DNA from: Acetivibrio cellulolyticus CD2
GTDB lineage: Bacteria > Bacillota > Clostridia > Acetivibrionales > Acetivibrionaceae
Length of the DNA stretch: 64,000 bases
Direction of reading: 5' to 3'
NCBI RefSeq assembly: GCF_000179595.2
Contig: NZ_JH556653.1
Span: forward strand, 628,495-692,494
A program made the translations under genes and the position numbers. Below the pieces are notes generated by a model, which was given only the letters and a program-made list of their open reading frames with translations, had not been told where the DNA came from and ran no database searches. This document shows positions 1 through 64,000 of this stretch, in pieces (the stretch's first letter is position 1; every line of letters begins with the position of its first letter).

Positions 1-260
1 GACGGGCTCTTGGGCCATTGAAACTTCATTCCTTCCAAAAGCTTCTTGCTGGCAAGGATAAACCCATTTTTATCATATCTCAAGACTTTAATAGCTGTTT
101 TTCTTTTATTGCAGAAGATGAAAGCGCAGCTGTCTGAAAATGGATCGAGTTTAAACTGTAGATTCACAATCGCCACCAATCCATCAATCTGCTTCCGAAA
201 ATCTGTGGAATTACAGGCTATGTAGATATGTTCAGCTCCCTGGGTAAATCCGCCTAACAT
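1..260 (-). CDS. tnpB: IS66 family accessory protein TnpB, C-terminus cut by window edge
   Basis: A leftward reading frame starts with ATG at 260 and stays open to the edge (about 86 residues). It begins MLGGFTQGAEHIYIACNSTD and contains FRKQIDGLVAIV, CAFIFCNKRKTAIKVLRYDK and KLLEGMKFQWP, all typical of the IS66 Orf2/TnpB family. The start overlaps the stop of the upstream tnpA-like gene by 7 nt (ATGTTAG), suggesting coupled translation. TnpB is needed for IS66 transposition but its biochemical role is unclear. Confidence 0.8.
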   Translation of the reverse strand, partial: MLGGFTQGAEHIYIACNSTDFRKQIDGLVAIVNLQFKLDPFSDSCAFIFCNKRKTAIKVLRYDKNGFILASKKLLEGMKFQWPKSP

Positions 261-574
261 ATTGAACGCAGTGTTTTTAACACTGTTGCTAGCAACTGAA
301 GATCAGTCTTTTCGTGTATATCCAATACAAAATTGTCATACCGTATTGTGATGGAAGCAGAACCCGGATGCCTTATCACTTCTTCTGGAATTTTCATTTC
401 TGCCCAGCATATATCTGTTGCTGAGTTCTTTTGCTTATTGAGTCTTGTAAGCCAATATTTGTAGGTTGACAATTTTATATTATTTTTTTCACACCATTGC
501 CTAGCAGATAAGCCACTGGCTTTACAATCTAAAATTGTCTGCTTCCATATTGTCTCGGATTTTCTTTGTGCCAT
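254..574 (-). CDS. tnpA: IS66 family accessory protein TnpA (HTH, IS3/Orf1-like)
   Basis: A 106-residue protein with an N-terminal helix-turn-helix region. The pattern W..TI..CKASGLSARQWCEKN is the conserved opening of IS66 Orf1 proteins, which probably bind the element's ends. It overlaps the following tnpB-like gene by 7 nt. Length is normal for the family. Upstream of the ATG at 574 is CAGGAGGC, a good ribosome binding site. No sign of degeneration is seen in this gene. Confidence 0.8.
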   Translation of the reverse strand: MAQRKSETIWKQTILDCKASGLSARQWCEKNNIKLSTYKYWLTRLNKQKNSATDICWAEMKIPEEVIRHPGSASITIRYDNFVLDIHEKTDLQLLATVLKTLRSIC

Positions 575-751
575 TTTAAAATGCCTCCTGACTTCATGAG
601 TTTTATATCAGAAAGCATAACAGAAGTAGTTGTTAATTACACTACGGTATGTTTTGAAGCACTTACCAAAACTCTATTAGTATGAAATTTGAGTTATTTA
701 TCTTAGCTATATTTTACAATCCATCTATTTCACAGCAGCTTCAAAGTTGTT

Positions 752-2506
752 TCAATCTTGTAACAATCGCTTTGGAGAGTTGCCCCAGATTAAAACCTCA
801 CTTATACAGGTGTCATTATATTTATTTCCCCTGTATACATCAAGTATCTCAAGCCTTATCTTCCTTGCAAGTCGTATCTCATTATCTTTAACATCTTCTA
901 AATCATTGTGATGAAAAATCAAATCCACCGATTCTAAATAGTTGCTTTTATAATAAGTTTTATCATCAAGATTGACTATTTTTTCAAGCTTTGTACCTTC
1001 TTTAAGTTCTCCTGTATCAGTGTTTTTAATTACAGTTTCCACCTCAACTTTTAGCTTTTTAACCCTATTATTTGCATAATAAACGTACTGATTTTTTCTA
1101 TATCCATTTGCTATTCCTATCATATTCAGTGAAACATTATCAAGTTCAAATTCAATACTCTGGCCCATTCCCCAATCAGGTGCACCTTCTCCCCAGGCAG
1201 TATCTAATTTTCCATCCGTCAGATTAACTACATTATAGCCAACTAAAGAAGTAGAAGCACTCACACTTGTAAATACTTTTTTCTTATAATCAGTGTTACT
1301 TACTAGAGTATTATTTGATAAACTCTCTTCAACTGATAAATCTTCAGGAGTAATATTAAAATCCACCTGATTTGAACCTTCTAAACTCACATAATATATT
1401 TTGTTCTCCATCTTTTCTTCTTCAAAAAGTGCTTCAAATATGAATCCTTTATTCTGGGCCCACCTGATTTTACAGACTCTACCCATATTTGTTATTATCT
1501 TTTTGTTCTCCCTAGTGCCTAAATTTATATTCCATATGGCATTATCATTGAAATACGTCAGATACTTACTATCGGAAGACCATGCATATACGGGTTCTGG
1601 TGACGATATTTTAAGTTCTGATACTGTATAGAGGGGCATAAAATCTTCACCTAATAAATCTACTTTAATAACATAGTTTGTTTGATCAACCTTAAGGCTA
1701 TATGCTATATACTTTTTATCAGGAGAAATTTCAAAGCTGTATCCATTTACAATTTTCCTTTCGGAAAAACATATTTTTTCTAGGGTATCATTCTTAATTT
1801 CCTTCAGAATAATATTGTCACCTTCAGCATACAAAATTGTCGATTTGTCGTAAAACTGAATGTTCTGTGTCTTGCAGAAGTCTCCTCCTGACGTATTCAA
1901 AACAGAGTATTGTTTACTATCAAGAGAATATTTTTCTTGGCCTTCCTTATCGAAAATAAATATTTTATCATTCTTGCCATTCCAACCTGTTGCTAATAAA
2001 GATTCACCATCTGATGACCATCTTATTTCTGTTCCTTGTATTATACTTCCAAAGGTTTTGAATGCCGGCTCTTTTATCTCTCCTTCTTCAAGATTCACAA
2101 GGAAAAGAAGTTGTTTTTGGGTACATACTCCACTAAAAGGCAAAACGGCTACTCTTTCCCCATCAGGAGAGAACTTGGCTATATACTCAACAATGCCATC
2201 TTCTGACCATATCTTGCTGCAAAATCCATCTGTCAAATTCATCACATACAACTCTTTTACAGAATCAGATTTAGCAGTACCTTCACTATAAAAGAGTAAT
2301 TTTTCACCATCCGAAGACACATCACATACAGAACCTTTTTGCACAAAAGTCATACCTTCTATTCCAATATCATTAACCTTTGGTTTTGGTATTATTTTCA
2401 CCTGGTTCTCACTGCTCCATAAACTACACCCAGTAAAGCTAATAACGCCCACAAATAGGGTAAAAAATAAAATAATGTGTAAAATTCTTTTTATTGTCTT
2501 CTTCAC
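752..2506 (-). CDS. Lipoprotein with beta-propeller and C-terminal NADase-type discoidin-like domain
   Basis: About 584 residues from a GTG start at 2506, one base after the stop of the kinase gene. The ribosome binding site GGAGGGG sits at about 2512-2518, so longer in-frame starts are unlikely. The N-terminus is a lipoprotein signal peptide ending SFTGC. Residues about 50-400 have repeated SxDGExLL / SPDGERVAV / SPDKKYIAYS / SSDSKYLTY strands, as in TolB/WD40-like propellers. The C-terminal region, with NLTDGKLDTAW, RVKKLKVEV and KIRLEILDVYRG, resembles the F5/8-type (NADase-type) glycan-binding domain. It closes the operon regulator-kinase-lipoprotein and may be an extracellular sensor or an output of that system. 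This role is inferred. Confidence 0.75.
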   Translation of the reverse strand: MKKTIKRILHIILFFTLFVGVISFTGCSLWSSENQVKIIPKPKVNDIGIEGMTFVQKGSVCDVSSDGEKLLFYSEGTAKSDSVKELYVMNLTDGFCSKIWSEDGIVEYIAKFSPDGERVAVLPFSGVCTQKQLLFLVNLEEGEIKEPAFKTFGSIIQGTEIRWSSDGESLLATGWNGKNDKIFIFDKEGQEKYSLDSKQYSVLNTSGGDFCKTQNIQFYDKSTILYAEGDNIILKEIKNDTLEKICFSERKIVNGYSFEISPDKKYIAYSLKVDQTNYVIKVDLLGEDFMPLYTVSELKISSPEPVYAWSSDSKYLTYFNDNAIWNINLGTRENKKIITNMGRVCKIRWAQNKGFIFEALFEEEKMENKIYYVSLEGSNQVDFNITPEDLSVEESLSNNTLVSNTDYKKKVFTSVSASTSLVGYNVVNLTDGKLDTAWGEGAPDWGMGQSIEFELDNVSLNMIGIANGYRKNQYVYYANNRVKKLKVEVETVIKNTDTGELKEGTKLEKIVNLDDKTYYKSNYLESVDLIFHHNDLEDVKDNEIRLARKIRLEILDVYRGNKYNDTCISEVLIWGNSPKRLLQD

Positions 2507-2507
2507 A

Positions 2508-3905
2508 CTACCCCTCCTTCCATAAAGGCAACTCAATATAAACTTTTGTTCCCTGTCCAAAATGACTTTCTATATTTAATTTGCCATTTAGAACCTGAAC
2601 TATTTCCTTTGATATGGAAAGACCTAGTCCTGTTCCTCCAATACCTGAAACATTTTCTGCCCTATAAAATCTTTCAAATACTCTGCTGATCTCTTCTTGA
2701 GGTATACCAATCCCCTTGTCAAATACAATCATTTTGACAAGACTATCTTCCCTCTCCAATTTAACCTTTACAGAGCTTCCCTTTTGGGAGAATTTTATTG
2801 AGTTATCAAGAATATTTATAAAAACCTGCAACAGCTTTTCTTTGTCACCACATACATATAGTTCATCCTCAACTTCCAACTGAATCTTTACATCATATCT
2901 TTCTTCCCTGAATTTCATTTTGGATATAGCCTCTATTAATGTTTCTGAAATATTCAATCTGGAAAGTTGGAATGTTTCTTTAGATGAATCCATACAGGAT
3001 AAAAGAAGCAATTCGTCCACAAGGTTTGTAAGTCTTGTGGCTTCTATGTTCAAATACTCCACAGCTCTCTTAAGATCAGGATTATCATTGACTTCATCTA
3101 TCATGTACTCTGAATATCCTTTTATAGCAGTAAGAGGTGTTTTTAATTCGTGAGAAACATTTGAAACAAATTTCTTCTGAGAAGCAATATATTCCTGAAG
3201 TTTAAATCCCATTAAGTTAAACCCCTCACAAAGCTTTCCTATTTCATCTGAACTATCAACAGATACAGGCTTAAAATCTCCTTTAGAATATCTGTCCACA
3301 AAAAATGCAAGCTTTTTTATAGGCTTTACAACTCTCCCGGATATATAAATAGACAATATGGTTATCAATAGAATAAAACAAGAAACTCCCAAAATCAAAA
3401 GCTTGATAATTGCAGTAATTATACCATTCAGAAAGTCTAGTGGGTAAACAATCTCTAAAACTCCTATTATCTTATTGTCAAATTCAATAGGAGAAGCAAA
3501 AAACACTGTGTTATCAATAATTATATATGAATAGTCACCTTTCATAGCAGGTTCTAGAACCTGTAAATGCTTATGTTGATTTTTAAATATGCTGTATTCG
3601 GTATCTAAAGTAGAACTTAAAAGTTGAAAGTTCAGGTCATATATTCTCACATTTTCAGCAATTCCATTAAGATGTCCGGATATATTTCTTGCCAACTCAG
3701 GACTTAAAACTTGTTTATAGTCTCCATATAGATAAATTGATTGATTTATATACGTCTGGGCAAGCTGGCATTTTTGAGTCAATTGGTTTTCAACGGCAGA
3801 TATCCCCGTTTGCTCCACACCTTTTAACACTACAAGTCCCACTAAAAATAGTGAAATAACTGTAGCAGTAATATAATATGTAATAAACCTTGTACCAAGT
3901 TTCAT
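2508..3905 (-). CDS. Membrane sensor histidine kinase (HAMP, HisKA, HATPase)
   Basis: A 465-residue kinase of the OmpR/PhoB partner class. TM1 is about 8-30 and TM2 about 165-187, enclosing an extracytoplasmic sensor domain. HAMP follows (VKPIKKL). The phosphoacceptor box is SHELKTPLTAIKG. The ATPase has N-box NILDNSIKFS, DKGIGIP and GGTGLGLSIS. The ATG overlaps the TGA of the upstream response regulator (ATGA), so the pair is translationally coupled. A lipoprotein gene follows by 1 nt, which may provide an external ligand-binding partner. Signal unknown. Confidence 0.92.
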   Translation of the reverse strand: MKLGTRFITYYITATVISLFLVGLVVLKGVEQTGISAVENQLTQKCQLAQTYINQSIYLYGDYKQVLSPELARNISGHLNGIAENVRIYDLNFQLLSSTLDTEYSIFKNQHKHLQVLEPAMKGDYSYIIIDNTVFFASPIEFDNKIIGVLEIVYPLDFLNGIITAIIKLLILGVSCFILLITILSIYISGRVVKPIKKLAFFVDRYSKGDFKPVSVDSSDEIGKLCEGFNLMGFKLQEYIASQKKFVSNVSHELKTPLTAIKGYSEYMIDEVNDNPDLKRAVEYLNIEATRLTNLVDELLLLSCMDSSKETFQLSRLNISETLIEAISKMKFREERYDVKIQLEVEDELYVCGDKEKLLQVFINILDNSIKFSQKGSSVKVKLEREDSLVKMIVFDKGIGIPQEEISRVFERFYRAENVSGIGGTGLGLSISKEIVQVLNGKLNIESHFGQGTKVYIELPLWKEG

Positions 3906-4594
3906 TCATATGTCCCCTTAAAACAATACCCAAAACCATAGGCTGTAACAATATATTTTGGATTTTTACTGTCATCTTCAATTTTTTTCCTGAGTCTGGT
4001 TATAGAAATATCTACCGTCCTGCTATCTCCATAATAGTCATATCCCCATACTCTTGTAAGAAGGTCTTCTCTTGTAAATACTCTTGAAGGATTTTTCATA
4101 AATAACTCCAACAGTTGATATTCTATTGGTGTAAGAGAAATTCTCTTATTATTTTTAAGTAAAACTTTTTCCTTTAAGTTAATGACAATATCTGAATAGC
4201 TTAAAATATCAGGATTAACATCTTTCAATCCAGTACGCCTGAGTAGTGCTTTTACTCTCACTAAAAGTTCTCTATTATCAAAAGGTTTTGTTAAGTAATC
4301 ATCTGCTCCAAGTTCTAATCCTACTATTTTGTCCACAATATCACTTTTGGCTGTAAGCATCATTATAGGAATACTACTATTGCTTCTCACCATTTTACAA
4401 ACCTCATTTCCATTTATATCAGGCAGCATTATATCAAGTATTATTAAGTCTGGCCTGAATGATTCAAAAAACCTGAGGCCGGTGTTTCCATCTCTGGCTT
4501 GTTCTACTTCATACCCTTCCCTTTTCAGGACCATTGATACCAGATTCAATATTGAAAGTTCATCATCAATAATCAAAATCTTTTTAGTCCCCAA
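3902..4594 (-). CDS. OmpR-family response regulator
   Basis: A 230-residue protein with an N-terminal receiver (KKILIIDDE, acceptor Asp in LIILDIMLPD, Lys in DYLTKPF). Its C-terminal winged helix has RVFTREDLLTRVWG and DSRTVDISITRLRKKIE. It is first in a three-gene leftward operon with its kinase and a lipoprotein. It is transcribed divergently from the MoxR operon, with about 270 nt between the start codons. It probably regulates its own operon and other envelope genes; targets cannot be read from the sequence. Confidence 0.93.
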   Translation of the reverse strand: MGTKKILIIDDELSILNLVSMVLKREGYEVEQARDGNTGLRFFESFRPDLIILDIMLPDINGNEVCKMVRSNSSIPIMMLTAKSDIVDKIVGLELGADDYLTKPFDNRELLVRVKALLRRTGLKDVNPDILSYSDIVINLKEKVLLKNNKRISLTPIEYQLLELFMKNPSRVFTREDLLTRVWGYDYYGDSRTVDISITRLRKKIEDDSKNPKYIVTAYGFGYCFKGTYE

Positions 4595-4865
4595 CTCTAC
4601 ACCTCACTATAATATCTGTAAATATATACTCCACTTCTGTATGAGAAGCAAGTTTTGCATTTATAATTATACTCGAAATTTCTTCCACATTCCACAAAAA
4701 CGCATCAAATAATCAATACGCTGAGGAGTACAAAGGACTTATTGGAAATTCCAAAACAAATTGTCAAACATTAATACATTTTTGATTTATTTACTGTTTT
4801 GTAACCATTTCAAAACAGCTTTAGTGATATAATTTAATAAAAGAAAATATAGGGGAGTGGTATTC

Positions 4866-5816
4866 ATGGAGTTAACTGAGATCAGGCGATTAATGCAAAA
4901 GGTTAAAGAGAATATCAGTCAGGTAATAGTGGGCAAAGATGATATCATCGATTTATTGCAGGTTTCACTAATTTCTTCCGGGCATGTTCTGCTAGAAGAT
5001 GTTCCGGGTACAGGTAAAACACTACTCGCTAAAGCAATGGCCAAATCACTGGACACTTCATTCAAAAGAATTCAATTCACACCAGACCTACTTCCAACAG
5101 ACTTAAGCGGTATAAATTTTTACAACCAGAAAGAAAGCATTTTCCAATTCCGACCCGGCCCGATTTTTACGAACATTCTACTTGCAGATGAGATTAACCG
5201 TGCTACCCCAAGAACTCAATCGAGTCTTCTTGAGTGTATGGAAGAAAGACAAGTCTCTATAGATGGCGAGACCAGAATGCTAAAGCAACCGTTTATGGTT
5301 GTAGCTACTCAAAACCCGATCGACACACAGGGAACGTTTCCGCTTCCGGAAGCACAACTTGACCGTTTTCTTATAAAAATTAAAATGGGATATCCTTTAA
5401 CTGATGAGGGCGTTGAGATATTAAAAAGATTCAAGGAAGAAAATCCTTTAGACAGAATTCGACCTATAGCTTCAACAAAGGATATCATTGATGCTCAAAA
5501 CAGCTATTCAAAAGTGCATGTCAGCGATGACGTTTTAAAATACATCGTGAATATTGTTGAAAAGACCAGAAACCATAAAGAAGTTATCATAGGTGTAAGT
5601 CCTCGTGGAAGCCAGGCTTTACTAAAAGCAGTGCAGGTACATGCCATATTAAAAGACCGAAGCTATGTAACTCCAGATGATATAAAGGCGCTTGCAAAAC
5701 CTGTATTATGCCATCGTCTGGTGTTAAAAGGTACAATGCTCTCAAAAGAAAATGCAGAAAAAATCATCGACCAGATTTTATGCGAAGTAGCTGTTCCAAC
5801 TGAAGAAAATTTATAA
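4866..5816 (+). CDS. MoxR-family AAA ATPase
   Basis: About 316 residues. The ATG at 4866 is preferred because AGGGGAG lies 8 nt before it; an in-frame GTG at 4857 overlaps that site. Walker A is VPGTGKTLLAKA, Walker B is ILLADEINRATPRTQSSLLE, and sensor 1 is VVATQNPIDTQGTFPLPEAQ, all diagnostic of MoxR/AAA_3. These ATPases act with DUF58 and membrane proteins as chaperones in maturing complexes or extracellular enzymes. The next gene is a DUF58 protein 15 nt downstream, the standard arrangement. Confidence 0.93.
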   Translation: MELTEIRRLMQKVKENISQVIVGKDDIIDLLQVSLISSGHVLLEDVPGTGKTLLAKAMAKSLDTSFKRIQFTPDLLPTDLSGINFYNQKESIFQFRPGPIFTNILLADEINRATPRTQSSLLECMEERQVSIDGETRMLKQPFMVVATQNPIDTQGTFPLPEAQLDRFLIKIKMGYPLTDEGVEILKRFKEENPLDRIRPIASTKDIIDAQNSYSKVHVSDDVLKYIVNIVEKTRNHKEVIIGVSPRGSQALLKAVQVHAILKDRSYVTPDDIKALAKPVLCHRLVLKGTMLSKENAEKIIDQILCEVAVPTEENL

Positions 5817-5831
5817 AAAGGGTGAACCTAT

Positions 5832-6950
5832 ATGTTGGGAGTACATTGGTTTATTATAGCAACAGTTATTGTGCTGTATATTCAGCGTTTAGTTTATACC
5901 AGACTTGGCCTCAGAGATATTGAATATGAGAGATATTTTTCCACAAATACGGCCTTTGTTGGAGAAGAAATACACATGGTTGAATGTATCTCAAACAAAA
6001 AACTTCTTCCTCTGCCATGGCTGCGCCTTGAATCAAGAATTGATCCGAGTCTTAAGTTTCAAAGCCAAGGGGACCTTGATATTAAATATGGAGCATACCA
6101 CAAAAGCTTTTTCAGCCTGAGTCCCTACAAAAAAATAACCCGTCGGCACAAAGTAAAATGTTTAAAAAGGGGTTTTTATTCCTTAAATTCTGCCGTAATT
6201 ACTTGCGGAGATGCATTAGGCCTGAATGAAACCTGCAAGAACATAGATCTGTCCTCAAATCTTCTTGTATATCCTGATGCAATAAATGTAGATGAAATTC
6301 CATTTCCTGTACGTAGCTGGATTGGTGAGATAATTGTGAGGCGTTGGATTTTGGAGGACCCTTTTATGATCCTTGGTATAAGGGAGTATAATTACGGAGA
6401 CCCTTTAAATCATATCAACTGGAAGGCCACTGCACGTTCCGGTGATATAAAAGTCCACAATTTAGACCACACTTCTTCCCCAAGCCTTATGATCTATCTA
6501 AACGTAGAAGATAGTTATAATACTAATGGTTACGTTGCAAAACCTGATATTATTGAAAAAGGAATCATATACGCCGCATCTATTGTTAATTATGCCCTGT
6601 CAAACGGAGTTGAAACCGGCTTTGCTTCAAACGGATCCACTATTGACCAACCCAAGCAGATAATACGAATATTGCCCGGAGCAGGTGCCGCCCAGTTAGC
6701 AATATTACTTGAGGCCATGGCAAAGATAGTTATTGCACAAACTACCGCATTCAGCACTTTGATAGAAGAAGATATTGATATGGGTACAAAAAACAGAGAT
6801 TTCCTGTTTATTACCTGTTACGAGGATGAAGATATGGAAAAACAGATTGATAAACTTAGAGGTATGGGAAATTCTGTTGAGATTCTTAAGCTCGATGCTG
6901 AAGATGGCTTAGTTGGGAGTGATGACATTTATGAAAAACATGTTTCATGA
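5832..6950 (+). CDS. DUF58 domain protein
   Basis: A 372-residue protein starting MLGVHWFIIATVIVLYIQR, a single N-terminal membrane segment. A beta-rich region follows (GEEIHMVECISNKKLLPLPW). The DUF58 signature is at about residues 185-215: DPFMILGIREYNYGDPLNHI followed by NWKATARSGDIKVHN. DUF58 proteins work with MoxR ATPases. It overlaps the next gene's N-terminus by roughly 20 nt, so the three genes form one operon. The substrate of the system is not evident. Confidence 0.88.
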   Translation: MLGVHWFIIATVIVLYIQRLVYTRLGLRDIEYERYFSTNTAFVGEEIHMVECISNKKLLPLPWLRLESRIDPSLKFQSQGDLDIKYGAYHKSFFSLSPYKKITRRHKVKCLKRGFYSLNSAVITCGDALGLNETCKNIDLSSNLLVYPDAINVDEIPFPVRSWIGEIIVRRWILEDPFMILGIREYNYGDPLNHINWKATARSGDIKVHNLDHTSSPSLMIYLNVEDSYNTNGYVAKPDIIEKGIIYAASIVNYALSNGVETGFASNGSTIDQPKQIIRILPGAGAAQLAILLEAMAKIVIAQTTAFSTLIEEDIDMGTKNRDFLFITCYEDEDMEKQIDKLRGMGNSVEILKLDAEDGLVGSDDIYEKHVS

Positions 6951-8211
6951 AATACTCACAAAATGGTTTAATTGTATTATACAAATGGTATTTTTCTTTC
7001 CTATTGTTCTAGCAACGGGAATATTATTATTCCCTGCCACTTCCATATGGCTATGGATAGGCAGTCTTGCTATCTTTACTCTTATAGGAATCTTCGAAGG
7101 ATACTTATTGGAAAACGACAAAAAGCTCTTATGCATACTAATTAACTTATCGGCTTCTGCTTTTCTATCATATGCTTTTTTAGGAATAAGTCCTAAGGTA
7201 ATTCTGTCTTCTGCAATTTACATTATCATCTTATACCTTGGAATACAATCTACCAAGGCTCCAGTAGTTGAATCTTTACCCCACACAGCTTCCCAGGGCT
7301 GGCTTGCAATATATTTAATTTCATATTTCATATTTATAATGGTTGGCGTACTTAAGCCATATACACCCATTATTACCTTGATGGCAGTCATCAGTACAGT
7401 AGTTTATCTGTTTCAATCAAATGAACTAAAACTTAAGTCCATGACTAATTCAACTAACAAAAAATTGATACCTGCATCTATTGTTAAGCATAATCGACTT
7501 ACAATTGTTTTCACTTTTTTATCGATTTTTATTATTTCAAATGTTCCTGTAATAAAGAATGTAATCCTGGCAATTTGGTATATGCTGTCAAAGACACTGA
7601 CAATGATAATTGATTGGTTAACCCGCCTGGGTAATATAAGATTTTCAAAAACAGACTATTCTGATGATGCGCTTTCCCATAGCACTGGAAGTTTTAACCC
7701 ATCAATACTCAAAGTAGTTTTAGTAGTTTTTGCAGTCCTTGCCTTTATTGTAATTTGTAAGATTATATATGAAGTAACGAAAGATCTCCGTAATTCCTTA
7801 TTTCAAGGACGCAACATTAAGGAAACTGATTTTGGTTATGAAGATGAAGAGGTAAGTTTAATCAATTTAGACAATCTTAAGAAAGGCTACAACAAAAAAG
7901 TCAGAACCCGACTTTCAAACCTATATCATAACGAGCCAAAATGGAAGGATCTAAAAAGCAACAAGGAGCGAATCCGCTATATATACAAGCATATACTACT
8001 TAATAGCATATCAGCCGGCTATTTATTTAAAGCCCATTTAACACCTTCAGAAACAGTAAAGGATCTGGATGATTGGAAACAGCAAAAACTCTTTGAGAAA
8101 AGCAGACTTGCATTGTTATATAATGTGGTGCGGTATGGAGATGGCGACGTCGAAGATGCGGATGTTGAAAAAGTTAGGGAATCCTTTGCTGATAATAAAA
8201 TGCTGAAGTGA
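6931..8211 (+). CDS. Multi-pass membrane protein with DUF4129-like C-terminus, MoxR/DUF58 partner
   Basis: About 426 residues. Starts at 6922 or 6931 are possible; 6931 is chosen because GGGAG at 6915-6919 then lies 11 nt upstream rather than 2. Residues 1-230 contain about seven hydrophobic segments. After a short extracytoplasmic stretch there is another membrane helix (LKVVLVVFAVLAFIVICKII) and a soluble tail with LTPSETVKDLDDW, like the DUF4129 tails of transglutaminase-like membrane proteins in MoxR operons. The transglutaminase core itself is absent. A strong terminator follows at 8264. Confidence 0.7.
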   Translation: MKNMFHEILTKWFNCIIQMVFFFPIVLATGILLFPATSIWLWIGSLAIFTLIGIFEGYLLENDKKLLCILINLSASAFLSYAFLGISPKVILSSAIYIIILYLGIQSTKAPVVESLPHTASQGWLAIYLISYFIFIMVGVLKPYTPIITLMAVISTVVYLFQSNELKLKSMTNSTNKKLIPASIVKHNRLTIVFTFLSIFIISNVPVIKNVILAIWYMLSKTLTMIIDWLTRLGNIRFSKTDYSDDALSHSTGSFNPSILKVVLVVFAVLAFIVICKIIYEVTKDLRNSLFQGRNIKETDFGYEDEEVSLINLDNLKKGYNKKVRTRLSNLYHNEPKWKDLKSNKERIRYIYKHILLNSISAGYLFKAHLTPSETVKDLDDWKQQKLFEKSRLALLYNVVRYGDGDVEDADVEKVRESFADNKMLK

Positions 8212-8263
8212 AGGAAGGCATTAAAATCCGGGTTAGTAAAAAGTAAATTTAACGATAATTTGT

Positions 8264-8334
8264 AACACACCTGCTAGCACGAAATCAATTGTGATAGCAG
8301 GTGTGTTTTTAGGTGTGTTTTTAGGTGTGTTTTT
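8264..8334 (+). terminator. Terminator with triplicated 12-nt right arm
   Basis: AACACACCTGCTAGCAC (8264-8280) pairs with 8291-8307 over 17 positions with one mismatch, followed by TTTTT. The right arm and its T-run (AGGTGTGTTTTT) are repeated exactly three times at 8299-8310, 8311-8322 and 8323-8334. It ends the MoxR operon. Confidence 0.8.
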
Positions 8335-8419
8335 AGATTTGTTCCAAGGTTCTGGGTATATTAGACAGCATGTTCTTGGCAGGTTTGTCAATTCCGTGCT
8401 GATGGCTGATATATTAAAA

Positions 8420-10927
8420 TTATTTTTGTGGAAAATCGTACTCATAAGCCCCTTTTGTATAAAGGTTGTTTTTAAATGAGGTATTTTTAAAATATACATC
8501 ATCTACATATAACTTTAAGAACTTAAATTGGTTGTTATCTATAACAGTATCACTAACAATAATTGTCCTCCTTAAATAATTTTCATCTGTAGAATTAACT
8601 TCAATAAAGGTGAAACCAAATTCTGCAACGTTATTACTTATATCACAACAAGAAAATATTATATATTCTCCAACAGAAACACTAACCAAAGTATCACTAT
8701 TATTATTTCTTAATTTGGATTCCTTGAATAAAACATAATTTGAATTCATAATTGAAACTGGGAAATAAATGCAATCCTCTATAAGCGAATTTTCAAAAAC
8801 AAAATTATCCACAAAAATAAGTGATAATCCTCTATATCCTCCAACTAAAGCTGAATTATTTATATAAATATCTTTGCAAAAATAAAATGAGAATACTTCT
8901 GGACCATAATGTACGTCATAATCCAGTTCCTGTTCTGCATTTATTCCATCGATTACTATGTTTTTTGAGGTTTCAAACCTTAGTGCATACTTAATACCAG
9001 GGCTTTTTAAATATGTTTGTTTATCTGATTCGGATCTTATTATGAGATTCTCAAGGTTTCTAAAAATCAAATCATTTCCCTCAACGCTTACATAATCACT
9101 ATTTTCACCTTCATATAAATACCCGTATTCCCCCTTAGTCAATGCTTCTGCTAAGTTGTATGTTTTCCCTGCCTTCAAAACTATTTCACGATTTGGCTTA
9201 ATTGCATTAAGTAAATCTTTCGGGTTATCAACAGTTACAACATCCATTTTATCCTTTTGAACGAATTTTTCGTATTGGTTGCTTCCGTATGTTTCCATTA
9301 TATTTTTTGCTTGGATATCTAATTCTTTTGTTGTTTCCTTATCAAATTCAAATACTGGAGTGTCTTCTCTTTTTACATTTACAAATTCAAGAGGATTTAG
9401 GCTAAATACAGATTTTACAAAACCCTTTTTTGTAATAAAATTACCATTTCCGATTTGTCCGCTGCCATTATTGCCAATGCCTAAAAGAGAACCATCATTT
9501 TTAAGTGCCAAAAAATATCCGTCACCTGATGTGATTTCCATAACATCACTTAGCTCGTGTAATTTAGGAACTGTACTCCTTCCATCATAAACTAAACCCC
9601 ATAAATAAACACTTCCATTCTCATTTTGAACTATAGAATTTCCTCCTATAGCTGAAATTGCAACAGCTTTGCTTATTTCTTTAACTTGCACAGGTAAAGT
9701 CAAGTCCTCATTTTGTTGTCCTGAATAAACTTCTTTATCATAAAGTGCATTCCATATCCATACAGACCCATCATTTTTTAAAGCTAATACATGTTTGGAC
9801 CCTGCTGAAATATCAATAATATCTTTAATATCTGCTTTTCTTTCCAACATATCAAAATAATCATCCATCCAGTGCCAAACTGTTCCGTCCCTTTTAAGTG
9901 CATAATAGAAATCATCACCACATGAAATATCTACTACATCACTTAATCCTTGAACTTTAACAGGCTCTAACCTTTTTTTTATTTTAGTTGTTTCCATATT
10001 ATCGTACCAACTATTCCCCCATATCCATACAGTTCCATCCGTCTTCAATGCAAGATGATATCCACCATTACCTGCAGAAATTTCCTTTATATCTTTCAGG
10101 CCTTGAATTTGAACCGGGATTTGATTAAACTCGCCTTGCTTTAATCCCATGTTGATCCTGCCCCATTCCCAAACAGTTCCATCATCAGTTAATGCCAACG
10201 TGTAATCGTATCCTGCAGACACTTTAACAACCCTTTCTAAATTTGGAACCTTTTCCGGTATCGATATACTTTTTTTTCCGTAATTCCCCCATACCCAAAC
10301 CGTTCCATCTTCCTTTATTGCGGCTGTATGAGAAATTCCTCCCGATATATGAGTAGTAACATTATCTGAATACATATAAATCAAATCGTCAACAAGTTCC
10401 TTATCTGCAAACTTATCGAAATTATTAAGACTATCACTTATAATAATAAGATTCCTGTCATAAAATATGTTCTTCTTTAAAACATCCTCTACCAGTTTCC
10501 TAAGGGGCAAATAAGTCCTTCCTTCAATGATTTCAGCAGGTACATCAAGTTCTATCTCCTTATCATTTATCAGCATTATTTTATTCCCTGGGTTTAACTT
10601 TGCAGTACTTTCATTATAAGTGATTGTAACAGTTGCTGTAGCTGCGTCCCAGGCAACATTAGCATTTAAGCTTTCTGATATAAATCTTACCGGAACAAGA
10701 GTCCTCCCATTTTTGACAATAGGAACAACTTTAGAATTAGCCGAATCGATTTCTGTTTTTGTAGCATTAACATATGAATCTGAACTTCCTATGTAGAGAA
10801 TTACACACTTTTGTGCTTTTACCTGACCAACTTCATTAATAGCCCTGACACTAGTTGGAAGTATTGCTAATCCTGCCGCAATTCCCAATACCATCGTCCA
10901 TAAAAACAAACATTTTAATTTCCACAT
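8420..10927 (-). CDS. Secreted RCC1-repeat protein with copper amine oxidase N-terminal-like domain and beta-helix
   Basis: An 835-residue secreted protein; the signal peptide ends near LPTSVRA. Residues about 40-165 form a copper amine oxidase N-terminal-like domain (NGRTLVPVRFISESLNANV, EGRTYLPLRKLVEDVL), a common clostridial surface module unrelated to oxidase activity. Residues about 185-510 hold seven RCC1-type blades, seen as repeated DGTVWVWG / DGTVWEWG / DGTVWIWG / DGTVWHW / DGSVWIW / NGSVYLWG / DGSLLGIG. The C-terminal third, with repeated IDGINAE, INNSALVGG and FENSLIEDC rungs, looks like a right-handed parallel beta-helix. GGGGAG lies 8 nt before the ATG. Function unknown; probably surface or carbohydrate associated. 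Confidence 0.8.
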   Translation of the reverse strand: MWKLKCLFLWTMVLGIAAGLAILPTSVRAINEVGQVKAQKCVILYIGSSDSYVNATKTEIDSANSKVVPIVKNGRTLVPVRFISESLNANVAWDAATATVTITYNESTAKLNPGNKIMLINDKEIELDVPAEIIEGRTYLPLRKLVEDVLKKNIFYDRNLIIISDSLNNFDKFADKELVDDLIYMYSDNVTTHISGGISHTAAIKEDGTVWVWGNYGKKSISIPEKVPNLERVVKVSAGYDYTLALTDDGTVWEWGRINMGLKQGEFNQIPVQIQGLKDIKEISAGNGGYHLALKTDGTVWIWGNSWYDNMETTKIKKRLEPVKVQGLSDVVDISCGDDFYYALKRDGTVWHWMDDYFDMLERKADIKDIIDISAGSKHVLALKNDGSVWIWNALYDKEVYSGQQNEDLTLPVQVKEISKAVAISAIGGNSIVQNENGSVYLWGLVYDGRSTVPKLHELSDVMEITSGDGYFLALKNDGSLLGIGNNGSGQIGNGNFITKKGFVKSVFSLNPLEFVNVKREDTPVFEFDKETTKELDIQAKNIMETYGSNQYEKFVQKDKMDVVTVDNPKDLLNAIKPNREIVLKAGKTYNLAEALTKGEYGYLYEGENSDYVSVEGNDLIFRNLENLIIRSESDKQTYLKSPGIKYALRFETSKNIVIDGINAEQELDYDVHYGPEVFSFYFCKDIYINNSALVGGYRGLSLIFVDNFVFENSLIEDCIYFPVSIMNSNYVLFKESKLRNNNSDTLVSVSVGEYIIFSCCDISNNVAEFGFTFIEVNSTDENYLRRTIIVSDTVIDNNQFKFLKLYVDDVYFKNTSFKNNLYTKGAYEYDFPQK

Positions 10928-11412
10928 TTTTATGTTCTCCCCTTTTTAATATTATCTTTTCGTGTTGAAAATATAAAGCAAAATACGAATTCTGTACAAT
11001 TTAGTGCACGTTTCTTCATCTAATATTTCAGATGGAACGCCAAGTTATATTTCAATACAAGTTACTATAGTATATAATTATAATTCAAATTGAGAAAGTT
11101 CACAATCCAATGATTCCCCTAAGCTGCACAGGAATCAATGGATAGAAATTTTCTAATTCCATCCTGACTTAACTGTATGATGGAATTAGAAAATAATCCT
11201 GAAAAGCTTACTTCTTACCTGACTAAACTTAAGTTTTATAAACTGCATAATTGACTAAATTCCACAATAAGTTTATAATTTTTTATAAAAGAGTTAATAT
11301 TTACAATACTTAATACAATTCTCTATCCTACATCTATCTAATATTTTTTCTGCAATGATTTTCAATATATTTGATTTAGTAACTAAATGCTACTAATAAA
11401 ATCTTTTATTTA
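10928..11412. other. Divergent intergenic region with two hairpins
   Basis: This 485-nt AT-rich region separates the RCC1 gene (leftward) from the cohesin-dockerin gene (rightward) and must hold both promoters. Two adjacent inverted repeats are visible at 11108-11141 (11-bp arms, one mismatch) and 11148-11194 (perfect 16-bp arms). No further gene is supported. Confidence 0.6.
11148..11194. repeat. Perfect 16-bp inverted repeat
   Basis: ATTTTCTAATTCCATC (11148-11163) is exactly complementary to 11179-11194, with a 15-nt loop. There is no T-run after either arm, so a plain terminator is unlikely. It sits about 240 nt before the start of the cohesin-dockerin gene, next to a second imperfect hairpin at 11108-11141. 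Confidence 0.7.
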
Positions 11413-11430
11413 ATGGGGAGGTTTGATTTT

Positions 11431-13410
11431 ATGAAAAAATTTTTATGTATGCTTTTGGTAATTACAATGCTCATCACACTGTTTTCCACAGTAGTATCTG
11501 CAGCTTCAAGTACTGAAACCGATACAAACATGCAGGTAATTTTAGGTTCTTCTGACGCAAAGTACAAAGATCAGGTAAATATACCAATAACTTTTAAAGG
11601 AAGTCCTGAAAGAATTTCAACTCTTAAGATGACAATCACTTATGATCCAACTCAGTTGGAATATGTATCCGTTTCACCCGGGGAAATTATTCCGTCCCCT
11701 GTTTCGAGTTTTGGAACACAATTAAAGTCTCCTGGAGAAATTGAATTATTTTTTATGAACTATACATGCTGCACTGACTATGACATACGTGCGGAAGGAA
11801 TGTTTGCAAACCTTACTTTTAATGTAGTATCTTCTTCCAACGTAACTGCTGCTGTAAATGCGAAAGACGTCCTCATTGCAGATGGATGCATCAATCCTGT
11901 GCCTACAACAATCTATCCCGGCAGTGTTAATGTTTTTGCTGAGCCTGAATACAACACAAATATTTCAGGGGACATAGTTTTAAATTTTAATGACGATTGG
12001 CAGCCCATGCTTAAATTAAGCCTTCAGCACATGTTAGTGCCACCGGATATACTTTACCTTCAGGTATATGCTGTTGTACATATAACCGGAAATACAGATG
12101 CAGAAAGTCTTAGCATTGAGAGTGGTAATTTCCCTTCGTTAACCGATGAAATAGAAATTGACAGCAATGGCAATTTCGATAAAGAAGTTGAAGTAATTTT
12201 GTCCGATTTTAACTCTAGGGAATCTGATACAATAAACTTCAGTGCCTACGTCAACGCTCGAAAAGGAGATAAAACTGTAAGGGTTAAAATTGGAAAAGGT
12301 GAATTAAAAACTGATTTTCTTATAAATGCTAAAGATGCTTTGGATCAAGATAATGATGGTATTATATCCTCCATAGATTTTGCTTTGTTCAGAAAAAACT
12401 ATTATGATTCTTTCAAGGCTGAATACGATAAGATGGACGAACAGGAAAACATTAATGCATATATTTATAATGAATGGTATATGACAGACTTTGTTACCGA
12501 AAATGATGGTATTTCTGTTAAAGCTCAGACTCATTTAAGGGCAAAGACTGATGCAACTAACATTACTCTTGAAATAACAAACAACGGTAATACCTCTAAA
12601 TGTGAATACTTGCCGTATACACCGGGAGAATTTGATAGAATAGAAGAATTTACAGGAGTTGTACCACTAACGCAATCATCTGATATTGTAGCCCGTTCAA
12701 GTATCAAAGCTTATAAAGGAAACCGAGAGCTTGAACTTTGCAGTAATTTAAGAGGAAGAGAAAGCGGAAACGCTTTAATTGGTGACCTGGATGGAAACAA
12801 AAGTGTAAATTCTATTGATTTTATGATTCTGAAAAAATATTTAGTAGGCCAAATTAATAGACTCCCTGTCGAATCAGGATTTTTCAGTGCTGATTTAAAT
12901 GACGACAAACAAATTGATTCTATAGATTTTGCATATTTAAGGCAATATCTACTTGGCATTATTGCTAATTTCCCAAAATACTCCGTAAATATAAGTAGCA
13001 TTGAGTTAGATGAATTATTGGCTAAACCTGAGCAAATTAATATAAATGGCGTAATGTATTCAATTGACACTTATTTAGGGAGAGATTTCATGCCAATTTG
13101 TCCACCTAATGGTCAACCTCTAACTGGTATAGTTGACCTAATTGGAGATGAAAAAATAGAACTACCGGAAACAGTTGATTTAGATAGGGTATGGATTATA
13201 AACGGCAACAAAGTTTGGGAATCTAAATTTTCAAATGAGGATAAATCTATTTTTGAGCAAGGTACTAAAAAGAAGGAAAGAATTATTATAGGAGGACCAA
13301 AGTGGGGGCCAGATATAAACGTTGATGTAGTTGTAAGAATAATTGATAAATCTAATAACGAAGTATATTTCTTAAGAGCATCAAATCAGCCTATTTATAA
13401 ATCAGAATAA
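11431..13410 (+). CDS. Secreted cohesin-like and dockerin protein (cellulosome-associated)
   Basis: About 659 residues. The ATG at 11431 follows GGGGAGG (11415-11421) and opens a signal peptide (MKKFLCMLLVITMLI...VVSA). Residues about 32-165 match a cohesin fold (VNIPITFKGSPE, LKMTITYDPTQLEYVSV, GMFANLTFNV). Two beta domains follow. A lone dockerin-like calcium loop is at about 298-328 (DQDNDGIISSIDFALFRKNY). A full duplicated type I dockerin is at about 449-511 (DLDGNKSVNSIDF and DLNDDKQIDSIDF, each followed by a helix ending KKYLVGQ or RQYLLGI). The last 150 residues are of unknown fold. A dockerin targets the protein to the scaffoldin; a cohesin could recruit another dockerin. Whether this cohesin is functional is not known. 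Confidence 0.8.
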   Translation: MKKFLCMLLVITMLITLFSTVVSAASSTETDTNMQVILGSSDAKYKDQVNIPITFKGSPERISTLKMTITYDPTQLEYVSVSPGEIIPSPVSSFGTQLKSPGEIELFFMNYTCCTDYDIRAEGMFANLTFNVVSSSNVTAAVNAKDVLIADGCINPVPTTIYPGSVNVFAEPEYNTNISGDIVLNFNDDWQPMLKLSLQHMLVPPDILYLQVYAVVHITGNTDAESLSIESGNFPSLTDEIEIDSNGNFDKEVEVILSDFNSRESDTINFSAYVNARKGDKTVRVKIGKGELKTDFLINAKDALDQDNDGIISSIDFALFRKNYYDSFKAEYDKMDEQENINAYIYNEWYMTDFVTENDGISVKAQTHLRAKTDATNITLEITNNGNTSKCEYLPYTPGEFDRIEEFTGVVPLTQSSDIVARSSIKAYKGNRELELCSNLRGRESGNALIGDLDGNKSVNSIDFMILKKYLVGQINRLPVESGFFSADLNDDKQIDSIDFAYLRQYLLGIIANFPKYSVNISSIELDELLAKPEQININGVMYSIDTYLGRDFMPICPPNGQPLTGIVDLIGDEKIELPETVDLDRVWIINGNKVWESKFSNEDKSIFEQGTKKKERIIIGGPKWGPDINVDVVVRIIDKSNNEVYFLRASNQPIYKSE

Positions 13411-13432
13411 TTATTTCAGCTTTTACAAGCCC

Positions 13433-13470
13433 ACCGGACTTGCAAACCTTTGCAAGTCCGGTATTAATTT
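13433..13470 (+). terminator. Terminator after the cohesin-dockerin gene
   Basis: ACCGGACTTGCAAA (13433-13446) is perfectly complementary to 13449-13462 and is followed by an AT-rich ATTAATTTT tract. It lies between convergent genes and may serve both. Confidence 0.8.
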
Positions 13471-13497
13471 TATGCTGTATTTATCTCATCAACCCTA

Positions 13498-13680
13498 TTA
13501 TTCTTCCTGAATAGCACCCATTGGACAGAACATCACACATTTCTTGCATTTAATGCATTTTTCCTCATCAATTGTTGGCAATCCATTGCCACTTTGTTGA
13601 ATTGCTCCTACGGGACAAACCTTAATTGACGGACACTTATGATTTTGCGGACATAAATTCTTATCAACTGTTATTTTCAT
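13498..13680 (-). CDS. Small 4Fe-4S ferredoxin-type protein
   Basis: A 60-residue protein. The second half carries a classical cluster motif, CIKCKKCVMFCP. The first half has an altered spacing (CPQNHKCPSIKVCPVG), so one canonical cluster and one variant cluster are expected. It lies downstream of the NapH-like membrane ferredoxin in the same direction, about 70 nt away, and probably exchanges electrons with it. AGGAAGT precedes the ATG. A role in redox maturation or repair is possible but not shown. Confidence 0.85.
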   Translation of the reverse strand: MKITVDKNLCPQNHKCPSIKVCPVGAIQQSGNGLPTIDEEKCIKCKKCVMFCPMGAIQEE

Positions 13681-13751
13681 AAAGATACTTCCTTTCTCAA
13701 ACTATTTATATTTTTCCGAATCTATATAGCATAGTACTATATTCACTAATC

Positions 13752-14408
13752 TCAAGCAACATACAATGATTTCTTCGGACACTTTTCTATACAAACCTTG
13801 CATTTTAAACAGTCCGCATCATTAACTGTACCCTCACTCTTATGGCTTAAAACATCAATCCCAATTGGACAATTCTTTGTGCAGACCTTGCAATTTACAC
13901 ACTTTTCCTTGTTAAAAGCAATGTATCTGAATTTCCCGGCAAAAAGCTTTAACTTCGCAATATAATGAGCCATAGTGCCCATAGGGCAAATCATACACCA
14001 AGTTCTTTGATTATAAGAAACACCTAGGATTATGGTAATAACAGTAGTTATAATAATCATTCTTACAAAAACAAATGACACTTCGTAAATGTTGCCCCAA
14101 GCAAAAACTATTTGAATTGCAAAAGCTCCCATTAGCAATATAAGAAATGTCAGCCTAAACCATGTTGCCTTTAAGAGCCCAGGCACCTTATTTCTCAAAC
14201 TGAATTTTGAAAGTATACGATCATTAAAGCTCCCTCTTGGGCAGAAATTACCACACCACATCCTCCCTTTGAATACTGCAACAATGGAGGGTGCCAGCAT
14301 GCATATTAAAGCTGCTGTTCCTATTAGCGGATAGAACATTCCAACAACACAATATATAACGAGCATTAACCATGCCCAGTTATGAAAAAACTTAATTACC
14401 TTTTCCAT
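13752..14408 (-). CDS. NapH/NosR-like membrane 4Fe-4S protein
   Basis: A 218-residue protein with about four membrane segments. Two membrane-proximal Cys motifs, WCGNFCPRGSFND and WCMICPMGTMAHY, are typical of the NapH/NosR/CcoG-like family. Two 4Fe-4S motifs close the protein (CVNCKVCTKNCP, CLKCKVCIEKCP). These proteins pass electrons across or along the membrane to periplasmic-side redox partners. The gene has a near-consensus promoter with an operator-like palindrome at its expected transcription start (14433-14486). Confidence 0.85.
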   Translation of the reverse strand: MEKVIKFFHNWAWLMLVIYCVVGMFYPLIGTAALICMLAPSIVAVFKGRMWCGNFCPRGSFNDRILSKFSLRNKVPGLLKATWFRLTFLILLMGAFAIQIVFAWGNIYEVSFVFVRMIIITTVITIILGVSYNQRTWCMICPMGTMAHYIAKLKLFAGKFRYIAFNKEKCVNCKVCTKNCPIGIDVLSHKSEGTVNDADCLKCKVCIEKCPKKSLYVA

Positions 14409-14432
14409 TTAAGTCCACCTCTCACCACTTTA

Positions 14433-14486
14433 TATACCCCTGCCAGGTACTTTTATATTATATCAAGGGACCTTCTGTCTTGTCAA
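14433..14486 (-). promoter_or_regulatory. Promoter with CsoR/CstR-like operator for the ferredoxin operon
   Basis: On the minus strand, TTGACA (14481-14486) and TATAAT (14457-14462) are separated by 18 nt. Immediately downstream, 14433-14450 reads GTACCTGGCAGGGGTAT on the minus strand, the imperfect palindrome style of CsoR/RcnR/CstR repressor sites. A related site occurs before the glutaredoxin gene at 30865-30885. The promoter is seen directly; the regulator identity is inference. Confidence 0.6.
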
Positions 14487-14686
14487 TCGTTATATTCAAA
14501 TATTGCAATATATTTTAAAGTAACGGAAATATATACATTATGGGCGGTCGTCCAACTGATGTTTATGGATATGTAATCCCATGGAACCAAAAATCTACAC
14601 CCGGATCCTAATATAACATATCAGTCTATATAATAGACATAGATAAACAAAACAATAATCTTTGTAGCATAGCCTCGAAAGTTTGA

Positions 14687-14736
14687 ATAAGGGAGTGTTG
14701 TAAAACTATTTAAATAGTTTTGCGACACTCCCTTAT
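14687..14736. repeat. 25-bp palindromic stem-loop upstream of the radical SAM gene
   Basis: 14687-14711 pairs with 14712-14736 over 25 positions, with only two G-U/C-A differences. The outer part is ATAAGGGAGTG and the centre is CTATTTAAATAG. A TATTTTTTATA tract follows 6 nt later. As no rightward gene precedes it, it could be an attenuator in the leader of the radical SAM gene or the remnant of a small mobile element. Confidence 0.65.
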
Positions 14737-14867
14737 ACTTCTATTTTTTATATATACCCAATATATATTATTAGTTAATTGTAATTTTTATCTTGATATT
14801 TCTGTAACATAATTATATTGCATACTAGTGATAGGTATATAATAATAAATGTAACGGAGGCCTTATT

Positions 14868-16316
14868 ATGATTCTTGCCAAAAACAATATTATTGTTAAA
14901 ATACAAAATTCAAAAACCCCAGAATATGCTATTTTAAACCCTGTTTCGGGCAATTTTGATCTCATGGACCAACATGATTACAACCTTTATCAAAAAATAA
15001 ATGAAGGTGGAAATCCAGATAATAAATTCTCCTCTTACCTTCTAGAACGTGGGTATGCTTTCAAAAAGAAGGATGAGCTGAATGCATCAATTGATAAGGC
15101 ATATGAGGAATTCAAAAATGAGATTGGCCAATCCCATATTCAACTGATGCTTGTCCCAACGTATGGCTGTAATCTTGCCTGTACCTATTGCTTTCAGCAT
15201 GGCCTCAAAGAAGGACCTTCATTAATCTCAAAGGAAACTGTAGATGCTTTTTTTGAATATGCAAAGGCAAATTTTTCAGAGGCAGCCGTAAAGCCCTTTA
15301 TAACTTTATTCGGTGGTGAGCCTCTTGTAAATTCCCCTGCACAGAAGAGCATAACTCAATATATCATTGACAAAACCGCTGCGGAAGGTTATGAATTTGC
15401 GGCAGTAACAAACGGATATGATTTCATGGAATATGTCGATATTCTCAAAAAAGTCAGGATTAAGGAAATTCAGTTTACACTTGACGGAAGCAAAGAAATT
15501 CATGACACCAGACGTGCAACTGCCAACAAAAAAGGAACCTTCGACAAAATAATTCAAGGAATTGAAGCCGCTGTAAATAATAAAATACCGGTAAACCTGC
15601 GTTCCGTTGTGGATATGGAAAATATCAAAGATATCGTAAACCTTGCTGAATTTCTTGATAAAAAGGGCTGGCTGGACCTGCCGCCTGAGCTTTTTAAAAC
15701 CCAGATAGGCAGAAACTATGAGCTATTCGACTGTTATGCAAAACCCCAGCATCTTATGACACAGATACAACTGTGGGGGGAGTTTGCTTCTTTAAGCAAG
15801 TCCAACCCTATCCTCGCCAAATTTCACAGACCTGATTTCAAGGGTATACGTCACCTGGTAGATACAGGCGAATTATATATGTCAAGCTTTGATACATGCC
15901 CTGCATGCAAAACCGAGTGGGTATTTGACCTTTACGGCAAAATATACGGATGTACTGCCAGCTGCGGACGCGAAGAATATCTATTAGGAACCTACTGGCC
16001 TCAAATAGAACTGAATATTGATGCAATAAAAACCTGGCAGACAAGAGATGTAAAAAGCATCTCAAAATGCAGTGACTGCAAATATGATGTTATTTGCGGA
16101 GGAGGCTGCGGAGTAGTTGCTGCTAATCAAAACGACGGAAATGTTCATTCTCCTGACTGTCGCCCCATTTATGAGCTTTTGGAAACAGGAATTAACTATT
16201 ATATTGATAACATACGTAAAATGGCTATAGGAAATGAGAGAGAAGAACCTAAAATAAAAGTAAGCTGCTGTACAGACACTCATAGGAAGCATTTAACCAA
16301 CGGGAGGAATTGGTAA
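14868..16316 (+). CDS. Radical SAM/SPASM peptide-maturase-like protein
   Basis: A 482-residue protein. Residues 1-90 are a leader-recognition-like N-terminus containing LNPVSGNFDLMD. The radical SAM cluster motif CNLACTYCF is at about residue 101, with the GGEP motif in LFGGEP. The C-terminal SPASM region has many cysteines (DTCPACKTEW, GCTASCGREE, CSDCKYDVICGGGCGVV, DCRP) for auxiliary 4Fe-4S clusters. This layout is that of enzymes that modify ribosomal peptides. The tail also contains VSCC. GGAGG lies 9 nt before the ATG. A methyltransferase overlaps by 1 nt and a 35-aa Cys-rich peptide follows, a plausible substrate. An anaerobic sulfatase maturase is less likely as no sulfatase is nearby. 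Confidence 0.82.
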   Translation: MILAKNNIIVKIQNSKTPEYAILNPVSGNFDLMDQHDYNLYQKINEGGNPDNKFSSYLLERGYAFKKKDELNASIDKAYEEFKNEIGQSHIQLMLVPTYGCNLACTYCFQHGLKEGPSLISKETVDAFFEYAKANFSEAAVKPFITLFGGEPLVNSPAQKSITQYIIDKTAAEGYEFAAVTNGYDFMEYVDILKKVRIKEIQFTLDGSKEIHDTRRATANKKGTFDKIIQGIEAAVNNKIPVNLRSVVDMENIKDIVNLAEFLDKKGWLDLPPELFKTQIGRNYELFDCYAKPQHLMTQIQLWGEFASLSKSNPILAKFHRPDFKGIRHLVDTGELYMSSFDTCPACKTEWVFDLYGKIYGCTASCGREEYLLGTYWPQIELNIDAIKTWQTRDVKSISKCSDCKYDVICGGGCGVVAANQNDGNVHSPDCRPIYELLETGINYYIDNIRKMAIGNEREEPKIKVSCCTDTHRKHLTNGRNW

Positions 16317-16966
16317 TGTTAAATGAGATTCAGTCACGATATTCAAAAGAAAGAGATAATAGTTGTAATTTAAGCTGTGGAAATAATCTCGATTTTTTAA
16401 AAATATCACCCGGTGAAAATATTCTGGACTTGGGCTGTGGAAGAGGAAATGAAACAATTCAAGCTGCTATACAGACAGGACCCCATGGCAAAGCTATAGG
16501 CCTGGATATTACACAGGAAATGATTGATGTTGCACTGTCTAATGCAGAAGGAATTGGAATTTCAAATATCTGGTTTGTAAAAGGTGATATTGAAAATCTT
16601 CCCTTTGATGAAAGGATATTTGATGCTGTTATAAGTAATTGTGTTATAAATCATGCTAAAAGTAAAATAAAGGTTTACAGTGAAATTTTTAGAGTATTAA
16701 AAACAGGAGGACGGTTTGTCATTTCCGATGCTGTTACAAAGTATCCTCTTCCCTCTGAAATCAAGAATGATCCTGAAGCCTGGGCGCAATGTTTCGGAGG
16801 AGCAGTAACCGAAATAGAATACTTGGACAGTATTACATCTTCAGGTTTTAAGAATATTGAAATTTTAAAACGCAGGGAATACATTAAAAACGGTTATGAT
16901 TTTATAAGTTTAACCATAATGGCTACAAAGCAGGGTTTTGAGAGCTGCTTTGAATGTTGGTTTTAA
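16316..16966 (+). CDS. ArsM-like class I SAM-dependent methyltransferase
   Basis: About 216 residues from ATG at 16316, which shares its A with the upstream TAA; GGGAGGA is 6 nt before it. The SAM-binding motif is ILDLGCGRGNET. VISNCVINHA and AQCFGGAVTEIEYLDSI correspond to conserved ArsM blocks with active-site cysteines, and a further Cys pair lies in NSCNLSCG. The C-terminus ends CFECWF. ArsM enzymes methylate arsenite bound by cysteines. Here, beside a radical SAM enzyme and a Cys-rich peptide, the substrate could instead be a peptide thiol, or an arsenical bound to it. Family assignment is good; substrate is inference. Confidence 0.75.
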   Translation: MLNEIQSRYSKERDNSCNLSCGNNLDFLKISPGENILDLGCGRGNETIQAAIQTGPHGKAIGLDITQEMIDVALSNAEGIGISNIWFVKGDIENLPFDERIFDAVISNCVINHAKSKIKVYSEIFRVLKTGGRFVISDAVTKYPLPSEIKNDPEAWAQCFGGAVTEIEYLDSITSSGFKNIEILKRREYIKNGYDFISLTIMATKQGFESCFECWF

Positions 16967-16995
16967 AACATTTATCTCGGATTGGAGGTGAAAAA

Positions 16996-17103
16996 GTGAA
17001 AAAAGTTACCAAAAGATCCGCTTCCAATAGCTGTTGTAAAAAATTCACAACTGCTCAATGCTGTTCCAAATCTTCAAAGGTTGTGGCCGGCTGCCACGAT
17101 TAG
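16996..17103 (+). CDS. Small Cys-rich peptide, possible modified-peptide precursor
   Basis: A 35-residue frame with GTG start at 16996, preceded by the strong site GGAGGTG with 5-nt spacing, which supports real translation. It is basic at the N-terminus (KKVTKR) and has cysteines at 13, 14, 22, 23 and 33, as two CC pairs and a single GCHD end. It sits 29 nt after the methyltransferase and is followed by a hairpin at 17118-17140. It looks like the Cys-rich substrate peptides that accompany clostridial radical SAM/SPASM maturases. It could also be a small metal- or metalloid-binding peptide. Too short to identify by homology by eye. Confidence 0.6.
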   Translation: MKKVTKRSASNSCCKKFTTAQCCSKSSKVVAGCHD

Positions 17104-17117
17104 AATTTATGTCTGTG

Positions 17118-17140
17118 GAGGCGGCAGTAAAAGCCGCCTC
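17118..17140 (+). terminator. GC-rich hairpin after the Cys-rich peptide gene
   Basis: GAGGCGGC (17118-17125) pairs exactly with GCCGCCTC (17133-17140), loop AGTAAAA. The following TATTACAAAA has no strong T-run, so termination may be partial, letting the operon read into the thioredoxin fusion gene. Confidence 0.55.
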
Positions 17141-17296
17141 TATTACAAAACACTTCTAAAAAATGTTATCTTAGTACACGTTATTTTTACCCGCACGGAT
17201 ATATAAATCTTATTAAAAGTATCCATATTGTTAATAATATTGAAAGTAATCAAATTCAGTAAAATTCAACAAACAATCTATGAGAGGATGTTTTTA

Positions 17297-18583
17297 ATGA
17301 GTGAAAAAATACTGCATATTAACTCGGATGAATTTGAAAGTATAGTTACAAAAAGCGACATTCCGGTCATTGTGGACTTCTATTCGGAAGATTGCGCTCC
17401 ATGTGAAGTATTAGCCCCTATTTATGAAAAAATGGCTGAAAAATATGGAGGTCATATAAAGTTTGTAAAAATTCTGCGTCAAGCAAACCGCAATTTTGCT
17501 AAAAGTCTTAACGTTTCAAGCAGTCCAACCGTTCTTTTCTACAAAAACGGTAAGGAAGTTGGCACAAGATTAAATGGCTTTATGAACAAACCCCAGGTTC
17601 GACAGGCAATTGAAGAAATTCTTGGCGATGTTATTCCAAAGGAAGATATGAAACGCGTGGACTGCGATGTTCTTATTCTTGGTGCAGGTGCTGCCGGACT
17701 TTCAGCCGCAATATATGCCTCAAGGGCAAATATGAATACTGTAATTATTGACGAAAGTGTACCCGGAGGGCAAACAGCTTCAACCTATCATGTAGCAAAT
17801 TATCCAGGTACGCCAGGCGTCGTAAGAGGAAAGGAAATTATCAATAATATGCGGGAACAGGCAAAATCCTTCCGCGCAAGAATTGACGATCTGAAAGAGA
17901 TTGCCCAAGTAAATCTAAATGATAAAATAAAATATGTTCGTACAGAAGATACCGAATATTATGCTAAAGCTTTAATAATTGCTTCCGGAGCAAAGCCACG
18001 GGCTCTCCCTGCCGAGCAAGCTGATGAATTCAAAGGCCGCGGAGTACATTATTGCGCAACATGTGACGGTTCCATGTACCAGGACAGAAAAATCGTAGTT
18101 GTGGGGGGAGGAAATTCAGCGGTTGAAGAAGCTGTATTCCTTACAAAGTTTGCTTCCCATGTCACTATCATTCACCAGTTCGACAATTTTCAGGCATCAA
18201 AAACAGCCCAGGAAGAGGCTTTCAAGAACCCGAAAATTGATATTATCTGGGATTCTGAGGTACGAAAAGTAAATGGACAGGGACATGCACTTACCAGTGT
18301 AGTTATAGAAAATCTGAAAACAAAGGAACTATCCGAAGTACCTACCGAAGGAGCTTTTGTATATATTGGAACCGAACCAATGTCAAAAATGTATGAAGGA
18401 CAGTTGGAAATTGACAAATGGGGTTATATCGTAGCCGCTGAAGATACTAAAACCAGTATTGATGGAGTATTTGCAGCAGGTGACATAAGGACAAAACTCA
18501 TTCGTCAGGTGGTCACAGCAGCATCTGATGGAGCTATAGCAGGAATCATGGCCGAAAGATATGTAGTAAGCAACAAATCATGA
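17297..18583 (+). CDS. Thioredoxin-thioredoxin reductase fusion
   Basis: About 428 residues from ATG at 17297 (GAGAGG about 9 nt upstream). Residues 1-105 are a thioredoxin fold with active site DCAPC rather than the usual CGPC. From about residue 120 it is a low-molecular-weight flavoprotein disulfide reductase: FAD motif GAGAAGLSAAIYASRA, redox pair CATCDG, NAD(P)H motif VVGGGNSAVEEAVFL, and GVFAAGDIRTKLIRQ near the end. The fusion delivers electrons from NAD(P)H directly to a dedicated thioredoxin. It lies downstream of the radical SAM cassette and may keep its Cys-rich product or metalloid substrate reduced. General thiol redox is the alternative. Confidence 0.88.
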   Translation: MSEKILHINSDEFESIVTKSDIPVIVDFYSEDCAPCEVLAPIYEKMAEKYGGHIKFVKILRQANRNFAKSLNVSSSPTVLFYKNGKEVGTRLNGFMNKPQVRQAIEEILGDVIPKEDMKRVDCDVLILGAGAAGLSAAIYASRANMNTVIIDESVPGGQTASTYHVANYPGTPGVVRGKEIINNMREQAKSFRARIDDLKEIAQVNLNDKIKYVRTEDTEYYAKALIIASGAKPRALPAEQADEFKGRGVHYCATCDGSMYQDRKIVVVGGGNSAVEEAVFLTKFASHVTIIHQFDNFQASKTAQEEAFKNPKIDIIWDSEVRKVNGQGHALTSVVIENLKTKELSEVPTEGAFVYIGTEPMSKMYEGQLEIDKWGYIVAAEDTKTSIDGVFAAGDIRTKLIRQVVTAASDGAIAGIMAERYVVSNKS

Positions 18584-18669
18584 CCGAAAAGCACCTACCC
18601 CATCTTGAAAGGAATACAAAACTGCTTAACTATGGAAAAATACTTGCTTTCAGGAGAATTTCTCCATAG

Positions 18670-18799
18670 TTTTTATTCCGCCTCTTTCGAACGAAGTGAA
18701 AGAGGCAAAAACAGAGGGACTCGATGTCCCGGAGTTTTTATTCAGCCTCTTTCGAATTGAATGAAAGAGGCTAAAACGAAGGAACTCGATGTTCCTGAG
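18670..18799. repeat. Two tandem copies of a 65-nt interspersed repeat
   Basis: Copy 1 is 18670-18734 and copy 2 is 18735-18799, each 65 nt. Each starts TTTTTATTC, contains a hairpin GCCTCTTTC...GAAAGAGGC, then an ACTCGATG motif flanked by short inverted bases. A third diverged copy, inverted, lies at 49885-49946. They sit between convergent genes and the hairpins may aid termination. Confidence 0.8.
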
Positions 18800-18810
18800 T
18801 CTCCGCCGCC

Positions 18811-19821
18811 TTAAATTTGCCCTGAAGAGAATTGTACAATAAGACTTACAATAGTTACACTTGCCCATACAACCAACCCCAACAACATTGGTTTGAAGCC
18901 GGTTCGGAGCATTTGTTTCAAATCAGAATTAAGCCCTATAGCCGCTAATGCTACAACAATAAAAAATTTGCCGACTTCTGTGATAAAACCAGCCATCTGT
19001 CCATTTATAACTCCAACGGTGTTTAAAAGCGATGCTGCCAGAAACCACACAATAAACCATGGAAATATCTTTTTGAAGCTATAATTAACTTCCCCGCCTC
19101 TCTTATTTGCTTCCCTTTTTTTCTGAATTGACACTACTGCCGCGAATATCAACGAAATAGGAATAATCATAGTAGTTCTTGTCAGTTTGACAATGGTAGC
19201 ATAAGCACCTGCTGCATTACTGAAAGCATAGCCTGCTGCTACAACGGATGAAGTATCATTGATAGCTGTTCCGGCAAAAAGTCCGAATGCATTATCCGTT
19301 AACCCCAGTAAGTGTCCTAGCGGGGGGAATATAAGTACGGCAATGACATTGAATATAAACACGGTTGATATTGAGTAAGCAATTTCCTCATCTTCTGCTT
19401 CAATAATTGGTGAAATAGCCGCTATAGCTGATCCACCGCAGATAGCTGTTCCCATGCCGATCAAGCTTGTAAGCTTTATAGGAATTCTCATGAGTTTTCC
19501 AATCCCATAAGCCGTAATAAAAGCTGTAGTTAGTGTGAAAATCATCACATAAAGTGAGGATACCCCTACCTTATAAACCTGTGTAAGGCTTAAGCCTCCT
19601 CCTAACGCAATAATAGACCATTGCAGTATCTTTTTGGAGGCAAATGTCAGCCCCTGCTTTGTGGTTTTGGGTTTTCCCCATATACTACTGATTAAGATTC
19701 CCAATACAATTCCGAAAACAGGACCTCCGATAATAGGTGCCAACTTACCAAGAAATGTTGCTACGATTGCTAAAGCTGTTGCAAAAAACAATCCAGGTAG
19801 CATTTCTTTAAATCTTTTCAT
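18811..19821 (-). CDS. YeiH family putative sulfate exporter
   Basis: A 336-residue membrane protein with about ten hydrophobic segments. It matches the UPF0324/YeiH family through LGGGLSLTQV, MGTAICGGSAIAAISPII, EIAYSISTVFIFN and LFAGTAINDTSSVVAAGYAF. Members are annotated as putative sulfate/sulfite exporters. Start ATG at 19821 with GGAGGC upstream. It is convergent with the thioredoxin fusion gene, with the 65-nt repeats between. Substrate is not proven for most members. Confidence 0.85.
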   Translation of the reverse strand: MKRFKEMLPGLFFATALAIVATFLGKLAPIIGGPVFGIVLGILISSIWGKPKTTKQGLTFASKKILQWSIIALGGGLSLTQVYKVGVSSLYVMIFTLTTAFITAYGIGKLMRIPIKLTSLIGMGTAICGGSAIAAISPIIEAEDEEIAYSISTVFIFNVIAVLIFPPLGHLLGLTDNAFGLFAGTAINDTSSVVAAGYAFSNAAGAYATIVKLTRTTMIIPISLIFAAVVSIQKKREANKRGGEVNYSFKKIFPWFIVWFLAASLLNTVGVINGQMAGFITEVGKFFIVVALAAIGLNSDLKQMLRTGFKPMLLGLVVWASVTIVSLIVQFSSGQI

Positions 19822-19960
19822 AATGAGCCTCCATAAGTTATTCTTGATAAATCTATCTTATTACTTTTATTCCCCAAAAACAAATTCCTATTAGTCATAT
19901 AATCCATTATTACTGGAAAGAATATATAGTAAATATTTTCTACAGGAAGGTTGATAAACA

Positions 19961-20107
19961 ATGTTTACACTTACGCTTAACGAAAAGGAAGTCGATCTTT
20001 TAAAAAAATCTATAAACCATTGTCTCCAAACCTGCAAGGATGGGGGCCCTGAAGATGGTTGTACTGATTGCGCAGCCATTAAAGGTGTACTAAATAGACT
20101 TCCGTAA
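19961..20107 (+). CDS. Small conserved Cys-containing protein
   Basis: A 48-residue frame, ATG at 19961, preceded by CAGGAAGG at about 10 nt. It begins MFTLTLNEKEVDLLKKSI, followed by CLQTCKDGGPEDGCTDC, giving two Cys pairs (CxxxC and CxxC) able to hold a metal or disulfides. A strong terminator follows at 20121-20157, supporting an independent short transcript. Such small Cys proteins occur in clostridia, but no function is known to me. Confidence 0.6.
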   Translation: MFTLTLNEKEVDLLKKSINHCLQTCKDGGPEDGCTDCAAIKGVLNRLP

Positions 20108-20120
20108 AACATGATAAAAA

Positions 20121-20164
20121 CCCTGTAAAGTATTGTATAATTCACTACTTTACAGGGCTTTTTT
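20121..20164. terminator. Bidirectional terminator
   Basis: CCCTGTAAAGTA (20121-20132) pairs with 20146-20157, flanked by AAAAA on the left and CTTTTTTA on the right, so it can end both the small rightward gene and the leftward genes. Confidence 0.85.
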
Positions 20165-20219
20165 ACATTTTAAACTCCAACAACATAAAAATATTGCTTT
20201 GTTTATAAAACCTTGATCT

Positions 20220-20684
20220 TTAGCATGAGTCAATCTCCATTTTCTTTAAAACATCATCCATTAATTCAGTTGCACATTTTACAAATTCCACGCAAGGACG
20301 TTTTTTATAATATTCTTTAGTTCTTGCTTCCGGTACAGGGCTATCATGCTGTAAATCCAAGCCCAAAAGCTCTCTGCATACAATCGAACCATTCTGTTCT
20401 TTAAATCTTTGTGAAAGCATTTGAATCAACTCATAATGCTTTTGCTTTATTGATTTATCCAAAGGATCGGTATACCCAAATTTGAGTCCTGCTATCATGA
20501 ACATGGCTGAAACCGCTCCACATACCTCTCTTAACCTCCCCATTCCTCCTCCGAATGATGAAGCAAGCTTAATGGCGGTTTCAAAATCCATGTCTAATTC
20601 CTTATAATATGCTCCTAAAACTGCCTGTGAACAATTATACCCTTCCTTAAACAAGCTTATAGCAAATTCAGTATGACTATTCAA
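20220..20684 (-). CDS. C_GCAxxG_C_C family protein
   Basis: A 154-residue protein. EGYNCSQAVLGAY near residue 18, SSFGGGMGRLREVCGAVSAM near 45, and later Cys residues in VCRELLG, PCVEFV and CATELM form the pattern of the C_GCAxxG_C_C family. These are thought to bind redox cofactors or metals and often occur near Mrp/NifX-like or selenium- and sulfur-linked genes. It is the last gene of the leftward group with the Mrp ATPase and DUF134 regulator. Confidence 0.82.
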   Translation of the reverse strand: MNSHTEFAISLFKEGYNCSQAVLGAYYKELDMDFETAIKLASSFGGGMGRLREVCGAVSAMFMIAGLKFGYTDPLDKSIKQKHYELIQMLSQRFKEQNGSIVCRELLGLDLQHDSPVPEARTKEYYKKRPCVEFVKCATELMDDVLKKMEIDSC

Positions 20685-20752
20685 AATAACACCTCACCTT
20701 AAACCAGAAAAGGGGAACACCCTTTCACATACTCCAAACAATAATCAAATGA

Positions 20753-22006
20753 CTAGTGATGCCCACAATTACAGCCGCTTTCCCCATTGTTTTGTCCATG
20801 CGAATGTTCATGTCCCGAACAGCCAACATCATTTGATTTCAAACTTCCATCCAAAAATGCCTCAATTGCCTCATCAATATTTCCACTTACCCCAGATATA
20901 ATTTCAATACCGTTAGAAACAAGATTTTGCCTTGCCCCTTCACCCATGCCTCCAGCAATAACCACATTTACATTATGAGATGCAAGAAAACCCGGCAGGA
21001 GGCCATGTTGATTTCCCTGAGTATTTACAACAACTTTGCTTTTTATAATCGAATTTTCAATTTCAGCTATTGTAAAATTCTCGCACTTCCCAAAATGCCC
21101 GGATACATTAGATCCCTCTGTAGCAATTGCAATTTTCATAGACTTATTCTCCTCTCGCTTTAAATTCATGCTCTTCTCAATAAAACTAGCAGCCTCAGCT
21201 AAATACTCATTATTTAACTTCTCAATTTCACCTTTATCACTTAATTCTGCAACAGCCGGGTCAATCGGCATCTTTCCAAGCACCTTAACACCTAAATTAT
21301 CTGCTATAGCATCAATTTTACTTTCACCAAAGAGCTTTATTTCCGTCCCACAATCAGGGCATTTTAAATAGCTCATATTTTCTACAACACCTAAAATAGG
21401 AATATTCATGGCTTTAGCCATATTATAGGCTTTCTTTACGATCAATGAAACCAAATCTTGAGGAGATGTAACAATAACAATTCCATCCAGCGGTATAGAT
21501 TGAAATACCGTAAGCGGAACATCCCCTGTGCCCGGCGGCATATCCAGGAATAAATAATCAATATCTCCCCATATAACATCTGTCCAGAATTGTTTTACTG
21601 TTCCTGCAATAACAGGTCCTCTCCAAATAACCGGCGAATCGTCTTTCTCAAGGAGAAGATTTACCGACATTACATTGATATCATTATGTGTTTTTTGAGG
21701 ATAGATTCCAAACTCGCTGCCTTCAGCTTTTTTTGTTATACCAAACATTTTAGGTATGGATGGTCCGGTAATATCAGCATCTAATATACCAACCTTATAA
21801 CCCTTCCTACGCATCATTACTGCCAAAGTGGATGTTACAAGTGACTTCCCAACACCACCCTTACCGCTTACAACTCCTATTACCTTTTTTATAGAGTTAA
21901 GCTCATGAGTTTTTTCAATAAAGCTCGTCTGTTTACTTCCGCAGCTCCCAGATGAGCAAGAGCTGCCACAATCTGTGCTTTCACAATTACAACCATTGTC
22001 ATTCAT
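20753..22006 (-). CDS. Mrp/NBP35-type P-loop ATPase fused to NifX/NifB-like (DINFMC) domain
   Basis: About 417 residues from ATG at 22006, preceded by GAGGTGG; an earlier in-frame ATG at 22021 would place the ribosome site inside the gene. The N-terminus is Cys-rich (GCNCESTDCGSSCSSGSCGS). The ATPase has the deviant Walker A GVVSGKGGVGKSLVTS and the carrier CxxC in YLKCPDCG. From about residue 295 a dinitrogenase iron-molybdenum cofactor domain follows (MKIAIATEGSNVSGHFGKC), ending in a His/Cys tail (GHEHSHGQ, CNCGHH). Mrp proteins carry 4Fe-4S clusters to apoproteins; the added domain and tail suggest a metal-cluster storage or sensing role, which is inferred. Confidence 0.88.
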   Translation of the reverse strand: MNDNGCNCESTDCGSSCSSGSCGSKQTSFIEKTHELNSIKKVIGVVSGKGGVGKSLVTSTLAVMMRRKGYKVGILDADITGPSIPKMFGITKKAEGSEFGIYPQKTHNDINVMSVNLLLEKDDSPVIWRGPVIAGTVKQFWTDVIWGDIDYLFLDMPPGTGDVPLTVFQSIPLDGIVIVTSPQDLVSLIVKKAYNMAKAMNIPILGVVENMSYLKCPDCGTEIKLFGESKIDAIADNLGVKVLGKMPIDPAVAELSDKGEIEKLNNEYLAEAASFIEKSMNLKREENKSMKIAIATEGSNVSGHFGKCENFTIAEIENSIIKSKVVVNTQGNQHGLLPGFLASHNVNVVIAGGMGEGARQNLVSNGIEIISGVSGNIDEAIEAFLDGSLKSNDVGCSGHEHSHGQNNGESGCNCGHH

Positions 22007-22027
22007 TTTATTCCACCTCATTACTGT

Positions 22028-22396
22028 TTATTTATTTTTTTCACATTCTTCGCATTTTTCGCAATCATACCGCTTGCACTCATTATTATGCCTTCTACAA
22101 CAGGCTTTAGGTTCTGACAGTTCATATTTTCCCCCATCAATTCGAATGATCTTCCCATGGACAAGCGCATCTGCTATTTTTTTCCTTGCGCTATTTATAA
22201 TCCGCTGAAAAGTACCTCTTGATACATTCATACTTTCTGCGGCACTATCCTGCTCCATTTCAAGATAGTCTGAAAGCCTGATGGCTTCAACTTCATCAAT
22301 GGTTAAAACTACTTCATCCTGATTGTGTAATTGCGGATGAAAACAAGAATTGCCAGGTACAAAACCAATCGTCCTGCATTTCCTCGGCCTTGGCAT
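22028..22396 (-). CDS. DUF134 family HTH regulator
   Basis: A 122-residue protein beginning MPRPRKCRTIGFVPG, the DUF134 signature. The HTH is LTIDEVEAIRLSDYLEMEQD, followed by AAESMNVSRGTFQRIINSAR, resembling sigma-70 region 4-type HTHs. The C-terminus is a Cys cluster (CCRRHNNECKRYDCEKCEEC). Genes of this family usually neighbour Mrp/NifX-like genes, as here 22 nt upstream of the Mrp gene start. It probably senses a metal or redox state and controls its own operon. A 26-nt palindrome lies about 65 nt upstream. Confidence 0.85.
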   Translation of the reverse strand: MPRPRKCRTIGFVPGNSCFHPQLHNQDEVVLTIDEVEAIRLSDYLEMEQDSAAESMNVSRGTFQRIINSARKKIADALVHGKIIRIDGGKYELSEPKACCRRHNNECKRYDCEKCEECEKNK

Positions 22397-22461
22397 TTGA
22401 TCACCTACGATTTTTGCGGAGCAATATATCGAACACTATTAAGCTTCGCAGCAATATATTT

Positions 22462-22487
22462 TTATTATGTGCATATGCACACAATAA
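22462..22487. promoter_or_regulatory. Palindromic operator candidate upstream of DUF134 gene
   Basis: Centred on TGTGCATATGCACA (22468-22481), the symmetry extends to 22462-22487 with one mismatched pair. It lies 66-91 nt before the DUF134 start, a normal operator position, and about 200 nt upstream of the divergent GH8 gene. Confidence 0.5.
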
Positions 22488-22690
22488 TATTACTCCTGTT
22501 TAAAAGTCACGTCAATATCTTTAACTTATATATTTAATTAAATTAAAAACTAAGCTTGAAAATAATTATAATCTTAAGGCTAAAAAGCAGACAAAAACTA
22601 AATTCTAATCGAATTATAATAATGAAGTTTATAATGACAAAAAGCCCATCTTTTTGTCGTAAATATAAATATATTATGAGGAGGAGAAAT

Positions 22691-24139
22691 ATGTTAAGAT
22701 CACGTTCAATGAAAAGATGTATTCTTTACTTACTTACTATCTCACTGGTTTTGACAGCGCTGTCATTCCCAATTGGAAAAAACAGTGTAAAAGCAGCATC
22801 GGGGGGGGCATATGAAACCAATACATATCGTAATCTTTTTGCAGAAATAGGTAAAAGCCAATCGGAAATTGATGCAAAATTGCAAAAGGCTTTTGATCAG
22901 ATGTTTTATGGGGATGATTCAACACAGAGATTATTTTACCCTGTAGGAACAGATAAAGCCTACATTATGGATGTAGGTGACAATGATGTCCGCAGTGAAG
23001 GTATGTCATATGGAATGATGATTTGTGTACAAATGGACAAGAAGAAAGAATTTGATATGTTATGGAAATGGGCTAAAGAATACATGTATCACGCAGATGG
23101 CCAGTTTAAAGGCTTTTTTGCATGGCAGTGCAGTACTTCAGGAAGTAAAATGGATAATACACCGGCATCGGATGGCGAGGAATATTTCGCTACTTCTTTA
23201 CTTTTTGCGTCAAACCGTTGGGGCGATGGAACCGGGATCTATAATTATAGTGCAGAAGCTAAGGCTCTTCTCGATGCAATGCTTCACCAGTCTGATGATG
23301 GCGTCGGTGTAAACATGTTCAACAAAACAGAAAAAAAGGTTGTTTTCTGTCCTACATCGGGAGCAGACGCATTTAGTGATCCATCCTATCATCTTCCTGC
23401 ATTTTATGAATTGTGGGCTCTTTGGGGTGAAAAAGACAATTCTTTCTGGAGCGATGCTGCAAGTGCAAGCAGACAGTTTTTTCAGAAAGCAACCAACTCA
23501 ACTACCGGATTAGCACCCGATTATGCAAATTTTGACGGCTCTCCTAAAGATGTAAGCTGGTCAAGCGGACATGCAGATTTCAGATTCGATGCTTGGCGCG
23601 TAGCTTCAAATATTGCTGTTGATTATGCATGGTGGGGAAAAGATTCATGGCAAGTAACATTCGCGGATAGAATACAGGGTTTCTTCTATAAAGAGGGCAT
23701 TAGCTCATACGGAAATCAATTCACCGTAAGTGGTTCAAAACTTTCAAGCGATCATTCACCAGGACTAGTTGCTATGAATGCTGTTGCTTCTTTGGCGTCT
23801 ACAAACAAATCCAATGAATTTGTTGAAGAATTGTGGAAGGTTAGTATACCAAGCGGTAAATGGAGATATTATGATGGTATGCTTTATATGATGGGATTAC
23901 TTCATTGCAGTGGCAACTTCAAAATATGGAAACCTGATAGCGGAGAAATTCTATGTGGTGATATTAACGTTGACAAAGCTGTTAACTCAATTGATTTTGC
24001 TCTTTTAAGAAAACACCTTCTCGGTATGAGCATACTTACAGGAAACAATCTTCTTGCAGCAGACATGAATAAAGATGGAAGCGTTAATTCAATAGATTTT
24101 GCTCTTCTGAGGCAAATTCTTCTTGGTATGCCTTCGTGA
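22691..24139 (+). CDS. GH8 endoglucanase with C-terminal type I dockerin
   Basis: About 482 residues. The ATG at 22691 follows GAGGAGGAG; longer in-frame starts lack a site. The signal peptide runs to about residue 35 (ISLVLTALSFPIG...VKAA). The catalytic domain is glycoside hydrolase family 8: DVRSEGMSYGMMICVQ holds the expected acid Glu, then ASDGEEYFATSLLFA and FRFDAWRVASNIAVDYAW. After a short linker the type I dockerin has two repeats (GDINVDKAVNSIDFALLRKH, ADMNKDGSVNSIDFALLRQI). The enzyme is secreted, docks on the scaffoldin and cuts internal beta-1,4 bonds of cellulose or related glucans. It resembles the Cel8-type enzymes of mesophilic cellulolytic clostridia. Confidence 0.93.
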   Translation: MLRSRSMKRCILYLLTISLVLTALSFPIGKNSVKAASGGAYETNTYRNLFAEIGKSQSEIDAKLQKAFDQMFYGDDSTQRLFYPVGTDKAYIMDVGDNDVRSEGMSYGMMICVQMDKKKEFDMLWKWAKEYMYHADGQFKGFFAWQCSTSGSKMDNTPASDGEEYFATSLLFASNRWGDGTGIYNYSAEAKALLDAMLHQSDDGVGVNMFNKTEKKVVFCPTSGADAFSDPSYHLPAFYELWALWGEKDNSFWSDAASASRQFFQKATNSTTGLAPDYANFDGSPKDVSWSSGHADFRFDAWRVASNIAVDYAWWGKDSWQVTFADRIQGFFYKEGISSYGNQFTVSGSKLSSDHSPGLVAMNAVASLASTNKSNEFVEELWKVSIPSGKWRYYDGMLYMMGLLHCSGNFKIWKPDSGEILCGDINVDKAVNSIDFALLRKHLLGMSILTGNNLLAADMNKDGSVNSIDFALLRQILLGMPS

Positions 24140-24594
24140 TTTTTAAATTATAAATTTTAGGCTTTTTTAGTGCTAAAAGTTTATATAGTTAACAAAAACT
24201 CTTTCATTTCTTTCTAAAGAGTTCAAATAAAAGCTTGGGCTCAACGACCTTTTGAAGAGACTTTTAAGGATACTTCAAAGTATTGGGCTCAGGGAATCAT
24301 AAAGTTTTAAGGGGCATAAAACCAATTTATGCCCCTTTATATGTGACATGTGGTGAAAATTACCTCTTCAAAAGTAATTAAATTGTATTGTTTATTTTTA
24401 AAATCTTTGTTAAATTGAACATATACAATTTTTTTATGTTGTCAAAGATTAATAGTTGCCTTTTTCTTATAAAGGTAATATTAAAAGTCTGAAAAATTCT
24501 ATCTACAAAGTTGATATCTCAAAAAAGTGCTCTTTATGGAAGTGATGCTATTGTTCACGGGCATAACCAGAATAAAAAACAATTGGGGGAAAAT
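24140..24594. other. Intergenic region with structured segment and terminator
   Basis: It contains hairpin arms AACTCTTT (24197-24204) and AAAGAGTT (24216-24223), a segment with two copies of TTGGGCTCA around a hairpin (about 24235-24292), the terminator at 24309-24337 and the promoter region of the following lipoprotein gene. No gene is seen. Confidence 0.5.
24309..24340 (+). terminator. Terminator after GH8
   Basis: AAGGGGCATAAA (24309-24320) pairs exactly with 24326-24337, loop ACCAA. The final CCCCTTTAT gives a short T-rich end. Confidence 0.8.
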
Positions 24595-25779
24595 ATGAAA
24601 AACAAACTAAATTCCAAGGTCCTATTTATAGTGATTATGTGTATTACAGCATCGATTGTTTTTGTAGGTTGTAAAAAGGTTATAAAGAATTCTGATACCG
24701 ATAATGGTAACAAAGTTGCAGCTACTACCTCACCAGTTCCGCAGCCATCCCAAATGGCATCTGCGCAGCCGGAGCCATCACCTGAACCTTTTAAGGCTAA
24801 GGCTCTGTTTCTGTCTTCATGGCCCCTAAGCAATAAAAGTACTGTTGATCATTTTGTAAATCTGGCAAAAACAACAGAAATAAATTCCTATGTTATTGAT
24901 ATAAAGGATGACACAGGCTATGTCAGTTACCCGTCGGAAGTACCACTTGTTAAAGAGAAAAAGACTTATCAAAAAAGATTCAAAATAGAAGAAGTAGTTA
25001 AGGAATTTAAGGATAATGAAATCCATGTCATTGGAAGGATTGTATGTTTTAAAGATCCGGTTATATCAAAAAAGATGCCGGAATGGGCAGTTAAAAACAC
25101 ATCAGGGGGTCTTCTAATCCATAATGGTATGACCTGGGTTAATGCGTATAATAAAGATGCATGGAAATATAATGTTGATATAGCTAAGGAAGCACTGTCA
25201 AAGGGAGTAGATGAAATACAGTTCGACTATGTCCGCTTTCCTGACGGAAACAAGTCTAAAATGGTATTTCCAGGTTCAGGCGATAAAAAACTCTATGAAG
25301 GAATCGATGAATTTCTTGCATACGCTAGAAGTGAAATGCCCGATAGTACTATATCTGCAGATGTATTTGGAATAATATGCGAGAGCCCTAATGATACGGA
25401 AAAAATAGGCCAATATCTTGAGTACGTAGGAAAAGACGTTGATTATATATGCCCGATGGTATATCCATCACACTATTATGCAGGACAGACAATAAATAAG
25501 GTGGTATTCCCAAAACCTGACATGGACCCTTATAACGTTGTGTATAATACGTTAGTAAAAGCAAAATCTAGAATTTCAAAGGTCTCAGATTACAGAGCAA
25601 AAGTGAGACCATATTTGCAAGACTTCACTGCTACATGGCTTGGTTCAGGTAACTACAAAAAATACGGTGCCGATGATGTAAGACAGCAAATCAAAGCAGT
25701 TTACGATGCCGGTTATGATGAATGGATTTTATGGAATTCAACTGTTAAGTATTCTGAAGATGCGCTGGAAAAAGAGTAA
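24595..25779 (+). CDS. Lipoprotein of the DUF4015 putative glycoside hydrolase family
   Basis: About 394 residues, ATG at 24595 with GGGGGA 4 nt upstream. A lipoprotein signal ends SIVFVGC, followed by a Pro/Ser-rich linker (PVPQPSQMASAQPEPSPEP). The body has KALFLSSWPLSN, INSYVIDIKDDTGYVSY, EIQFDYVRFPDG and DYICPMVYPSHYYAGQ, the hallmarks of the DUF4015/TIM-barrel putative glycosidase family. The Asp and Glu at the ends of beta strands fit a glycosidase active site, but the substrate is unknown. Surface anchored; likely cell-wall or exopolysaccharide related. Confidence 0.85.
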   Translation: MKNKLNSKVLFIVIMCITASIVFVGCKKVIKNSDTDNGNKVAATTSPVPQPSQMASAQPEPSPEPFKAKALFLSSWPLSNKSTVDHFVNLAKTTEINSYVIDIKDDTGYVSYPSEVPLVKEKKTYQKRFKIEEVVKEFKDNEIHVIGRIVCFKDPVISKKMPEWAVKNTSGGLLIHNGMTWVNAYNKDAWKYNVDIAKEALSKGVDEIQFDYVRFPDGNKSKMVFPGSGDKKLYEGIDEFLAYARSEMPDSTISADVFGIICESPNDTEKIGQYLEYVGKDVDYICPMVYPSHYYAGQTINKVVFPKPDMDPYNVVYNTLVKAKSRISKVSDYRAKVRPYLQDFTATWLGSGNYKKYGADDVRQQIKAVYDAGYDEWILWNSTVKYSEDALEKE

Positions 25780-25827
25780 TTTAGGTTTGGACTTGACAAT
25801 TTTAAATTGTCCCTAATTAAAATAGTA

Positions 25828-25870
25828 AAACAATGATTCAGATTGATAAATTAAATCTGAATCATTGTTT
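25828..25870 (-). terminator. 17-bp hairpin, terminator for leftward transcript
   Basis: AAACAATGATTCAGATT (25828-25844) is exactly complementary to 25854-25870. On the minus strand the stem is followed by TTTTACTATTTTA, so it best fits termination of leftward transcription. On the plus strand the following bases are ACAAAG, a poor terminator. Confidence 0.65.
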
Positions 25871-25924
25871 ACAAAGCCATATTAAATAAATTCATTTATT
25901 TTTTGCAGTATCAAACTGCCACTT

Positions 25925-26073
25925 TCACCAATACTTAGGCCCAATAATAAATTTCGATATCCAGGCAAGGACGAGAATAACTATCCACAGCCGACCTATA
26001 TAGGGTGGAAGCTCGATAGCTTTATTCGTTCTCCAGTTAACTTTTCATTGCCAGATACCTTTCTTTTGGGCAT
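25925..26073 (-). pseudogene. Small single-pass membrane protein, frameshifted
   Basis: ATG at 26073 (site GAAGGGAG upstream) begins MPKRKVSGNEK, then runs out of frame. Adding one A to the A4 run at 26042-26045 joins it to VNWRTNKAIELPPYIGRLWI and a hydrophobic helix ending GPKYW at 25925, giving a 49-residue membrane protein. The ribosome site is within the hairpin arm 26081-26088, so translation may be gated by structure. It is not identified by family. Whether the shift is real or a sequence error cannot be decided here. Confidence 0.4.
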
Positions 26074-26181
26074 AAAATATGCTCCCTTCTAAGTGACAAG
26101 TTTTATTACTTCACTTGTCTACCCATAAGGGAGCCCATCATTTCTTAGTGCATCAGCCCCTAGTTTATTAAACTTTTATGC

Positions 26182-27549
26182 TTACCTTAGCGATTCTTTT
26201 ACTTTTTCAAACTCATATCCCGGCGAAACAGTTGATATGCCTTTCATTTGAGTTTGGGCCGGTACATCTTCAGGAATTTTAAACAACTTGTAGAATTCTC
26301 CAATCTCCATATTTAAAGATTGAGCTGCCTCCCTGATAGTCATAGAGCCTTTTATACCACTAATATCAACCTTGTTTGAATCATTTTCTGCTTTGGATGT
26401 TTCTGGTTCTTTTACCGAAATATCTGTCCCACCAGCTTTTTCTTTAGCAGCATCAAAATCATAACTTGGAACCTCTTTTGAGATTTCTTTTAATTTGGTC
26501 CCCTTTGATACACTTTCCGGTATGCCAAGTTTATCATACACTTCTTCAATAGACATGCCTGTTGCCATTGCTGCCTCCTCTATAGAATAATATCCTTTGA
26601 CTTCCGAAATCGATATAGTTTGTCCTTCTTTCAAAGCTGAAGGCAATATTTCAAAATTCCCAGTCACTTGGGCAACCAATATTGTTCCAAAGAATAAACC
26701 AACAACTATAATTATCATTACAAAAGGATGAATAGTCTTTTTTGCAGTCTTAATCTCAAGTGCTCCATTTTTCGGGCAGGCCAAAACACATTCATTACAG
26801 TTTATGCATTCTGCACTAGTAACTTTAGCTGCTTTCTCCACATCAATATTCATAGGACAAGCTTTGTTACATGCCTTGCAATGAATACAAACGTTATTAT
26901 TTCGTTCAACTTTTGTAGGGCTTATTTTACCAATAATTCCATAGAACGCCCCAACAGGGCACAGGTATTTACAAAAGAACCTGTCATAGAGTAATGATGC
27001 TATCAATGTAATTGCCAAAAGTATAAACCCAACTATGGCGGCTGGATCTTCCTCAATAGTATCTGCAACTGCTGACAGATGAGCATATGCTGAATATGGA
27101 TCATATGCTGACATCCATAGAGAACCCAGGTACCATGCCATTCCTACAGTAAGAAGCAAAATAAGGTACTTTAAATATCTTAATGGTCTATCAATTTTCG
27201 GTGATATTACAAATCTTCTTTTAAATATCTTTTGTCCTATTCTTGCAAACACCTCTTGCAGCGCTCCAAAAGGACAAAGCAATCCACAAAAACTTCTTCT
27301 GAACAGAACTGCAATGGCTATTGTTAGAACCAGTAAAACTACTGTACCTGAGTATATTTTTTTAATAAAGCTACCCATAAAAAGCAAAGTAAACAGGCTT
27401 TCAAGTGCACCAAAAGGACATAGCGCATGTATAGACGGAGCTTTACCTCCCCCTAGAACCTGATGCATATAGGACTCATAAGTAACCCATACAAGCAATC
27501 CCACTATCACAAAAAGCCTTAACCATTTTGTGACTTTATTCCAATTCAT
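26182..27549 (-). CDS. Membrane 4Fe-4S protein (NapH-like) with two C-terminal helical repeats
   Basis: About 455 residues from ATG at 27549 (AGAGGGG upstream). It has about six membrane segments. HALCPFGALESLF and FCGLLCPFGALQEVF plus FCKYLCPVGAFYG are NapH-like membrane-facing Cys motifs. Two 4Fe-4S motifs follow (CIHCKACNKACP, CINCNECVLACP). After a last helix, two copies of a roughly 55-residue domain appear (GYYSIEEAAMATGMSIEEVY...LGIPESV and GSMTIREAAQSLNMEIGEFY...FKIPEDV), probably extracytoplasmic. It follows the small secreted protein gene at 27675 in the same direction. Confidence 0.82.
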   Translation of the reverse strand: MNWNKVTKWLRLFVIVGLLVWVTYESYMHQVLGGGKAPSIHALCPFGALESLFTLLFMGSFIKKIYSGTVVLLVLTIAIAVLFRRSFCGLLCPFGALQEVFARIGQKIFKRRFVISPKIDRPLRYLKYLILLLTVGMAWYLGSLWMSAYDPYSAYAHLSAVADTIEEDPAAIVGFILLAITLIASLLYDRFFCKYLCPVGAFYGIIGKISPTKVERNNNVCIHCKACNKACPMNIDVEKAAKVTSAECINCNECVLACPKNGALEIKTAKKTIHPFVMIIIVVGLFFGTILVAQVTGNFEILPSALKEGQTISISEVKGYYSIEEAAMATGMSIEEVYDKLGIPESVSKGTKLKEISKEVPSYDFDAAKEKAGGTDISVKEPETSKAENDSNKVDISGIKGSMTIREAAQSLNMEIGEFYKLFKIPEDVPAQTQMKGISTVSPGYEFEKVKESLR

Positions 27550-27583
27550 ATAAGACACCCCTCTACCTAAAGTTTTGCAACCT

Positions 27584-27657
27584 CCCCTATACAACCGTAT
27601 AATTATCAGAGGGTAGCTTTCGCGAGCCCTCCGATAACTATACACCTTGTAGAGGGG
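27584..27657 (-). other. Nested stem-loop between two co-oriented genes
   Basis: Outer arms CCCCTATACAA (27584-27594) and TTGTAGAGGGG (27647-27657), one mismatch; inner arms TTATCAGAGGG (27603-27613) and CCCTCCGATAA (27627-27637), one mismatch. The element lies between the small secreted protein gene and the membrane ferredoxin gene and could act as a partial terminator or processing site that sets their relative expression. Confidence 0.6.
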
Positions 27658-27674
27658 TTCTCTACCTGTTAGTA

Positions 27675-28139
27675 TTATTTATTATTTCCCATACCGCAAC
27701 CTGCTCCACCACAACTGCCATTCCTCATTCCTGCTCCACAGCCCATTCCTCTGCCCATTCCTTTTCCTTGCCCAAAACCTGCTCCATACTTTTTGCCAAT
27801 TCCAGCATTACCAGTACCATCACAAGTTGCTTGGTTTGTTTTAATTTGATTATAGATTTCGTCCGCTTGCTGCTGTGTAAGAGTACCATCTTTTACCCTT
27901 TGGTCAAGCACCGCTTTTTTCTGTTCGAGTATTTGTGCCTTGAATTCATCAAGTTTTCCAGCTTCCTTAGCTATTGTTCCGTAAGTTTTACCTTCAGCAC
28001 GCTCATTAGCTACATCTGCAACACTTTTGCCTGTCAACGCTGCTGTAATATCTGCCGGTGTTTTTATATCGGCTGCATAAGCTACTCCTGCTACCCCTAT
28101 TGCACCTATAGCAACAACTAATACAATAAGCTTTTTCAT
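27675..28139 (-). CDS. Small secreted DUF2680-like protein with Gly/Met/Cys-rich tail
   Basis: About 154 residues; ATG at 28139 is preferred (GAAGG 9 nt upstream) over an in-frame TTG at 28148. The signal peptide ends GVAYA. A helical middle (LTGKSVADVANERAEGKTYG, TLTQQQADEIYNQIK) is typical of DUF2680-type envelope proteins. The tail is rich in Gly, Met and Cys (GKGMGRGMGCGAGM, CGGAGCGMG) and could bind copper or another soft metal. It is divergent from a two-component system, which may control it, and upstream of a membrane ferredoxin. Confidence 0.7.
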   Translation of the reverse strand: MKKLIVLVVAIGAIGVAGVAYAADIKTPADITAALTGKSVADVANERAEGKTYGTIAKEAGKLDEFKAQILEQKKAVLDQRVKDGTLTQQQADEIYNQIKTNQATCDGTGNAGIGKKYGAGFGQGKGMGRGMGCGAGMRNGSCGGAGCGMGNNK

Positions 28140-28224
28140 ATTTTTCAACCTTCAACACTCCTTTTTATTTGGTTTTAATAAATTTAATTTATGTTTTCAT
28201 TCTAAAAAATAAATGTGGCAAAAG

Positions 28225-28257
28225 TTTGACAAAAGTTCGAAACAAATTTGACATTTA
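28225..28257. promoter_or_regulatory. Three 11-bp tandem half-sites, OmpR-type operator candidate
   Basis: Between the divergent genes the sequence reads as three successive 11-mers: TTTGACAAAAG, TTCGAAACAAA and TTTGACATTTA. The outer two share TTTGACA exactly, 22 bp apart. OmpR-family regulators bind such direct repeats, so the adjacent regulator may control both directions. TTTGACA may also supply a -35 element. Confidence 0.45.
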
Positions 28258-28347
28258 GTTTTCTTAATACGCCATAATTTTGTAACAAATAATTACTATT
28301 AAAATGGTATAATCTAAGAAAAGGAATAAAAGATTGGAGGGTTCATT

Positions 28348-29082
28348 ATAAACAAGCATATTTTGATAGCAGACGATAATGATGGAATTGTTGATATATT
28401 GAAGACCTATGTGTCTAAGGAAGGGTTTACCCCAATTATTGCTTACGATGGCGAAAGCGCTGTTAATATGTTTAATGAGTACTCCCCGCTCTTAATTCTG
28501 TTGGATGTCATGATGCCAAAAAAAGATGGCTTTGAGGTTTGCCAAGAAATACGTAAAACATCCAACGTTCCTATTATCATGGTTACCGCAAAGGGTGAAG
28601 ACGCAGACCGTATAATGGGACTGGACATTGGAGCTGACGACTATATCGTAAAACCCTTCAGCCCCGGAGAGGTTATGGCACGGATACGTGCTGTATTAAG
28701 GCGTATTGATATTTCGGAGGAGGATAAGAAGGATATAATCCGTTTTCCTGGACTTGAGATCAATATTTCCGATTATGAGGTAAAAATTAATGGGCAAGAG
28801 GTCAACCTTACCAAGAAAGAAATAGAAATATTCTGGCTTTTAGCCTCGAACCCTGGTAAGGTTTTCTCGCGAGATAATCTTTTAAACAGTGTTTGGGGAT
28901 ATGAGTATTTTGGTGACGCCCGTACTGTTGATACACATATAAAAAGACTCAGGGCAAAAGTCGATATACCAGGTAGCATGGCAAGCAGTGAATCAAAATC
29001 AACCAACCAGCCTGAGTCCTTTATTTGGGATATAAAAACCATATGGGGAGTAGGATATAAATTTGAGGTGAAAAATGTTTAA
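28348..29082 (+). CDS. OmpR-family response regulator with apparent non-AUG start
   Basis: The receiver should begin MNKHILIADD, but the codon before NKH is ATA (28348), preceded by ATT (28345). GGAGGG at 28336-28341 has normal spacing to ATA. The first standard start is TTG at 28363, 22 nt after the site, and would remove the first beta strand. The rest is intact: acceptor Asp in LILLDVMMPKK, Lys in DYIVKPFSPGE, and a winged helix with KVFSRDNLLNSVWG and DARTVDTHIKRLRAKV. It overlaps its kinase gene by 8 nt. A rare AUA/AUU start, a start mutation or a sequence error are all possible. Confidence 0.85.
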   Translation: MNKHILIADDNDGIVDILKTYVSKEGFTPIIAYDGESAVNMFNEYSPLLILLDVMMPKKDGFEVCQEIRKTSNVPIIMVTAKGEDADRIMGLDIGADDYIVKPFSPGEVMARIRAVLRRIDISEEDKKDIIRFPGLEINISDYEVKINGQEVNLTKKEIEIFWLLASNPGKVFSRDNLLNSVWGYEYFGDARTVDTHIKRLRAKVDIPGSMASSESKSTNQPESFIWDIKTIWGVGYKFEVKNV

Positions 29083-30541
29083 AAAGAGGATTGCTTTTAA
29101 ACTAACCCTGGGCTTCGTTGTAATTGTACTAATTTCAATGCTCACTATTGGCTTGGTTTTTATCAATATATTTCGTCAATATGCCTTTGACAGTCGTCAG
29201 AAAATCATGCTTGAAAGAGCACATAACATATCCGAGGTTCTTTCAGAGAATTTGCAAAGCAATGGACAAATGCGAGGATTTGGCGGATTTATGCGTTTCC
29301 TTGATACAATGGCTGAAGCAAAAGTATGGATTATTGACAGACAAGGCAATCCTGTTGCCCTAAGCGGAATGGGTATGGGCACAGGTATGGCGCACACTTT
29401 GTCTCCGGGACCGCTGCCTGAAGCCGCAGAGAATGTCATTCAGGATGTCCTTTCAGGAAAGGAATCAGTAAGTGAAAGCTTCAGTAATGTGTACAATGAA
29501 GCCACCTTGACAATAGGAGTTCCAATTTTGGATTCTGATAAAAATGTAATTGGCTCCGTCCTTCTACATGCTCCCATAACAGGAATAACAGGCGCTCTAA
29601 ACAAGACAATCAGTATATTATCCGTTAGCCTTTTAATTGCTCTTCTTATTGCAGTAGGGCTAGGTATTTTCTACTCAATTATTTTCACACGCCCTTTAAA
29701 AACAATGAATCGCACGGCATTGGAAATGGCTCGCGGAAATTATAATGCACGAACAGGCATTAATCGCCAGGATGAAATAGGACAGCTTGGAGACTCACTT
29801 GATTTGTTGGCATCTGAACTTTCTGAGGCCACTGAAGAAATTAACAAACTGGAACAGGTAAGAAGAGATTTTGTTGCAAATGTATCCCATGAATTCAGGA
29901 CACCCCTCACTGTTATCAGAGGCTCCCTTGAAGCACTTTCCGATGGTACAATCGAAGATACGGAAGATATTAAACGTTTCTATCAGAGAATGCTTTCTGA
30001 AACCAGAGGCCTGGAAAGACTTGTAAGCGACCTTTTAGAACTCTCGCGTCTTCAGTCAGGTAAAATTACAATCCATAAGGAACATGTCCACATCCCAAGC
30101 CTTCTTTCTGACATTATAAAGAGTATGCAAACAATAGCAGATAAGAAAGAAATACAAATCGATTTTATTACAGACGATAATGTACCACCTGTTCTAGGAG
30201 ATTATGACAGACTTAGACAACTTTTTGTAATTTTTATAGATAACGCCATAAAATATTCTCCCGATAAAACAATTGTAACTGTAACTACACATGTTAAAGA
30301 CTCACTAGAAATATTAATTCAGGATCAGGGATATGGTATAGCCGTGGAAGAGCTTCCCTATGTTTGGGACCGTTTCTATAAAACTGACAAGTCAAGAAAA
30401 AGTAGTGGTACAGGTCTTGGACTTGCCATTGCAAAGCATCTTATAAAACTTAATGGAGGAAGTGTAGAATTAAAAAGTGCGGCTGGCAAAGGTACTACTA
30501 TAGAAATACAGCTTCCGGTACAAAACGTTGATGAGCAATAG
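29075..30541 (+). CDS. Membrane sensor histidine kinase
   Basis: A 488-residue kinase. TM1 is about 9-31 and TM2 about 184-207, enclosing an external sensor domain with a Gly/Met-rich loop (GMGMGTGMAHTLSPG). HAMP follows, then a phosphoacceptor box (SHEFRTPLTVIRG), N-box FIDNAIKYSP, DQGYGI and GTGLGLAIAKHL. The ATG overlaps the regulator gene by 8 nt, and GAGGTG lies ahead of it. The Met/Gly-rich sensor loop and the metal-like tail of the divergent secreted protein hint at soft-metal or envelope sensing, which is inference. Confidence 0.9.
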   Translation: MFKKRIAFKLTLGFVVIVLISMLTIGLVFINIFRQYAFDSRQKIMLERAHNISEVLSENLQSNGQMRGFGGFMRFLDTMAEAKVWIIDRQGNPVALSGMGMGTGMAHTLSPGPLPEAAENVIQDVLSGKESVSESFSNVYNEATLTIGVPILDSDKNVIGSVLLHAPITGITGALNKTISILSVSLLIALLIAVGLGIFYSIIFTRPLKTMNRTALEMARGNYNARTGINRQDEIGQLGDSLDLLASELSEATEEINKLEQVRRDFVANVSHEFRTPLTVIRGSLEALSDGTIEDTEDIKRFYQRMLSETRGLERLVSDLLELSRLQSGKITIHKEHVHIPSLLSDIIKSMQTIADKKEIQIDFITDDNVPPVLGDYDRLRQLFVIFIDNAIKYSPDKTIVTVTTHVKDSLEILIQDQGYGIAVEELPYVWDRFYKTDKSRKSSGTGLGLAIAKHLIKLNGGSVELKSAAGKGTTIEIQLPVQNVDEQ

Positions 30542-30550
30542 TTTAAAAAA

Positions 30551-30581
30551 ATAAAGTGAATGCTTCATGCATCCACTTTAT
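30551..30581. terminator. Bidirectional terminator between kinase and glutaredoxin genes
   Basis: ATAAAGTGAATGC (30551-30563) pairs with 30569-30581 with one mismatch. A run of seven A on its left gives a good T-run for the leftward glutaredoxin transcript. Confidence 0.75.
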
Positions 30582-30593
30582 AACCTCTCTTTA

Positions 30594-30824
30594 TTATACG
30601 CTGATTAGCCGATCAATTTCAGACTGATCAAAGCCTACAATTATATTGCCATTAATGTCAATTACGGGAACACCTCTTTGACCTGATTTATTCACCATTT
30701 CCATCGCGGCTTCCCTATCTCTTGAAACATCAACATCTTCAAAAGGAACATTTTTTGATGTTAAATATTTCTTTGCCACCGTACACCAAGGACATGTTGG
30801 AGTAGAATATACTTTTATTGTCAT
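30594..30824 (-). CDS. Glutaredoxin-like protein (NrdH/YruB type)
   Basis: A 76-residue thioredoxin-fold protein; ATG at 30824 with GAAGGAGG upstream (longer frames have no site). It begins MTIKVYSTPTCPWCTVAKKY with redox centre CPWC. GVPVIDINGNIIVGFD holds the cis-Pro loop and glutathione-site-like residues. Family members reduce disulfides, for example of ribonucleotide reductase, using thioredoxin reductase. A CsoR/CstR-like palindrome lies 41-61 nt upstream (30865-30885), similar to the one before the membrane ferredoxin operon. Confidence 0.9.
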   Translation of the reverse strand: MTIKVYSTPTCPWCTVAKKYLTSKNVPFEDVDVSRDREAAMEMVNKSGQRGVPVIDINGNIIVGFDQSEIDRLISV

Positions 30825-30864
30825 AAAGACTACCTCCTTCAGATAGTATGATTTATTGTTTAAT

Positions 30865-30885
30865 ATATACCCCTTACAGGTATAC
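30865..30885 (-). promoter_or_regulatory. CsoR/CstR-like operator candidate upstream of glutaredoxin
   Basis: The plus strand reads ATATACCCCTTACAGGTATAC, an imperfect palindrome of the ATACCCC/GGGGTAT style bound by CsoR/CstR-type repressors. A similar site is at 14433-14450. No regulator of this family is encoded in the window. Confidence 0.4.
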
Positions 30886-30979
30886 TTAAACAAAATAATT
30901 TAAATCTTACAGGCAAACTCTTATTGGTTAATTTACATAGCTGCTTTTATTATTTACTATTAATAAGAATTTATCTTTA

Positions 30980-31519
30980 CTATCCAATTTCTATATATTG
31001 GGAGTCTATAAAATCGGCAAGCCACACTTTTTCGTTCCCCTTATAAAACTTAATTCCTTCATTCCATGCATCCCTTGAATTTATAATAAGTAAAGCTGGA
31101 TGGTCATCTCTCCTTTTGCCAACTTGTAGCGCCATATCTGAGTCAACAGCCAGATGAACATATTGCCTTCCTTTAGGAATCAAACCCTTTTCCTTAATCA
31201 TTGATAAGAATCGTTTTGCAGTTCCATGGTATAGTATCTCAGGCGGCTGCATCGGTTCCTTTATTATTTTCTGTGGAACTGAATGCCCGTACAAGGCTCT
31301 TATTCTTTTGTCGTCTACTTCAAATCTCTTCTTATCACAGTTTTCTACCACGTAAATAATATCTTTGATTTCTAGCTCAGACCATTTCTTTTCCTCATGA
31401 AACGAGTATAGTAAATGCTCAATATTTACCCATCCATGTTCATCAATCTCCAGTTCATATTCCCATGGTGCATGCCTTAATGCATAAGACATCGCCTTAC
31501 TTAACCTTATATAATCCAT
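30980..31519 (-). CDS. kptA: RNA 2'-phosphotransferase, Tpt1/KptA family
   Basis: A 179-residue protein of full family length. The N-terminal half has LSKAMSYALRHAP and the winged-helix part DEHGWVNIEHLL; the C-terminal half has the ADP-ribose-binding fold with ILYHGTAKRFLSMI, GLIPKGRQYVHLA and HPALLIIN. The conserved catalytic Arg/His residues in LRH and YHGT are present. KptA moves a 2'-phosphate from RNA to NAD, releasing ADP-ribose 1''-2'' cyclic phosphate. Bacteria have no known RNA substrate needing this. It follows NADAR and PARG-like genes in the same direction, 109 nt from the latter, suggesting a common ADP-ribose role. Confidence 0.92.
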   Translation of the reverse strand: MDYIRLSKAMSYALRHAPWEYELEIDEHGWVNIEHLLYSFHEEKKWSELEIKDIIYVVENCDKKRFEVDDKRIRALYGHSVPQKIIKEPMQPPEILYHGTAKRFLSMIKEKGLIPKGRQYVHLAVDSDMALQVGKRRDDHPALLIINSRDAWNEGIKFYKGNEKVWLADFIDSQYIEIG

Positions 31520-31628
31520 TTGCCATCAACCTTCCTCATAAAAACATCATTTTCATCCAATATGTTCAAGCAGCTTATCTACTAAAGGATATACCTTTTC
31601 CCTACCTCTAAGCTCACAATATTTAACT

Positions 31629-32489
31629 TCAAAGCAACGCCCGCTCAAATTCTCTTATTTTTGCTTTATCAACAGAGCTATCATATATTGCAAACGTAAT
31701 TCTATCAAAAAGCAGTTTATATCCATCTTCGTGCAGTACTTTTCTAAAGTATTCTGCAACATCCTCCGTTTTGTTCTTAAAAACCCCACAGCCATATGCA
31801 CCTAAAACTATAGCTCTATTGTTATTCAAGGCAGCAATTAACAAAATCTTTTTAATTCTGCTAATCATTACGCTATGAATTTTTTCTATGTTTCCTTTTT
31901 CGCGTTCCCGTACAACTCCCGCATTTACCGCAGGAGCTGTGATAAATGATATAAGGAATGCCTCCTTAAGCAATCTGTTATTGTCATCCCTGAAGACCGG
32001 CACTTTAGGTGAGTAAATCATGTAATCGGAATAAAGGCAAGTCTTAATACCCCTATTATAGTCATACATTTCTTTCATTTGAGAAATACAAGGGTACAGA
32101 CCTGATGATCTTGCAAGACTTTCTTCCTGAGCTTGACTACCACTTAAAAAACCACCGCCTGGGTTTTTAGCAGATGCAAAATTTAAACAGACAGCTTTAT
32201 CAAACCCTTCATCAACAACAAGTCTTCTTGCTGCACTTATTGTTGTCTCGTCAGTTATCTCAACTATAGGTTTTTTAGATTCTTTTTCATTTCTGATTTT
32301 TTCAATTTCATTTTCGATATTTTCAAAACTATCGGGCTTGTACAGTATAGTATTGTCTATCGCAATTTTCAGGTCTTCTTTTATATCTACTGTTGTCCCT
32401 TGATGATTTGTATATAAACCTGCTTCTAATATCTTTAATGTTTCAAGAGCAACTTTTACCCTGATATCTCTATTTTGTGAATTATTCAT
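31629..32489 (-). CDS. Microbial-type PARG-like protein (TIGR02452 family)
   Basis: About 286 residues from ATG at 32489 with GGAGG upstream; a longer frame to 32522 overlaps the preceding gene and lacks a site. The signature NPGGGFLSGSQAQEESLARS contains the PARG GGG-x7-QEE motif with the catalytic glutamates. VLGAYGCGVFKN is the second conserved macrodomain-like block. Such proteins remove ADP-ribose units from targets or bind ADP-ribose derivatives. The gene lies 22 nt after NADAR and upstream of KptA, so the three form one likely operon. The true substrate (protein, RNA or DNA) is unknown. Confidence 0.85.
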   Translation of the reverse strand: MNNSQNRDIRVKVALETLKILEAGLYTNHQGTTVDIKEDLKIAIDNTILYKPDSFENIENEIEKIRNEKESKKPIVEITDETTISAARRLVVDEGFDKAVCLNFASAKNPGGGFLSGSQAQEESLARSSGLYPCISQMKEMYDYNRGIKTCLYSDYMIYSPKVPVFRDDNNRLLKEAFLISFITAPAVNAGVVREREKGNIEKIHSVMISRIKKILLIAALNNNRAIVLGAYGCGVFKNKTEDVAEYFRKVLHEDGYKLLFDRITFAIYDSSVDKAKIREFERALL

Positions 32490-32511
32490 AGTTAATACCT
32501 CCAACGAACCA

Positions 32512-32991
32512 CTAGTTCTCATTTTTGAGAAGATCGTCCCTTAGCTGTGTTAGCACTTCACCCAACCAGTTCTTTCCTCTCCAAGTCTTTCTGTCTTGAA
32601 TTCTTGGGTCATCTTCAGAAAGACCTACACCCCAAATACTATCCACTGGACTAGCTTCCACAATAGTCCCTTTTGTTTCAAGGAGTTTTTGCTTAAGTTC
32701 AGGATTTTGTGTAAACTTAGCATAGTTGCCGTCATATACAATCTTTTTGCAGTTACTTTCCCACACTTCTTGATTAAAGTGTTTTACCTTACGGCCAAGA
32801 GACTTATGCTGTGAAGGCATTTTAGCTTCAAGAATTTTTTGTGATATCTCCTCATCTTTAAATAGTACAGCTTTCATATACATCATGTATTGTTCAGCAC
32901 AATTAAATTCTATTCCGTTAATAATAAATTTTGCTATGTACCATTGTGAAAAAGGTGAATGCGATCGCCAGAAAAAAGTAAATTTCTCCAT
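32512..32991 (-). CDS. NADAR family protein (YbiA-like N-glycosidase)
   Basis: A 159-residue protein of standard NADAR length. Conserved pieces are FFWRSHSPFSQWY, FNCAEQYMMYMKA, NYAKFTQNPELKQKLL, and SIWGVGLSEDDPRI followed by WRGKNWLGE. NADAR enzymes cleave N-glycosidic bonds of ADP-ribose-like or riboflavin-precursor compounds. Some reverse ADP-ribosylation of guanine in DNA and act as antitoxins to DarT-like toxins. No DarT-like gene is visible in the window. First gene of the NADAR-PARG-KptA set; a 9-bp palindrome (33012-33035) lies just upstream in the leader. Confidence 0.88.
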   Translation of the reverse strand: MEKFTFFWRSHSPFSQWYIAKFIINGIEFNCAEQYMMYMKAVLFKDEEISQKILEAKMPSQHKSLGRKVKHFNQEVWESNCKKIVYDGNYAKFTQNPELKQKLLETKGTIVEASPVDSIWGVGLSEDDPRIQDRKTWRGKNWLGEVLTQLRDDLLKNEN

Positions 32992-33011
32992 TTAATATCC
33001 CTCACTTTCTT

Positions 33012-33035
33012 ACTATAGCTTTATCGAGCTATAGT
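33012..33035. promoter_or_regulatory. Palindrome in the leader of the NADAR operon
   Basis: ACTATAGCT (33012-33020) and AGCTATAGT (33027-33035) are exact complements with loop TTATCG, 21-44 nt upstream of the NADAR start codon. It could be an operator overlapping the transcription start or a leader hairpin. About 15 nt further upstream TTAACA and TGTTAA half-sites also occur (near 33055-33083). Confidence 0.4.
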
Positions 33036-33149
33036 TAAACCTGATAACTATTTATTAACACATTGTTCTTAACTCGTTGTTAATATCATTATATTAGTAT
33101 TCTATTTCCATGTCAACATTAATTAATTATTAAATAAAGTATTACGAAA

Positions 33150-33173
33150 ACAAAAAAGCCCATACATTGGGCT
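33150..33173 (-). terminator. Terminator of the small membrane protein gene
   Basis: On the minus strand AGCCCA (33173-33168) loops over five bases to TGGGCT (33162-33157) and is followed by TTTTTTG. Confidence 0.8.
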
Positions 33174-33243
33174 AAAATAATACAGATACCTTTTGAATTG
33201 TTTTCTGAAGCAAACTTGTATATCCCTTCCAAAAATAAAAGCT

Positions 33244-33405
33244 CTAATAAGGATTTTTTGAATATAGGTAAGAATAAATTAGTAATAGCATTGCAATGAT
33301 AATCAAGAAAATTATAGATGCAACTAACAATGTTTTGTTTTTCTTTACTATTCCATAGATTATACCTGCAATTGCGGCTGTAACAAGAATAAAAACCAGA
33401 GCCAT
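33244..33405 (-). CDS. Small two-helix membrane protein
   Basis: A 53-residue frame, ATG at 33405 with AGGAGTG upstream. It starts MALVFILVTAAIAGIIYGIV, has a short basic loop KKNK, then a second helix (VASIIFLIIIAMLLLIYSYL) and ends SKNPY. Good ribosome site and its own terminator support it as real, in preference to an overlapping 98-residue frame. No function is recognisable. Confidence 0.6.
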   Translation of the reverse strand: MALVFILVTAAIAGIIYGIVKKNKTLLVASIIFLIIIAMLLLIYSYLYSKNPY

Positions 33406-33509
33406 CACTTATCACTCCTATCTAAAATGTATCTTTTCCATTTTCATTCAACACTTTTACTTATTTATTATCATACTATATAACATAACCATAAAGGAAG
33501 GGTTTTAAC

Positions 33510-33911
33510 ATGATAAACAACTTTTTAGCTTCCCCTCAATTTGCTCCCGGCGAAAACGCTATATCAATAGTTAGCCACCCCCCTGAAATTCACCCAGGTA
33601 CACCTGTTAATATAGTTATGCCATGGTATGGGAACCTATGTGCTGTTCAATTACCGAACGGTGAAATTCATCGTTGGTTTGCTTGGTTCGAATTAAGACC
33701 CCAGAACCCTTATTCAGGAACTCCTCTCGCCCCAGGTAGTTATGCTACAGTAATAGAATCGGCGGGACATGGCAAACCACCTCATGTTCCAATTGGAACT
33801 ATGGTACGAATCGTTAAATGTATCCCGAATACTATTTTTTACGATTCAATACTAAGCATTGGCGAATACCATAGATGGTTAGCTGAATTTGAACTGGCAA
33901 AACCGCTATAA
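33510..33911 (+). CDS. Hypothetical protein with two SH3-like repeats
   Basis: A 133-residue protein with an internal duplication: GEIHRWFAWFEL and GEYHRWLAEFEL close two beta-rich halves, the halves beginning GENAISIVSHPP and GSYATVIESAGHG and sharing Pro-Gly turns. This resembles small SH3-like barrels, but I do not recognise the family. AAGGAAGGG precedes the ATG. It is followed 83 nt later by a cytochrome b5-like gene and the hydrogenase subunit, so it may belong to that group. Confidence 0.6.
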   Translation: MINNFLASPQFAPGENAISIVSHPPEIHPGTPVNIVMPWYGNLCAVQLPNGEIHRWFAWFELRPQNPYSGTPLAPGSYATVIESAGHGKPPHVPIGTMVRIVKCIPNTIFYDSILSIGEYHRWLAEFELAKPL

Positions 33912-33994
33912 AAAGCACCCCTCCCAACATATAAACAATAATTTATTTCCGAATATCATCGACTGTTGATGAATATGATTAAGGAGGAAAACGC

Positions 33995-34561
33995 ATGCCT
34001 TATAACGAGCGGCTTCAAGAACAAATAAGGACAATAATCCATGAAGTCAATTACTATACAAACCTTTTATATGTCCTATCCTGCACATATACACGCAACA
34101 TGATTCTAAACCTGATAAGAGACAGGTTAGCAACGATTAATTTTTTACTTGAACTTTCAGGCAGTGAAACAGGTACTACCGCCAACTTACCTGTAATTCC
34201 CAAAGGTAGTATTTCCAGCACAATCCCAAGCAGCAGTACAAAAAGCGGCATTGAAAAAATAATACAGGGCATTGCTCCAAGTGAGCTTCAAAACTTGAAC
34301 AGTCCAACTTCGCAGAATAGTGAAGGAAGCCAAGTAACCTTTACCGTACAGGAATTATCAAAGTACAACGGAAAAAATGGGAATCCAGCTTATGTAGCAG
34401 TAAACGGTATAGTTTATGATGTTACAAATAATGCCGCATGGGCTGCCGCAACTCACTTCGGGCTTGTAGCAGGAAGAGATTTAACTGGAGAATTTGCCTC
34501 CTGCCACGCAGGCCAGAATATATTATCAAAATTAAAAACAGTAGGACGGTTGATACAATGA
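33995..34561 (+). CDS. Cytochrome b5-like domain protein
   Basis: A 188-residue protein. Residues 1-55 form a helical region, 60-105 a Ser/Thr-rich linker, and 109-188 a cytochrome b5-like domain: FTVQELSKYNGKNGNPAYVA, VNGIVYDVTN, HFGLVAGRDLTGEFASCH. The usual HPGG haem loop is replaced by AAATHFGLVAGRD, the form seen in the bacterial 'cytochrome b5-like heme/steroid binding' family. Its stop overlaps the hydrogenase small-subunit start (ATGA). Coupling suggests a shared electron-transfer role. No signal peptide. Confidence 0.82.
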   Translation: MPYNERLQEQIRTIIHEVNYYTNLLYVLSCTYTRNMILNLIRDRLATINFLLELSGSETGTTANLPVIPKGSISSTIPSSSTKSGIEKIIQGIAPSELQNLNSPTSQNSEGSQVTFTVQELSKYNGKNGNPAYVAVNGIVYDVTNNAAWAAATHFGLVAGRDLTGEFASCHAGQNILSKLKTVGRLIQ

Positions 34562-35457
34562 CTGATAACCAAAATCTTTGTCCAGAATACGAAAGCAGGC
34601 ACGGCACTTCAAATACGCTTTTGGATGAGGTCAGTGAAAAAATATCTGATCGCACATTAAAAAAGAGAAATTTAATATGGCTTGAGCTTACCGGGTGCTC
34701 TGGCAACATTATATCGCTGCTGGATGGCTACCACCCTGAATTTGAATATTTAATCACCAATATGGTAAACCTCCTTTACAACAACAGTCTCATGTCGGAC
34801 TGGGGAGAAAGTGCCATAGCAAAGCTTATGAGTGCTGTAGGTACAGACTTTATTCTAGCTGTTGAAGGTGCTGTTGCGACGAAAAACAATGGGCTTTACA
34901 ACATCATTGGAAGGTGGCAGGGAAAACCTTTCACAGCCTTGGATGCTATAAGGCTTTTAGGAGAAAAAGCCTCCCATGTGATTGCCGTCGGTGCATGCGC
35001 CACCCATGGAGGCGTTTCTGCAGCAACTCCTAATCCTTCGGAAAGCGTAAGTGTACAGTCCTTATTAAAACGTAAAGTTATCAAACTTCCAGGCTGTCCC
35101 TGCCATCCAGACTGGTTTTTAGGCACACTGGCACATATAATTCTTTATGGCGAGCCGGAACTGGATAACCTTGATAGACCCTTGCTATTCTATAGTACCC
35201 GCATCCATGACAGATGCCCTAGAAGGTCATATTTTGATCAGGGTATATTTGCCACAAAACTTGGCGAACAGACCTGTATGTTCAAATTAGGCTGCCGTGG
35301 ACCAGTGACAAGGTCAGACTGCCCTATAAGGCAGTGGAATAAATATGTAAACTGGCCTATCAAGGATGACACTCCATGTATAGGCTGCTCACAATTTGGT
35401 TTTCCAGATAGAATGGAACCTTTTATTAGTTATAATACTACAAGAGAAGATGAATAA
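34558..35457 (+). CDS. [NiFe] hydrogenase small subunit
   Basis: About 299 residues from ATG at 34558, overlapping the upstream TGA. Cluster ligands appear as LTGCSGN (proximal Cys pair region), GACATHGG, KLPGCPCHPDW, HDRCPRRSYF, FKLGCRGPVT, CPIRQWNK and PCIGCSQFGFPDRMEPF, giving three Fe-S clusters. There is no twin-arginine signal, so it is probably cytoplasmic. The small subunit must pair with a NiFe-binding large subunit, but none follows; the next gene is a leftward HAD phosphatase. A 166-nt piece of its 3' part (35272-35437) is duplicated at 46333-46498. Confidence 0.92.
   Translation: MTDNQNLCPEYESRHGTSNTLLDEVSEKISDRTLKKRNLIWLELTGCSGNIISLLDGYHPEFEYLITNMVNLLYNNSLMSDWGESAIAKLMSAVGTDFILAVEGAVATKNNGLYNIIGRWQGKPFTALDAIRLLGEKASHVIAVGACATHGGVSAATPNPSESVSVQSLLKRKVIKLPGCPCHPDWFLGTLAHIILYGEPELDNLDRPLLFYSTRIHDRCPRRSYFDQGIFATKLGEQTCMFKLGCRGPVTRSDCPIRQWNKYVNWPIKDDTPCIGCSQFGFPDRMEPFISYNTTREDE
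35272..35437 (+). repeat. 166-nt direct repeat, copy A (inside hydrogenase gene)
   Basis: Identical to 46333-46498 except for two substitutions and no indels. The two copies are direct repeats exactly 11,061 bp apart and bracket the phosphatase, dCTP deaminase and chemosensory genes. Confidence 0.9.
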
Positions 35458-35479
35458 ATGTCTCACAAAACCTGACTCT

Positions 35480-36130
35480 TTAACTCCCTGTTATTAAATA
35501 CTGCTTTACTTCCAACAAAGATTCAATAACCGGCACACCAAGGCATGATACTCTTTCTTTGCTTTGATGCCCGCTGGTTAACAATATACAATCACAACCT
35601 ATCTCACAGGCTGTTTCATAATCGTGCAATGTATCACCTACAAGCAAAACTTCTTTTTTATCAAATCCTGATTCCTCAAGCCACATTTTTCCGGTATCCA
35701 CCTTGCTTGTAGCATGGCAATGATCAAGCCCAAGCAGCCTATCAAAATAATCAATAATCTCAAAATGCCTTACCTGTGCCTCTAGATTTCCTATCTGTGA
35801 AGCAGACAATATTACCTGGTTAATGCCTTCATTTCGAATATACTCCAATACAGGTATACAATTTTCGTTTAGTCTCGCTGATAAGCTCTCTTTTTGATAT
35901 TCTGTAATAAATTCCATGGATATTTTCTCAAATGGCTCTATTACAAAATCAAATCCAAGCTTATTGTAATAGTGTTTTACCGGGAAGCCAAATATTTCTT
36001 TATACCTTTTGGTATCTAACAATGGCAAATTGCGATTACGTAGTATTCTATTCATTACATTTACGCAGACGTCCAAATCATCAAACAATGTACCATTCCA
36101 GTCCCAAATGATACAGTTATATCTATCCAA
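35480..36130 (-). CDS. HAD-family hydrolase (phosphoglycolate phosphatase-like)
   Basis: A 216-residue protein. Motif I is IIWDWNGTLFDDLD with the nucleophile Asp, motif II the Ser/Thr in VILSASQ, motif III the Lys in SKVDTGKMWLEE, and motif IV VLLVGDTLHDYETA. A helical cap lies at about 20-90. This is the phosphoglycolate/pyrophosphate phosphatase-like branch. It starts 2 nt after the dCTP deaminase stop; together they could act in nucleotide housekeeping, though the exact substrate is unknown. Confidence 0.88.
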   Translation of the reverse strand: MDRYNCIIWDWNGTLFDDLDVCVNVMNRILRNRNLPLLDTKRYKEIFGFPVKHYYNKLGFDFVIEPFEKISMEFITEYQKESLSARLNENCIPVLEYIRNEGINQVILSASQIGNLEAQVRHFEIIDYFDRLLGLDHCHATSKVDTGKMWLEESGFDKKEVLLVGDTLHDYETACEIGCDCILLTSGHQSKERVSCLGVPVIESLLEVKQYLITGS

Positions 36131-36132
36131 GA

Positions 36133-36660
36133 TTAATCACCCTTTTCAAAGTCCTTGTAAAGCAAACTTGGCTGTATTCCAGTATTGTTCTGGTACTTTC
36201 CGCTGCAGTATTTTTCATATTCGCCCTCAATAGAATGATAATATATCTGGCAAATCTCAACTCCTGGATATATCTTTATTGGATGAACGCATTGAATCTC
36301 CAGCGTCCAGTATCCACTGAAGCCAACATCACCAAACCCAGCAGTTACATGAATATATAGCCCTAGTCTGCCAATGGAAGATCGTCCTTCCAGCATTGGA
36401 ACATAATTTTCGGTCTTTGTGTATTCAAGCGTCCTTCCCAAGTATAATCTACCAGGTTCAAGTACAAGTCCTTCTTCTGGAATAATAATGCTTCTAGTCT
36501 TATTAGGCTTTTTCATATCCAGAATATTATCCTCATATACTAATAACTCATTATGCAAACGCAGGTTATAGCTGTTAGGATTAACGTATTTCTCCTCAAA
36601 AGGTTCAATTATTATCTCATTGCCAATCCGATTTTTTATTTCAAGACCTGAAAGTATCAT
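36133..36660 (-). CDS. dcd: dCTP deaminase
   Basis: A 175-residue protein of normal length. Key blocks: NPNSYNLRLHNELLVYE, GRTLEYTKTENYVPMLEGRS followed by SIGRLGLYIHVTAGFGDVGF, and TLEIQCVHPIKIYPGVEICQ. The catalytic Glu in WTLEIQ and the Ser/Arg of EGRSSIGR are present. It deaminates dCTP to dUTP for thymidylate synthesis; some homologues deplete dCTP as phage defence, with no evidence for that here. It is followed by the HAD hydrolase. Confidence 0.92.
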   Translation of the reverse strand: MILSGLEIKNRIGNEIIIEPFEEKYVNPNSYNLRLHNELLVYEDNILDMKKPNKTRSIIIPEEGLVLEPGRLYLGRTLEYTKTENYVPMLEGRSSIGRLGLYIHVTAGFGDVGFSGYWTLEIQCVHPIKIYPGVEICQIYYHSIEGEYEKYCSGKYQNNTGIQPSLLYKDFEKGD

Positions 36661-36822
36661 TCAAATAACCCCCATAATAAAAATGGCACACAGAAAAGCT
36701 ATCCATGTACCATCCATTATACATTAACAATCTTATTATATCTACCGTAGGTACTGTTAAAAAATTAGCTTAAATAATAGGGAGCAGCAATCTACCACCC
36801 CTACTATTATCTGATAGTAGTT

Positions 36823-37215
36823 CTAAATAAGATTCAAGCTTTTCATAACCTCTATAAATTTTTGTGTATTTATAGGCTTAACTGCAAATGCTTCGCAATC
36901 ATTATTATAAGTCTGCATAATTGTTCCAGTATCATTTAAAGCTGTAGTCATAATTATCTTACACTTTTTCGCTTCCTCAATACCCTCTCTTTTTTCTATA
37001 TACCTTATAGCTTTCAGTGTCTTAATACCATCGAGCTTTGGCATCATAACATCAAGGCAAACCAAATCATATGGTTCACCATCTTTTATTGCCATCAAAA
37101 AAGTATCTAGAGCTTCCATTCCATCTACACAAATATCACATTCACCATAGCTTGACAAAAATTTGAATAAAAATTTCCCACTGACATTATCATCTTCAAC
37201 AATTAAAATTCTCAT
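36823..37215 (-). CDS. CheY-like single-domain response regulator
   Basis: About 130 residues from ATG at 37215, preceded by AAGGAGATG. It begins MRILIVEDD; the acceptor Asp is in DLVCLDVMMPKLDG and the Lys in AFAVKPINTQ. There is no output domain. It lies 69 nt after the hybrid kinase gene and probably receives phosphate from it or from the nearby CheA. Confidence 0.88.
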   Translation of the reverse strand: MRILIVEDDNVSGKFLFKFLSSYGECDICVDGMEALDTFLMAIKDGEPYDLVCLDVMMPKLDGIKTLKAIRYIEKREGIEEAKKCKIIMTTALNDTGTIMQTYNNDCEAFAVKPINTQKFIEVMKSLNLI

Positions 37216-37284
37216 ATAAATCATCTCCTTTGTACACAGTTTTTTATTAAAGAGATCGAACTGCAAAAGTTCATTGCCAATAAC

Positions 37285-39837
37285 TCACAATTCTAAAATA
37301 CATTTTTCAATTTTTTCTATATAATTTCCTATTCCCGGAATTTTTTCCTTCCTTGCACTCAATTCAATTCTTAAGGCATTCTCATATATCTGCTCTACAT
37401 CAAACCTTTGAATATATTCCTTAATTGAATGTGAGTAATTTTCTAGCAAGCTGGTATTTTCATCATTTAATGCCTGCTTCATTTTGAAAACTAAACCCTC
37501 TAGAAAACTTTTATCAATATTTTCTTTTGGTTCTACAAACTTTTTAGAATTTTCAAGTAAGTTTTCAAGTTCCTTATCATCCTTACCTTTTATGATTTGC
37601 TCAATTGTATTAAAAAGTTCAGAAATGATTACAGGCTTTGAAATATATGCATCCATACCAAAAGCCAAAAACTTCTCTTTGTCACCTTGTAAAGCATGGG
37701 CTGTCAATGCTACAATCGGTAATCTAAAATTATGTTCCTCCGAAGTTAATTCTTCCTTGCTAATATAATTATTCTTTTTTAACTCACTCTCCCTGATATA
37801 TTTGGTCGCTGTAACCCCATCCATCTCAGGCATCTGTATGTCCATTAAAACCAAATCAAAATTCTTCTCTGAAACACAGTTTATTGCTTCAAAACCATTA
37901 TTGGCAATCTTAACCCTATGCCCAAAACCACGAAGCATCCCTTCAATAACTGTCTGGTTTATTTTGTCATCATCAACTACCAAAATATCCAGTTCTTTAG
38001 ATGCTTTATAATTACTGATACCTTTAAATTGATTTACACTCTGTACTATACCGCGTTCAAGTTTTATTGTAAAAGAAAATGTGCTACCTATACCTTTTTC
38101 ACTTTTAATCCATATACTTCCGCCCATCTTCTCTATAAGCCTTTTCGAAATTGCTAACCCTAATCCTGTTCCGTTGTATTTCCTTGTATAAGAGTTATCC
38201 ACCTGGGAAAAGCTTTTAAAGAGTTTTTCCATATCCTCATCAGCAATTCCAACACCCGTATCTGAAACCTCAAAAAGTATAAATTCATCATTATCGATTG
38301 TGTTTATATCCACCTTTAAATTTATACTGCCAGCTTCAGTGAACTTCAAAGCATTACTGAGTAAGTTGTTTAAAACCTGCTTTATTCTGAGTTGGTCTCC
38401 AATTATATATTCAGGTAGGTCAGAGCTTATTGAATAGTCGACCATTACATTATGTTCCTTAGCTTTGATTTTATATGGTTTTACCGTTTGCTCCAATAAA
38501 TCTTCCAATCTGAAACTTGAGTTCACAAGTTCCAGTTTCCCGGCCTCAATTTTAGAAAAATCAAGTATTTCGTTTATTAACTTTAGGAGAGAATCAACGC
38601 ATGATTTTGCTGTCTCAAGATTATCTCTTTGTTCATTATTCAAGTCACTCATAAGTGTTAAGTCAATCATTCCCACCATTCCATTTAAGGGTGTTCTTAT
38701 TTCATGACTCATATTGGCTAGAAACTGGCTTTTTGCTTTGTTAGCAGCCTCAGCCTCTTCTTTGGATTTATTCAACTCCTCCATCATGCTCTTATGTTCC
38801 GATATATCAAAAACCGCACCTATATATCCTGCAAACTCTCCTTTTAAATCATATATGGGATGTCCAATATTCCTTACCCAATGGTAGCTCCCATCATTGT
38901 ACCTTAATCTAAATTCAACTTGGAGGGCTCCTCTCTTATTGAATGAATCCCAAAAAACATCTTTGCATTTTTTCAAATCATCATGATGTATTCCTTCTGT
39001 CCATCCTGCACCAAGCTCCTGCTCAATAGACCTGCCTGTAAATGCCAGCCAGTTGTTGTTGAAATAATCACACTTGGAGCCTACTCCAGTTCGCCAAATA
39101 AGAGCCGGAAAATTATCAAAAAGTGAAATATAATAATCACGTGAACGTATAATAGCATCTTCCATAAGCTTTTTCTCTGTAATGTCATCAATGACAAGAA
39201 GACAGTCATTTAATCCAACTATATCTGTATTTGTCACATATATTTTAAACCACTTTAAAACAGGTTTGCCATTAAGAAGAATTTCAGCTTCGACTTCAAA
39301 GTCTACAAATTCCGTCCTATTCCTAAAAAAATCCGTAAGTGTTTCTGCTGTTAAACATTCAAAACATTTTTCGCTTTTACCACAGCCATTGGCTATGAAG
39401 CTGTTTATACATCCAATGCCATCGCCGAATCTTCTGCCTATACATTCATCAATTTCTTTTTCAATAATATTAAGCATTGACTTATTTATATCTCTGATAA
39501 TAAGTTTTTCGTCTACTACAAGCATTCCCACAGGAGCGGTTTCATAAATTGTTTTAAACTTTTTTTCTTCAAAGCTCAATTTATCCTCAATGCTTCTAAG
39601 CCTGGATATGTCCCTGAATACTATTACCATACCACATATTATATTTTCTTCATTTTTTACAGGTGATATTTTTGCCGATATAAAAAATATTGACAAATCT
39701 TTCTTTACAAGTACAGTATCTTTAATAAGACCTTTTTCTTCCCCGGATTTCATAATATTATAGCAATAACCATCTAAATAACCTTCAGAAGATATGTTTT
39801 TAATACGGAAAACATACTCAATTTTTTTCCAATGCAT
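37285..39837 (-). CDS. Hybrid sensor histidine kinase (PAS domains, HisKA, HATPase, receiver), N-terminus out of frame
   Basis: The main 850-residue frame contains the end of a first PAS (VFRDISRLRSIE), a second PAS with a Cys cluster (GCINSFIANGCGKSEKCFEC), a third PAS (YYISLFDNFPALIWRTGVGS), the phosphoacceptor box SHEIRTPLNGMVG, an ATPase (NLLSNALKFT, DTGVGIA, GTGLGLAISKRL) and a receiver (DILVVDDDKINQT, LVLMDIQMPEMDG). The last 100 residues resemble a phosphotransfer helix bundle without a clear HxxKG. The true start lies in another frame at 39971, separated by an A7 run at 39822-39828. A -1 shift at A-AAA-AAA would join them. No membrane segment, so cytoplasmic. Confidence 0.85.
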   Translation of the reverse strand: MHWKKIEYVFRIKNISSEGYLDGYCYNIMKSGEEKGLIKDTVLVKKDLSIFFISAKISPVKNEENIICGMVIVFRDISRLRSIEDKLSFEEKKFKTIYETAPVGMLVVDEKLIIRDINKSMLNIIEKEIDECIGRRFGDGIGCINSFIANGCGKSEKCFECLTAETLTDFFRNRTEFVDFEVEAEILLNGKPVLKWFKIYVTNTDIVGLNDCLLVIDDITEKKLMEDAIIRSRDYYISLFDNFPALIWRTGVGSKCDYFNNNWLAFTGRSIEQELGAGWTEGIHHDDLKKCKDVFWDSFNKRGALQVEFRLRYNDGSYHWVRNIGHPIYDLKGEFAGYIGAVFDISEHKSMMEELNKSKEEAEAANKAKSQFLANMSHEIRTPLNGMVGMIDLTLMSDLNNEQRDNLETAKSCVDSLLKLINEILDFSKIEAGKLELVNSSFRLEDLLEQTVKPYKIKAKEHNVMVDYSISSDLPEYIIGDQLRIKQVLNNLLSNALKFTEAGSINLKVDINTIDNDEFILFEVSDTGVGIADEDMEKLFKSFSQVDNSYTRKYNGTGLGLAISKRLIEKMGGSIWIKSEKGIGSTFSFTIKLERGIVQSVNQFKGISNYKASKELDILVVDDDKINQTVIEGMLRGFGHRVKIANNGFEAINCVSEKNFDLVLMDIQMPEMDGVTATKYIRESELKKNNYISKEELTSEEHNFRLPIVALTAHALQGDKEKFLAFGMDAYISKPVIISELFNTIEQIIKGKDDKELENLLENSKKFVEPKENIDKSFLEGLVFKMKQALNDENTSLLENYSHSIKEYIQRFDVEQIYENALRIELSARKEKIPGIGNYIEKIEKCILEL

Positions 39838-39971
39838 TCGTCTCTATTCCATCCAGTTAAGTTTTCTGCAGCTTTATTTATAAATAGAATTTTACCCTCA
39901 TTGTCCGCATATAATAATCCCTCACCAATGTATTCCAATATTTTTTGACTATTATAGCTGTTTACTTCCAT
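39774..39971 (-). pseudogene. N-terminal PAS fragment of the hybrid kinase, separated by frameshift
   Basis: ATG at 39971 (GGAGGA 6-7 nt upstream) encodes a PAS start: ILEYIGEGLLYADNEGKIL, FINKAAENLTGWNRDECIGK. The frame then reads through KKLSMF and stops at 39774. Shifting by -1 in the seven-A run continues the PAS as GKKIEYVFRIKN in the long downstream frame. So this is the missing front of the kinase, not a separate gene. Confidence 0.75.
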
Positions 39972-40092
39972 CTTATGTCCTCCAAGTTCACGATATTTCA
40001 AGTTATTTTTTACATTTATCAGTAACTAAAAGCATACATATTTTTGTCCACAGCGCGCTTTTAAAAATTTAAGCTACAATTCAATAATTTCT

Positions 40093-40126
40093 AAGGAGCA
40101 TAGGCAGTTTAAGGCCTATGCCCCTT
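40093..40126. terminator. Hairpin between MCP and hybrid kinase genes
   Basis: AAGGAGCATAGGC (40093-40105) pairs with 40114-40126 with one mismatch, followed on the plus strand by TATTTCTATTT. It lies downstream of the leftward MCP gene and probably limits readthrough into the kinase gene. Confidence 0.6.
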
Positions 40127-40187
40127 TATTTCTATTTATTAATCTCTTTAGTTCAGAAAAACTTACCTGCTTTTGTACAACACGGAT

Positions 40188-42995
40188 TTAATACTTGTCA
40201 AAATCAATATCGTTTAATGAAATCCTTGATTTAGATGCTTTTCCAACTGTAAATCCGTTACCAGCTTTCTTTAATCCTGCTCCTTTAGGTGCTTTTTTCT
40301 CATCCATCATGCATTGCAACGCTTTAAGCACATCAGGGCTCAGGTCATTTATATTTCCAAAGGATTCTGCATTCTTTAACTTGAATTTAGCAACCATTTC
40401 TTTTAGAAGATCTGCCTGACCTGAAAGTTCTTCACTTGCTGCAGAACCTTCCTCCGCTGTTGCCGAATTCGTTTGGATCACCTGTGAAACCTGTGATATT
40501 CCCTGATTAACCTGTGATATTCCTGTTGCCTGTTCATTTGATGCAGATGCTATATTGCCAACAATATCCGCAGCCTTTGCTACTCCTTCAACTATATTGT
40601 TCAATGCATCTGCAGTTTCATTTGCAATCTTGGTACCTTCTTCAACCTTCTTAATAGAACCTTCTATCATAGATGTTGTTTCTTTAGCTGCATTCGCACT
40701 TCTTGCTGCTAAGTTTCGTACTTCTTCAGCTACAACTGCAAAACCTTTTCCGTGTTGGCCAGCCCTTGCAGCTTCCACAGCAGCATTTAATGCAAGTATG
40801 TTAGTCTGGAATGCAATATCATCAATAACTTTAATTATCTTTGAAATGTTGGAGGATGACAGATTGATCTCCTCCATTGCCTTTAGCATTTCTTTCATTT
40901 GATCATTTCCTTGAGCTGCATTGTTTTTTGCTGTTAAGGCAAGCTCATTTGCAAGATTTGCATTTACTGCATTCTTTTTAGTCTGTTCTGCTATTTCATT
41001 CATGGAAGCTGTCAATTCTTCTATGGAACTTGCCTGTTCTGTCGACCCCTGTGATAGTGCCTGGCTTGAATCAGAAACCTGCCTTGAACCAGCTGCAACC
41101 TGTTCCGCTGCCAAATTCATATCTCCTAGAACTTCATTGAAGGATTTAACAATCATATTTATTGAATTTTTGATTTCAATAAAGTCTCCTAAATAATCAA
41201 CAGTAATTCCTACACCAAGATTTCCATTGGCCATTTCCGTAAGTATATAAGATATTTCATTTATATAACTTGAAATTGTCTTAATTGTAAAGTTGAGCGC
41301 TTCCTTGATTCGAGCGTGGTCACCCTTGTAATTACCGATAACTGCAGTTTGCAAATTACCCTTTGCCATCTCATCTAAAACTGTTGCTGCTTCCATAACC
41401 GGTTCAACAATTTTTTCTATAAGTCCATTAAGCCCTTTAATCATAACGGCCCAATCACCCTGGAAGGCTTTGTCATTTCCTCTTTCACTCAATTTTCCTT
41501 CTTCAGATGCTTCAATGAGCTTATTAATTTCATTATTTACATCCTTCAAATTCTTTCTTAATGATTCTATATTTTCATTAATAAATGCCTTCTTACCTGG
41601 AAATTTTTCAAGCTCTGCCTCAAAGTTACCTTTCGAAAATTCGGCCACACATGCCATTGCTTTTTTCTTAACGGTAATGTGCCCTTTTACCATATCATTT
41701 ACGCCTTTTGCCATCGCCCTGTATGAACCATTGAATTTTTCTTCTGGTACAACAACATCAATATCGCCCAAATCATGCTGCTTTGCCATGTAATCCATAT
41801 CAGTGATAAATAAATTCAATGTATCAATTAATTTGTTCAAATTGTTCTTAATTTCATTGAAATCACCATAATAAGTATCTGTTATTTTAGGTGGAATGTC
41901 TCCATTACTTACCCTGTCAATATACTCAGCAGTAACATTGATTGGACCTACAAAGGCATCTATTAAATTATTTATTCCTATCACCATTTCCTTCCAACTA
42001 CCTGAGTAGGAGTTTGCATTACATCTGGTGTCAAGTTTTCCTTCTTGTGTAGCTTTAATAAGGTTGCCTGTATCCGCAATCAATCCTCTAACTGTATCTA
42101 CTGTTTTATTTAAAGCCGGAGAAATTTCATCCTGTGAATCTTTAGGCTGTATAATCATGCTCACGTCACCATCAGAAATTTTCTTCATTACACCTACAAC
42201 ATTATTCTGCAAATCATCTGCAAATTCATCCATGTCCCTTGCCATCTGTCCGATCTCATCTTTTGTATCCATATTTAGCCGAGTTCCAAGATGACCTTTT
42301 CCCATCTCCTGCAGCATATTTGCAGCTTTCTTGATAGGCTTGGTAATAATTCTTGATATAAACACACCTAGAAGGATTGATAGGCATAATGTTACAAAAA
42401 CGACTAATAGCATTATCAGCATTGTGCTATTGGCTTGATTAGTATTTTTTTCTTCTTGTTGTTTAGCATCCTCAACTTTTAGTTCAACCAATTTTTCTAT
42501 TGCATCCTGTTCTGCTCTTGAAGCAATTCCTGCACTTCCTGTTTCACCTAGTATTTCATACGCTTCAGCATCCTTATTTTCTTTAGCTAACTTTATTACT
42601 TTATCAATCTCAGTTCTGTATGCTTTTCTGGAATCTACAAATTTGTTGAATTCTTCTCTCATTCTGTCTGAAAGTATCAAAGCCTCATATTCAGATGAAA
42701 GTTCATCAATTTCTGCTATTCTTTCATTGATTTTGTCAATATTTTGTTGAATATCGCTATCGCTTGATGCAATTATCATATCCCTCGCATTAACACGCAT
42801 CCTTTGAAATGCAGTTGAAATACCCGATAATTGAGATATTGGAACTGTCATGTTGCTATACAATTTACTGTCCGAATCACTGAGGGATTTAATATTCCAA
42901 ATTCCAACAACACCTATAACTCCTGTCAACAACGATACAATTATAAATCCCAACAACAACTTCGCTCCGATTTTCATATTATAAAACCACTTCAT
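40188..42995 (-). CDS. Methyl-accepting chemotaxis protein with multiple HAMP-like repeats
   Basis: About 935 residues from ATG at 42995 (AAGGAGG upstream). TM1 is about 12-34 and TM2 about 188-212, enclosing a helical four-helix-bundle sensor ([20 protein letters not shown]). After a HAMP ([20 protein letters not shown]) several further HAMP-like units follow ([63 protein letters not shown]). The signalling hairpin tip is [20 protein letters not shown], followed by [20 protein letters not shown]. The long poly-HAMP array is notable. It belongs with CheA and CheR upstream. Confidence 0.93.
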
Positions 42996-43133
42996 ACTAA
43001 TAACCTCCTTGTTATCATTATTTAGTCCAATAAACTGCTTTACAAACACTATAGATAACGTTTAAGTGCTATATGTTTGTTATCTAAATTCATTACTCTT
43101 TACATAAAATACATATCAAAAAAATTAAATATC

Positions 43134-43469
43134 CTAATTACCTTTTATTGATATGTTATTTATAATATTAGAAATCATCTCCATACAATCGTGATTAAGA
43201 GGTGGGCCATGCCCAAAATATATGGTTTCAACTTTTTTTGTACTAAGATATTTTAGTGCTTCTATAAAGTTTTGTTCATAGGTGTTATCCTTCGACCTTA
43301 TAACAAGAGGTGTATCCCCTGAAAAAAGTACTTTCTCTTCACTGTTATACAGACAAATAGAGTCATTGCTGTGTCCAGGCGTATGAATAACCTTAAAAAC
43401 TCTATCAGTAATTAAAAAAGCATTTGATGTATATATTTGGCTTTCGCTAGTAAGGCATAAAACCTTCAA
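43134..43469 (-). CDS. MBL-fold hydrolase remnant lacking the HxHxDH motif
   Basis: 111 residues, TTG start at 43469 with GGAGGTGG just upstream. The first 22 residues (MKVLCLTSESQIYTSNAFLI) and the last 85 (VIHTPGHSNDSICLY, VLFSGDTPLVIRS, VETIYFGHGPPL) match the metallo-beta-lactamase proteins often found with CheA/CheR genes. The part that should carry THxHxDH, roughly 80-90 residues, is absent without a frame change. Remaining metal ligands (His of TPGHS, Asp of SGD, His of FGHG) are kept. Probably an inactive, internally deleted gene. Confidence 0.7.
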   Translation of the reverse strand: MKVLCLTSESQIYTSNAFLITDRVFKVIHTPGHSNDSICLYNSEEKVLFSGDTPLVIRSKDNTYEQNFIEALKYLSTKKVETIYFGHGPPLNHDCMEMISNIINNISIKGN

Positions 43470-43487
43470 GGAGCCACCTCCGAGTTT

Positions 43488-44090
43488 TCATATTTTTTTA
43501 TACAACTGTGCATGGGAAACTATCGGTTCAAATAGATGTGAAACGGCTTCCGGAAGTTTTTGAGTCTGCTCCATTGCTAAAAATCCGCCTTCACTCAGTG
43601 ATGAGTGAAACATTTTTATAACTTCTATGCGCTGATGCTCACTAAAGTGCAAAAGAACGTTTTTACACAATACCAGTCCAAAATCAGAACCCGGACTTTT
43701 CATTGAAAGCAGATCATGTTTCTTGAAATCAACGGCATTTCTTATTTCCTGCACTAAACGGTAGTGTTTTTCTTTTTCATCTGCTACAAAATACCTTTCA
43801 AAAATATCTTTAGGAATTCTCTCTACCTGTTCCCATGGATATGATGCGTTTGATATTATGTCTCCAAAAAGATCACTACCATCTAAGTCCGTAGCATGTA
43901 TTTTTATATTTCTAAAGTACATGTAGCCTGTTCTTTCCCTTATAACAATGGCAAGACTATATGGCTCCGGCCCCATCGCACAGCCGGCATCCCATATATT
44001 GATATATCTTCGTGACTTCAGACTCGGTAAAGCATGTTCACATATCATATCAAGCGTTTGTAAATCCCTGAAAAAGTAAGTGAACGCCAT
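43488..44090 (-). CDS. CheR-type methyltransferase
   Basis: A 200-residue protein starting MAFTYFFRDLQTLDMICE. The SAM-binding part is INIWDAGCAMGPEPYSLAIV; IHATDLDGSDLFGDIISNAS, VDFKKHDLL and DFGLVLCKNVLLHFSEHQR are CheR landmarks. It lacks the usual N-terminal helical domain (about 70 residues), so it is a short CheR. It should methylate glutamates of the adjacent MCP. It starts 12 nt after the CheA stop. Confidence 0.88.
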   Translation of the reverse strand: MAFTYFFRDLQTLDMICEHALPSLKSRRYINIWDAGCAMGPEPYSLAIVIRERTGYMYFRNIKIHATDLDGSDLFGDIISNASYPWEQVERIPKDIFERYFVADEKEKHYRLVQEIRNAVDFKKHDLLSMKSPGSDFGLVLCKNVLLHFSEHQRIEVIKMFHSSLSEGGFLAMEQTQKLPEAVSHLFEPIVSHAQLYKKI

Positions 44091-44102
44091 ATAAGTTACC
44101 CC

Positions 44103-46148
44103 CTATTTTCTATTACTGGCTAGAGCTGCAATGTCAATAATCAGACTTATACTGCCATCACCCAATAATGTACACCCTGCTAAACCATTTACCTTTTTTA
44201 AGTAGTTAGGCAAAGGTTTAACTACCACCTGCTGCTCTCCAACCAAAACATCTGCAAATAAGCACGCACTCACATTCTCATCTTCAACCATAATTATAAT
44301 TCCTTCTGGCATTGAGGTAATATTTGTCTGTGTTCCAAATTTTCTATGCAGCCTTATCACCGGATAGCATTTACCCCGAATCAGAATTATTTCATTTCCT
44401 TCTGGATCAGTAATAACCTCATTTTCCTTAGGTTTAAAAGATTCCTTAATCGCAATAGTCGGAATTATATAGCTTGAGTATCCAACCGTCACAATCATTC
44501 CATCCATTATTGCAAGTGTCAGTGGAATCTTAAGATTAATTGTTGTTCCTACATCTTTTTTGCTTTCGGTTTCCACAATTCCGCCAATCTTTTCAATATT
44601 TTTCGAAACCACATCCATTCCGACTCCACGCCCAGAGAATTCAGTTATATTCTCTTTCATTGAAAACCCCGGTTGGTATATAAATGAAAATATTTCTTTT
44701 TCAGATAATTCAGACTCACTTTTATTAGTCAGCTTATTAGAATAAGCTTTTTCATATATTTTAGACTTATCAAGGCCCTTTCCATCATCTCTCACACTTA
44801 TAATTACCTCTCCACCTGCATTTCTTGCCTCAAGTACTACTTTCCCAGTCTCACTCTTACCTTTATTTCTTCTTTCTTCGGGGGTCTCAAGACCATGATC
44901 AATAGAATTTCTGATCAGATGCATCAATGGATCTGATATATTCTCAATTATATTTTTGTCAACCTCGGTGTCTTCTCCAATCATCTCCAACTGCACTTCT
45001 TTATCTAGTTTTTTACTCATATCCCTAACAATTCTATTCATTTTTTGAAAAGTTGCTGATAACGGAACCATCCTAACGGACATCACCATATCCTGAAGGT
45101 CAGAAATCATCTTGCGAAGATGCTGAGAGGCTTTCTGAAAGCTCTCTATATTCAGCATTGTGACTTCAGGATTCATTGTAACCATTGATTCAGAAATAAC
45201 AATCTCACCGACCATATCCATCAGCTTATCCAGCTTTTGTACATTTACACTAATGTAGCTATGCTTCTGAGCCGCTGAGTTATCATTTTTCAATTCTTCA
45301 TGCTGCTTACCCGAACAAGCCTCTTCCAATAGTGCCGCTTTCTGATTTGGCCTTTCATTTTCAATTACTTGACCTATTTCAAGTTCATTTAAAAATGCTG
45401 TTTTATTTAAAAACTCTTTTGCTTGATCAAGTGACAAATCTGTAGCAAAGACAACGACAAAGCCATCCTTTCGAATTATTTCAACACTTTCTTCGTTTTC
45501 GACAATGTTTTCAGGGTCATATCCAACAACATCTGCAACTTCCTTCAAATTATGGATTACCGAAAAGGCACGGATATTTTCCATCTCACACCCTTTTTCA
45601 AATTTAATAATGGCTTTATAAAGTTTTCTATCATTAGTGAAAACCTTATTGGCAGCACCTATATAGAACTTCTGTTTTTTTGCCGTTATATCTTCCTTAA
45701 TGGGTTTAGTTGCATGTGATACATCGGAATCGCTTTTCAAAAAAGATAGAAATTCGACTATTTCCTTTACAATAAATTCTGGATTGTTATTAACAGAAGC
45801 GTCTTCTTCGATTTTCACAATTTCACTTTTGATGAAATCAACCACTTTTAAAACAAGTTCAAAAAGCCTACCATAATCAACGTTTTCCACTTTTTGCTCT
45901 CTTAAAAAGTAAAAAACATCCTCCATTGAGTGCGTTAAATTCGAAATACCGTTGTATAACATCATTGCTGAAGCACCTTTTATTGTATGCATTAACCTGA
46001 ATATTTCGTTTATAGAATCGGAAGAAATCCCCCCTTCCTTCTCACTTTCTATTATTATCAGTTCAAGTTGTTCCAGATGCTGACCTGTTTCAAATATAAA
46101 TAAGTCCAGCATCGGTTCCCTGCCCACATTATCTGCCACATTGATCAC
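44103..46148 (-). CDS. CheA-type chemotaxis histidine kinase
   Basis: A 681-residue protein. The HPt domain has FRLMHTIKGASAMM (phosphoacceptor His near residue 54). After a variable region and a P2-like segment, the dimerisation domain (LDKLMDMVGEIVISES), ATPase (MHLIRNSIDHGLETPEERR, DDGKGLD, FSGRGVGMDVV) and C-terminal CheW-like domain (EGIIIMVEDENVSACLFADV) follow. No separate CheW or CheB gene is nearby. With MCP, CheR and CheY-like proteins it forms a chemosensory set inside the segment flanked by the 166-nt repeats. Confidence 0.93.
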   Translation of the reverse strand: MINVADNVGREPMLDLFIFETGQHLEQLELIIIESEKEGGISSDSINEIFRLMHTIKGASAMMLYNGISNLTHSMEDVFYFLREQKVENVDYGRLFELVLKVVDFIKSEIVKIEEDASVNNNPEFIVKEIVEFLSFLKSDSDVSHATKPIKEDITAKKQKFYIGAANKVFTNDRKLYKAIIKFEKGCEMENIRAFSVIHNLKEVADVVGYDPENIVENEESVEIIRKDGFVVVFATDLSLDQAKEFLNKTAFLNELEIGQVIENERPNQKAALLEEACSGKQHEELKNDNSAAQKHSYISVNVQKLDKLMDMVGEIVISESMVTMNPEVTMLNIESFQKASQHLRKMISDLQDMVMSVRMVPLSATFQKMNRIVRDMSKKLDKEVQLEMIGEDTEVDKNIIENISDPLMHLIRNSIDHGLETPEERRNKGKSETGKVVLEARNAGGEVIISVRDDGKGLDKSKIYEKAYSNKLTNKSESELSEKEIFSFIYQPGFSMKENITEFSGRGVGMDVVSKNIEKIGGIVETESKKDVGTTINLKIPLTLAIMDGMIVTVGYSSYIIPTIAIKESFKPKENEVITDPEGNEIILIRGKCYPVIRLHRKFGTQTNITSMPEGIIIMVEDENVSACLFADVLVGEQQVVVKPLPNYLKKVNGLAGCTLLGDGSISLIIDIAALASNRK

Positions 46149-46332
46149 CCCATAGGTCTTTTTGTCAATAAATCTAGCCTTCTATTTTATAGATATTTTT
46201 TCAATACTAATGTAAATTGTATATCGGCAACTATCGCATTTTTTTTATCACTTTTTTTTGGAGAACTTCGGAATTTACACTAAGCTCCAGAAATCGGAGT
46301 GCTATCAGCAGGTTTTTGAAGTTATTGATCAA

Positions 46333-46498
46333 ACCTGTATGTTCAAATTAGGCTGCCGTGGACCAGTGACAAGGTCAGAATGCCCTATAAGGCAGTGAAA
46401 TAAATATGTAAACTGGCCTATCAAGGATGACACTCCATGTATAGGCTGCTCACAATTTGGTTTTCCAGATAGAATGGAACCTTTTATTAGTTATAATA
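46333..46498 (+). pseudogene. Duplicated 3' fragment of [NiFe] hydrogenase small-subunit gene
   Basis: Matches 35272-35437 over 166 nt with two substitutions. One changes Asp to Glu in TRSDCP; the other turns the Trp codon of RQWNKY into TGA. It therefore encodes no functional protein. It has no large-subunit gene after it either. Near-identity suggests a recent duplication. Confidence 0.9.
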
Positions 46499-46610
46499 AA
46501 GAGGTCTATGGTAAAAGTAGCGAAGTGTGTGTCGTTTATTTAGTGTACACTTTTTTCAAGAGCAGGAAATGGAAAGTAATTTTTAAAGATGAAATATATT
46601 GCTTTCTAAT

Positions 46611-46663
46611 AGAAAGGGGCATTGCACTACGATTTTTAATCGATAATGCAACAGCCCCTTTCT
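46611..46663. terminator. Nested hairpin terminator
   Basis: AGAAAGGGGC (46611-46620) pairs with GCCCCTTTCT (46654-46663); inside it TTGCA pairs with TGCAA and CGATT with AATCG. AATTCTTTT follows on the right. It is positioned to end the leftward TrpB2 transcript and any rightward readthrough. Confidence 0.75.
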
Positions 46664-46744
46664 AATTCTTTTCATATAAGTTCATCATAAAATAAACACA
46701 ATAAAAATTTAAACTCTAATCCAATAAGGTATTCAACAATACGC

Positions 46745-48115
46745 TTATAATGAAATATTAGGAATTGTTGAAAAACCTTTTTCCAGATCTTCATCCGTTG
46801 GGATATAATCTGTCATGGTTCCGCTATTATAGCTCATATAAGCAGACATGTCGAAGTAACCTGTTCCGGTTAAGCCAAACAGGATAGTCTTTTTCTCTCC
46901 AGATTCCTTACATTTGAGAGCTTCATCTATAGCAGTTCTAATTGCATGAGAAGATTCAGGAGCTGGGAGAGTTCCCTCACATCGTGCAAAAAGCGTAGCT
47001 GCTTCAAATACCTTGGATTGCTCAACTGAACATGCTTCAAAATAACCATCGTGATACAGCTTAGATACGACTGCACTTGCACCGTGGTATCTTAATCCTC
47101 CGGCATGATTAGGAGAAGGCATAAAACCAGATCCCAATGTATACATTCTCATTAATGGTGTTGTTTTTCCTGTATCACCGAAATCATATGCATATTTTCC
47201 GCGTGTTAGTGAAGGGCAAGATGCTGGTTCTACTCCAATAAAACGTATATTGTTTTTACCTTTTATCTTATCTCCCATGAAAGGTGCAATAAGACCTCCA
47301 AAGTTGGAACCACCACCGACACACCCGATAATTATGTCAGGGTTTATATCATATTTTTCACAAGCAACTTTTGTTTCAATACCGATAACACTTTGATGTA
47401 ATAAAACATGATCTAATACACTACCTAACACATAACGACAATTATCAGTTTTCAATGCAACTTCTATAGCTTCTGAAATAGCACAGCCTAAGGAACCACC
47501 TGTACCAGGATTCTCAGCTAAAATTTTCTTGCCGATTTCTGTTGTGGTAGAAGGAGAAGGAATAACTTTACCTCCATATGTTTCTATAACTGCTTTTCTG
47601 TAGGGTTTCTGTTCTGAAGATATCTTAACCATGTAAACAGTCAGTGGAATATTATAATATGCACATGCCATAGAAAGTGCAGTGCCCCATTGGCCAGCCC
47701 CAGTTTCAGTGGTTAAGGAAGTCAAGCCCTGCTTTTTTGCATAATAGACTTGAGCAGCTGCAGAATTTAATTTGTGTGAACCGGAAGTATTGGTTCCTTC
47801 AAATTTGTAATATATTTCAGCCGGTGTACCCAAAGCCTTTTCGAGACAATAAGCTCTTACAAGTGGAGACGGACGGTACATTTTATAGAAGCCCCTTACC
47901 TCTTCAGGAATTTCTATATGTTCATCAGTTTGGTTCAGTTCTTGATCAACAAGGTCAGAACAGAATACTGGTTTTAAATCATCAGCTGTACATGGTTTTA
48001 AAGTACCTGGATGTAAAAATGGATCAGGCTTTTCTTTCATAACAGCCTTCATGTTGTACCAGTATTTTGGTATTTCATCTTCAGATAAGATGATTTTGTA
48101 AGGTATATTTCCCAT
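46745..48115 (-). CDS. TrpB2-type tryptophan synthase beta chain
   Basis: A 456-residue PLP enzyme of the TrpB2 (TIGR01415) branch, longer than TrpB1. The Schiff-base Lys is K115 in NTSGSHKLNSA; TETGAGQWGTALSMA, GCVGGGSNFGG (phosphate loop) and FGLTGTGYFDMSAYM are further landmarks. It makes tryptophan from serine and indole; TrpB2 often acts as an indole-salvage enzyme, and no trpA is nearby. A T-box leader (48284-48550) upstream implies control by uncharged tRNA-Trp. Confidence 0.92.
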   Translation of the reverse strand: MGNIPYKIILSEDEIPKYWYNMKAVMKEKPDPFLHPGTLKPCTADDLKPVFCSDLVDQELNQTDEHIEIPEEVRGFYKMYRPSPLVRAYCLEKALGTPAEIYYKFEGTNTSGSHKLNSAAAQVYYAKKQGLTSLTTETGAGQWGTALSMACAYYNIPLTVYMVKISSEQKPYRKAVIETYGGKVIPSPSTTTEIGKKILAENPGTGGSLGCAISEAIEVALKTDNCRYVLGSVLDHVLLHQSVIGIETKVACEKYDINPDIIIGCVGGGSNFGGLIAPFMGDKIKGKNNIRFIGVEPASCPSLTRGKYAYDFGDTGKTTPLMRMYTLGSGFMPSPNHAGGLRYHGASAVVSKLYHDGYFEACSVEQSKVFEAATLFARCEGTLPAPESSHAIRTAIDEALKCKESGEKKTILFGLTGTGYFDMSAYMSYNSGTMTDYIPTDEDLEKGFSTIPNISL

Positions 48116-48283
48116 AATCTTCTTCCCTTCCTTTTCGTTTTATTGATTTGACTATACTAAATACATTACTAATCTTACATTTAGCAGAGAAAAATACCGA
48201 ACGCTTTAACGGAATTTTGCGATAGATAAATGTAAATGATTAATTGTATTTAATATCGTTTGGCTAGATAAATTTTTATATAA

Positions 48284-48550
48284 TAAAAGCCTTTATCCTA
48301 ACATAGGACAAAGGCTTCAGTCTCTGTTATACCACCTAAATTGCGTTAAAAACACAACGCTTCTTTCATGTACAAAATACTAAAATTCTATACATGCTTC
48401 ATGGATAACGGGAGAAGTTCCCGGTCGGCATACTCTTTCATTAATTAAAAATTTCTGCGTCGCCCTCATGAGCCCATTCACTATAAGCTTTAACATTGCA
48501 ATTTCACCATCTGCAACTCTCTTTTGATAAAGTGATTTATGCTACTATCC
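48284..48550 (-). promoter_or_regulatory. T-box leader controlling TrpB2
   Basis: Read on the minus strand: a Stem I region with AGAGAGTTGCAGATGGTGAA (near 48525), a likely specifier bulge containing TGG in GTGAATGGGCTC, then the T-box sequence TTAGGTGGTATAACAGAG (48339-48322), then a terminator (arms 48317-48304 and 48300-48287) ending CTTTTA. These are the conserved parts of a tRNA-responsive antitermination leader. The TGG specifier (Trp) is inferred from its position and the downstream gene. Confidence 0.85.
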
Positions 48551-48639
48551 TCAATCAAAGGGGTTAATATTTAATTTTATTCAATTTTCTCGTTATATGA
48601 ATATATTAACTTTTGCAAAAATTTTTGTCAACAGGGATT

Positions 48640-48785
48640 TTTTAAATATAATCCTATCCTTGTCTCTGATGGTTACATTCCGACGATACTGGAAGTAATT
48701 ATAGAAAGTACCTCTTTGGATGCCACAAATATTAGTTAATTCTTTTGCAGTAATTTGGTTAAGAAGCCTGCATAAATACCCGTAC
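48640..48785 (-). pseudogene. TetR-like HTH fragment
   Basis: A minus-strand stretch without a start codon reads LNQITAKELTNICGIQRGTF followed by YNYFQ, the helix-turn-helix pattern of TetR regulators (compare ITVKELxxxxGINRGTFYxHF). There is a stop just upstream and no ligand-binding domain downstream. It is a gene remnant rather than an active regulator. Confidence 0.4.
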
Positions 48786-48800
48786 TCTTACCTGCCACCT

Positions 48801-49859
48801 TTATCGTGTCATAAACCTATAAATAGTAGTATGCCTATACTCCTTACCTGCACTAAATATAGGCGATGGAAAATGCTTGTGCTTTAAAGAGTTTGGGAAG
48901 TATTGGGTTTCCAAACATAGTCCGCCCCACTTACTGTATCGTATCTTATCTTTCGCTTCCTTATCACTGCTTAGATTGTTGCCGGAGAAAAACTGGATTC
49001 CCGGTTTTGTTGTATAGACTTCCATAAATCTGCCGCTTTCAGGGTCATATAATTCAGCCGCTTTCTCAGGGTGTGTTCCTGAAACTTTGAGCACCCAATT
49101 ATGGTCAAATCCATTACCTTTTTTTATATGAATATCATCACTTAATAGTCCTGTTCCAACAGGTTTCATTGAGGTAAAGTCTAATTGGGTTCCGGTTACT
49201 TCCAGGATTTCTCCTGTAGGTATTCCCTCTTCATTAATAGGTGTAAATTTGTCAGAATAAATCTTCAATTGATGATTGGTAATATCACCGGCTCCATGCC
49301 ATGAAAGATTAAAATATGAATGATTGGTAAGGTTTATTACGGTGTCTTTATCTGAAACTGCAAAGTAATCAATTCTCAAAGAATTGTCATCACCCAAAGA
49401 ATAAGTTACAGTAGTTTTTAGATTGCCGGGATAGTTTTCTTCACCGTCCCTACTCAAGTAGGTTAGCTGCAAACACTCTCTATTATTTATAATAACCGTC
49501 TCAGCATCCCAAATTACTTTATGAAATCCCTTATCCCCCCCATGCAAATGATGTCTTCCTTCATTATTCTTCAGATTATACTCTATATCCTTAATTTCAA
49601 GTTTTGAATTTTCAATTCTATTTGCATGTCTTCCTATAATACCACCGAAATAAAATCTATTTTCAAAATAATCTTCAAGCCTATCATATCCCAGAACAAC
49701 ATCCTCATATTTTCCATTTCTATCTGGCACAATTAGAGAAATAACTATTCCACCGAAATTTGTAATTTTAGCTACCATTCCATTACTGTTCGACAGGATA
49801 AAGATGTCTATATCCTTGTAATCATATCCATCAATAAACTTTTCTTTTAAAATGCCCAT
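48801..49859 (-). CDS. galM: Aldose 1-epimerase
   Basis: About 352 residues from ATG at 49859 (GGAGGAAAGG upstream). The sugar-binding pieces are VVLGYDRLEDYFENRFYFGG, GRHANRIENSKLEI and GRHHLHGGDKGFHKVIWD; the catalytic His is in NLTNHSYFNL and the catalytic Glu in LCLETQYFPNSLKH. It interconverts alpha and beta anomers, here probably of xylose entering the isomerase step. Last gene of the xylose operon, after the inverted 65-nt repeat copy. Confidence 0.92.
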   Translation of the reverse strand: MGILKEKFIDGYDYKDIDIFILSNSNGMVAKITNFGGIVISLIVPDRNGKYEDVVLGYDRLEDYFENRFYFGGIIGRHANRIENSKLEIKDIEYNLKNNEGRHHLHGGDKGFHKVIWDAETVIINNRECLQLTYLSRDGEENYPGNLKTTVTYSLGDDNSLRIDYFAVSDKDTVINLTNHSYFNLSWHGAGDITNHQLKIYSDKFTPINEEGIPTGEILEVTGTQLDFTSMKPVGTGLLSDDIHIKKGNGFDHNWVLKVSGTHPEKAAELYDPESGRFMEVYTTKPGIQFFSGNNLSSDKEAKDKIRYSKWGGLCLETQYFPNSLKHKHFPSPIFSAGKEYRHTTIYRFMTR

Positions 49860-49884
49860 AAAACCTTTCCTCCACAAATAAAAA

Positions 49885-49946
49885 CTCCGGGACATCGAGT
49901 TCCTCCGTTTTTGCCTCTTTCACTTCGTTGGAAAGAGGCTCAAAAA
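49885..49946 (-). repeat. Third copy of the 65-nt interspersed repeat, inverted
   Basis: The reverse strand matches the tandem repeats at 18670-18799: GCCTCTTTC-type hairpin arms, GAAGTGAAAGAGGCAAAAAC, then ACTCGATGTCCCGGAG. It is about 62 nt and lies between xylA and galM. Confidence 0.8.
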
Positions 49947-49949
49947 TAT

Positions 49950-50002
49950 ATTGAACGCACAAAAGCATTCAAAAAATTTACTTTGAGAATTGTGCGTTCA
50001 AT
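49950..50002 (-). terminator. Hairpin after xylA
   Basis: ATTGAACGCACAA (49950-49962) is exactly complementary to 49990-50002, with a 27-nt loop. On the minus strand it is followed by ATATTTTTG. Probably a partial terminator or stabiliser between xylA and galM. Confidence 0.6.
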
Positions 50003-50036
50003 GACTCCGGTGTTCTTAACATTAGGTTGTAGTACT

Positions 50037-51356
50037 TTAATCTTCAAGAATATACTTGTTTAGCATACCTTCGAGAACTTCCTGTCTTCCTGATACATTC
50101 TTAATACCATCAAGCTCTAAAGCATATTTTTCAAGCTCTTTAAAACCTACTTTTCCATTTACAATATCACTTCCAATACCGCTCTTATAGCTCTCGTACC
50201 TTTCATCAACAAACTTGTCAAACTTAGCATCGGAAACCATTTTATATGCTATTTTAAGCCCTTTTGCAAAAGCATCCATCCCGGCAATATGTGCATAGAA
50301 CAGGTCAATAGCTTCAAAAGATCCTCTTCTGACTTTAGCATCAAAATTAAGCCCTCCGGTTGTAAATCCGCCGGCCTTAAGTACTTCATACATAGCAAGG
50401 GTAGTATCGTAAATATTAGTTGGGAATTGATCAGTGTCCCATCCTAAAAGAAGATCACCCTGGTTTGCATCAATACTTCCAAGCACACCGTTAATTCTTG
50501 AAACCCTGAGTTCATGCTGGAAGGTATGAGCTGCAAGTGTAGCATGATTTGCTTCTATATTCATTTTGAAGTGGTTCTCCAGACCATAGGTCCTCAAGAA
50601 TCCTATAACGGTAGCTGTATCAAAGTCATACTGGTGCTTTGTAGGTTCCTTTGGCTTTGGTTCAATTAGAAATTGTCCTTTAAAGCCTATCTCTTTGGCA
50701 TAATCAACTGCCATTCCAAGGAACCTTCCCATATTGTCAAGCTCCAGCTTCATGTCAGTATTGAGTAAGGTTTCATAGCCTTCTCTTCCACCCCAGAATA
50801 CATAGTTCTGGCCTCCAAGTTCAAGGGTAATTTCCATAGCCTTTTTTACCTGAGCTGCTGCAAATGCAAATACATCTGCATTAGGAGAAGTGGAGGCGCC
50901 ATGAACAAATCTTGGGTTACCAAAGGCATTTGTTGTACCCCAGAGAAGTTTTACACTGCTTGTTTTCATATATTCTTTAATAAGTGCAACGATCTCATCA
51001 AGCCTTTTGTTGGTCTCCCTAAGCGTTGGAGCTTCAGGTGCAATATCCCTGTCATGAAAACAGAAAAATGGTACACCCAATTTTTCACACAGTTCAAAGT
51101 TAGCAGCCACTTTAGCCTTTGCAAGTTCCATTGGGTCTGATATGTTATCCCATGGTCTTACAGCAGTACCCACTCCAAATGGGTCTGAGCCTGTTCCCTG
51201 AAATGTATGCCAATATGCAACAGCAAATCTTAGGTGTTCCTTCATTGTTTTTCCGCCAATAACTTCATCCGGATTATAATATTTGAAGGCTAAAGGATTG
51301 TCGGAATCCTTCCCTTCATATTTGATTTTCGATACATTATTAAAATATTCCGCCAT
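50037..51356 (-). CDS. xylA: Xylose isomerase
   Basis: A 439-residue protein of the longer class II type. It begins with the usual [54 protein letters not shown] and [18 protein letters not shown] carry metal ligands; HDRDIAPE holds the catalytic His-Asp region, and [20 protein letters not shown] another metal site. It converts D-xylose to D-xylulose, which XylB (upstream gene) phosphorylates. Confidence 0.96.
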
Positions 51357-51463
51357 GCATATTGCCTCCTTATTTTTATTAATATATAAATTCTAAAATT
51401 ATCTTTTGAGGGTTTAGAATATAAACGATATTTGATGTCGCTTCTATTATTAAGAAAGTATCT

Positions 51464-52990
51464 TTACAGTATATCCGAAATGTCCGAAAAATCCTTTTTC
51501 AAAGAGTCATATAAACGTTTGTAAATATTATAAAACTTCGAGTATCTGGCATTAAGCTCCATATCCGCAACCTGCCTTGTATTTTCTTTTATTACTGCAT
51601 CACACGCTTCATTAATGCTGCTGTATATGCCTGTTCCTACTCCTGCCAAGAGTGCTACTCCTAGTGCCGGGCCTTCACTTGAATTTATGGTGATAATATC
51701 AGTCCCAAATATATCTGCCTGCATTTTTCTCCACAATTCACTCTTTCCGCCACCACCGGATGCTCTTACTTCAGAAACGTTAACTCCCATTTCTTTTATA
51801 ATTTCAAGGCAATCTTTAAGACTATATACAACGCCTTCCATAACTGACCTTAAAACGTCCTGTTTTTCATGCTTTGCCGTTAGTCCGAAAAATACACCCT
51901 TTGCATTAGGATCAAGATGTGGTGTTCTTTCTCCCATCAGATAAGGTAAATAGATGAGACCACTGCAGCCCGGAGTCACTTTTTCAGCTTCCTTATCCAT
52001 AATAATGTATGGATCTATTTTCATTAGCTCTGCAGTCCTTTTTTCTTCTATGCAAAAATTGTCGCGGAACCACTTAAGTGAAAGTCCGGCGCCTTGTGTA
52101 ACACCCATAATGTGCCAGGTATTCGGTACAGCATGACAAAAAGTATGAACTCTGCCTTTTGGATCAATAGTAACCTTTTCAGAGAATGCAAATACTACAC
52201 CTGAGGTTCCTATAGTTGATGACACAACCCCGGGTCTTACAATTCCATTACCAATAGCCCCTGCTGCCTGATCTCCTGCTCCACCTACTACAGGAGTTCC
52301 TTCCTTTAGCCCAGTTAATGAAGCAGCATGCTTATCCACTTTTCCACTAACTTCCTGGGACTCATAAAGACTTCCCAGCATGCTTTGATTAAGCCCTAGC
52401 TTACTTAAGACTTCATCACTCCACTTTCTCCCCGGTATATCCATAAACTGCATTCCACTTGCATCGGATACCTCTGTAGCAAATTCTCCTGTTAATTTAT
52501 ATCTTATGTAATCTTTAGGAAGAAGTATTTTATAAATCTTTTCAAAGATTTCGGGTTCATTGTTTTTAACCCACATAATCTTTGATGCTGTAAACCCAGT
52601 TAGTGCTGGGTTGGCTGTTATCTCTATCAGCCGTTCCTTCCCTACTATTGAAGTAATCTGATCACACTCGGCAAAACTTCTCTGATCGCACCATATAATT
52701 GCATTCCTAAGTACTTTGTGATCTTTATCCAGAAGAACAGCCCCGTGCATTTGACCTGACAGTCCGATTCCCTTAATGGAGGAAGCATCAATTCCGCTTT
52801 TTGAAATTACATGTTTGATTGATAAACGTGTTGCATTCCACCAATCTTCGGGGTCCTGTTCCGCCCATCCAATATAAGGTTGGTATAATGGATATTCCTC
52901 AAGGCTGCTTGCTATGGTATTTCCCAATTCATCATATAAAATCGTCTTTGTTCCTGATGTTCCTATATCTACTCCTAATAAATATGACAA
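51464..52990 (-). CDS. xylB: Xylulokinase
   Basis: About 508 residues. A TTG at 52990 is preferred as start because GGGGGA lies 6 nt before it and it gives the family opening SYLLGVDIGTSGTKTILYD; an ATG at 53005 is possible. FGGY-kinase motifs: GLSGQMHGAVLLD, GGAGDQAAGAIGNG, GTSGVVFAF and ASGGGGKSELWRKMQADIFG. It phosphorylates D-xylulose to xylulose 5-phosphate for the pentose pathway. It lies between the YesN-type regulator and xylA. Confidence 0.94.
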   Translation of the reverse strand: MSYLLGVDIGTSGTKTILYDELGNTIASSLEEYPLYQPYIGWAEQDPEDWWNATRLSIKHVISKSGIDASSIKGIGLSGQMHGAVLLDKDHKVLRNAIIWCDQRSFAECDQITSIVGKERLIEITANPALTGFTASKIMWVKNNEPEIFEKIYKILLPKDYIRYKLTGEFATEVSDASGMQFMDIPGRKWSDEVLSKLGLNQSMLGSLYESQEVSGKVDKHAASLTGLKEGTPVVGGAGDQAAGAIGNGIVRPGVVSSTIGTSGVVFAFSEKVTIDPKGRVHTFCHAVPNTWHIMGVTQGAGLSLKWFRDNFCIEEKRTAELMKIDPYIIMDKEAEKVTPGCSGLIYLPYLMGERTPHLDPNAKGVFFGLTAKHEKQDVLRSVMEGVVYSLKDCLEIIKEMGVNVSEVRASGGGGKSELWRKMQADIFGTDIITINSSEGPALGVALLAGVGTGIYSSINEACDAVIKENTRQVADMELNARYSKFYNIYKRLYDSLKKDFSDISDIL

Positions 52991-53013
52991 GCTGAATCCC
53001 CCCATATTTTCTT

Positions 53014-53751
53014 CTATTTTTTATATTTCTTCAAAACCTCAGAATAATTTTGATCGGTATATTTCTTAAAACACTTGCCAAAATAATTGGGATCCGGGAT
53101 ACCTACCATTTTTGCAGTTACATACATCATAGTTCCTTTTTTTGCGTAGTCTATAGCTTTTTCCATTCTGCATTCTATAAGATAATCAATAATATTAACC
53201 CCTGTTTCAGCTTTAAACAGCCTGCTCAAATAGCTTGAATTAAACCCGAAGGTATGAGCAATAAATGTTAAATCCAGATCTGACTGGATATAGTTTTCCA
53301 TTATATATGACTTTATTTTATTAACAGTATCTTTCTTATAAACAATAGGTTCTTCTATCTCAGCCTTTTTTGGCTTTGAATCGAGATCCTTTATGATCTT
53401 CAATAAAACTTCTCTAATATCTGCACGTACAATAGGTTTCAACAAATAATCACATACGCCAATTCCGATACATTGTCTTGCATATTCAAAATCACTGAAA
53501 GCAGTTAATATAATAATTTTTAAGTTTGGATAGCGGCTAATTGCCAGTTTTGAAAATTCAATCCCATCCATAAAAGGCATTTTAATATCTACAAACGCAA
53601 TATCGGGTAATACTTCTTCCATAGTATTGATAGCTTCAATACCACTTTCCGCTTCTCCTGCTACTTCAATCTTCAGATCTTCCCTTATTAAAATATTTTT
53701 CAGCAGGTTTCTGATCGGTTTTTCGTCATCAATAATCATTACCCTATACAT
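53014..53751 (-). CDS. YesN-type AraC-family response regulator
   Basis: A 245-residue protein with receiver (VMIIDDEKPIRNLL, acceptor Asp in IAFVDIKMPFMDG, Lys in YLLKPIVRADI) and a C-terminal AraC HTH pair (DLTFIAHTFGFNSSYLSRLF and MVGIPDPNYFGKCFKKYTD). It pairs with the YesM-type kinase 15 nt upstream. Embedded in the xylose operon, it probably activates it in response to extracellular sugar. Confidence 0.92.
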   Translation of the reverse strand: MYRVMIIDDEKPIRNLLKNILIREDLKIEVAGEAESGIEAINTMEEVLPDIAFVDIKMPFMDGIEFSKLAISRYPNLKIIILTAFSDFEYARQCIGIGVCDYLLKPIVRADIREVLLKIIKDLDSKPKKAEIEEPIVYKKDTVNKIKSYIMENYIQSDLDLTFIAHTFGFNSSYLSRLFKAETGVNIIDYLIECRMEKAIDYAKKGTMMYVTAKMVGIPDPNYFGKCFKKYTDQNYSEVLKKYKK

Positions 53752-53766
53752 TTACCAAGCCCCCCC

Positions 53767-55503
53767 TTATAACGGGATCTTAATGTCAACTAAACAGTAT
53801 TCGCCTTCTTCACTTTTGATTTCAAACACATCTTCCTCATCATAATAATATCTAATCCTGTCTATCGTACCTTTAAAGCCAAAGCTTTTTTTATTATCTT
53901 CATTCATTATTGAATTTATTTGTTCCAAGGTCATGCCAACTCCTGTATCATATACACCAATATGCAATATTCCAGCCTCAGCATAGACGGATATTTTTAT
54001 AATTCCTTTTTCTCCTTTTGGCCTGACACCATGATATATGCTATTTTCCACTAAAGGCTGAAGGATTAATTTTGGTACCTTAATATCAAGAAGATCTTCC
54101 TGCAGCTCATATTCATCCTCAAAAACATCCTGGTACCTTAATTTTTGTAGTTTCAAGTAATCCTTGACAATTGCAACTTCTTCCCGTATAGCGATTTCCT
54201 TGCTTCCCTTACTTAAAAATCTCCTGTAAAAGTTACCTAAAGTTTCAACAGCATCATATATCTCATCTGCAGATATCTCCAGTGCAAGGTCTGCAATGGT
54301 ACCTAAAGTGTTATAAAGGAAATGTGGATTTATTTGCTCCTGCAGTACCTCCAGCTCAGCTTTACGCATTGTTTTTTCCTTATACAATAGTTCCCTGATA
54401 ATTTGATTGATTTCAATAAGACGGCTGTTTTTCATCTTCAAGTCATTTTCTTTACTTTTTAACATATATTTATTTTCAATTTCATCTTTACCAAAACCAA
54501 GTCTTTCAACGTTCATAAACTGCATAAGCCTCTCAATTGGATTTGCAATAAAAACGAATATAAAAATGCCAATAATAATAAGACATAAGATGGATAAAAT
54601 CATTATCATAACAATTATGGCAATTGCTTGAGCTGAAATGTATCTAAAAAAAGGTACAGTTTCAATTTCACCTAAAACAAAAGGGGTATTAGGAACATGG
54701 TAGTATGATAATACTCTCGTAACACCAAACCCTTGTTTAATGTTTTGCTCAAATTCTTTTTTGCCGATATCCATCCTTTGGAAATCTTCAAACTTTTCAT
54801 TAAAGTCAAAAATATTTCTATTTTCTATAAAGTAGCCAAACTGTCTGTCATCACTTGTCATATCTTTAAATGAATTCTTAAGCATATCAATATTCAGGTT
54901 TACAGCAATAATTCCAATAGGTGTTTGGGTATCCAGATCGTTAATAATCCTTATAACGGATATTACTGTATCCCCTGATTTCCTTCGAAATGCACCGTCT
55001 CCATTAACTCTAATCACGTAAGATCCACGCTTTTCAAGTATTTCCTTCTTCCATAAAGGATTATATACAAGATTGGTATCAACATTTGTAACTTGTCTTG
55101 ATATATTAATATAATCTTTATAATCTTTAAAAACATATATGGAAGACACGTAGCTAAATTTATTGCTAATATCATACATAGCCATAATTGCATTATGATT
55201 AATTCTGGTTTTACCATCTCCCCTATCTCTCAAGTACTCAATTATATTACTATTGGTCATAATAAGCTGACTCATTGTACTTACAGCTTCGAATTCAACA
55301 TTAAGATTGTTTCCAATAGAAATCATAGTGTTATAGTTGCTCTCCAGAACATAATCCATCATGTTCTTTTTAACCAAAAAATTATAGATAAAGAAGAGCG
55401 AAACAATATACGTGATTATGAGAACCAAAAATAAGAATCTTATTTTATCTTTTAGTTTTCTGTTATAAAACCACCGAGTAATTCTTTCTATTTTTTTCTT
55501 CAT
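53767..55503 (-). CDS. YesM-type sensor histidine kinase
   Basis: About 578 residues starting at ATG 55503 (AAAGGGAG upstream; longer frames overlap the GH3 stop). TM1 is about 22-42 and TM2 about 290-312, enclosing a large extracellular sensor. HAMP follows (ANPIERLMQFMNVERLG). The histidine box is QEQINPHFLYNTLGTIADLA of the LytS/YesM class, with ATPase QPLVENSIYHGVRPKGEKG and DTGVGM. Such kinases sense sugars or sugar-loaded binding proteins; this one is inside the xylose transport operon. Confidence 0.92.
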   Translation of the reverse strand: MKKKIERITRWFYNRKLKDKIRFLFLVLIITYIVSLFFIYNFLVKKNMMDYVLESNYNTMISIGNNLNVEFEAVSTMSQLIMTNSNIIEYLRDRGDGKTRINHNAIMAMYDISNKFSYVSSIYVFKDYKDYINISRQVTNVDTNLVYNPLWKKEILEKRGSYVIRVNGDGAFRRKSGDTVISVIRIINDLDTQTPIGIIAVNLNIDMLKNSFKDMTSDDRQFGYFIENRNIFDFNEKFEDFQRMDIGKKEFEQNIKQGFGVTRVLSYYHVPNTPFVLGEIETVPFFRYISAQAIAIIVMIMILSILCLIIIGIFIFVFIANPIERLMQFMNVERLGFGKDEIENKYMLKSKENDLKMKNSRLIEINQIIRELLYKEKTMRKAELEVLQEQINPHFLYNTLGTIADLALEISADEIYDAVETLGNFYRRFLSKGSKEIAIREEVAIVKDYLKLQKLRYQDVFEDEYELQEDLLDIKVPKLILQPLVENSIYHGVRPKGEKGIIKISVYAEAGILHIGVYDTGVGMTLEQINSIMNEDNKKSFGFKGTIDRIRYYYDEEDVFEIKSEEGEYCLVDIKIPL

Positions 55504-55567
55504 GACTCCCTTTGGATCACTATCCTCACAATATACATTTAAACCTATATTATTTATGTCCGCATCT

Positions 55568-57685
55568 TTAATTAAATTCCAATTCAATTAGAATACTAAT
55601 GGGTTCTTTTCCTGTTAGTTCTACACTTCGTTTATCAGGTCCACACAAGCCTGCAAACAATGTAAACTTTTTACTATCCAATACTTTTTCTCCATCCAGG
55701 TTTACTACTTTTAAAGAATCAAACGGAATCCTCATAGAAACCTGTTTTTCTTCATTAGCTCCCAGACCAACTCTCATAAACGCGCACAGACTTGTATTTG
55801 TAACAGCATACATGGACTGCTCGTCTTTAATATAGGCCTGTACTACCTCTTCTACAGCAACGCTTCCTCTGTTTTGAAGGGTTACAGTTATGTAAATATC
55901 CTTTTCAATCTCTACAGTTCCCTTTATCTCCACGTGTTTTAATTCTACATCACCATAGGTCAAGCCGTATCCGAAGGGATACAACGGAGCTTCCTCTATA
56001 TAGCGGTAGGTCCTGTTTTTCATTGAGTAATCTGTAATTGGCGGTAAATTATCCAGGGATCTATAAAAAGTAACAGGTAATTTTCCAGATGGTGAAGCAT
56101 TTCCAAATAGGATATCTGCTACAGCTTTTCCTCCTCTTGCACCTGGATACCAGGTCAGTAAAATACCATTACAGTGTTCATGTGCATAGCTCAGGTTTAT
56201 TGCGCTCCCTGCCATAAGGCAAAGTACTGTTGGCTTTCCAGTAGCGACTATTTTCTCCAGAAGACTTTTTTGTACTTCAGGCAAATCCAAATCTTTTTTA
56301 TCTCCGGAGCCACCATTATTACCTTCATCCGATTGCTCTCCTTCAATGGTTTCATCAAGTCCCAGACATAAAACTACCAGATCACTATGTTCTGCTACAG
56401 TAACAGCCTCCGCAAGACGGTCATTTGCATATGCCAATACTTCAGTTCTGTCTTTAACCAACTCACACCCATTTGAATATAGTACTCTTACTTCATCTCC
56501 AACTTCATCCTGAATACCTTCGAGCAAAGTAATGTATCTGGAGGATGTTCCATGATAATTTCCTTTTAGCGCAATTCTGCTGTTTGCGTTTGGTCCAATT
56601 ACCCCAATCGTTTTTATAGCACCCTTGTTAATAGGTAAAATCCCATCATTTTTAAGCAGTACCGCACTTTTTCTGGCAGCCTCAATTGCCATTTCCTTGT
56701 GCTCACTACACTCAACAACCTCGTAAGGAATATTATCAAACTCACTACCTTCAAATAATCCCAGCTTAAATCTTGTTGTAAATATTCTCACAGCAGCTCT
56801 TGTAATATGCTCTTCTGTTATTAACCCTTCTTGCAGCGCTATAAGCAGCATTAAATACATGTTGCCGCAATTTAGATCACACCCTGCATCAATAGCCAAC
56901 GCTACAGACTCTTCGGGAGTTTTTGTCACCATATGGTCCGTGTGAAAATCTTTTATGGCCCAGCAGTCGGATACTACATGGCCCTCAAATCCCCACTTCT
57001 CCCTTAAAATATCACGGAGCAGAGTATAGCTTCCGCAGCAAGGCTCTCCGTTTGTTCTATTATATCCCCCCATAACTGCTTCAACTTTAGCATCTTTTAC
57101 ACATGTTTCAAATGCAGGCAAATAGGTTTCCCACAAATCCTTCTTTGTTACTTCTGCATTAAACCCATGGCGTAAATCCTCAGGACCGCTGTAAGCCGCA
57201 AAATGCTTTACACAGGCTGCTGTCATCATCACATCTTTATCTCCCTGCAGCCCTTTTATAAAGGCAACCCCCAATTTGCCGGAAAGAAACGGATCTTCTC
57301 CATATGTCTCATGACCTCTTCCCCATCTGGGATCCCTGAATATGTTTATATTAGGGGACCATATGGTAAGCCCTTTATAAATATCCCTATCTCCATGCTT
57401 TGAACTTTCGTTATATTTTGCTCTGGCTTCTATGGCAATTGCATTTGCAATTTTCATCAGGAATTCATCATCAAACATTGCGGCGAGACCAATTGCCTGT
57501 GGAAAAACAGTGGCAGTCCCGGCACGTGCAACTCCGTGTAAAGCCTCATTCCACCAGTTATATGCAGGAATTCCGAGCCGTTCAATAGCCGGAGAATTGT
57601 AGGTAAGCTGGCTTGCCTTCTCCTCCAGTGTCATTTGCGCTACTAACTCTTCAGCCTTTTTTTTATAGAAAGTATTTGGTTTCAT
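55568..57685 (-). CDS. GH3 beta-xylosidase/beta-glucosidase
   Basis: About 705 residues from ATG at 57685 (GGGAG 8 nt upstream; 57691 is an alternative). No signal peptide, so intracellular. The GH3 N-domain has YNWWNEALHGVARAGTATVF, FPQAIGLAAMFD, WSPNINIFRDPRWGRGHETY and the nucleophile Asp in VVSDCWAIKDF. The second domain has VIGPNANSR and LVVLCLGLDETIEGEQSD; a fibronectin-like domain closes it (LQNRGSVAVEEVVQAYI). The SDCWA form fits beta-xylosidases. It likely splits imported xylo-oligosaccharides to xylose. Exact specificity is inferred from the operon. Confidence 0.92.
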   Translation of the reverse strand: MKPNTFYKKKAEELVAQMTLEEKASQLTYNSPAIERLGIPAYNWWNEALHGVARAGTATVFPQAIGLAAMFDDEFLMKIANAIAIEARAKYNESSKHGDRDIYKGLTIWSPNINIFRDPRWGRGHETYGEDPFLSGKLGVAFIKGLQGDKDVMMTAACVKHFAAYSGPEDLRHGFNAEVTKKDLWETYLPAFETCVKDAKVEAVMGGYNRTNGEPCCGSYTLLRDILREKWGFEGHVVSDCWAIKDFHTDHMVTKTPEESVALAIDAGCDLNCGNMYLMLLIALQEGLITEEHITRAAVRIFTTRFKLGLFEGSEFDNIPYEVVECSEHKEMAIEAARKSAVLLKNDGILPINKGAIKTIGVIGPNANSRIALKGNYHGTSSRYITLLEGIQDEVGDEVRVLYSNGCELVKDRTEVLAYANDRLAEAVTVAEHSDLVVLCLGLDETIEGEQSDEGNNGGSGDKKDLDLPEVQKSLLEKIVATGKPTVLCLMAGSAINLSYAHEHCNGILLTWYPGARGGKAVADILFGNASPSGKLPVTFYRSLDNLPPITDYSMKNRTYRYIEEAPLYPFGYGLTYGDVELKHVEIKGTVEIEKDIYITVTLQNRGSVAVEEVVQAYIKDEQSMYAVTNTSLCAFMRVGLGANEEKQVSMRIPFDSLKVVNLDGEKVLDSKKFTLFAGLCGPDKRSVELTGKEPISILIELEFN

Positions 57686-57698
57686 GTGCATTTCTCCC

Positions 57699-58589
57699 TT
57701 AGCCTTTAACTGCACCGGCAGTCAAACTTTTTTGTATTTTTGTACTCATAAATGAGTATAGCATCAAAGTTGGAAATGTTGCAATAACCAGCGCAGCTCC
57801 AATAGGTCCCCACTTGGTGGTATGTGCACCGGATAATGTTTGAATACCTACAGATAATGTTCTGAATTTGGCATCATCAATAAAGATATTGGCAAACATA
57901 AGCTCATTCCAGGCTGATAAAAATGTAAAAATAGCAACTGTAGAAAGTGCAGGCTTCATAAGAGGCAGAATAATCCTGAAAAAGATTCCGTATACACTGC
58001 ACCCGTCAATACATGCTGCCTCTTCCAGTTCTTTGGGAATATTTACAATAAAACCACTGCATATCATAATTGACATGGAAAGTCCAAAAGCGGTATAAGG
58101 TATTATCAATGCCTGATAGGAATCTGTCATTTTTAACTTATCCAGTATTAGAAATACGGGCAAAATTGCTGCATGTATTGGAACGGTAAGACCAAGCATA
58201 ATAATATTGTTAACTGTCTTTCTTCCTTTCCATACAAGCCTTGTTAACGCATATGTAGCCATTAGAGCAATTACCAGAGTTAATATAATAGTAATACTTG
58301 ATACAATAACACTGTTTAGAAAATAAAGAGCCATATTACCTTTAGTTAAAGCGTTTAGATAGTTTTCCCATAACCATTTCTTCGGCAGCCCTATAATATT
58401 GTCACCAAAAATCTCCTTATTACTTTTAAGTGAAAATGTAAACATCCAGTACAGTGGAAAAATATTAATTAATGCCCATAAACCTAAAACTGTATATGTC
58501 AGAATTCCACCTACAGTTGCTTTTTTTCTTGTTTTTACTTTAAAGGAGGTTTGAATCCCACCTGGTGTTACTTTAATATCTGTATCCAA
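57699..58589 (-). CDS. Sugar ABC transporter permease (MalG-like)
   Basis: About 296 residues from a TTG at 58589, with GGAGGAGG 6 nt upstream and 1 nt after the previous stop. It has six membrane segments, and the permease EAA loop is EELEEAACIDGCSVYGIFFR followed by IILPLMKPAL. LYWMFTFSLKSNKEIFGDN near the N-terminus is typical of CUT1 MalG-type permeases. It partners with the frameshifted permease gene upstream and the binding protein; the ATPase is not encoded here and is probably a shared MsmK-type protein. Confidence 0.92.
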   Translation of the reverse strand: MDTDIKVTPGGIQTSFKVKTRKKATVGGILTYTVLGLWALINIFPLYWMFTFSLKSNKEIFGDNIIGLPKKWLWENYLNALTKGNMALYFLNSVIVSSITIILTLVIALMATYALTRLVWKGRKTVNNIIMLGLTVPIHAAILPVFLILDKLKMTDSYQALIIPYTAFGLSMSIMICSGFIVNIPKELEEAACIDGCSVYGIFFRIILPLMKPALSTVAIFTFLSAWNELMFANIFIDDAKFRTLSVGIQTLSGAHTTKWGPIGAALVIATFPTLMLYSFMSTKIQKSLTAGAVKG

Positions 58590-58590
58590 T

Positions 58591-59473
58591 TTAATCCTCC
58601 TCCGTCCTAAAAGCTTTTTTAATGACTGCTGCAAACAAGAAACATAACGCAATTATCAAAATTGCAATTGCACTTCCAAACCCATACCGATTCCTGTTAA
58701 AAATCATAGATACCATCAAGGTGCTTGGAACTTCACTGGCTTTAGCAGGTCCACCATTTGTTAATACGTATATTAAATCAAATGCCTTTAAAGAACCCGT
58801 TACTGCAAAAATTACGCAAACTTTTATAATAGGCTTTATCATTGGAATAATAATATACCTTGCAATCTGTCCTTCTGTTGCACCCTCAACCTTAGCAGCC
58901 TCTCTAAGTTCAGGTGAAATGGATTTAATCCCGGCATACATGAGAAGCATATGATATCCCACATACTGCCATATAATAGGTATAAACACTGCAATCAGTG
59001 CAGTCTTTTGGTCTCCAAGCCAGGTCTTCGCATACTTTCCAAGTCCTATAGCATGAAGTCCCACATTCACTATACCATATTCTGGGTTGTAAATCTTAAG
59101 CCATAATTGTCCTATAACTACAGTAGATATTAATACAGGCAGAAAAAAAAATTGCTACAAAAAACTTTTCTCCTTTTACTCCTTTTGCAAGTAGTAAAGC
59201 CAAACCAAGGGATATAGGAAGCTGAATGAATACCGACAAAACTGCAAGAAGTAAAGCATTTAGTAAGGTTTTTGGGAATCCCGCTACCGGACTTGTAAAT
59301 AATTCTATATAGTTTTCTAATCCTATAAAGCTTGGCTGATTAATCCCGTCCCATCTTAAAAGGCTATAATAGCCTGACATAAAAATCGGCATAATAATGA
59401 TTACTGCAAATAATAACAACGCTGGGAATATAAATAATATTATGGCCAATTTATTTTGCCTTACAGATTCCAT
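58591..59473 (-). pseudogene. Sugar ABC transporter permease (MalF-like), frameshifted at T9
   Basis: Start at 59473 (GGGGGG upstream; ATG also at 59476) encodes MESVRQNKLAIILFIFPALL and the first membrane segments to about residue 110. It then enters nine T (plus-strand A9, 59143-59151) and goes out of frame, stopping at 59096. With eight T the protein continues FFLPVLISTVVIGQLWLKIY into a second open frame ending at 58591, which holds the EAA loop ELREAAKVEGATEGQIARYI. The restored length (about 293) is normal for a CUT1 permease. Transcriptional slippage at T9 could restore some protein; otherwise transport is lost, or the extra T is an error. Confidence 0.85.
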
Positions 59474-59614
59474 CATAACCCCCCATTCATATTTTGTTTA
59501 AATAATCAAACCTTCCAAACATTAAATAGTTCACTATTCTTCTATTCTTTGAATATGGCAGCGATTCATTTCTGGATACCACTGCCATATTCATGTTTGA
59601 AAGGTTCGATTTAC

Positions 59615-60904
59615 TTATTCGAGGTTCTTCTTCATTGACTTAACAAAATCTTCAGGAGTTATATTACCAACAAACATTTCCTGTAATAGTGTCAGGTATT
59701 CACCTGCATCTTCAGCTTCCATGGTGGTATCAAACCACAGTGTAAATGATGTTGCATTTGCTGCATAATCAGCTAATTTTTTAGTTATTGGATTTACTTT
59801 ACTATCATCATAATCCTTTTTCCAAACTGCAAGACCTGCTCCGTCAAGATATGAATATTTCGAAATACTTCTAGTGAGTTCAAATGCAGCCTTACCTGCA
59901 AGATCAGGATTCTTAGTTGATGCACTTACCATAATAGTATCAACTGCACCGCCCATAAAGTCTGTTGCTTTTGCCTTACCACCTGCCAGAGGAAATGGAA
60001 TTACATCGTAATCCGCAGGGTTTTCAGTGTCTGTTTGAATGGAACCTGCCATCCAGCTACCTGTTGTATACATTGCAACCTTACCGCTGTAGAACAATGC
60101 ACTTGCTTCATCGTTTGATAATCCGGTTGCGCCTTTATGAAAAGCCCCCATTTCAACGAGTTGTTTGAATTTCTTGGCAGACGCCAGAAAGTCTGGATCA
60201 TCGTAACTCTGCCCTTCTTTTTTAAGCGCTGCCTTTACCTTTTCTGGGCCTGCACATTTTAATGTCAAAGCATCGTGGGTCATAGCCAGCACCCAAATAT
60301 CCTTTGCACTGATACCGATGGGGGTAATACCTTTTTGTATAAGCTTATCACAAACTTGTACCAGTTCATCGAATGTGGTCGGCGCTTTAAGCCCATTTTC
60401 ATCAAAGATTTTTTTATTGTAGAATAGCGCTGAAATAGGGGTTGTGTATGTAGATCCGTAAATTTTTCCGTTATATGTTGCATATGTTAATGCCGCTTCT
60501 GACAACTGTTCCTTATATTCACCTGTATAATATTTGTCAATAGCCAGTACTTTTCCGGATTCTACAAATGGTTTGGAAAATCCACCGCCCCATGTATAGA
60601 AAAGGTCAGGAAGGTTATTTGCAGACACAGCTGTTTTAATTTTTGTCTTGTAAGCTTCGTTTTCAAATGTTTCATGAACAATTTTCACTCCAGGATTTGC
60701 TGCCTCGAAGTCTTTTATAGCCTTAGTAAACGCCTTACTAAATGCATCACTTTCTGTTGCAATGCTCCAGAGTGTCAGTGTTGTTTCAGTTTTTGGCGGA
60801 TTATTATCTGACGTTGATGTTTCCTTTTTGCTTGATGCACACCCACTCATAAGAGATGCAATCATTACAACAGACAATACTGTGCTTAACAGCCTTTTTA
60901 CCAT
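59615..60904 (-). CDS. Sugar ABC transporter substrate-binding lipoprotein
   Basis: A 429-residue protein with lipoprotein signal ending SLMSGCASS. The body is a CUT1 binding protein: TTLTLWSIATESDAFSKAFT, LPDLFYTWGGGFSKPFVESG, GSTYTTPISALFYNKKIFDE and ALFYSGKVAMYTTGSWMAGS. First gene of the 12-kb xylose operon; its ligand is probably xylobiose or another xylo-oligosaccharide given the GH3, XylA and XylB genes downstream. That ligand is inference. Confidence 0.93.
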   Translation of the reverse strand: MVKRLLSTVLSVVMIASLMSGCASSKKETSTSDNNPPKTETTLTLWSIATESDAFSKAFTKAIKDFEAANPGVKIVHETFENEAYKTKIKTAVSANNLPDLFYTWGGGFSKPFVESGKVLAIDKYYTGEYKEQLSEAALTYATYNGKIYGSTYTTPISALFYNKKIFDENGLKAPTTFDELVQVCDKLIQKGITPIGISAKDIWVLAMTHDALTLKCAGPEKVKAALKKEGQSYDDPDFLASAKKFKQLVEMGAFHKGATGLSNDEASALFYSGKVAMYTTGSWMAGSIQTDTENPADYDVIPFPLAGGKAKATDFMGGAVDTIMVSASTKNPDLAGKAAFELTRSISKYSYLDGAGLAVWKKDYDDSKVNPITKKLADYAANATSFTLWFDTTMEAEDAGEYLTLLQEMFVGNITPEDFVKSMKKNLE

Positions 60905-61368
60905 TGTTTGTCTCCCCCTTATACATTATTTGTGATTTAATTATATTAAATATCGCACAACAGAAGAACGGACTATTTTTACTTGTAATGTGTAAAATTT
61001 TTACTTTATTAGTGTTGTATTTATAAATCGTCAAAATAGTATAGGATTAAACTTTCTGTCCTTCATGAAATATCTACACTTATCATCTCTTACATACTTG
61101 TATTTCAATTACTGATATGCTATTATTAATGCAATTAAGGAATGGCTGAAATATTACTTCGAATTTTTCAGGTATCCTATTATTTCAAACATTCTAAATA
61201 TATTAATGCATAGGGGTGCTGGTTCTGCCGGCTGAGAGTAAGGGTTTTTCCCTTCAACCCATAACCTGATCTGGGTAATGCCAGCGTAGGGAATGAGTAT
61301 ATAATGTATTACCGCCTATGTTGGGCGGTTTTTGTTGTTTTTAAGGATTATGAAAGGATGATTAAGTT
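60905..61368. other. Divergent intergenic region with TPP riboswitch
   Basis: The left half is the promoter region of the xylose operon, including an ATTTAATTATATTAAAT palindrome at about 60936-60952. The right half carries the TPP riboswitch (61211-61295) and its terminator (61311-61337). No gene is seen. Confidence 0.6.
61211..61337 (+). promoter_or_regulatory. TPP riboswitch (THI element) with terminator
   Basis: The conserved pieces are GGGGTGCT, GCTGAGAGTA, CCCTTCAACCC, ACCTGATCTGGGTAATGCCA and GCGTAGGGAA, in the usual order. They are followed by ACCGCC (61311-61316) pairing with GGCGGT (61324-61329) and TTTTTGTTGTTTTT, a terminator expression platform. Bound thiamine pyrophosphate should switch off the downstream transporter operon. 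Confidence 0.96.
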
Positions 61369-61656
61369 ATGGCAATTGTTAATGTGTCACTGCAAGTTAT
61401 TCCAAATGTGCCTGAAAGTCAGATTTATCCTGTTGTGGATAAAGTCATTGATATGATAGCTAAAAGCGGTGTCAAGTATGAAGTTGGACCAATGGAAACC
61501 ACAATGGAGGGTGAACTCGACCTCCTTATGGAAATTGTCAAGAAAGCACAAGGAATATGTGTGTCTGAAGGCGCAAGCAGAGTTTGTTCTGTAGTTAAAA
61601 TTGATTACAAAGAGGAAGGCGTGACCATGGATGAAAAGATTTCGAAATACAGATAA
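61369..61656 (+). CDS. MTH1187-family thiamine-binding protein
   Basis: A 95-residue protein with the compact ferredoxin-like fold of the MTH1187/YkoF family: VSLQVIPNVPESQIYPVVDK, VKYEVGPMETTMEGEL and GASRVCSVVKIDYK. Members bind thiamine or its pyrimidine part. First gene after the TPP riboswitch, with the ABC permease gene overlapping by 26 nt, so it probably serves thiamine-precursor uptake. Confidence 0.88.
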   Translation: MAIVNVSLQVIPNVPESQIYPVVDKVIDMIAKSGVKYEVGPMETTMEGELDLLMEIVKKAQGICVSEGASRVCSVVKIDYKEEGVTMDEKISKYR

Positions 61657-62392
61657 TCCTTTTTATCCATCAATAGCCTTTATTGTTTTCATTGTAATAT
61701 GGGAAATAGTAACAAAAGCAAATAACATAAAAGAATACATACTCCCATCTCCTTCAGCTATCCTGAATGAGTTTACAAAATCCGGCGATCTATTGCTTTA
61801 TCATTCATTGACGACAATAACAGAAACCGTCTTAGGCTTTATATTGGGTATAATACTGGCGGTTTTACTTTCAGTGATCATGAGCAGCCTGAAGATTTTC
61901 CGTAATATTTTTTACCCTTTTATGGTTCTTTCCCAAACAGTACCTATTATTGCAATTGCTCCAATCATTACAATATGGTTTGGAATAGGGATTGTATCAA
62001 AATTAATTATTTGTGTTCTGGTAGTATTTTTTCCGGTAACACTTAATTTAACCGAAGGGCTGAACTCATATGACAAAGATCTGGAGGATTTGCTTAAATG
62101 TATGAACGCTAGCAAACTCCAGATATTCACAAAATTAAAACTTCCCTCAGCACTGGTTTACTTCTTTTCAGGACTTAAAATCGCAGCTGCCTACGCTGTT
62201 ATGGGAGCTGTAATGTCTGAGTGGACAGGTGCTGAAAGCGGACTTGGTATTTTTCTTACCCGTTCCATGAAATCTTTCAATACAGCTGCAATGTTCGCAG
62301 ACATTGTACTTATTTCAGCTTTTAGCATTTTATTATTTATATTTATAAGCATACTAGAGAAAAAAACTATTAAATGGAATTTGAAAGGATGA
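61631..62392 (+). CDS. Thiamine-precursor ABC transporter permease (ThiX-like)
   Basis: A 253-residue protein with about six membrane segments, of the SsuC/ThiX class: AFIVFIVIWEIVTKANNIKE, LPSPSAILNEF, and the EAA-type loop DLEDLLKCMNASKLQIFTKL then KLPSALVYFFSGLKIAAAYA and GAVMSEWTGAESGLG. GAGGAAGG lies ahead of the ATG at 61631 within the preceding gene. Together with the binding protein and ATPase downstream it forms a riboswitch-controlled importer. Confidence 0.92.
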   Translation: MKRFRNTDNPFYPSIAFIVFIVIWEIVTKANNIKEYILPSPSAILNEFTKSGDLLLYHSLTTITETVLGFILGIILAVLLSVIMSSLKIFRNIFYPFMVLSQTVPIIAIAPIITIWFGIGIVSKLIICVLVVFFPVTLNLTEGLNSYDKDLEDLLKCMNASKLQIFTKLKLPSALVYFFSGLKIAAAYAVMGAVMSEWTGAESGLGIFLTRSMKSFNTAAMFADIVLISAFSILLFIFISILEKKTIKWNLKG

Positions 62393-62397
62393 ATATT

Positions 62398-63432
62398 GTG
62401 AAAAAAAACATACTTATATTACTTTGCTTGACATTTATTTTTACTATTACTGCTTCCGGCTGCAGTACAAACAAAAGAATTGAAGCCCCAAGTGAAACTT
62501 TTCCGGCATCTAAAGGCAGTTCTGAACTTCAGAAGGTTAGCTTTGTACTTGATTGGACCCCAAATACAAATCATACAGGAATTTATGTTTCCAAAGTAAA
62601 AGGCTTTTTTGCAGATGAAGGTTTGGATGTCTCTATAATTCAGCCTGGCGAATCTTCTGCCGATCAGCTTGTAGCTGCCAACACTGCACAATTCGGAATA
62701 AGCTACCAGGAAGGTGTTACCTTTGCCCGAGCTGCAGGTATACCTTTAGTATCACTTGCTGCTGTAATACAGCATAACACATCGGGATTTGGTTCCCTGA
62801 AAAGCAAAGGAATCGTATCTCCAAAGGATTTCGAAGGTAAAAAATATGGTGGCTGGGGTTCTGAAGTTGAAGCTGCAATGGTAAAACAAGTTGTCAAAGC
62901 TGCAGGCGGAAATCCTGAAAAGGTTGAAATCCTTACAACTGGTACATCAGATTTCCTTCAGGCAAGTGAATTGGGGCAAATTGATTTTGCTTGGATATTT
63001 GAGGGATGGGATTATATCAATGCCTCAAATAAAGGAGCAGAACTTAACTATATTCCCCTCAGGGAACTTTCCGACGTTTTTGACTACTATACTCCTGTAA
63101 TAGTTACAAATGAAGACAACATCAATAACAATCGCGAGCTTGTTGAGAAATTCATGAGAGCTGTTCAAAAAGGCTATCAATTTACTATTTCAAATCCTGA
63201 TGAAGCTGCAGAATGCTTGCTTCAACTAGCACCTGAGCTCGATAGAGAGCTTGTTACCAAAAGCCAGAAATATCTTGCTTCAAAATATCAGGACGATGCG
63301 CCTTACTGGGGAATGCAAAAGAAAGAAGTTTGGGAAAAATATATGAATTGGCTTTTTGAAAACAAATTTATCGATTCTGCAATTGATGTTGAAAAAGCAT
63401 TTACAAATGACTTTTTGCAAACAGGAAAATAA
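62398..63432 (+). CDS. Thiamine-precursor ABC transporter binding lipoprotein (ThiY/NMT1-like)
   Basis: About 344 residues. A GTG at 62398 (AAAGG 10 nt upstream) is preferred; ATG at 62389 overlapping the upstream TGA is possible. The lipoprotein signal ends TASGC. The body is NMT1/THI5-like: VSFVLDWTPNTNHTGIYVSK, QPGESSADQLVAANTAQFGI, KYGGWGSEVEAAMVKQVVKA and QIDFAWIFEGWDY. These proteins bind HMP or formylaminopyrimidine precursors of thiamine. The TPP riboswitch supports this. Confidence 0.93.
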   Translation: MKKNILILLCLTFIFTITASGCSTNKRIEAPSETFPASKGSSELQKVSFVLDWTPNTNHTGIYVSKVKGFFADEGLDVSIIQPGESSADQLVAANTAQFGISYQEGVTFARAAGIPLVSLAAVIQHNTSGFGSLKSKGIVSPKDFEGKKYGGWGSEVEAAMVKQVVKAAGGNPEKVEILTTGTSDFLQASELGQIDFAWIFEGWDYINASNKGAELNYIPLRELSDVFDYYTPVIVTNEDNINNNRELVEKFMRAVQKGYQFTISNPDEAAECLLQLAPELDRELVTKSQKYLASKYQDDAPYWGMQKKEVWEKYMNWLFENKFIDSAIDVEKAFTNDFLQTGK

Positions 63433-63456
63433 TAAGCTATTTGCAGCGGGTGAAAA

Positions 63457-64000
63457 ATGAACACTAAAATTGAAATTAAAAACTTAAAAAAATCATTTAT
63501 ACGAAATAAAGAAACACTTGAGGTCTTAAGCGATATAAACCTGGTTCTCTTTGAAAATCAGTTTGTATCGCTGATAGGCCCAAGCGGCTGTGGTAAAAGT
63601 ACTTTACTTAGAATTCTGGCAGGTCTGGAAGATAATTTTTGCGGAGATATACTTTTAAATGGTCAGAACCTAAGTAATTCTTCCAGCCAATTTTGCTATA
63701 TGCCTCAAAAGGATCTTCTTATGCCATGGCGAACAGTATATAAAAACATCATTCTCCCTCTCGAAATAAACAGGAAACTTGATAGAGCTGAAAGCCTTGG
63801 AGTTACAAGCCTGATAAAGGAATTCGGTCTTGAAGGTTTTGAAAACTTTTATCCTTCGGAAATATCCGGCGGAATGAAACAGAGAGCCGGTTTACTTCGA
63901 ACTTTTTTGATGAACAATGATATAATGCTTCTTGATGAGCCCTTTGGAGCCTTGGATGAAATTACTCGTATGAATATGCAGGAATGGCTGCTCAAGGTCT
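63457..64000 (+). CDS. Thiamine-precursor ABC transporter ATPase (ThiZ-like), cut by window end
   Basis: 181 residues are visible from ATG at 63457. Walker A is LIGPSGCGKSTLLRILAGLE, the Q-loop is CYMPQKDLLMPWRTV, the signature is EISGGMKQRAGLLR, and Walker B is DIMLLDEPFGALDE. This is the SsuB/TauB-type nitrate-sulfonate-thiamine ATPase class. It follows the binding protein by 24 nt and completes the importer; the C-terminus lies beyond 64000. Confidence 0.93.
   Translation, partial: MNTKIEIKNLKKSFIRNKETLEVLSDINLVLFENQFVSLIGPSGCGKSTLLRILAGLEDNFCGDILLNGQNLSNSSSQFCYMPQKDLLMPWRTVYKNIILPLEINRKLDRAESLGVTSLIKEFGLEGFENFYPSEISGGMKQRAGLLRTFLMNNDIMLLDEPFGALDEITRMNMQEWLLKV

Follow-up and report, generated by a model that had tools for sequence, protein, structure and literature searches.

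The locus analysed here raises the question of whether a frame of only 35 codons, lying among a radical SAM/SPASM enzyme, an ArsM-type SAM methyltransferase and a thioredoxin-thioredoxin reductase (Trx-TrxR) fusion, is a real gene, and what the four genes may do together. The window (i.e., the whole stretch of 64,000 nucleotides from Acetivibrio cellulolyticus CD2) carries all four on its forward strand. The radical SAM enzyme (482 aa) spans 14868..16316, ending in TAA at 16314-16316, and the methyltransferase spans 16316..16966, starting with ATG at 16316-16318; hence the one-base overlap claimed in the earlier note is confirmed. So are its 35-codon gene and the strong ribosome site of that gene: GGAGGTGA is seen in the sequence at about 16983..16990, ahead of a peptide gene at 16996..17103 (start GTG 16996, stop TAG 17101-17103). 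A stem-loop directly 3' of this stop, at 17115..17143, has no T-run after it. The Trx-TrxR fusion occupies 17297..18583, its start being most likely ATG 17297 rather than the TTG 17228 of the longest open reading frame, since the resulting length of 428 aa matches that of relatives. Gene order differs among the relatives, most of which have the peptide between the methyltransferase and the radical SAM enzyme. The sole Rfam match is a TPP riboswitch distant from the cassette, and plasmid records gave no match to the radical SAM enzyme at E 1e-30.

The homologous peptides, mostly 31-43 residues long and with three to six cysteines each, share a C-terminal portion, A-Q-C-C-[SA]-K-x(6)-G-C-H-[DN]. 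Nine alignment columns are identical in 29 of 29 peptides, a hand-picked subset of the homologues from which near-duplicates and the odd, short L068 were left out. The five cysteines listed earlier for the window peptide (13, 14, 22, 23 and 33) are all present, but only 22, 23 and 33 are universal in the alignment, and the 13/14 pair is not conserved. GGAGG-type ribosome sites precede most, not all, of the homologous frames, and genomes carry one copy of the peptide, with few exceptions. Compared with its counterpart at L039, the window gene has 17 base differences, 14 of them at third positions (dN of 0.05, dS of 1.12; of the 21 peptide-gene pairs compared, 13 had a saturated dS), a pattern that suggests purifying selection and supports a real gene. 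Judged from the sequences, a chance open reading frame is excluded, because conserved homologues of the peptide adjoin the same enzymes. The family is new to the copies of NCBIfam and Pfam searched: four peptides tested matched no NCBIfam family, the window peptide reached 14.5 bits against Pfam's BTK (cut-off 24), and it had no PDB relatives at E 10.

The stem-loop of the window has an MFE of -21.9 and a z of -5.2. At 32 of 59 loci the peptide is followed by a structure with z of -2 or lower, compared with 2/59 after the methyltransferase, 4/58 after the radical SAM enzyme and 12/59 after Trx/TrxR, in a survey that left out ten near-duplicate, lone-copy or fragment loci. In the other 27 loci, Bacteroidales among them, it is absent or weak, which counts against the explanation favoured below. 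Conservation, purifying selection and a stem-loop in about half of the loci all bear out the peptide as a real gene.

Lack of the frame beside homologous enzymes had been set beforehand as a finding that would refute the peptide. The peptide survived this test: at least 22 close homologues of the radical SAM enzyme exist, and among the matches listed the peptide adjoins 21 of 22, with a methyltransferase and a Trx/TrxR match at all 22. By record titles, these loci belong to Bacillota, Bacteroidota, Myxococcota and Spirochaetota, at least four phyla, so that a system earlier related to clostridial Cys-rich peptide maturase systems is not merely clostridial. The next match of the radical SAM enzyme (L069, 29% identity) has none of the partners. 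Loci found through the peptide have the methyltransferase in 40 of 44 cases and the radical SAM enzyme and Trx/TrxR in 39 of 44 each; these scores come from HMMs built from many of the scored loci, L184-L208 being excluded from the building. Five of the incomplete loci are on contigs shorter than 8.2 kb and two are extra lone copies. L150 has no Trx/TrxR within 12 kb, L057 has the enzymes with no detectable peptide, and L189 and L208 have the peptide without enzymes, with a full cassette elsewhere in both genomes. In one locus search, 18 of 21 matches were taken, the rest being L056, L063 (by coordinates) and a match of 72 bases where a contig ends. The median gap between matched stretches is 51 bases for peptide and methyltransferase (61 loci) and 67 bases for peptide and radical SAM enzyme (60 loci). 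The distance matrices of the peptide, the methyltransferase, the radical SAM enzyme and TrxR correlate with r of 0.77-0.92, values reached by none of 2000 permutations (35 loci, without near-duplicates and L063). The cassette is almost certainly real.

The radical SAM enzyme matches Pfam's Radical_SAM with 83.5 bits. Its closest PDB relative by sequence is CteB (5wgg, profile 9-424), and its AlphaFold model (pLDDT 89.8) matches CteB 5why over residues 4-447 with a Z of 26.8 and an rmsd of 3.6 (380 aligned). TigE is also matched nearly full length. The likeness to RiPP maturases noticed earlier is therefore supported by both sequence and model. The N-terminal region, where a leader-binding (RRE-type) domain would be expected on a maturase, is included in the model matches from residue 4 (CteB) or 1 (TigE), with strands at 8-12, 19-24 and 29-34, then helices, though the comparison barely probes residues before 83. 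The CxxxCxxC motif is kept in 44/45 enzymes, and C344, C362, C401, C404, C410, C414 and C431 in 45/45. None of the best 25 NCBIfam models for this enzyme reached its cut-off. The best-scoring, TIGR04463 ("rSAM_vs_C_rich"; 155.4 bits, cut-off 525) and CefB NF038107 (145.8 bits, cut-off 600), are named maturases of Cys-rich peptides; the PapB model NF047865 gave 113.9 bits (cut-off 340) and the SCIFF maturase model TIGR03974 gave 84.6 bits (cut-off 425). The CteB/SCIFF and PapB ranthipeptide systems likewise use SPASM radical SAM enzymes, and CteB is the best structural match, but the methyltransferase and Trx-TrxR are extra here. The SCIFF peptide has a six-cysteine pattern, whereas this family has three to six cysteines and an AQCC...GCH[DN] core.

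The methyltransferase scores 212.5 bits with NF008823 (arsenite methyltransferase), below the cut-off of 263, and its best PDB matches are arsenic or arsenite methyltransferases. C23, C111 and C161 (counted in the frame from TTG 16310) are conserved in 44/44 loci and align with C72, C174 and C224 of CmArsM (4fr0), which we take to be its As(III) ligands. Hence the enzyme shares with ArsM its SAM-methyltransferase profile as well as the three cysteines of metalloid type; it differs in its length of about 205-235 aa, its score under the cut-off, and its linkage to a peptide and a SPASM radical SAM enzyme in nearly all loci found. The arsenosugar and arsinothricin pathways likewise pair ArsM with a radical SAM enzyme, ArsS and ArsL, respectively. 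In comparison with these, the cassette enzyme is of SPASM type and a peptide gene is present, and the methyltransferase is far under the cut-offs of the corresponding ArsM models (97.5 of 400 and 128.4 of 500 bits).

Trx-TrxR exceeds the cut-off of TIGR01292, thioredoxin-disulfide reductase (346 bits, cut-off 343.45), and also matches PF00085, Thioredoxin. The CxxC motif is found in 41/43 thioredoxins and 43/43 reductases, and L056 has the two parts as separate matches, as do 14 of 18 further loci from its order. The fusion reported earlier after the peptide is present in the window, yet it is a core part of the cassette rather than a mere neighbour. Thioredoxin and thioredoxin reductase are the reductant in arsenite methylation.

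Arsenic links outside the cassette are mixed. The Acr3 arsenite exporter was above its cut-off in 17/20 peptide-positive genomes versus 157/378 others (Fisher p of 1.3e-4; genome counts for peptide, Acr3 and selD are taken as one draw of 398 genomes). Within families this excess falls to 17/20 versus 15/26 peptide-negative genomes (p of 0.059, from a table compiled by hand from genome listings). The neighbour scan took in 195 of 214 proteins, each of at least 110 aa and within about 5.2 kb, near-duplicate loci being left out; its tallies are the best 25 of 89 families for a batch of 90 proteins and the best 25 of 149 for a batch of 105. ArsR-type HTH_5 (2/90) and ArsP_1 (3/90) were seen in the first batch and were absent from the best 25 families of the second. 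Given few ars genes among the families listed, and an Acr3 excess with p of 0.059 within families, an arsenic operon context was rejected.

The occurrence of the peptide with three enzymes across four phyla points to a new peptide-modification pathway, possibly one concerned with arsenic-like elements or with the redox state of the cell. Gene conservation, linkage, the fold match of the radical SAM enzyme and the conserved catalytic motifs are its observed basis, and from these we conclude that the locus is a new RiPP-type cassette whose product is probably an intracellular thiol peptide. The precursor would be produced at a high level, given the strong ribosome site and the stem-loop after the stop. 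Its short basic N-terminus would serve as a leader, bound by the N-terminal region of the radical SAM/SPASM enzyme. That this enzyme modifies the peptide is very likely; maturases of the CteB and PapB type modify at or next to a cysteine, and the modification would here fall in the three-cysteine core AQCC[SA]Kx(6)GCH[DN], in segment AQCCSKSSKVVAGCHD, most likely at or adjoining a cysteine. The methyltransferase, in which all three thiophilic cysteines are retained, would methylate either a thiol of the peptide or a trivalent metalloid, As(III) for example, that the peptide binds, while the dedicated Trx-TrxR would keep the thiols of peptide and enzymes reduced. The product, which we consider likely to be intracellular, would be a thiol ligand or redox carrier dedicated most likely to soft elements of the arsenic kind. 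This whole explanation seems to us somewhat better than an even guess, and the metalloid role by itself is tentative. If the radical SAM enzyme forms a thioether, fewer thiols would be left for metalloid binding, which speaks against it. A stricter version, in which the pathway is built around the metalloid, so that the three-cysteine peptide holds arsenic or another trivalent metalloid while methyltransferase and radical SAM enzyme act, is doubtful; its outcome would be a modified peptide bearing (methyl)arsenic or a peptide-scaffolded metalloid methylation.

The same genes could produce a redox cofactor, the radical SAM enzyme and methyltransferase modifying the peptide (S-methylation included) and Trx-TrxR being its cognate reductase, with no metalloid. 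Mycofactocin and PQQ similarly combine a conserved short precursor, a radical SAM enzyme and dedicated oxidoreductases, but the peptide core differs here, and the mycofactocin model TIGR03962 gave the Anaeromyxobacter enzyme 47.8 bits (cut-off 265). Trx/TrxR at 22/22 listed loci seeded with the radical SAM enzyme and at 39/44 found through the peptide, recurrent Fe-S and pyridine nucleotide-disulfide oxidoreductase families among the listed neighbours, and a C-terminal core that is near-invariant over four phyla, unlike a diversifying antibiotic, are all consistent with this. Still, a plain peptide methyltransferase would leave the arsenic-type cysteines of 44/44 enzymes unexplained, and the patchy spread (6/197 relatives) is unusual for a core cofactor, so we consider this rather unlikely. 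An exported antimicrobial RiPP, i.e., a bacteriocin, would fit a short Cys-rich precursor with a SPASM maturase, which is typical of many ranthipeptides and sactipeptides; with a core nearly identical over phyla, a single peptide in all but few genomes, and neither a peptidase nor an exporter recurring in the neighbour families listed (no RiPP peptidase in the best 25 of either batch; ABC_tran in 2/90 and 2/105), it is highly improbable.

Two further readings, each quite unlikely, give the peptide a carrier role. As an unmodified metallochaperone, it would pass a three-thiol As(III) complex to the methyltransferase, the radical SAM enzyme acting on a methylated arsenical or another molecule. 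The invariant cysteines 22, 23 and 33 and the three-cysteine methyltransferase suit this, and arsenicals are substrates of some radical SAM enzymes (ArsS, ArsL), yet the one encoded here matches peptide maturases nearly full length, and the best 25 NCBIfam models for it include no arsenosugar or arsinothricin radical SAM model. Alternatively, the peptide would carry persulfide or selenium, fed by DUF1847 with rhodanese, TauE-like proteins and DUF5714. Rhodanese and DUF1847 are among the neighbours; in Desulfosporosinus, DUF5714 is a free-standing gene that adjoins DUF1847 and YedE-, TusA- and DUF3343-like genes (these last judged by eye), the lone peptide copy L189 adjoins DUF1847- and DUF302-like genes, and one genome (L154) has selD as the gene immediately preceding the peptide. 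Against this, selD was above its cut-off in 15/20 peptide-positive versus 247/378 other genomes (p of 0.47). Without a selD excess, selenium dependence was rejected, and the five cassette genomes without selD above the cut-off indicate that selenium is not required.

No description of the cassette was found in the literature searched, a scope that most subscription journals lie outside. Under the favoured explanation of a RiPP-type cassette with an intracellular product, a core that hardly varies between Clostridia, Anaeromyxobacter, Bacteroidales and spirochaetes favours a cellular function over warfare, ArsM-like methyltransferases gain a possible role beyond free arsenite, and a dedicated thioredoxin system is tied to a RiPP. 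The cassette also offers context for DUF1847, DUF302 and DUF5714, the last being a further element, fused or adjacent in part of the relatives. DUF5714 had no PDB relatives by sequence (best E of 0.14) and no Foldseek matches at E of 0.001 or lower. A fold assignment by VIA-align 2 was rejected, its best Z of 6.4 (rmsd 4.1, 137 aligned) being within the tool's warning range; these best matches were of the cis-aconitate decarboxylase / 2-methylcitrate dehydratase kind.

All four elements of the cassette were found in the window where the earlier note had placed them, in the order radical SAM/SPASM enzyme (rSAM, 14868-16316), ArsM-type methyltransferase (MT, 16316-16966), 35-aa peptide (16996-17103) and thioredoxin-thioredoxin reductase fusion (Trx-TrxR, 17297-18583), all on the forward strand. 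The one-base overlap claimed for the first two genes is present, base 16316 being both the last of the rSAM stop codon and the first of the MT start codon ATG, and the ribosome site of the 35-codon gene could be located as GGAGGTGA before GTG 16996. The start of the reductase fusion is most likely ATG 17297. By eye, the sequence also presents a long inverted repeat 5' of the rSAM gene (14680-14733) and two tandem hairpin units 3' of the TrxR gene (18680-18800).

The conservation check showed that the 35-aa frame is conserved next to homologous enzymes. When short ORFs were listed around such enzymes in the same order, three loci of other genomes (L039, L040 and L042) were seen to encode the same peptide with 91, 80 and 63% identity, placed between MT and rSAM, unlike the window order; locus L041 is truncated by the end of its contig. 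Scanning a species-genome collection by rSAM alignment yielded at least 22 loci with 39-72% identity (L047-L068, where L047 is L040 found again), the next locus, L069, being at 29%. Judging by record titles, they belong to Bacillota (e.g., Sinanaerobacter chloroacetimidivorans and Desulfosporosinus metallidurans), Bacteroidota, Anaeromyxobacter and spirochaetes. Metagenome-assembled genomes account for many of them. Among the 22 listed, MT is present in 22, a Trx/TrxR match in 22 (in L063, the Trx part only) and the peptide in 21, the sole exception being L057, with no detectable peptide within 9.8 kb around its enzymes.

With the peptide itself as query, 20 of 398 phylum genomes gave matches (a count that includes the window's genome), as did 6 of 197 relatives, 4 of 198 Bacteroidota genomes and, in the Anaeromyxobacter order, 19 of 117. 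Leaving out the own genome and loci already found by other searches, 44 peptide-found loci contain MT in 40 cases, rSAM in 39 and Trx/TrxR in 39. Regarding the incomplete ones, L189 and L208 are lone second peptide copies in genomes with a full cassette elsewhere, L150 has no Trx/TrxR within 12 kb, and L192, L199, L204, L206 and L207 each lie on a contig shorter than 8.2 kb. The L189 copy, in a Bacteroidales genome, is followed by DUF1847-like and DUF302-like genes (6018-7184), and that of L208 (6024-6125, Desulfosporosinus metallidurans) has small coiled-coil-like, DUF134-like and NifU-like genes nearby (labels by eye). The remaining searched genomes from the same genus and family as the window lack the peptide, a distribution that suggests horizontal spread or frequent loss. 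Across 35 loci, the four parts have correlated distance matrices (r 0.77-0.92), as expected for a unit, with shared species history also contributing.

Nine columns (M1, A20, Q21, C22, C23, K25, G32, C33 and H34) are identical in all 29 aligned peptides, and the core in cassette peptides reads AQCC[SA]Kx[SA]xxxxGCH[DN]. The five cysteines reported earlier (13, 14, 22, 23 and 33) are all present in the 35-aa window product, but C13 and C14 are missing in Bacteroidales and spirochaete peptides; judging by sequence, this pair is therefore probably not the functional part. The peptide gene is clearly under purifying selection: the window and L039 peptides present 17 base differences, 14 of them at third positions (dN 0.05, dS 1.12). 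A stem-loop with z <= -2 lies 3' of the peptide stop in about half of the loci (32/59), compared with 2/59 for MT, 4/58 for rSAM and 12/59 for Trx/TrxR ends; Bacteroidales loci are without it. Since no T-run follows the one in the window (17115-17143, z -5.2), a stabilising or attenuating role is more likely for it than termination.

Among the best 25 of 74 NCBIfam models, none reached its cut-off with the window rSAM (top TIGR04463, 155.4 against 525), and likewise no listed model did so for the L056 and L061 enzymes. The closest solved protein by profile is the RiPP maturase CteB (5wgg; profile 9-424 on chain 7-427), the first part of which binds the leader peptide. CteB is also the best match of the AlphaFold model (pLDDT 89.8), with a Foldseek E of 1.4e-19 and a VIA Z of 26.8 (rmsd 3.6, 380 aligned, model 4-447), followed, among others, by TigE (Z 21.7, rmsd 4.6, 391 aligned, model 1-453). 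Given this match, the linkage and the conserved core, the rSAM most likely modifies the peptide. The cassette is real, new and RiPP-type, with a putative product and purpose.

MT cysteines C23, C111 and C161 (counted from TTG 16310) occur in 44/44 sequences and align with positions 72, 174 and 224 of CmArsM (4fr0). The CxxC motif is found in 41/43 Trx and 43/43 TrxR sequences, the two being separate in L056 and 14/18 further loci of its order. Trx/TrxR serves as reductant in arsenite methylation. Among the neighbour families listed (25 of 89 and 25 of 149), no exporter or peptidase recurs, and the close neighbours do not form an ars operon. The former, together with a core constant across phyla, argues for an intracellular location of the putative product. 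A metalloid role may be considered given the three MT cysteines, the fitting reductant and a genome-level excess of the arsenite exporter Acr3 (17/20 peptide-positive genomes against 157/378 others, p 1.3e-4), an excess that shrinks within the same families (17/20 against 15/26, p 0.059). A selenium requirement was rejected, since selD is found in 15/20 peptide-positive genomes against 247/378 others (p 0.47). In one genome (G344), the gene immediately preceding the peptide is a selD that contains an in-frame TGA (L154, about 4603-5622).

A further element, DUF5714, is fused C-terminally to rSAM in eight loci (L039, L040, L041 and L048-L052; confirmed by Pfam for L039 and L040) and is a separate neighbour in L147, L148, L150 and L158-L165. 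A match of this domain to the NCBIfam model MbdU ("metal-binding double selenoprotein") scores under the cut-off of that model. The window rSAM is without DUF5714; the one match in its genome falls within a second rSAM-DUF5714 copy that is broken and lies on a different contig (L043 4407-5708, contig C1). Between model positions 3 and 215 (of 231), the DUF5714 part of this copy has no stops. By eye, it adjoins lgt-like and TauE-type exporter-like genes. DUF5714 occurs somewhere in 7/13 tested genomes whose cassette has none close by. At L217 (3153-7905), a stand-alone DUF5714 gene has a DUF1847-like gene on one side and, by eye, a run resembling YedE, TusA, DUF3343 and class V aminotransferase on the other. 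Neighbour proteins match DUF1847 in 8/195 cases (5/90 + 3/105), and DUF302 in the same numbers, 8/195 (5/90 + 3/105).

Five loci of the order share, 3' of the TrxR fusion, a conserved 47-54-aa ORF showing a CxxxC and CxxC-like pattern (window 19961-20107, L039 11968-12114, L040 5582-5746, L041 3292-3438 and L042 649-792); the copy in the window matched nothing in NCBIfam and nothing above cut-off in Pfam. A genome of the same family holds a different Cys-rich peptide system, in which two near-alike CCDQ-repeat peptides (L044 4135-4317 and 4634-4786) lie beside rSAM enzymes 31-34% identical to that of the window.
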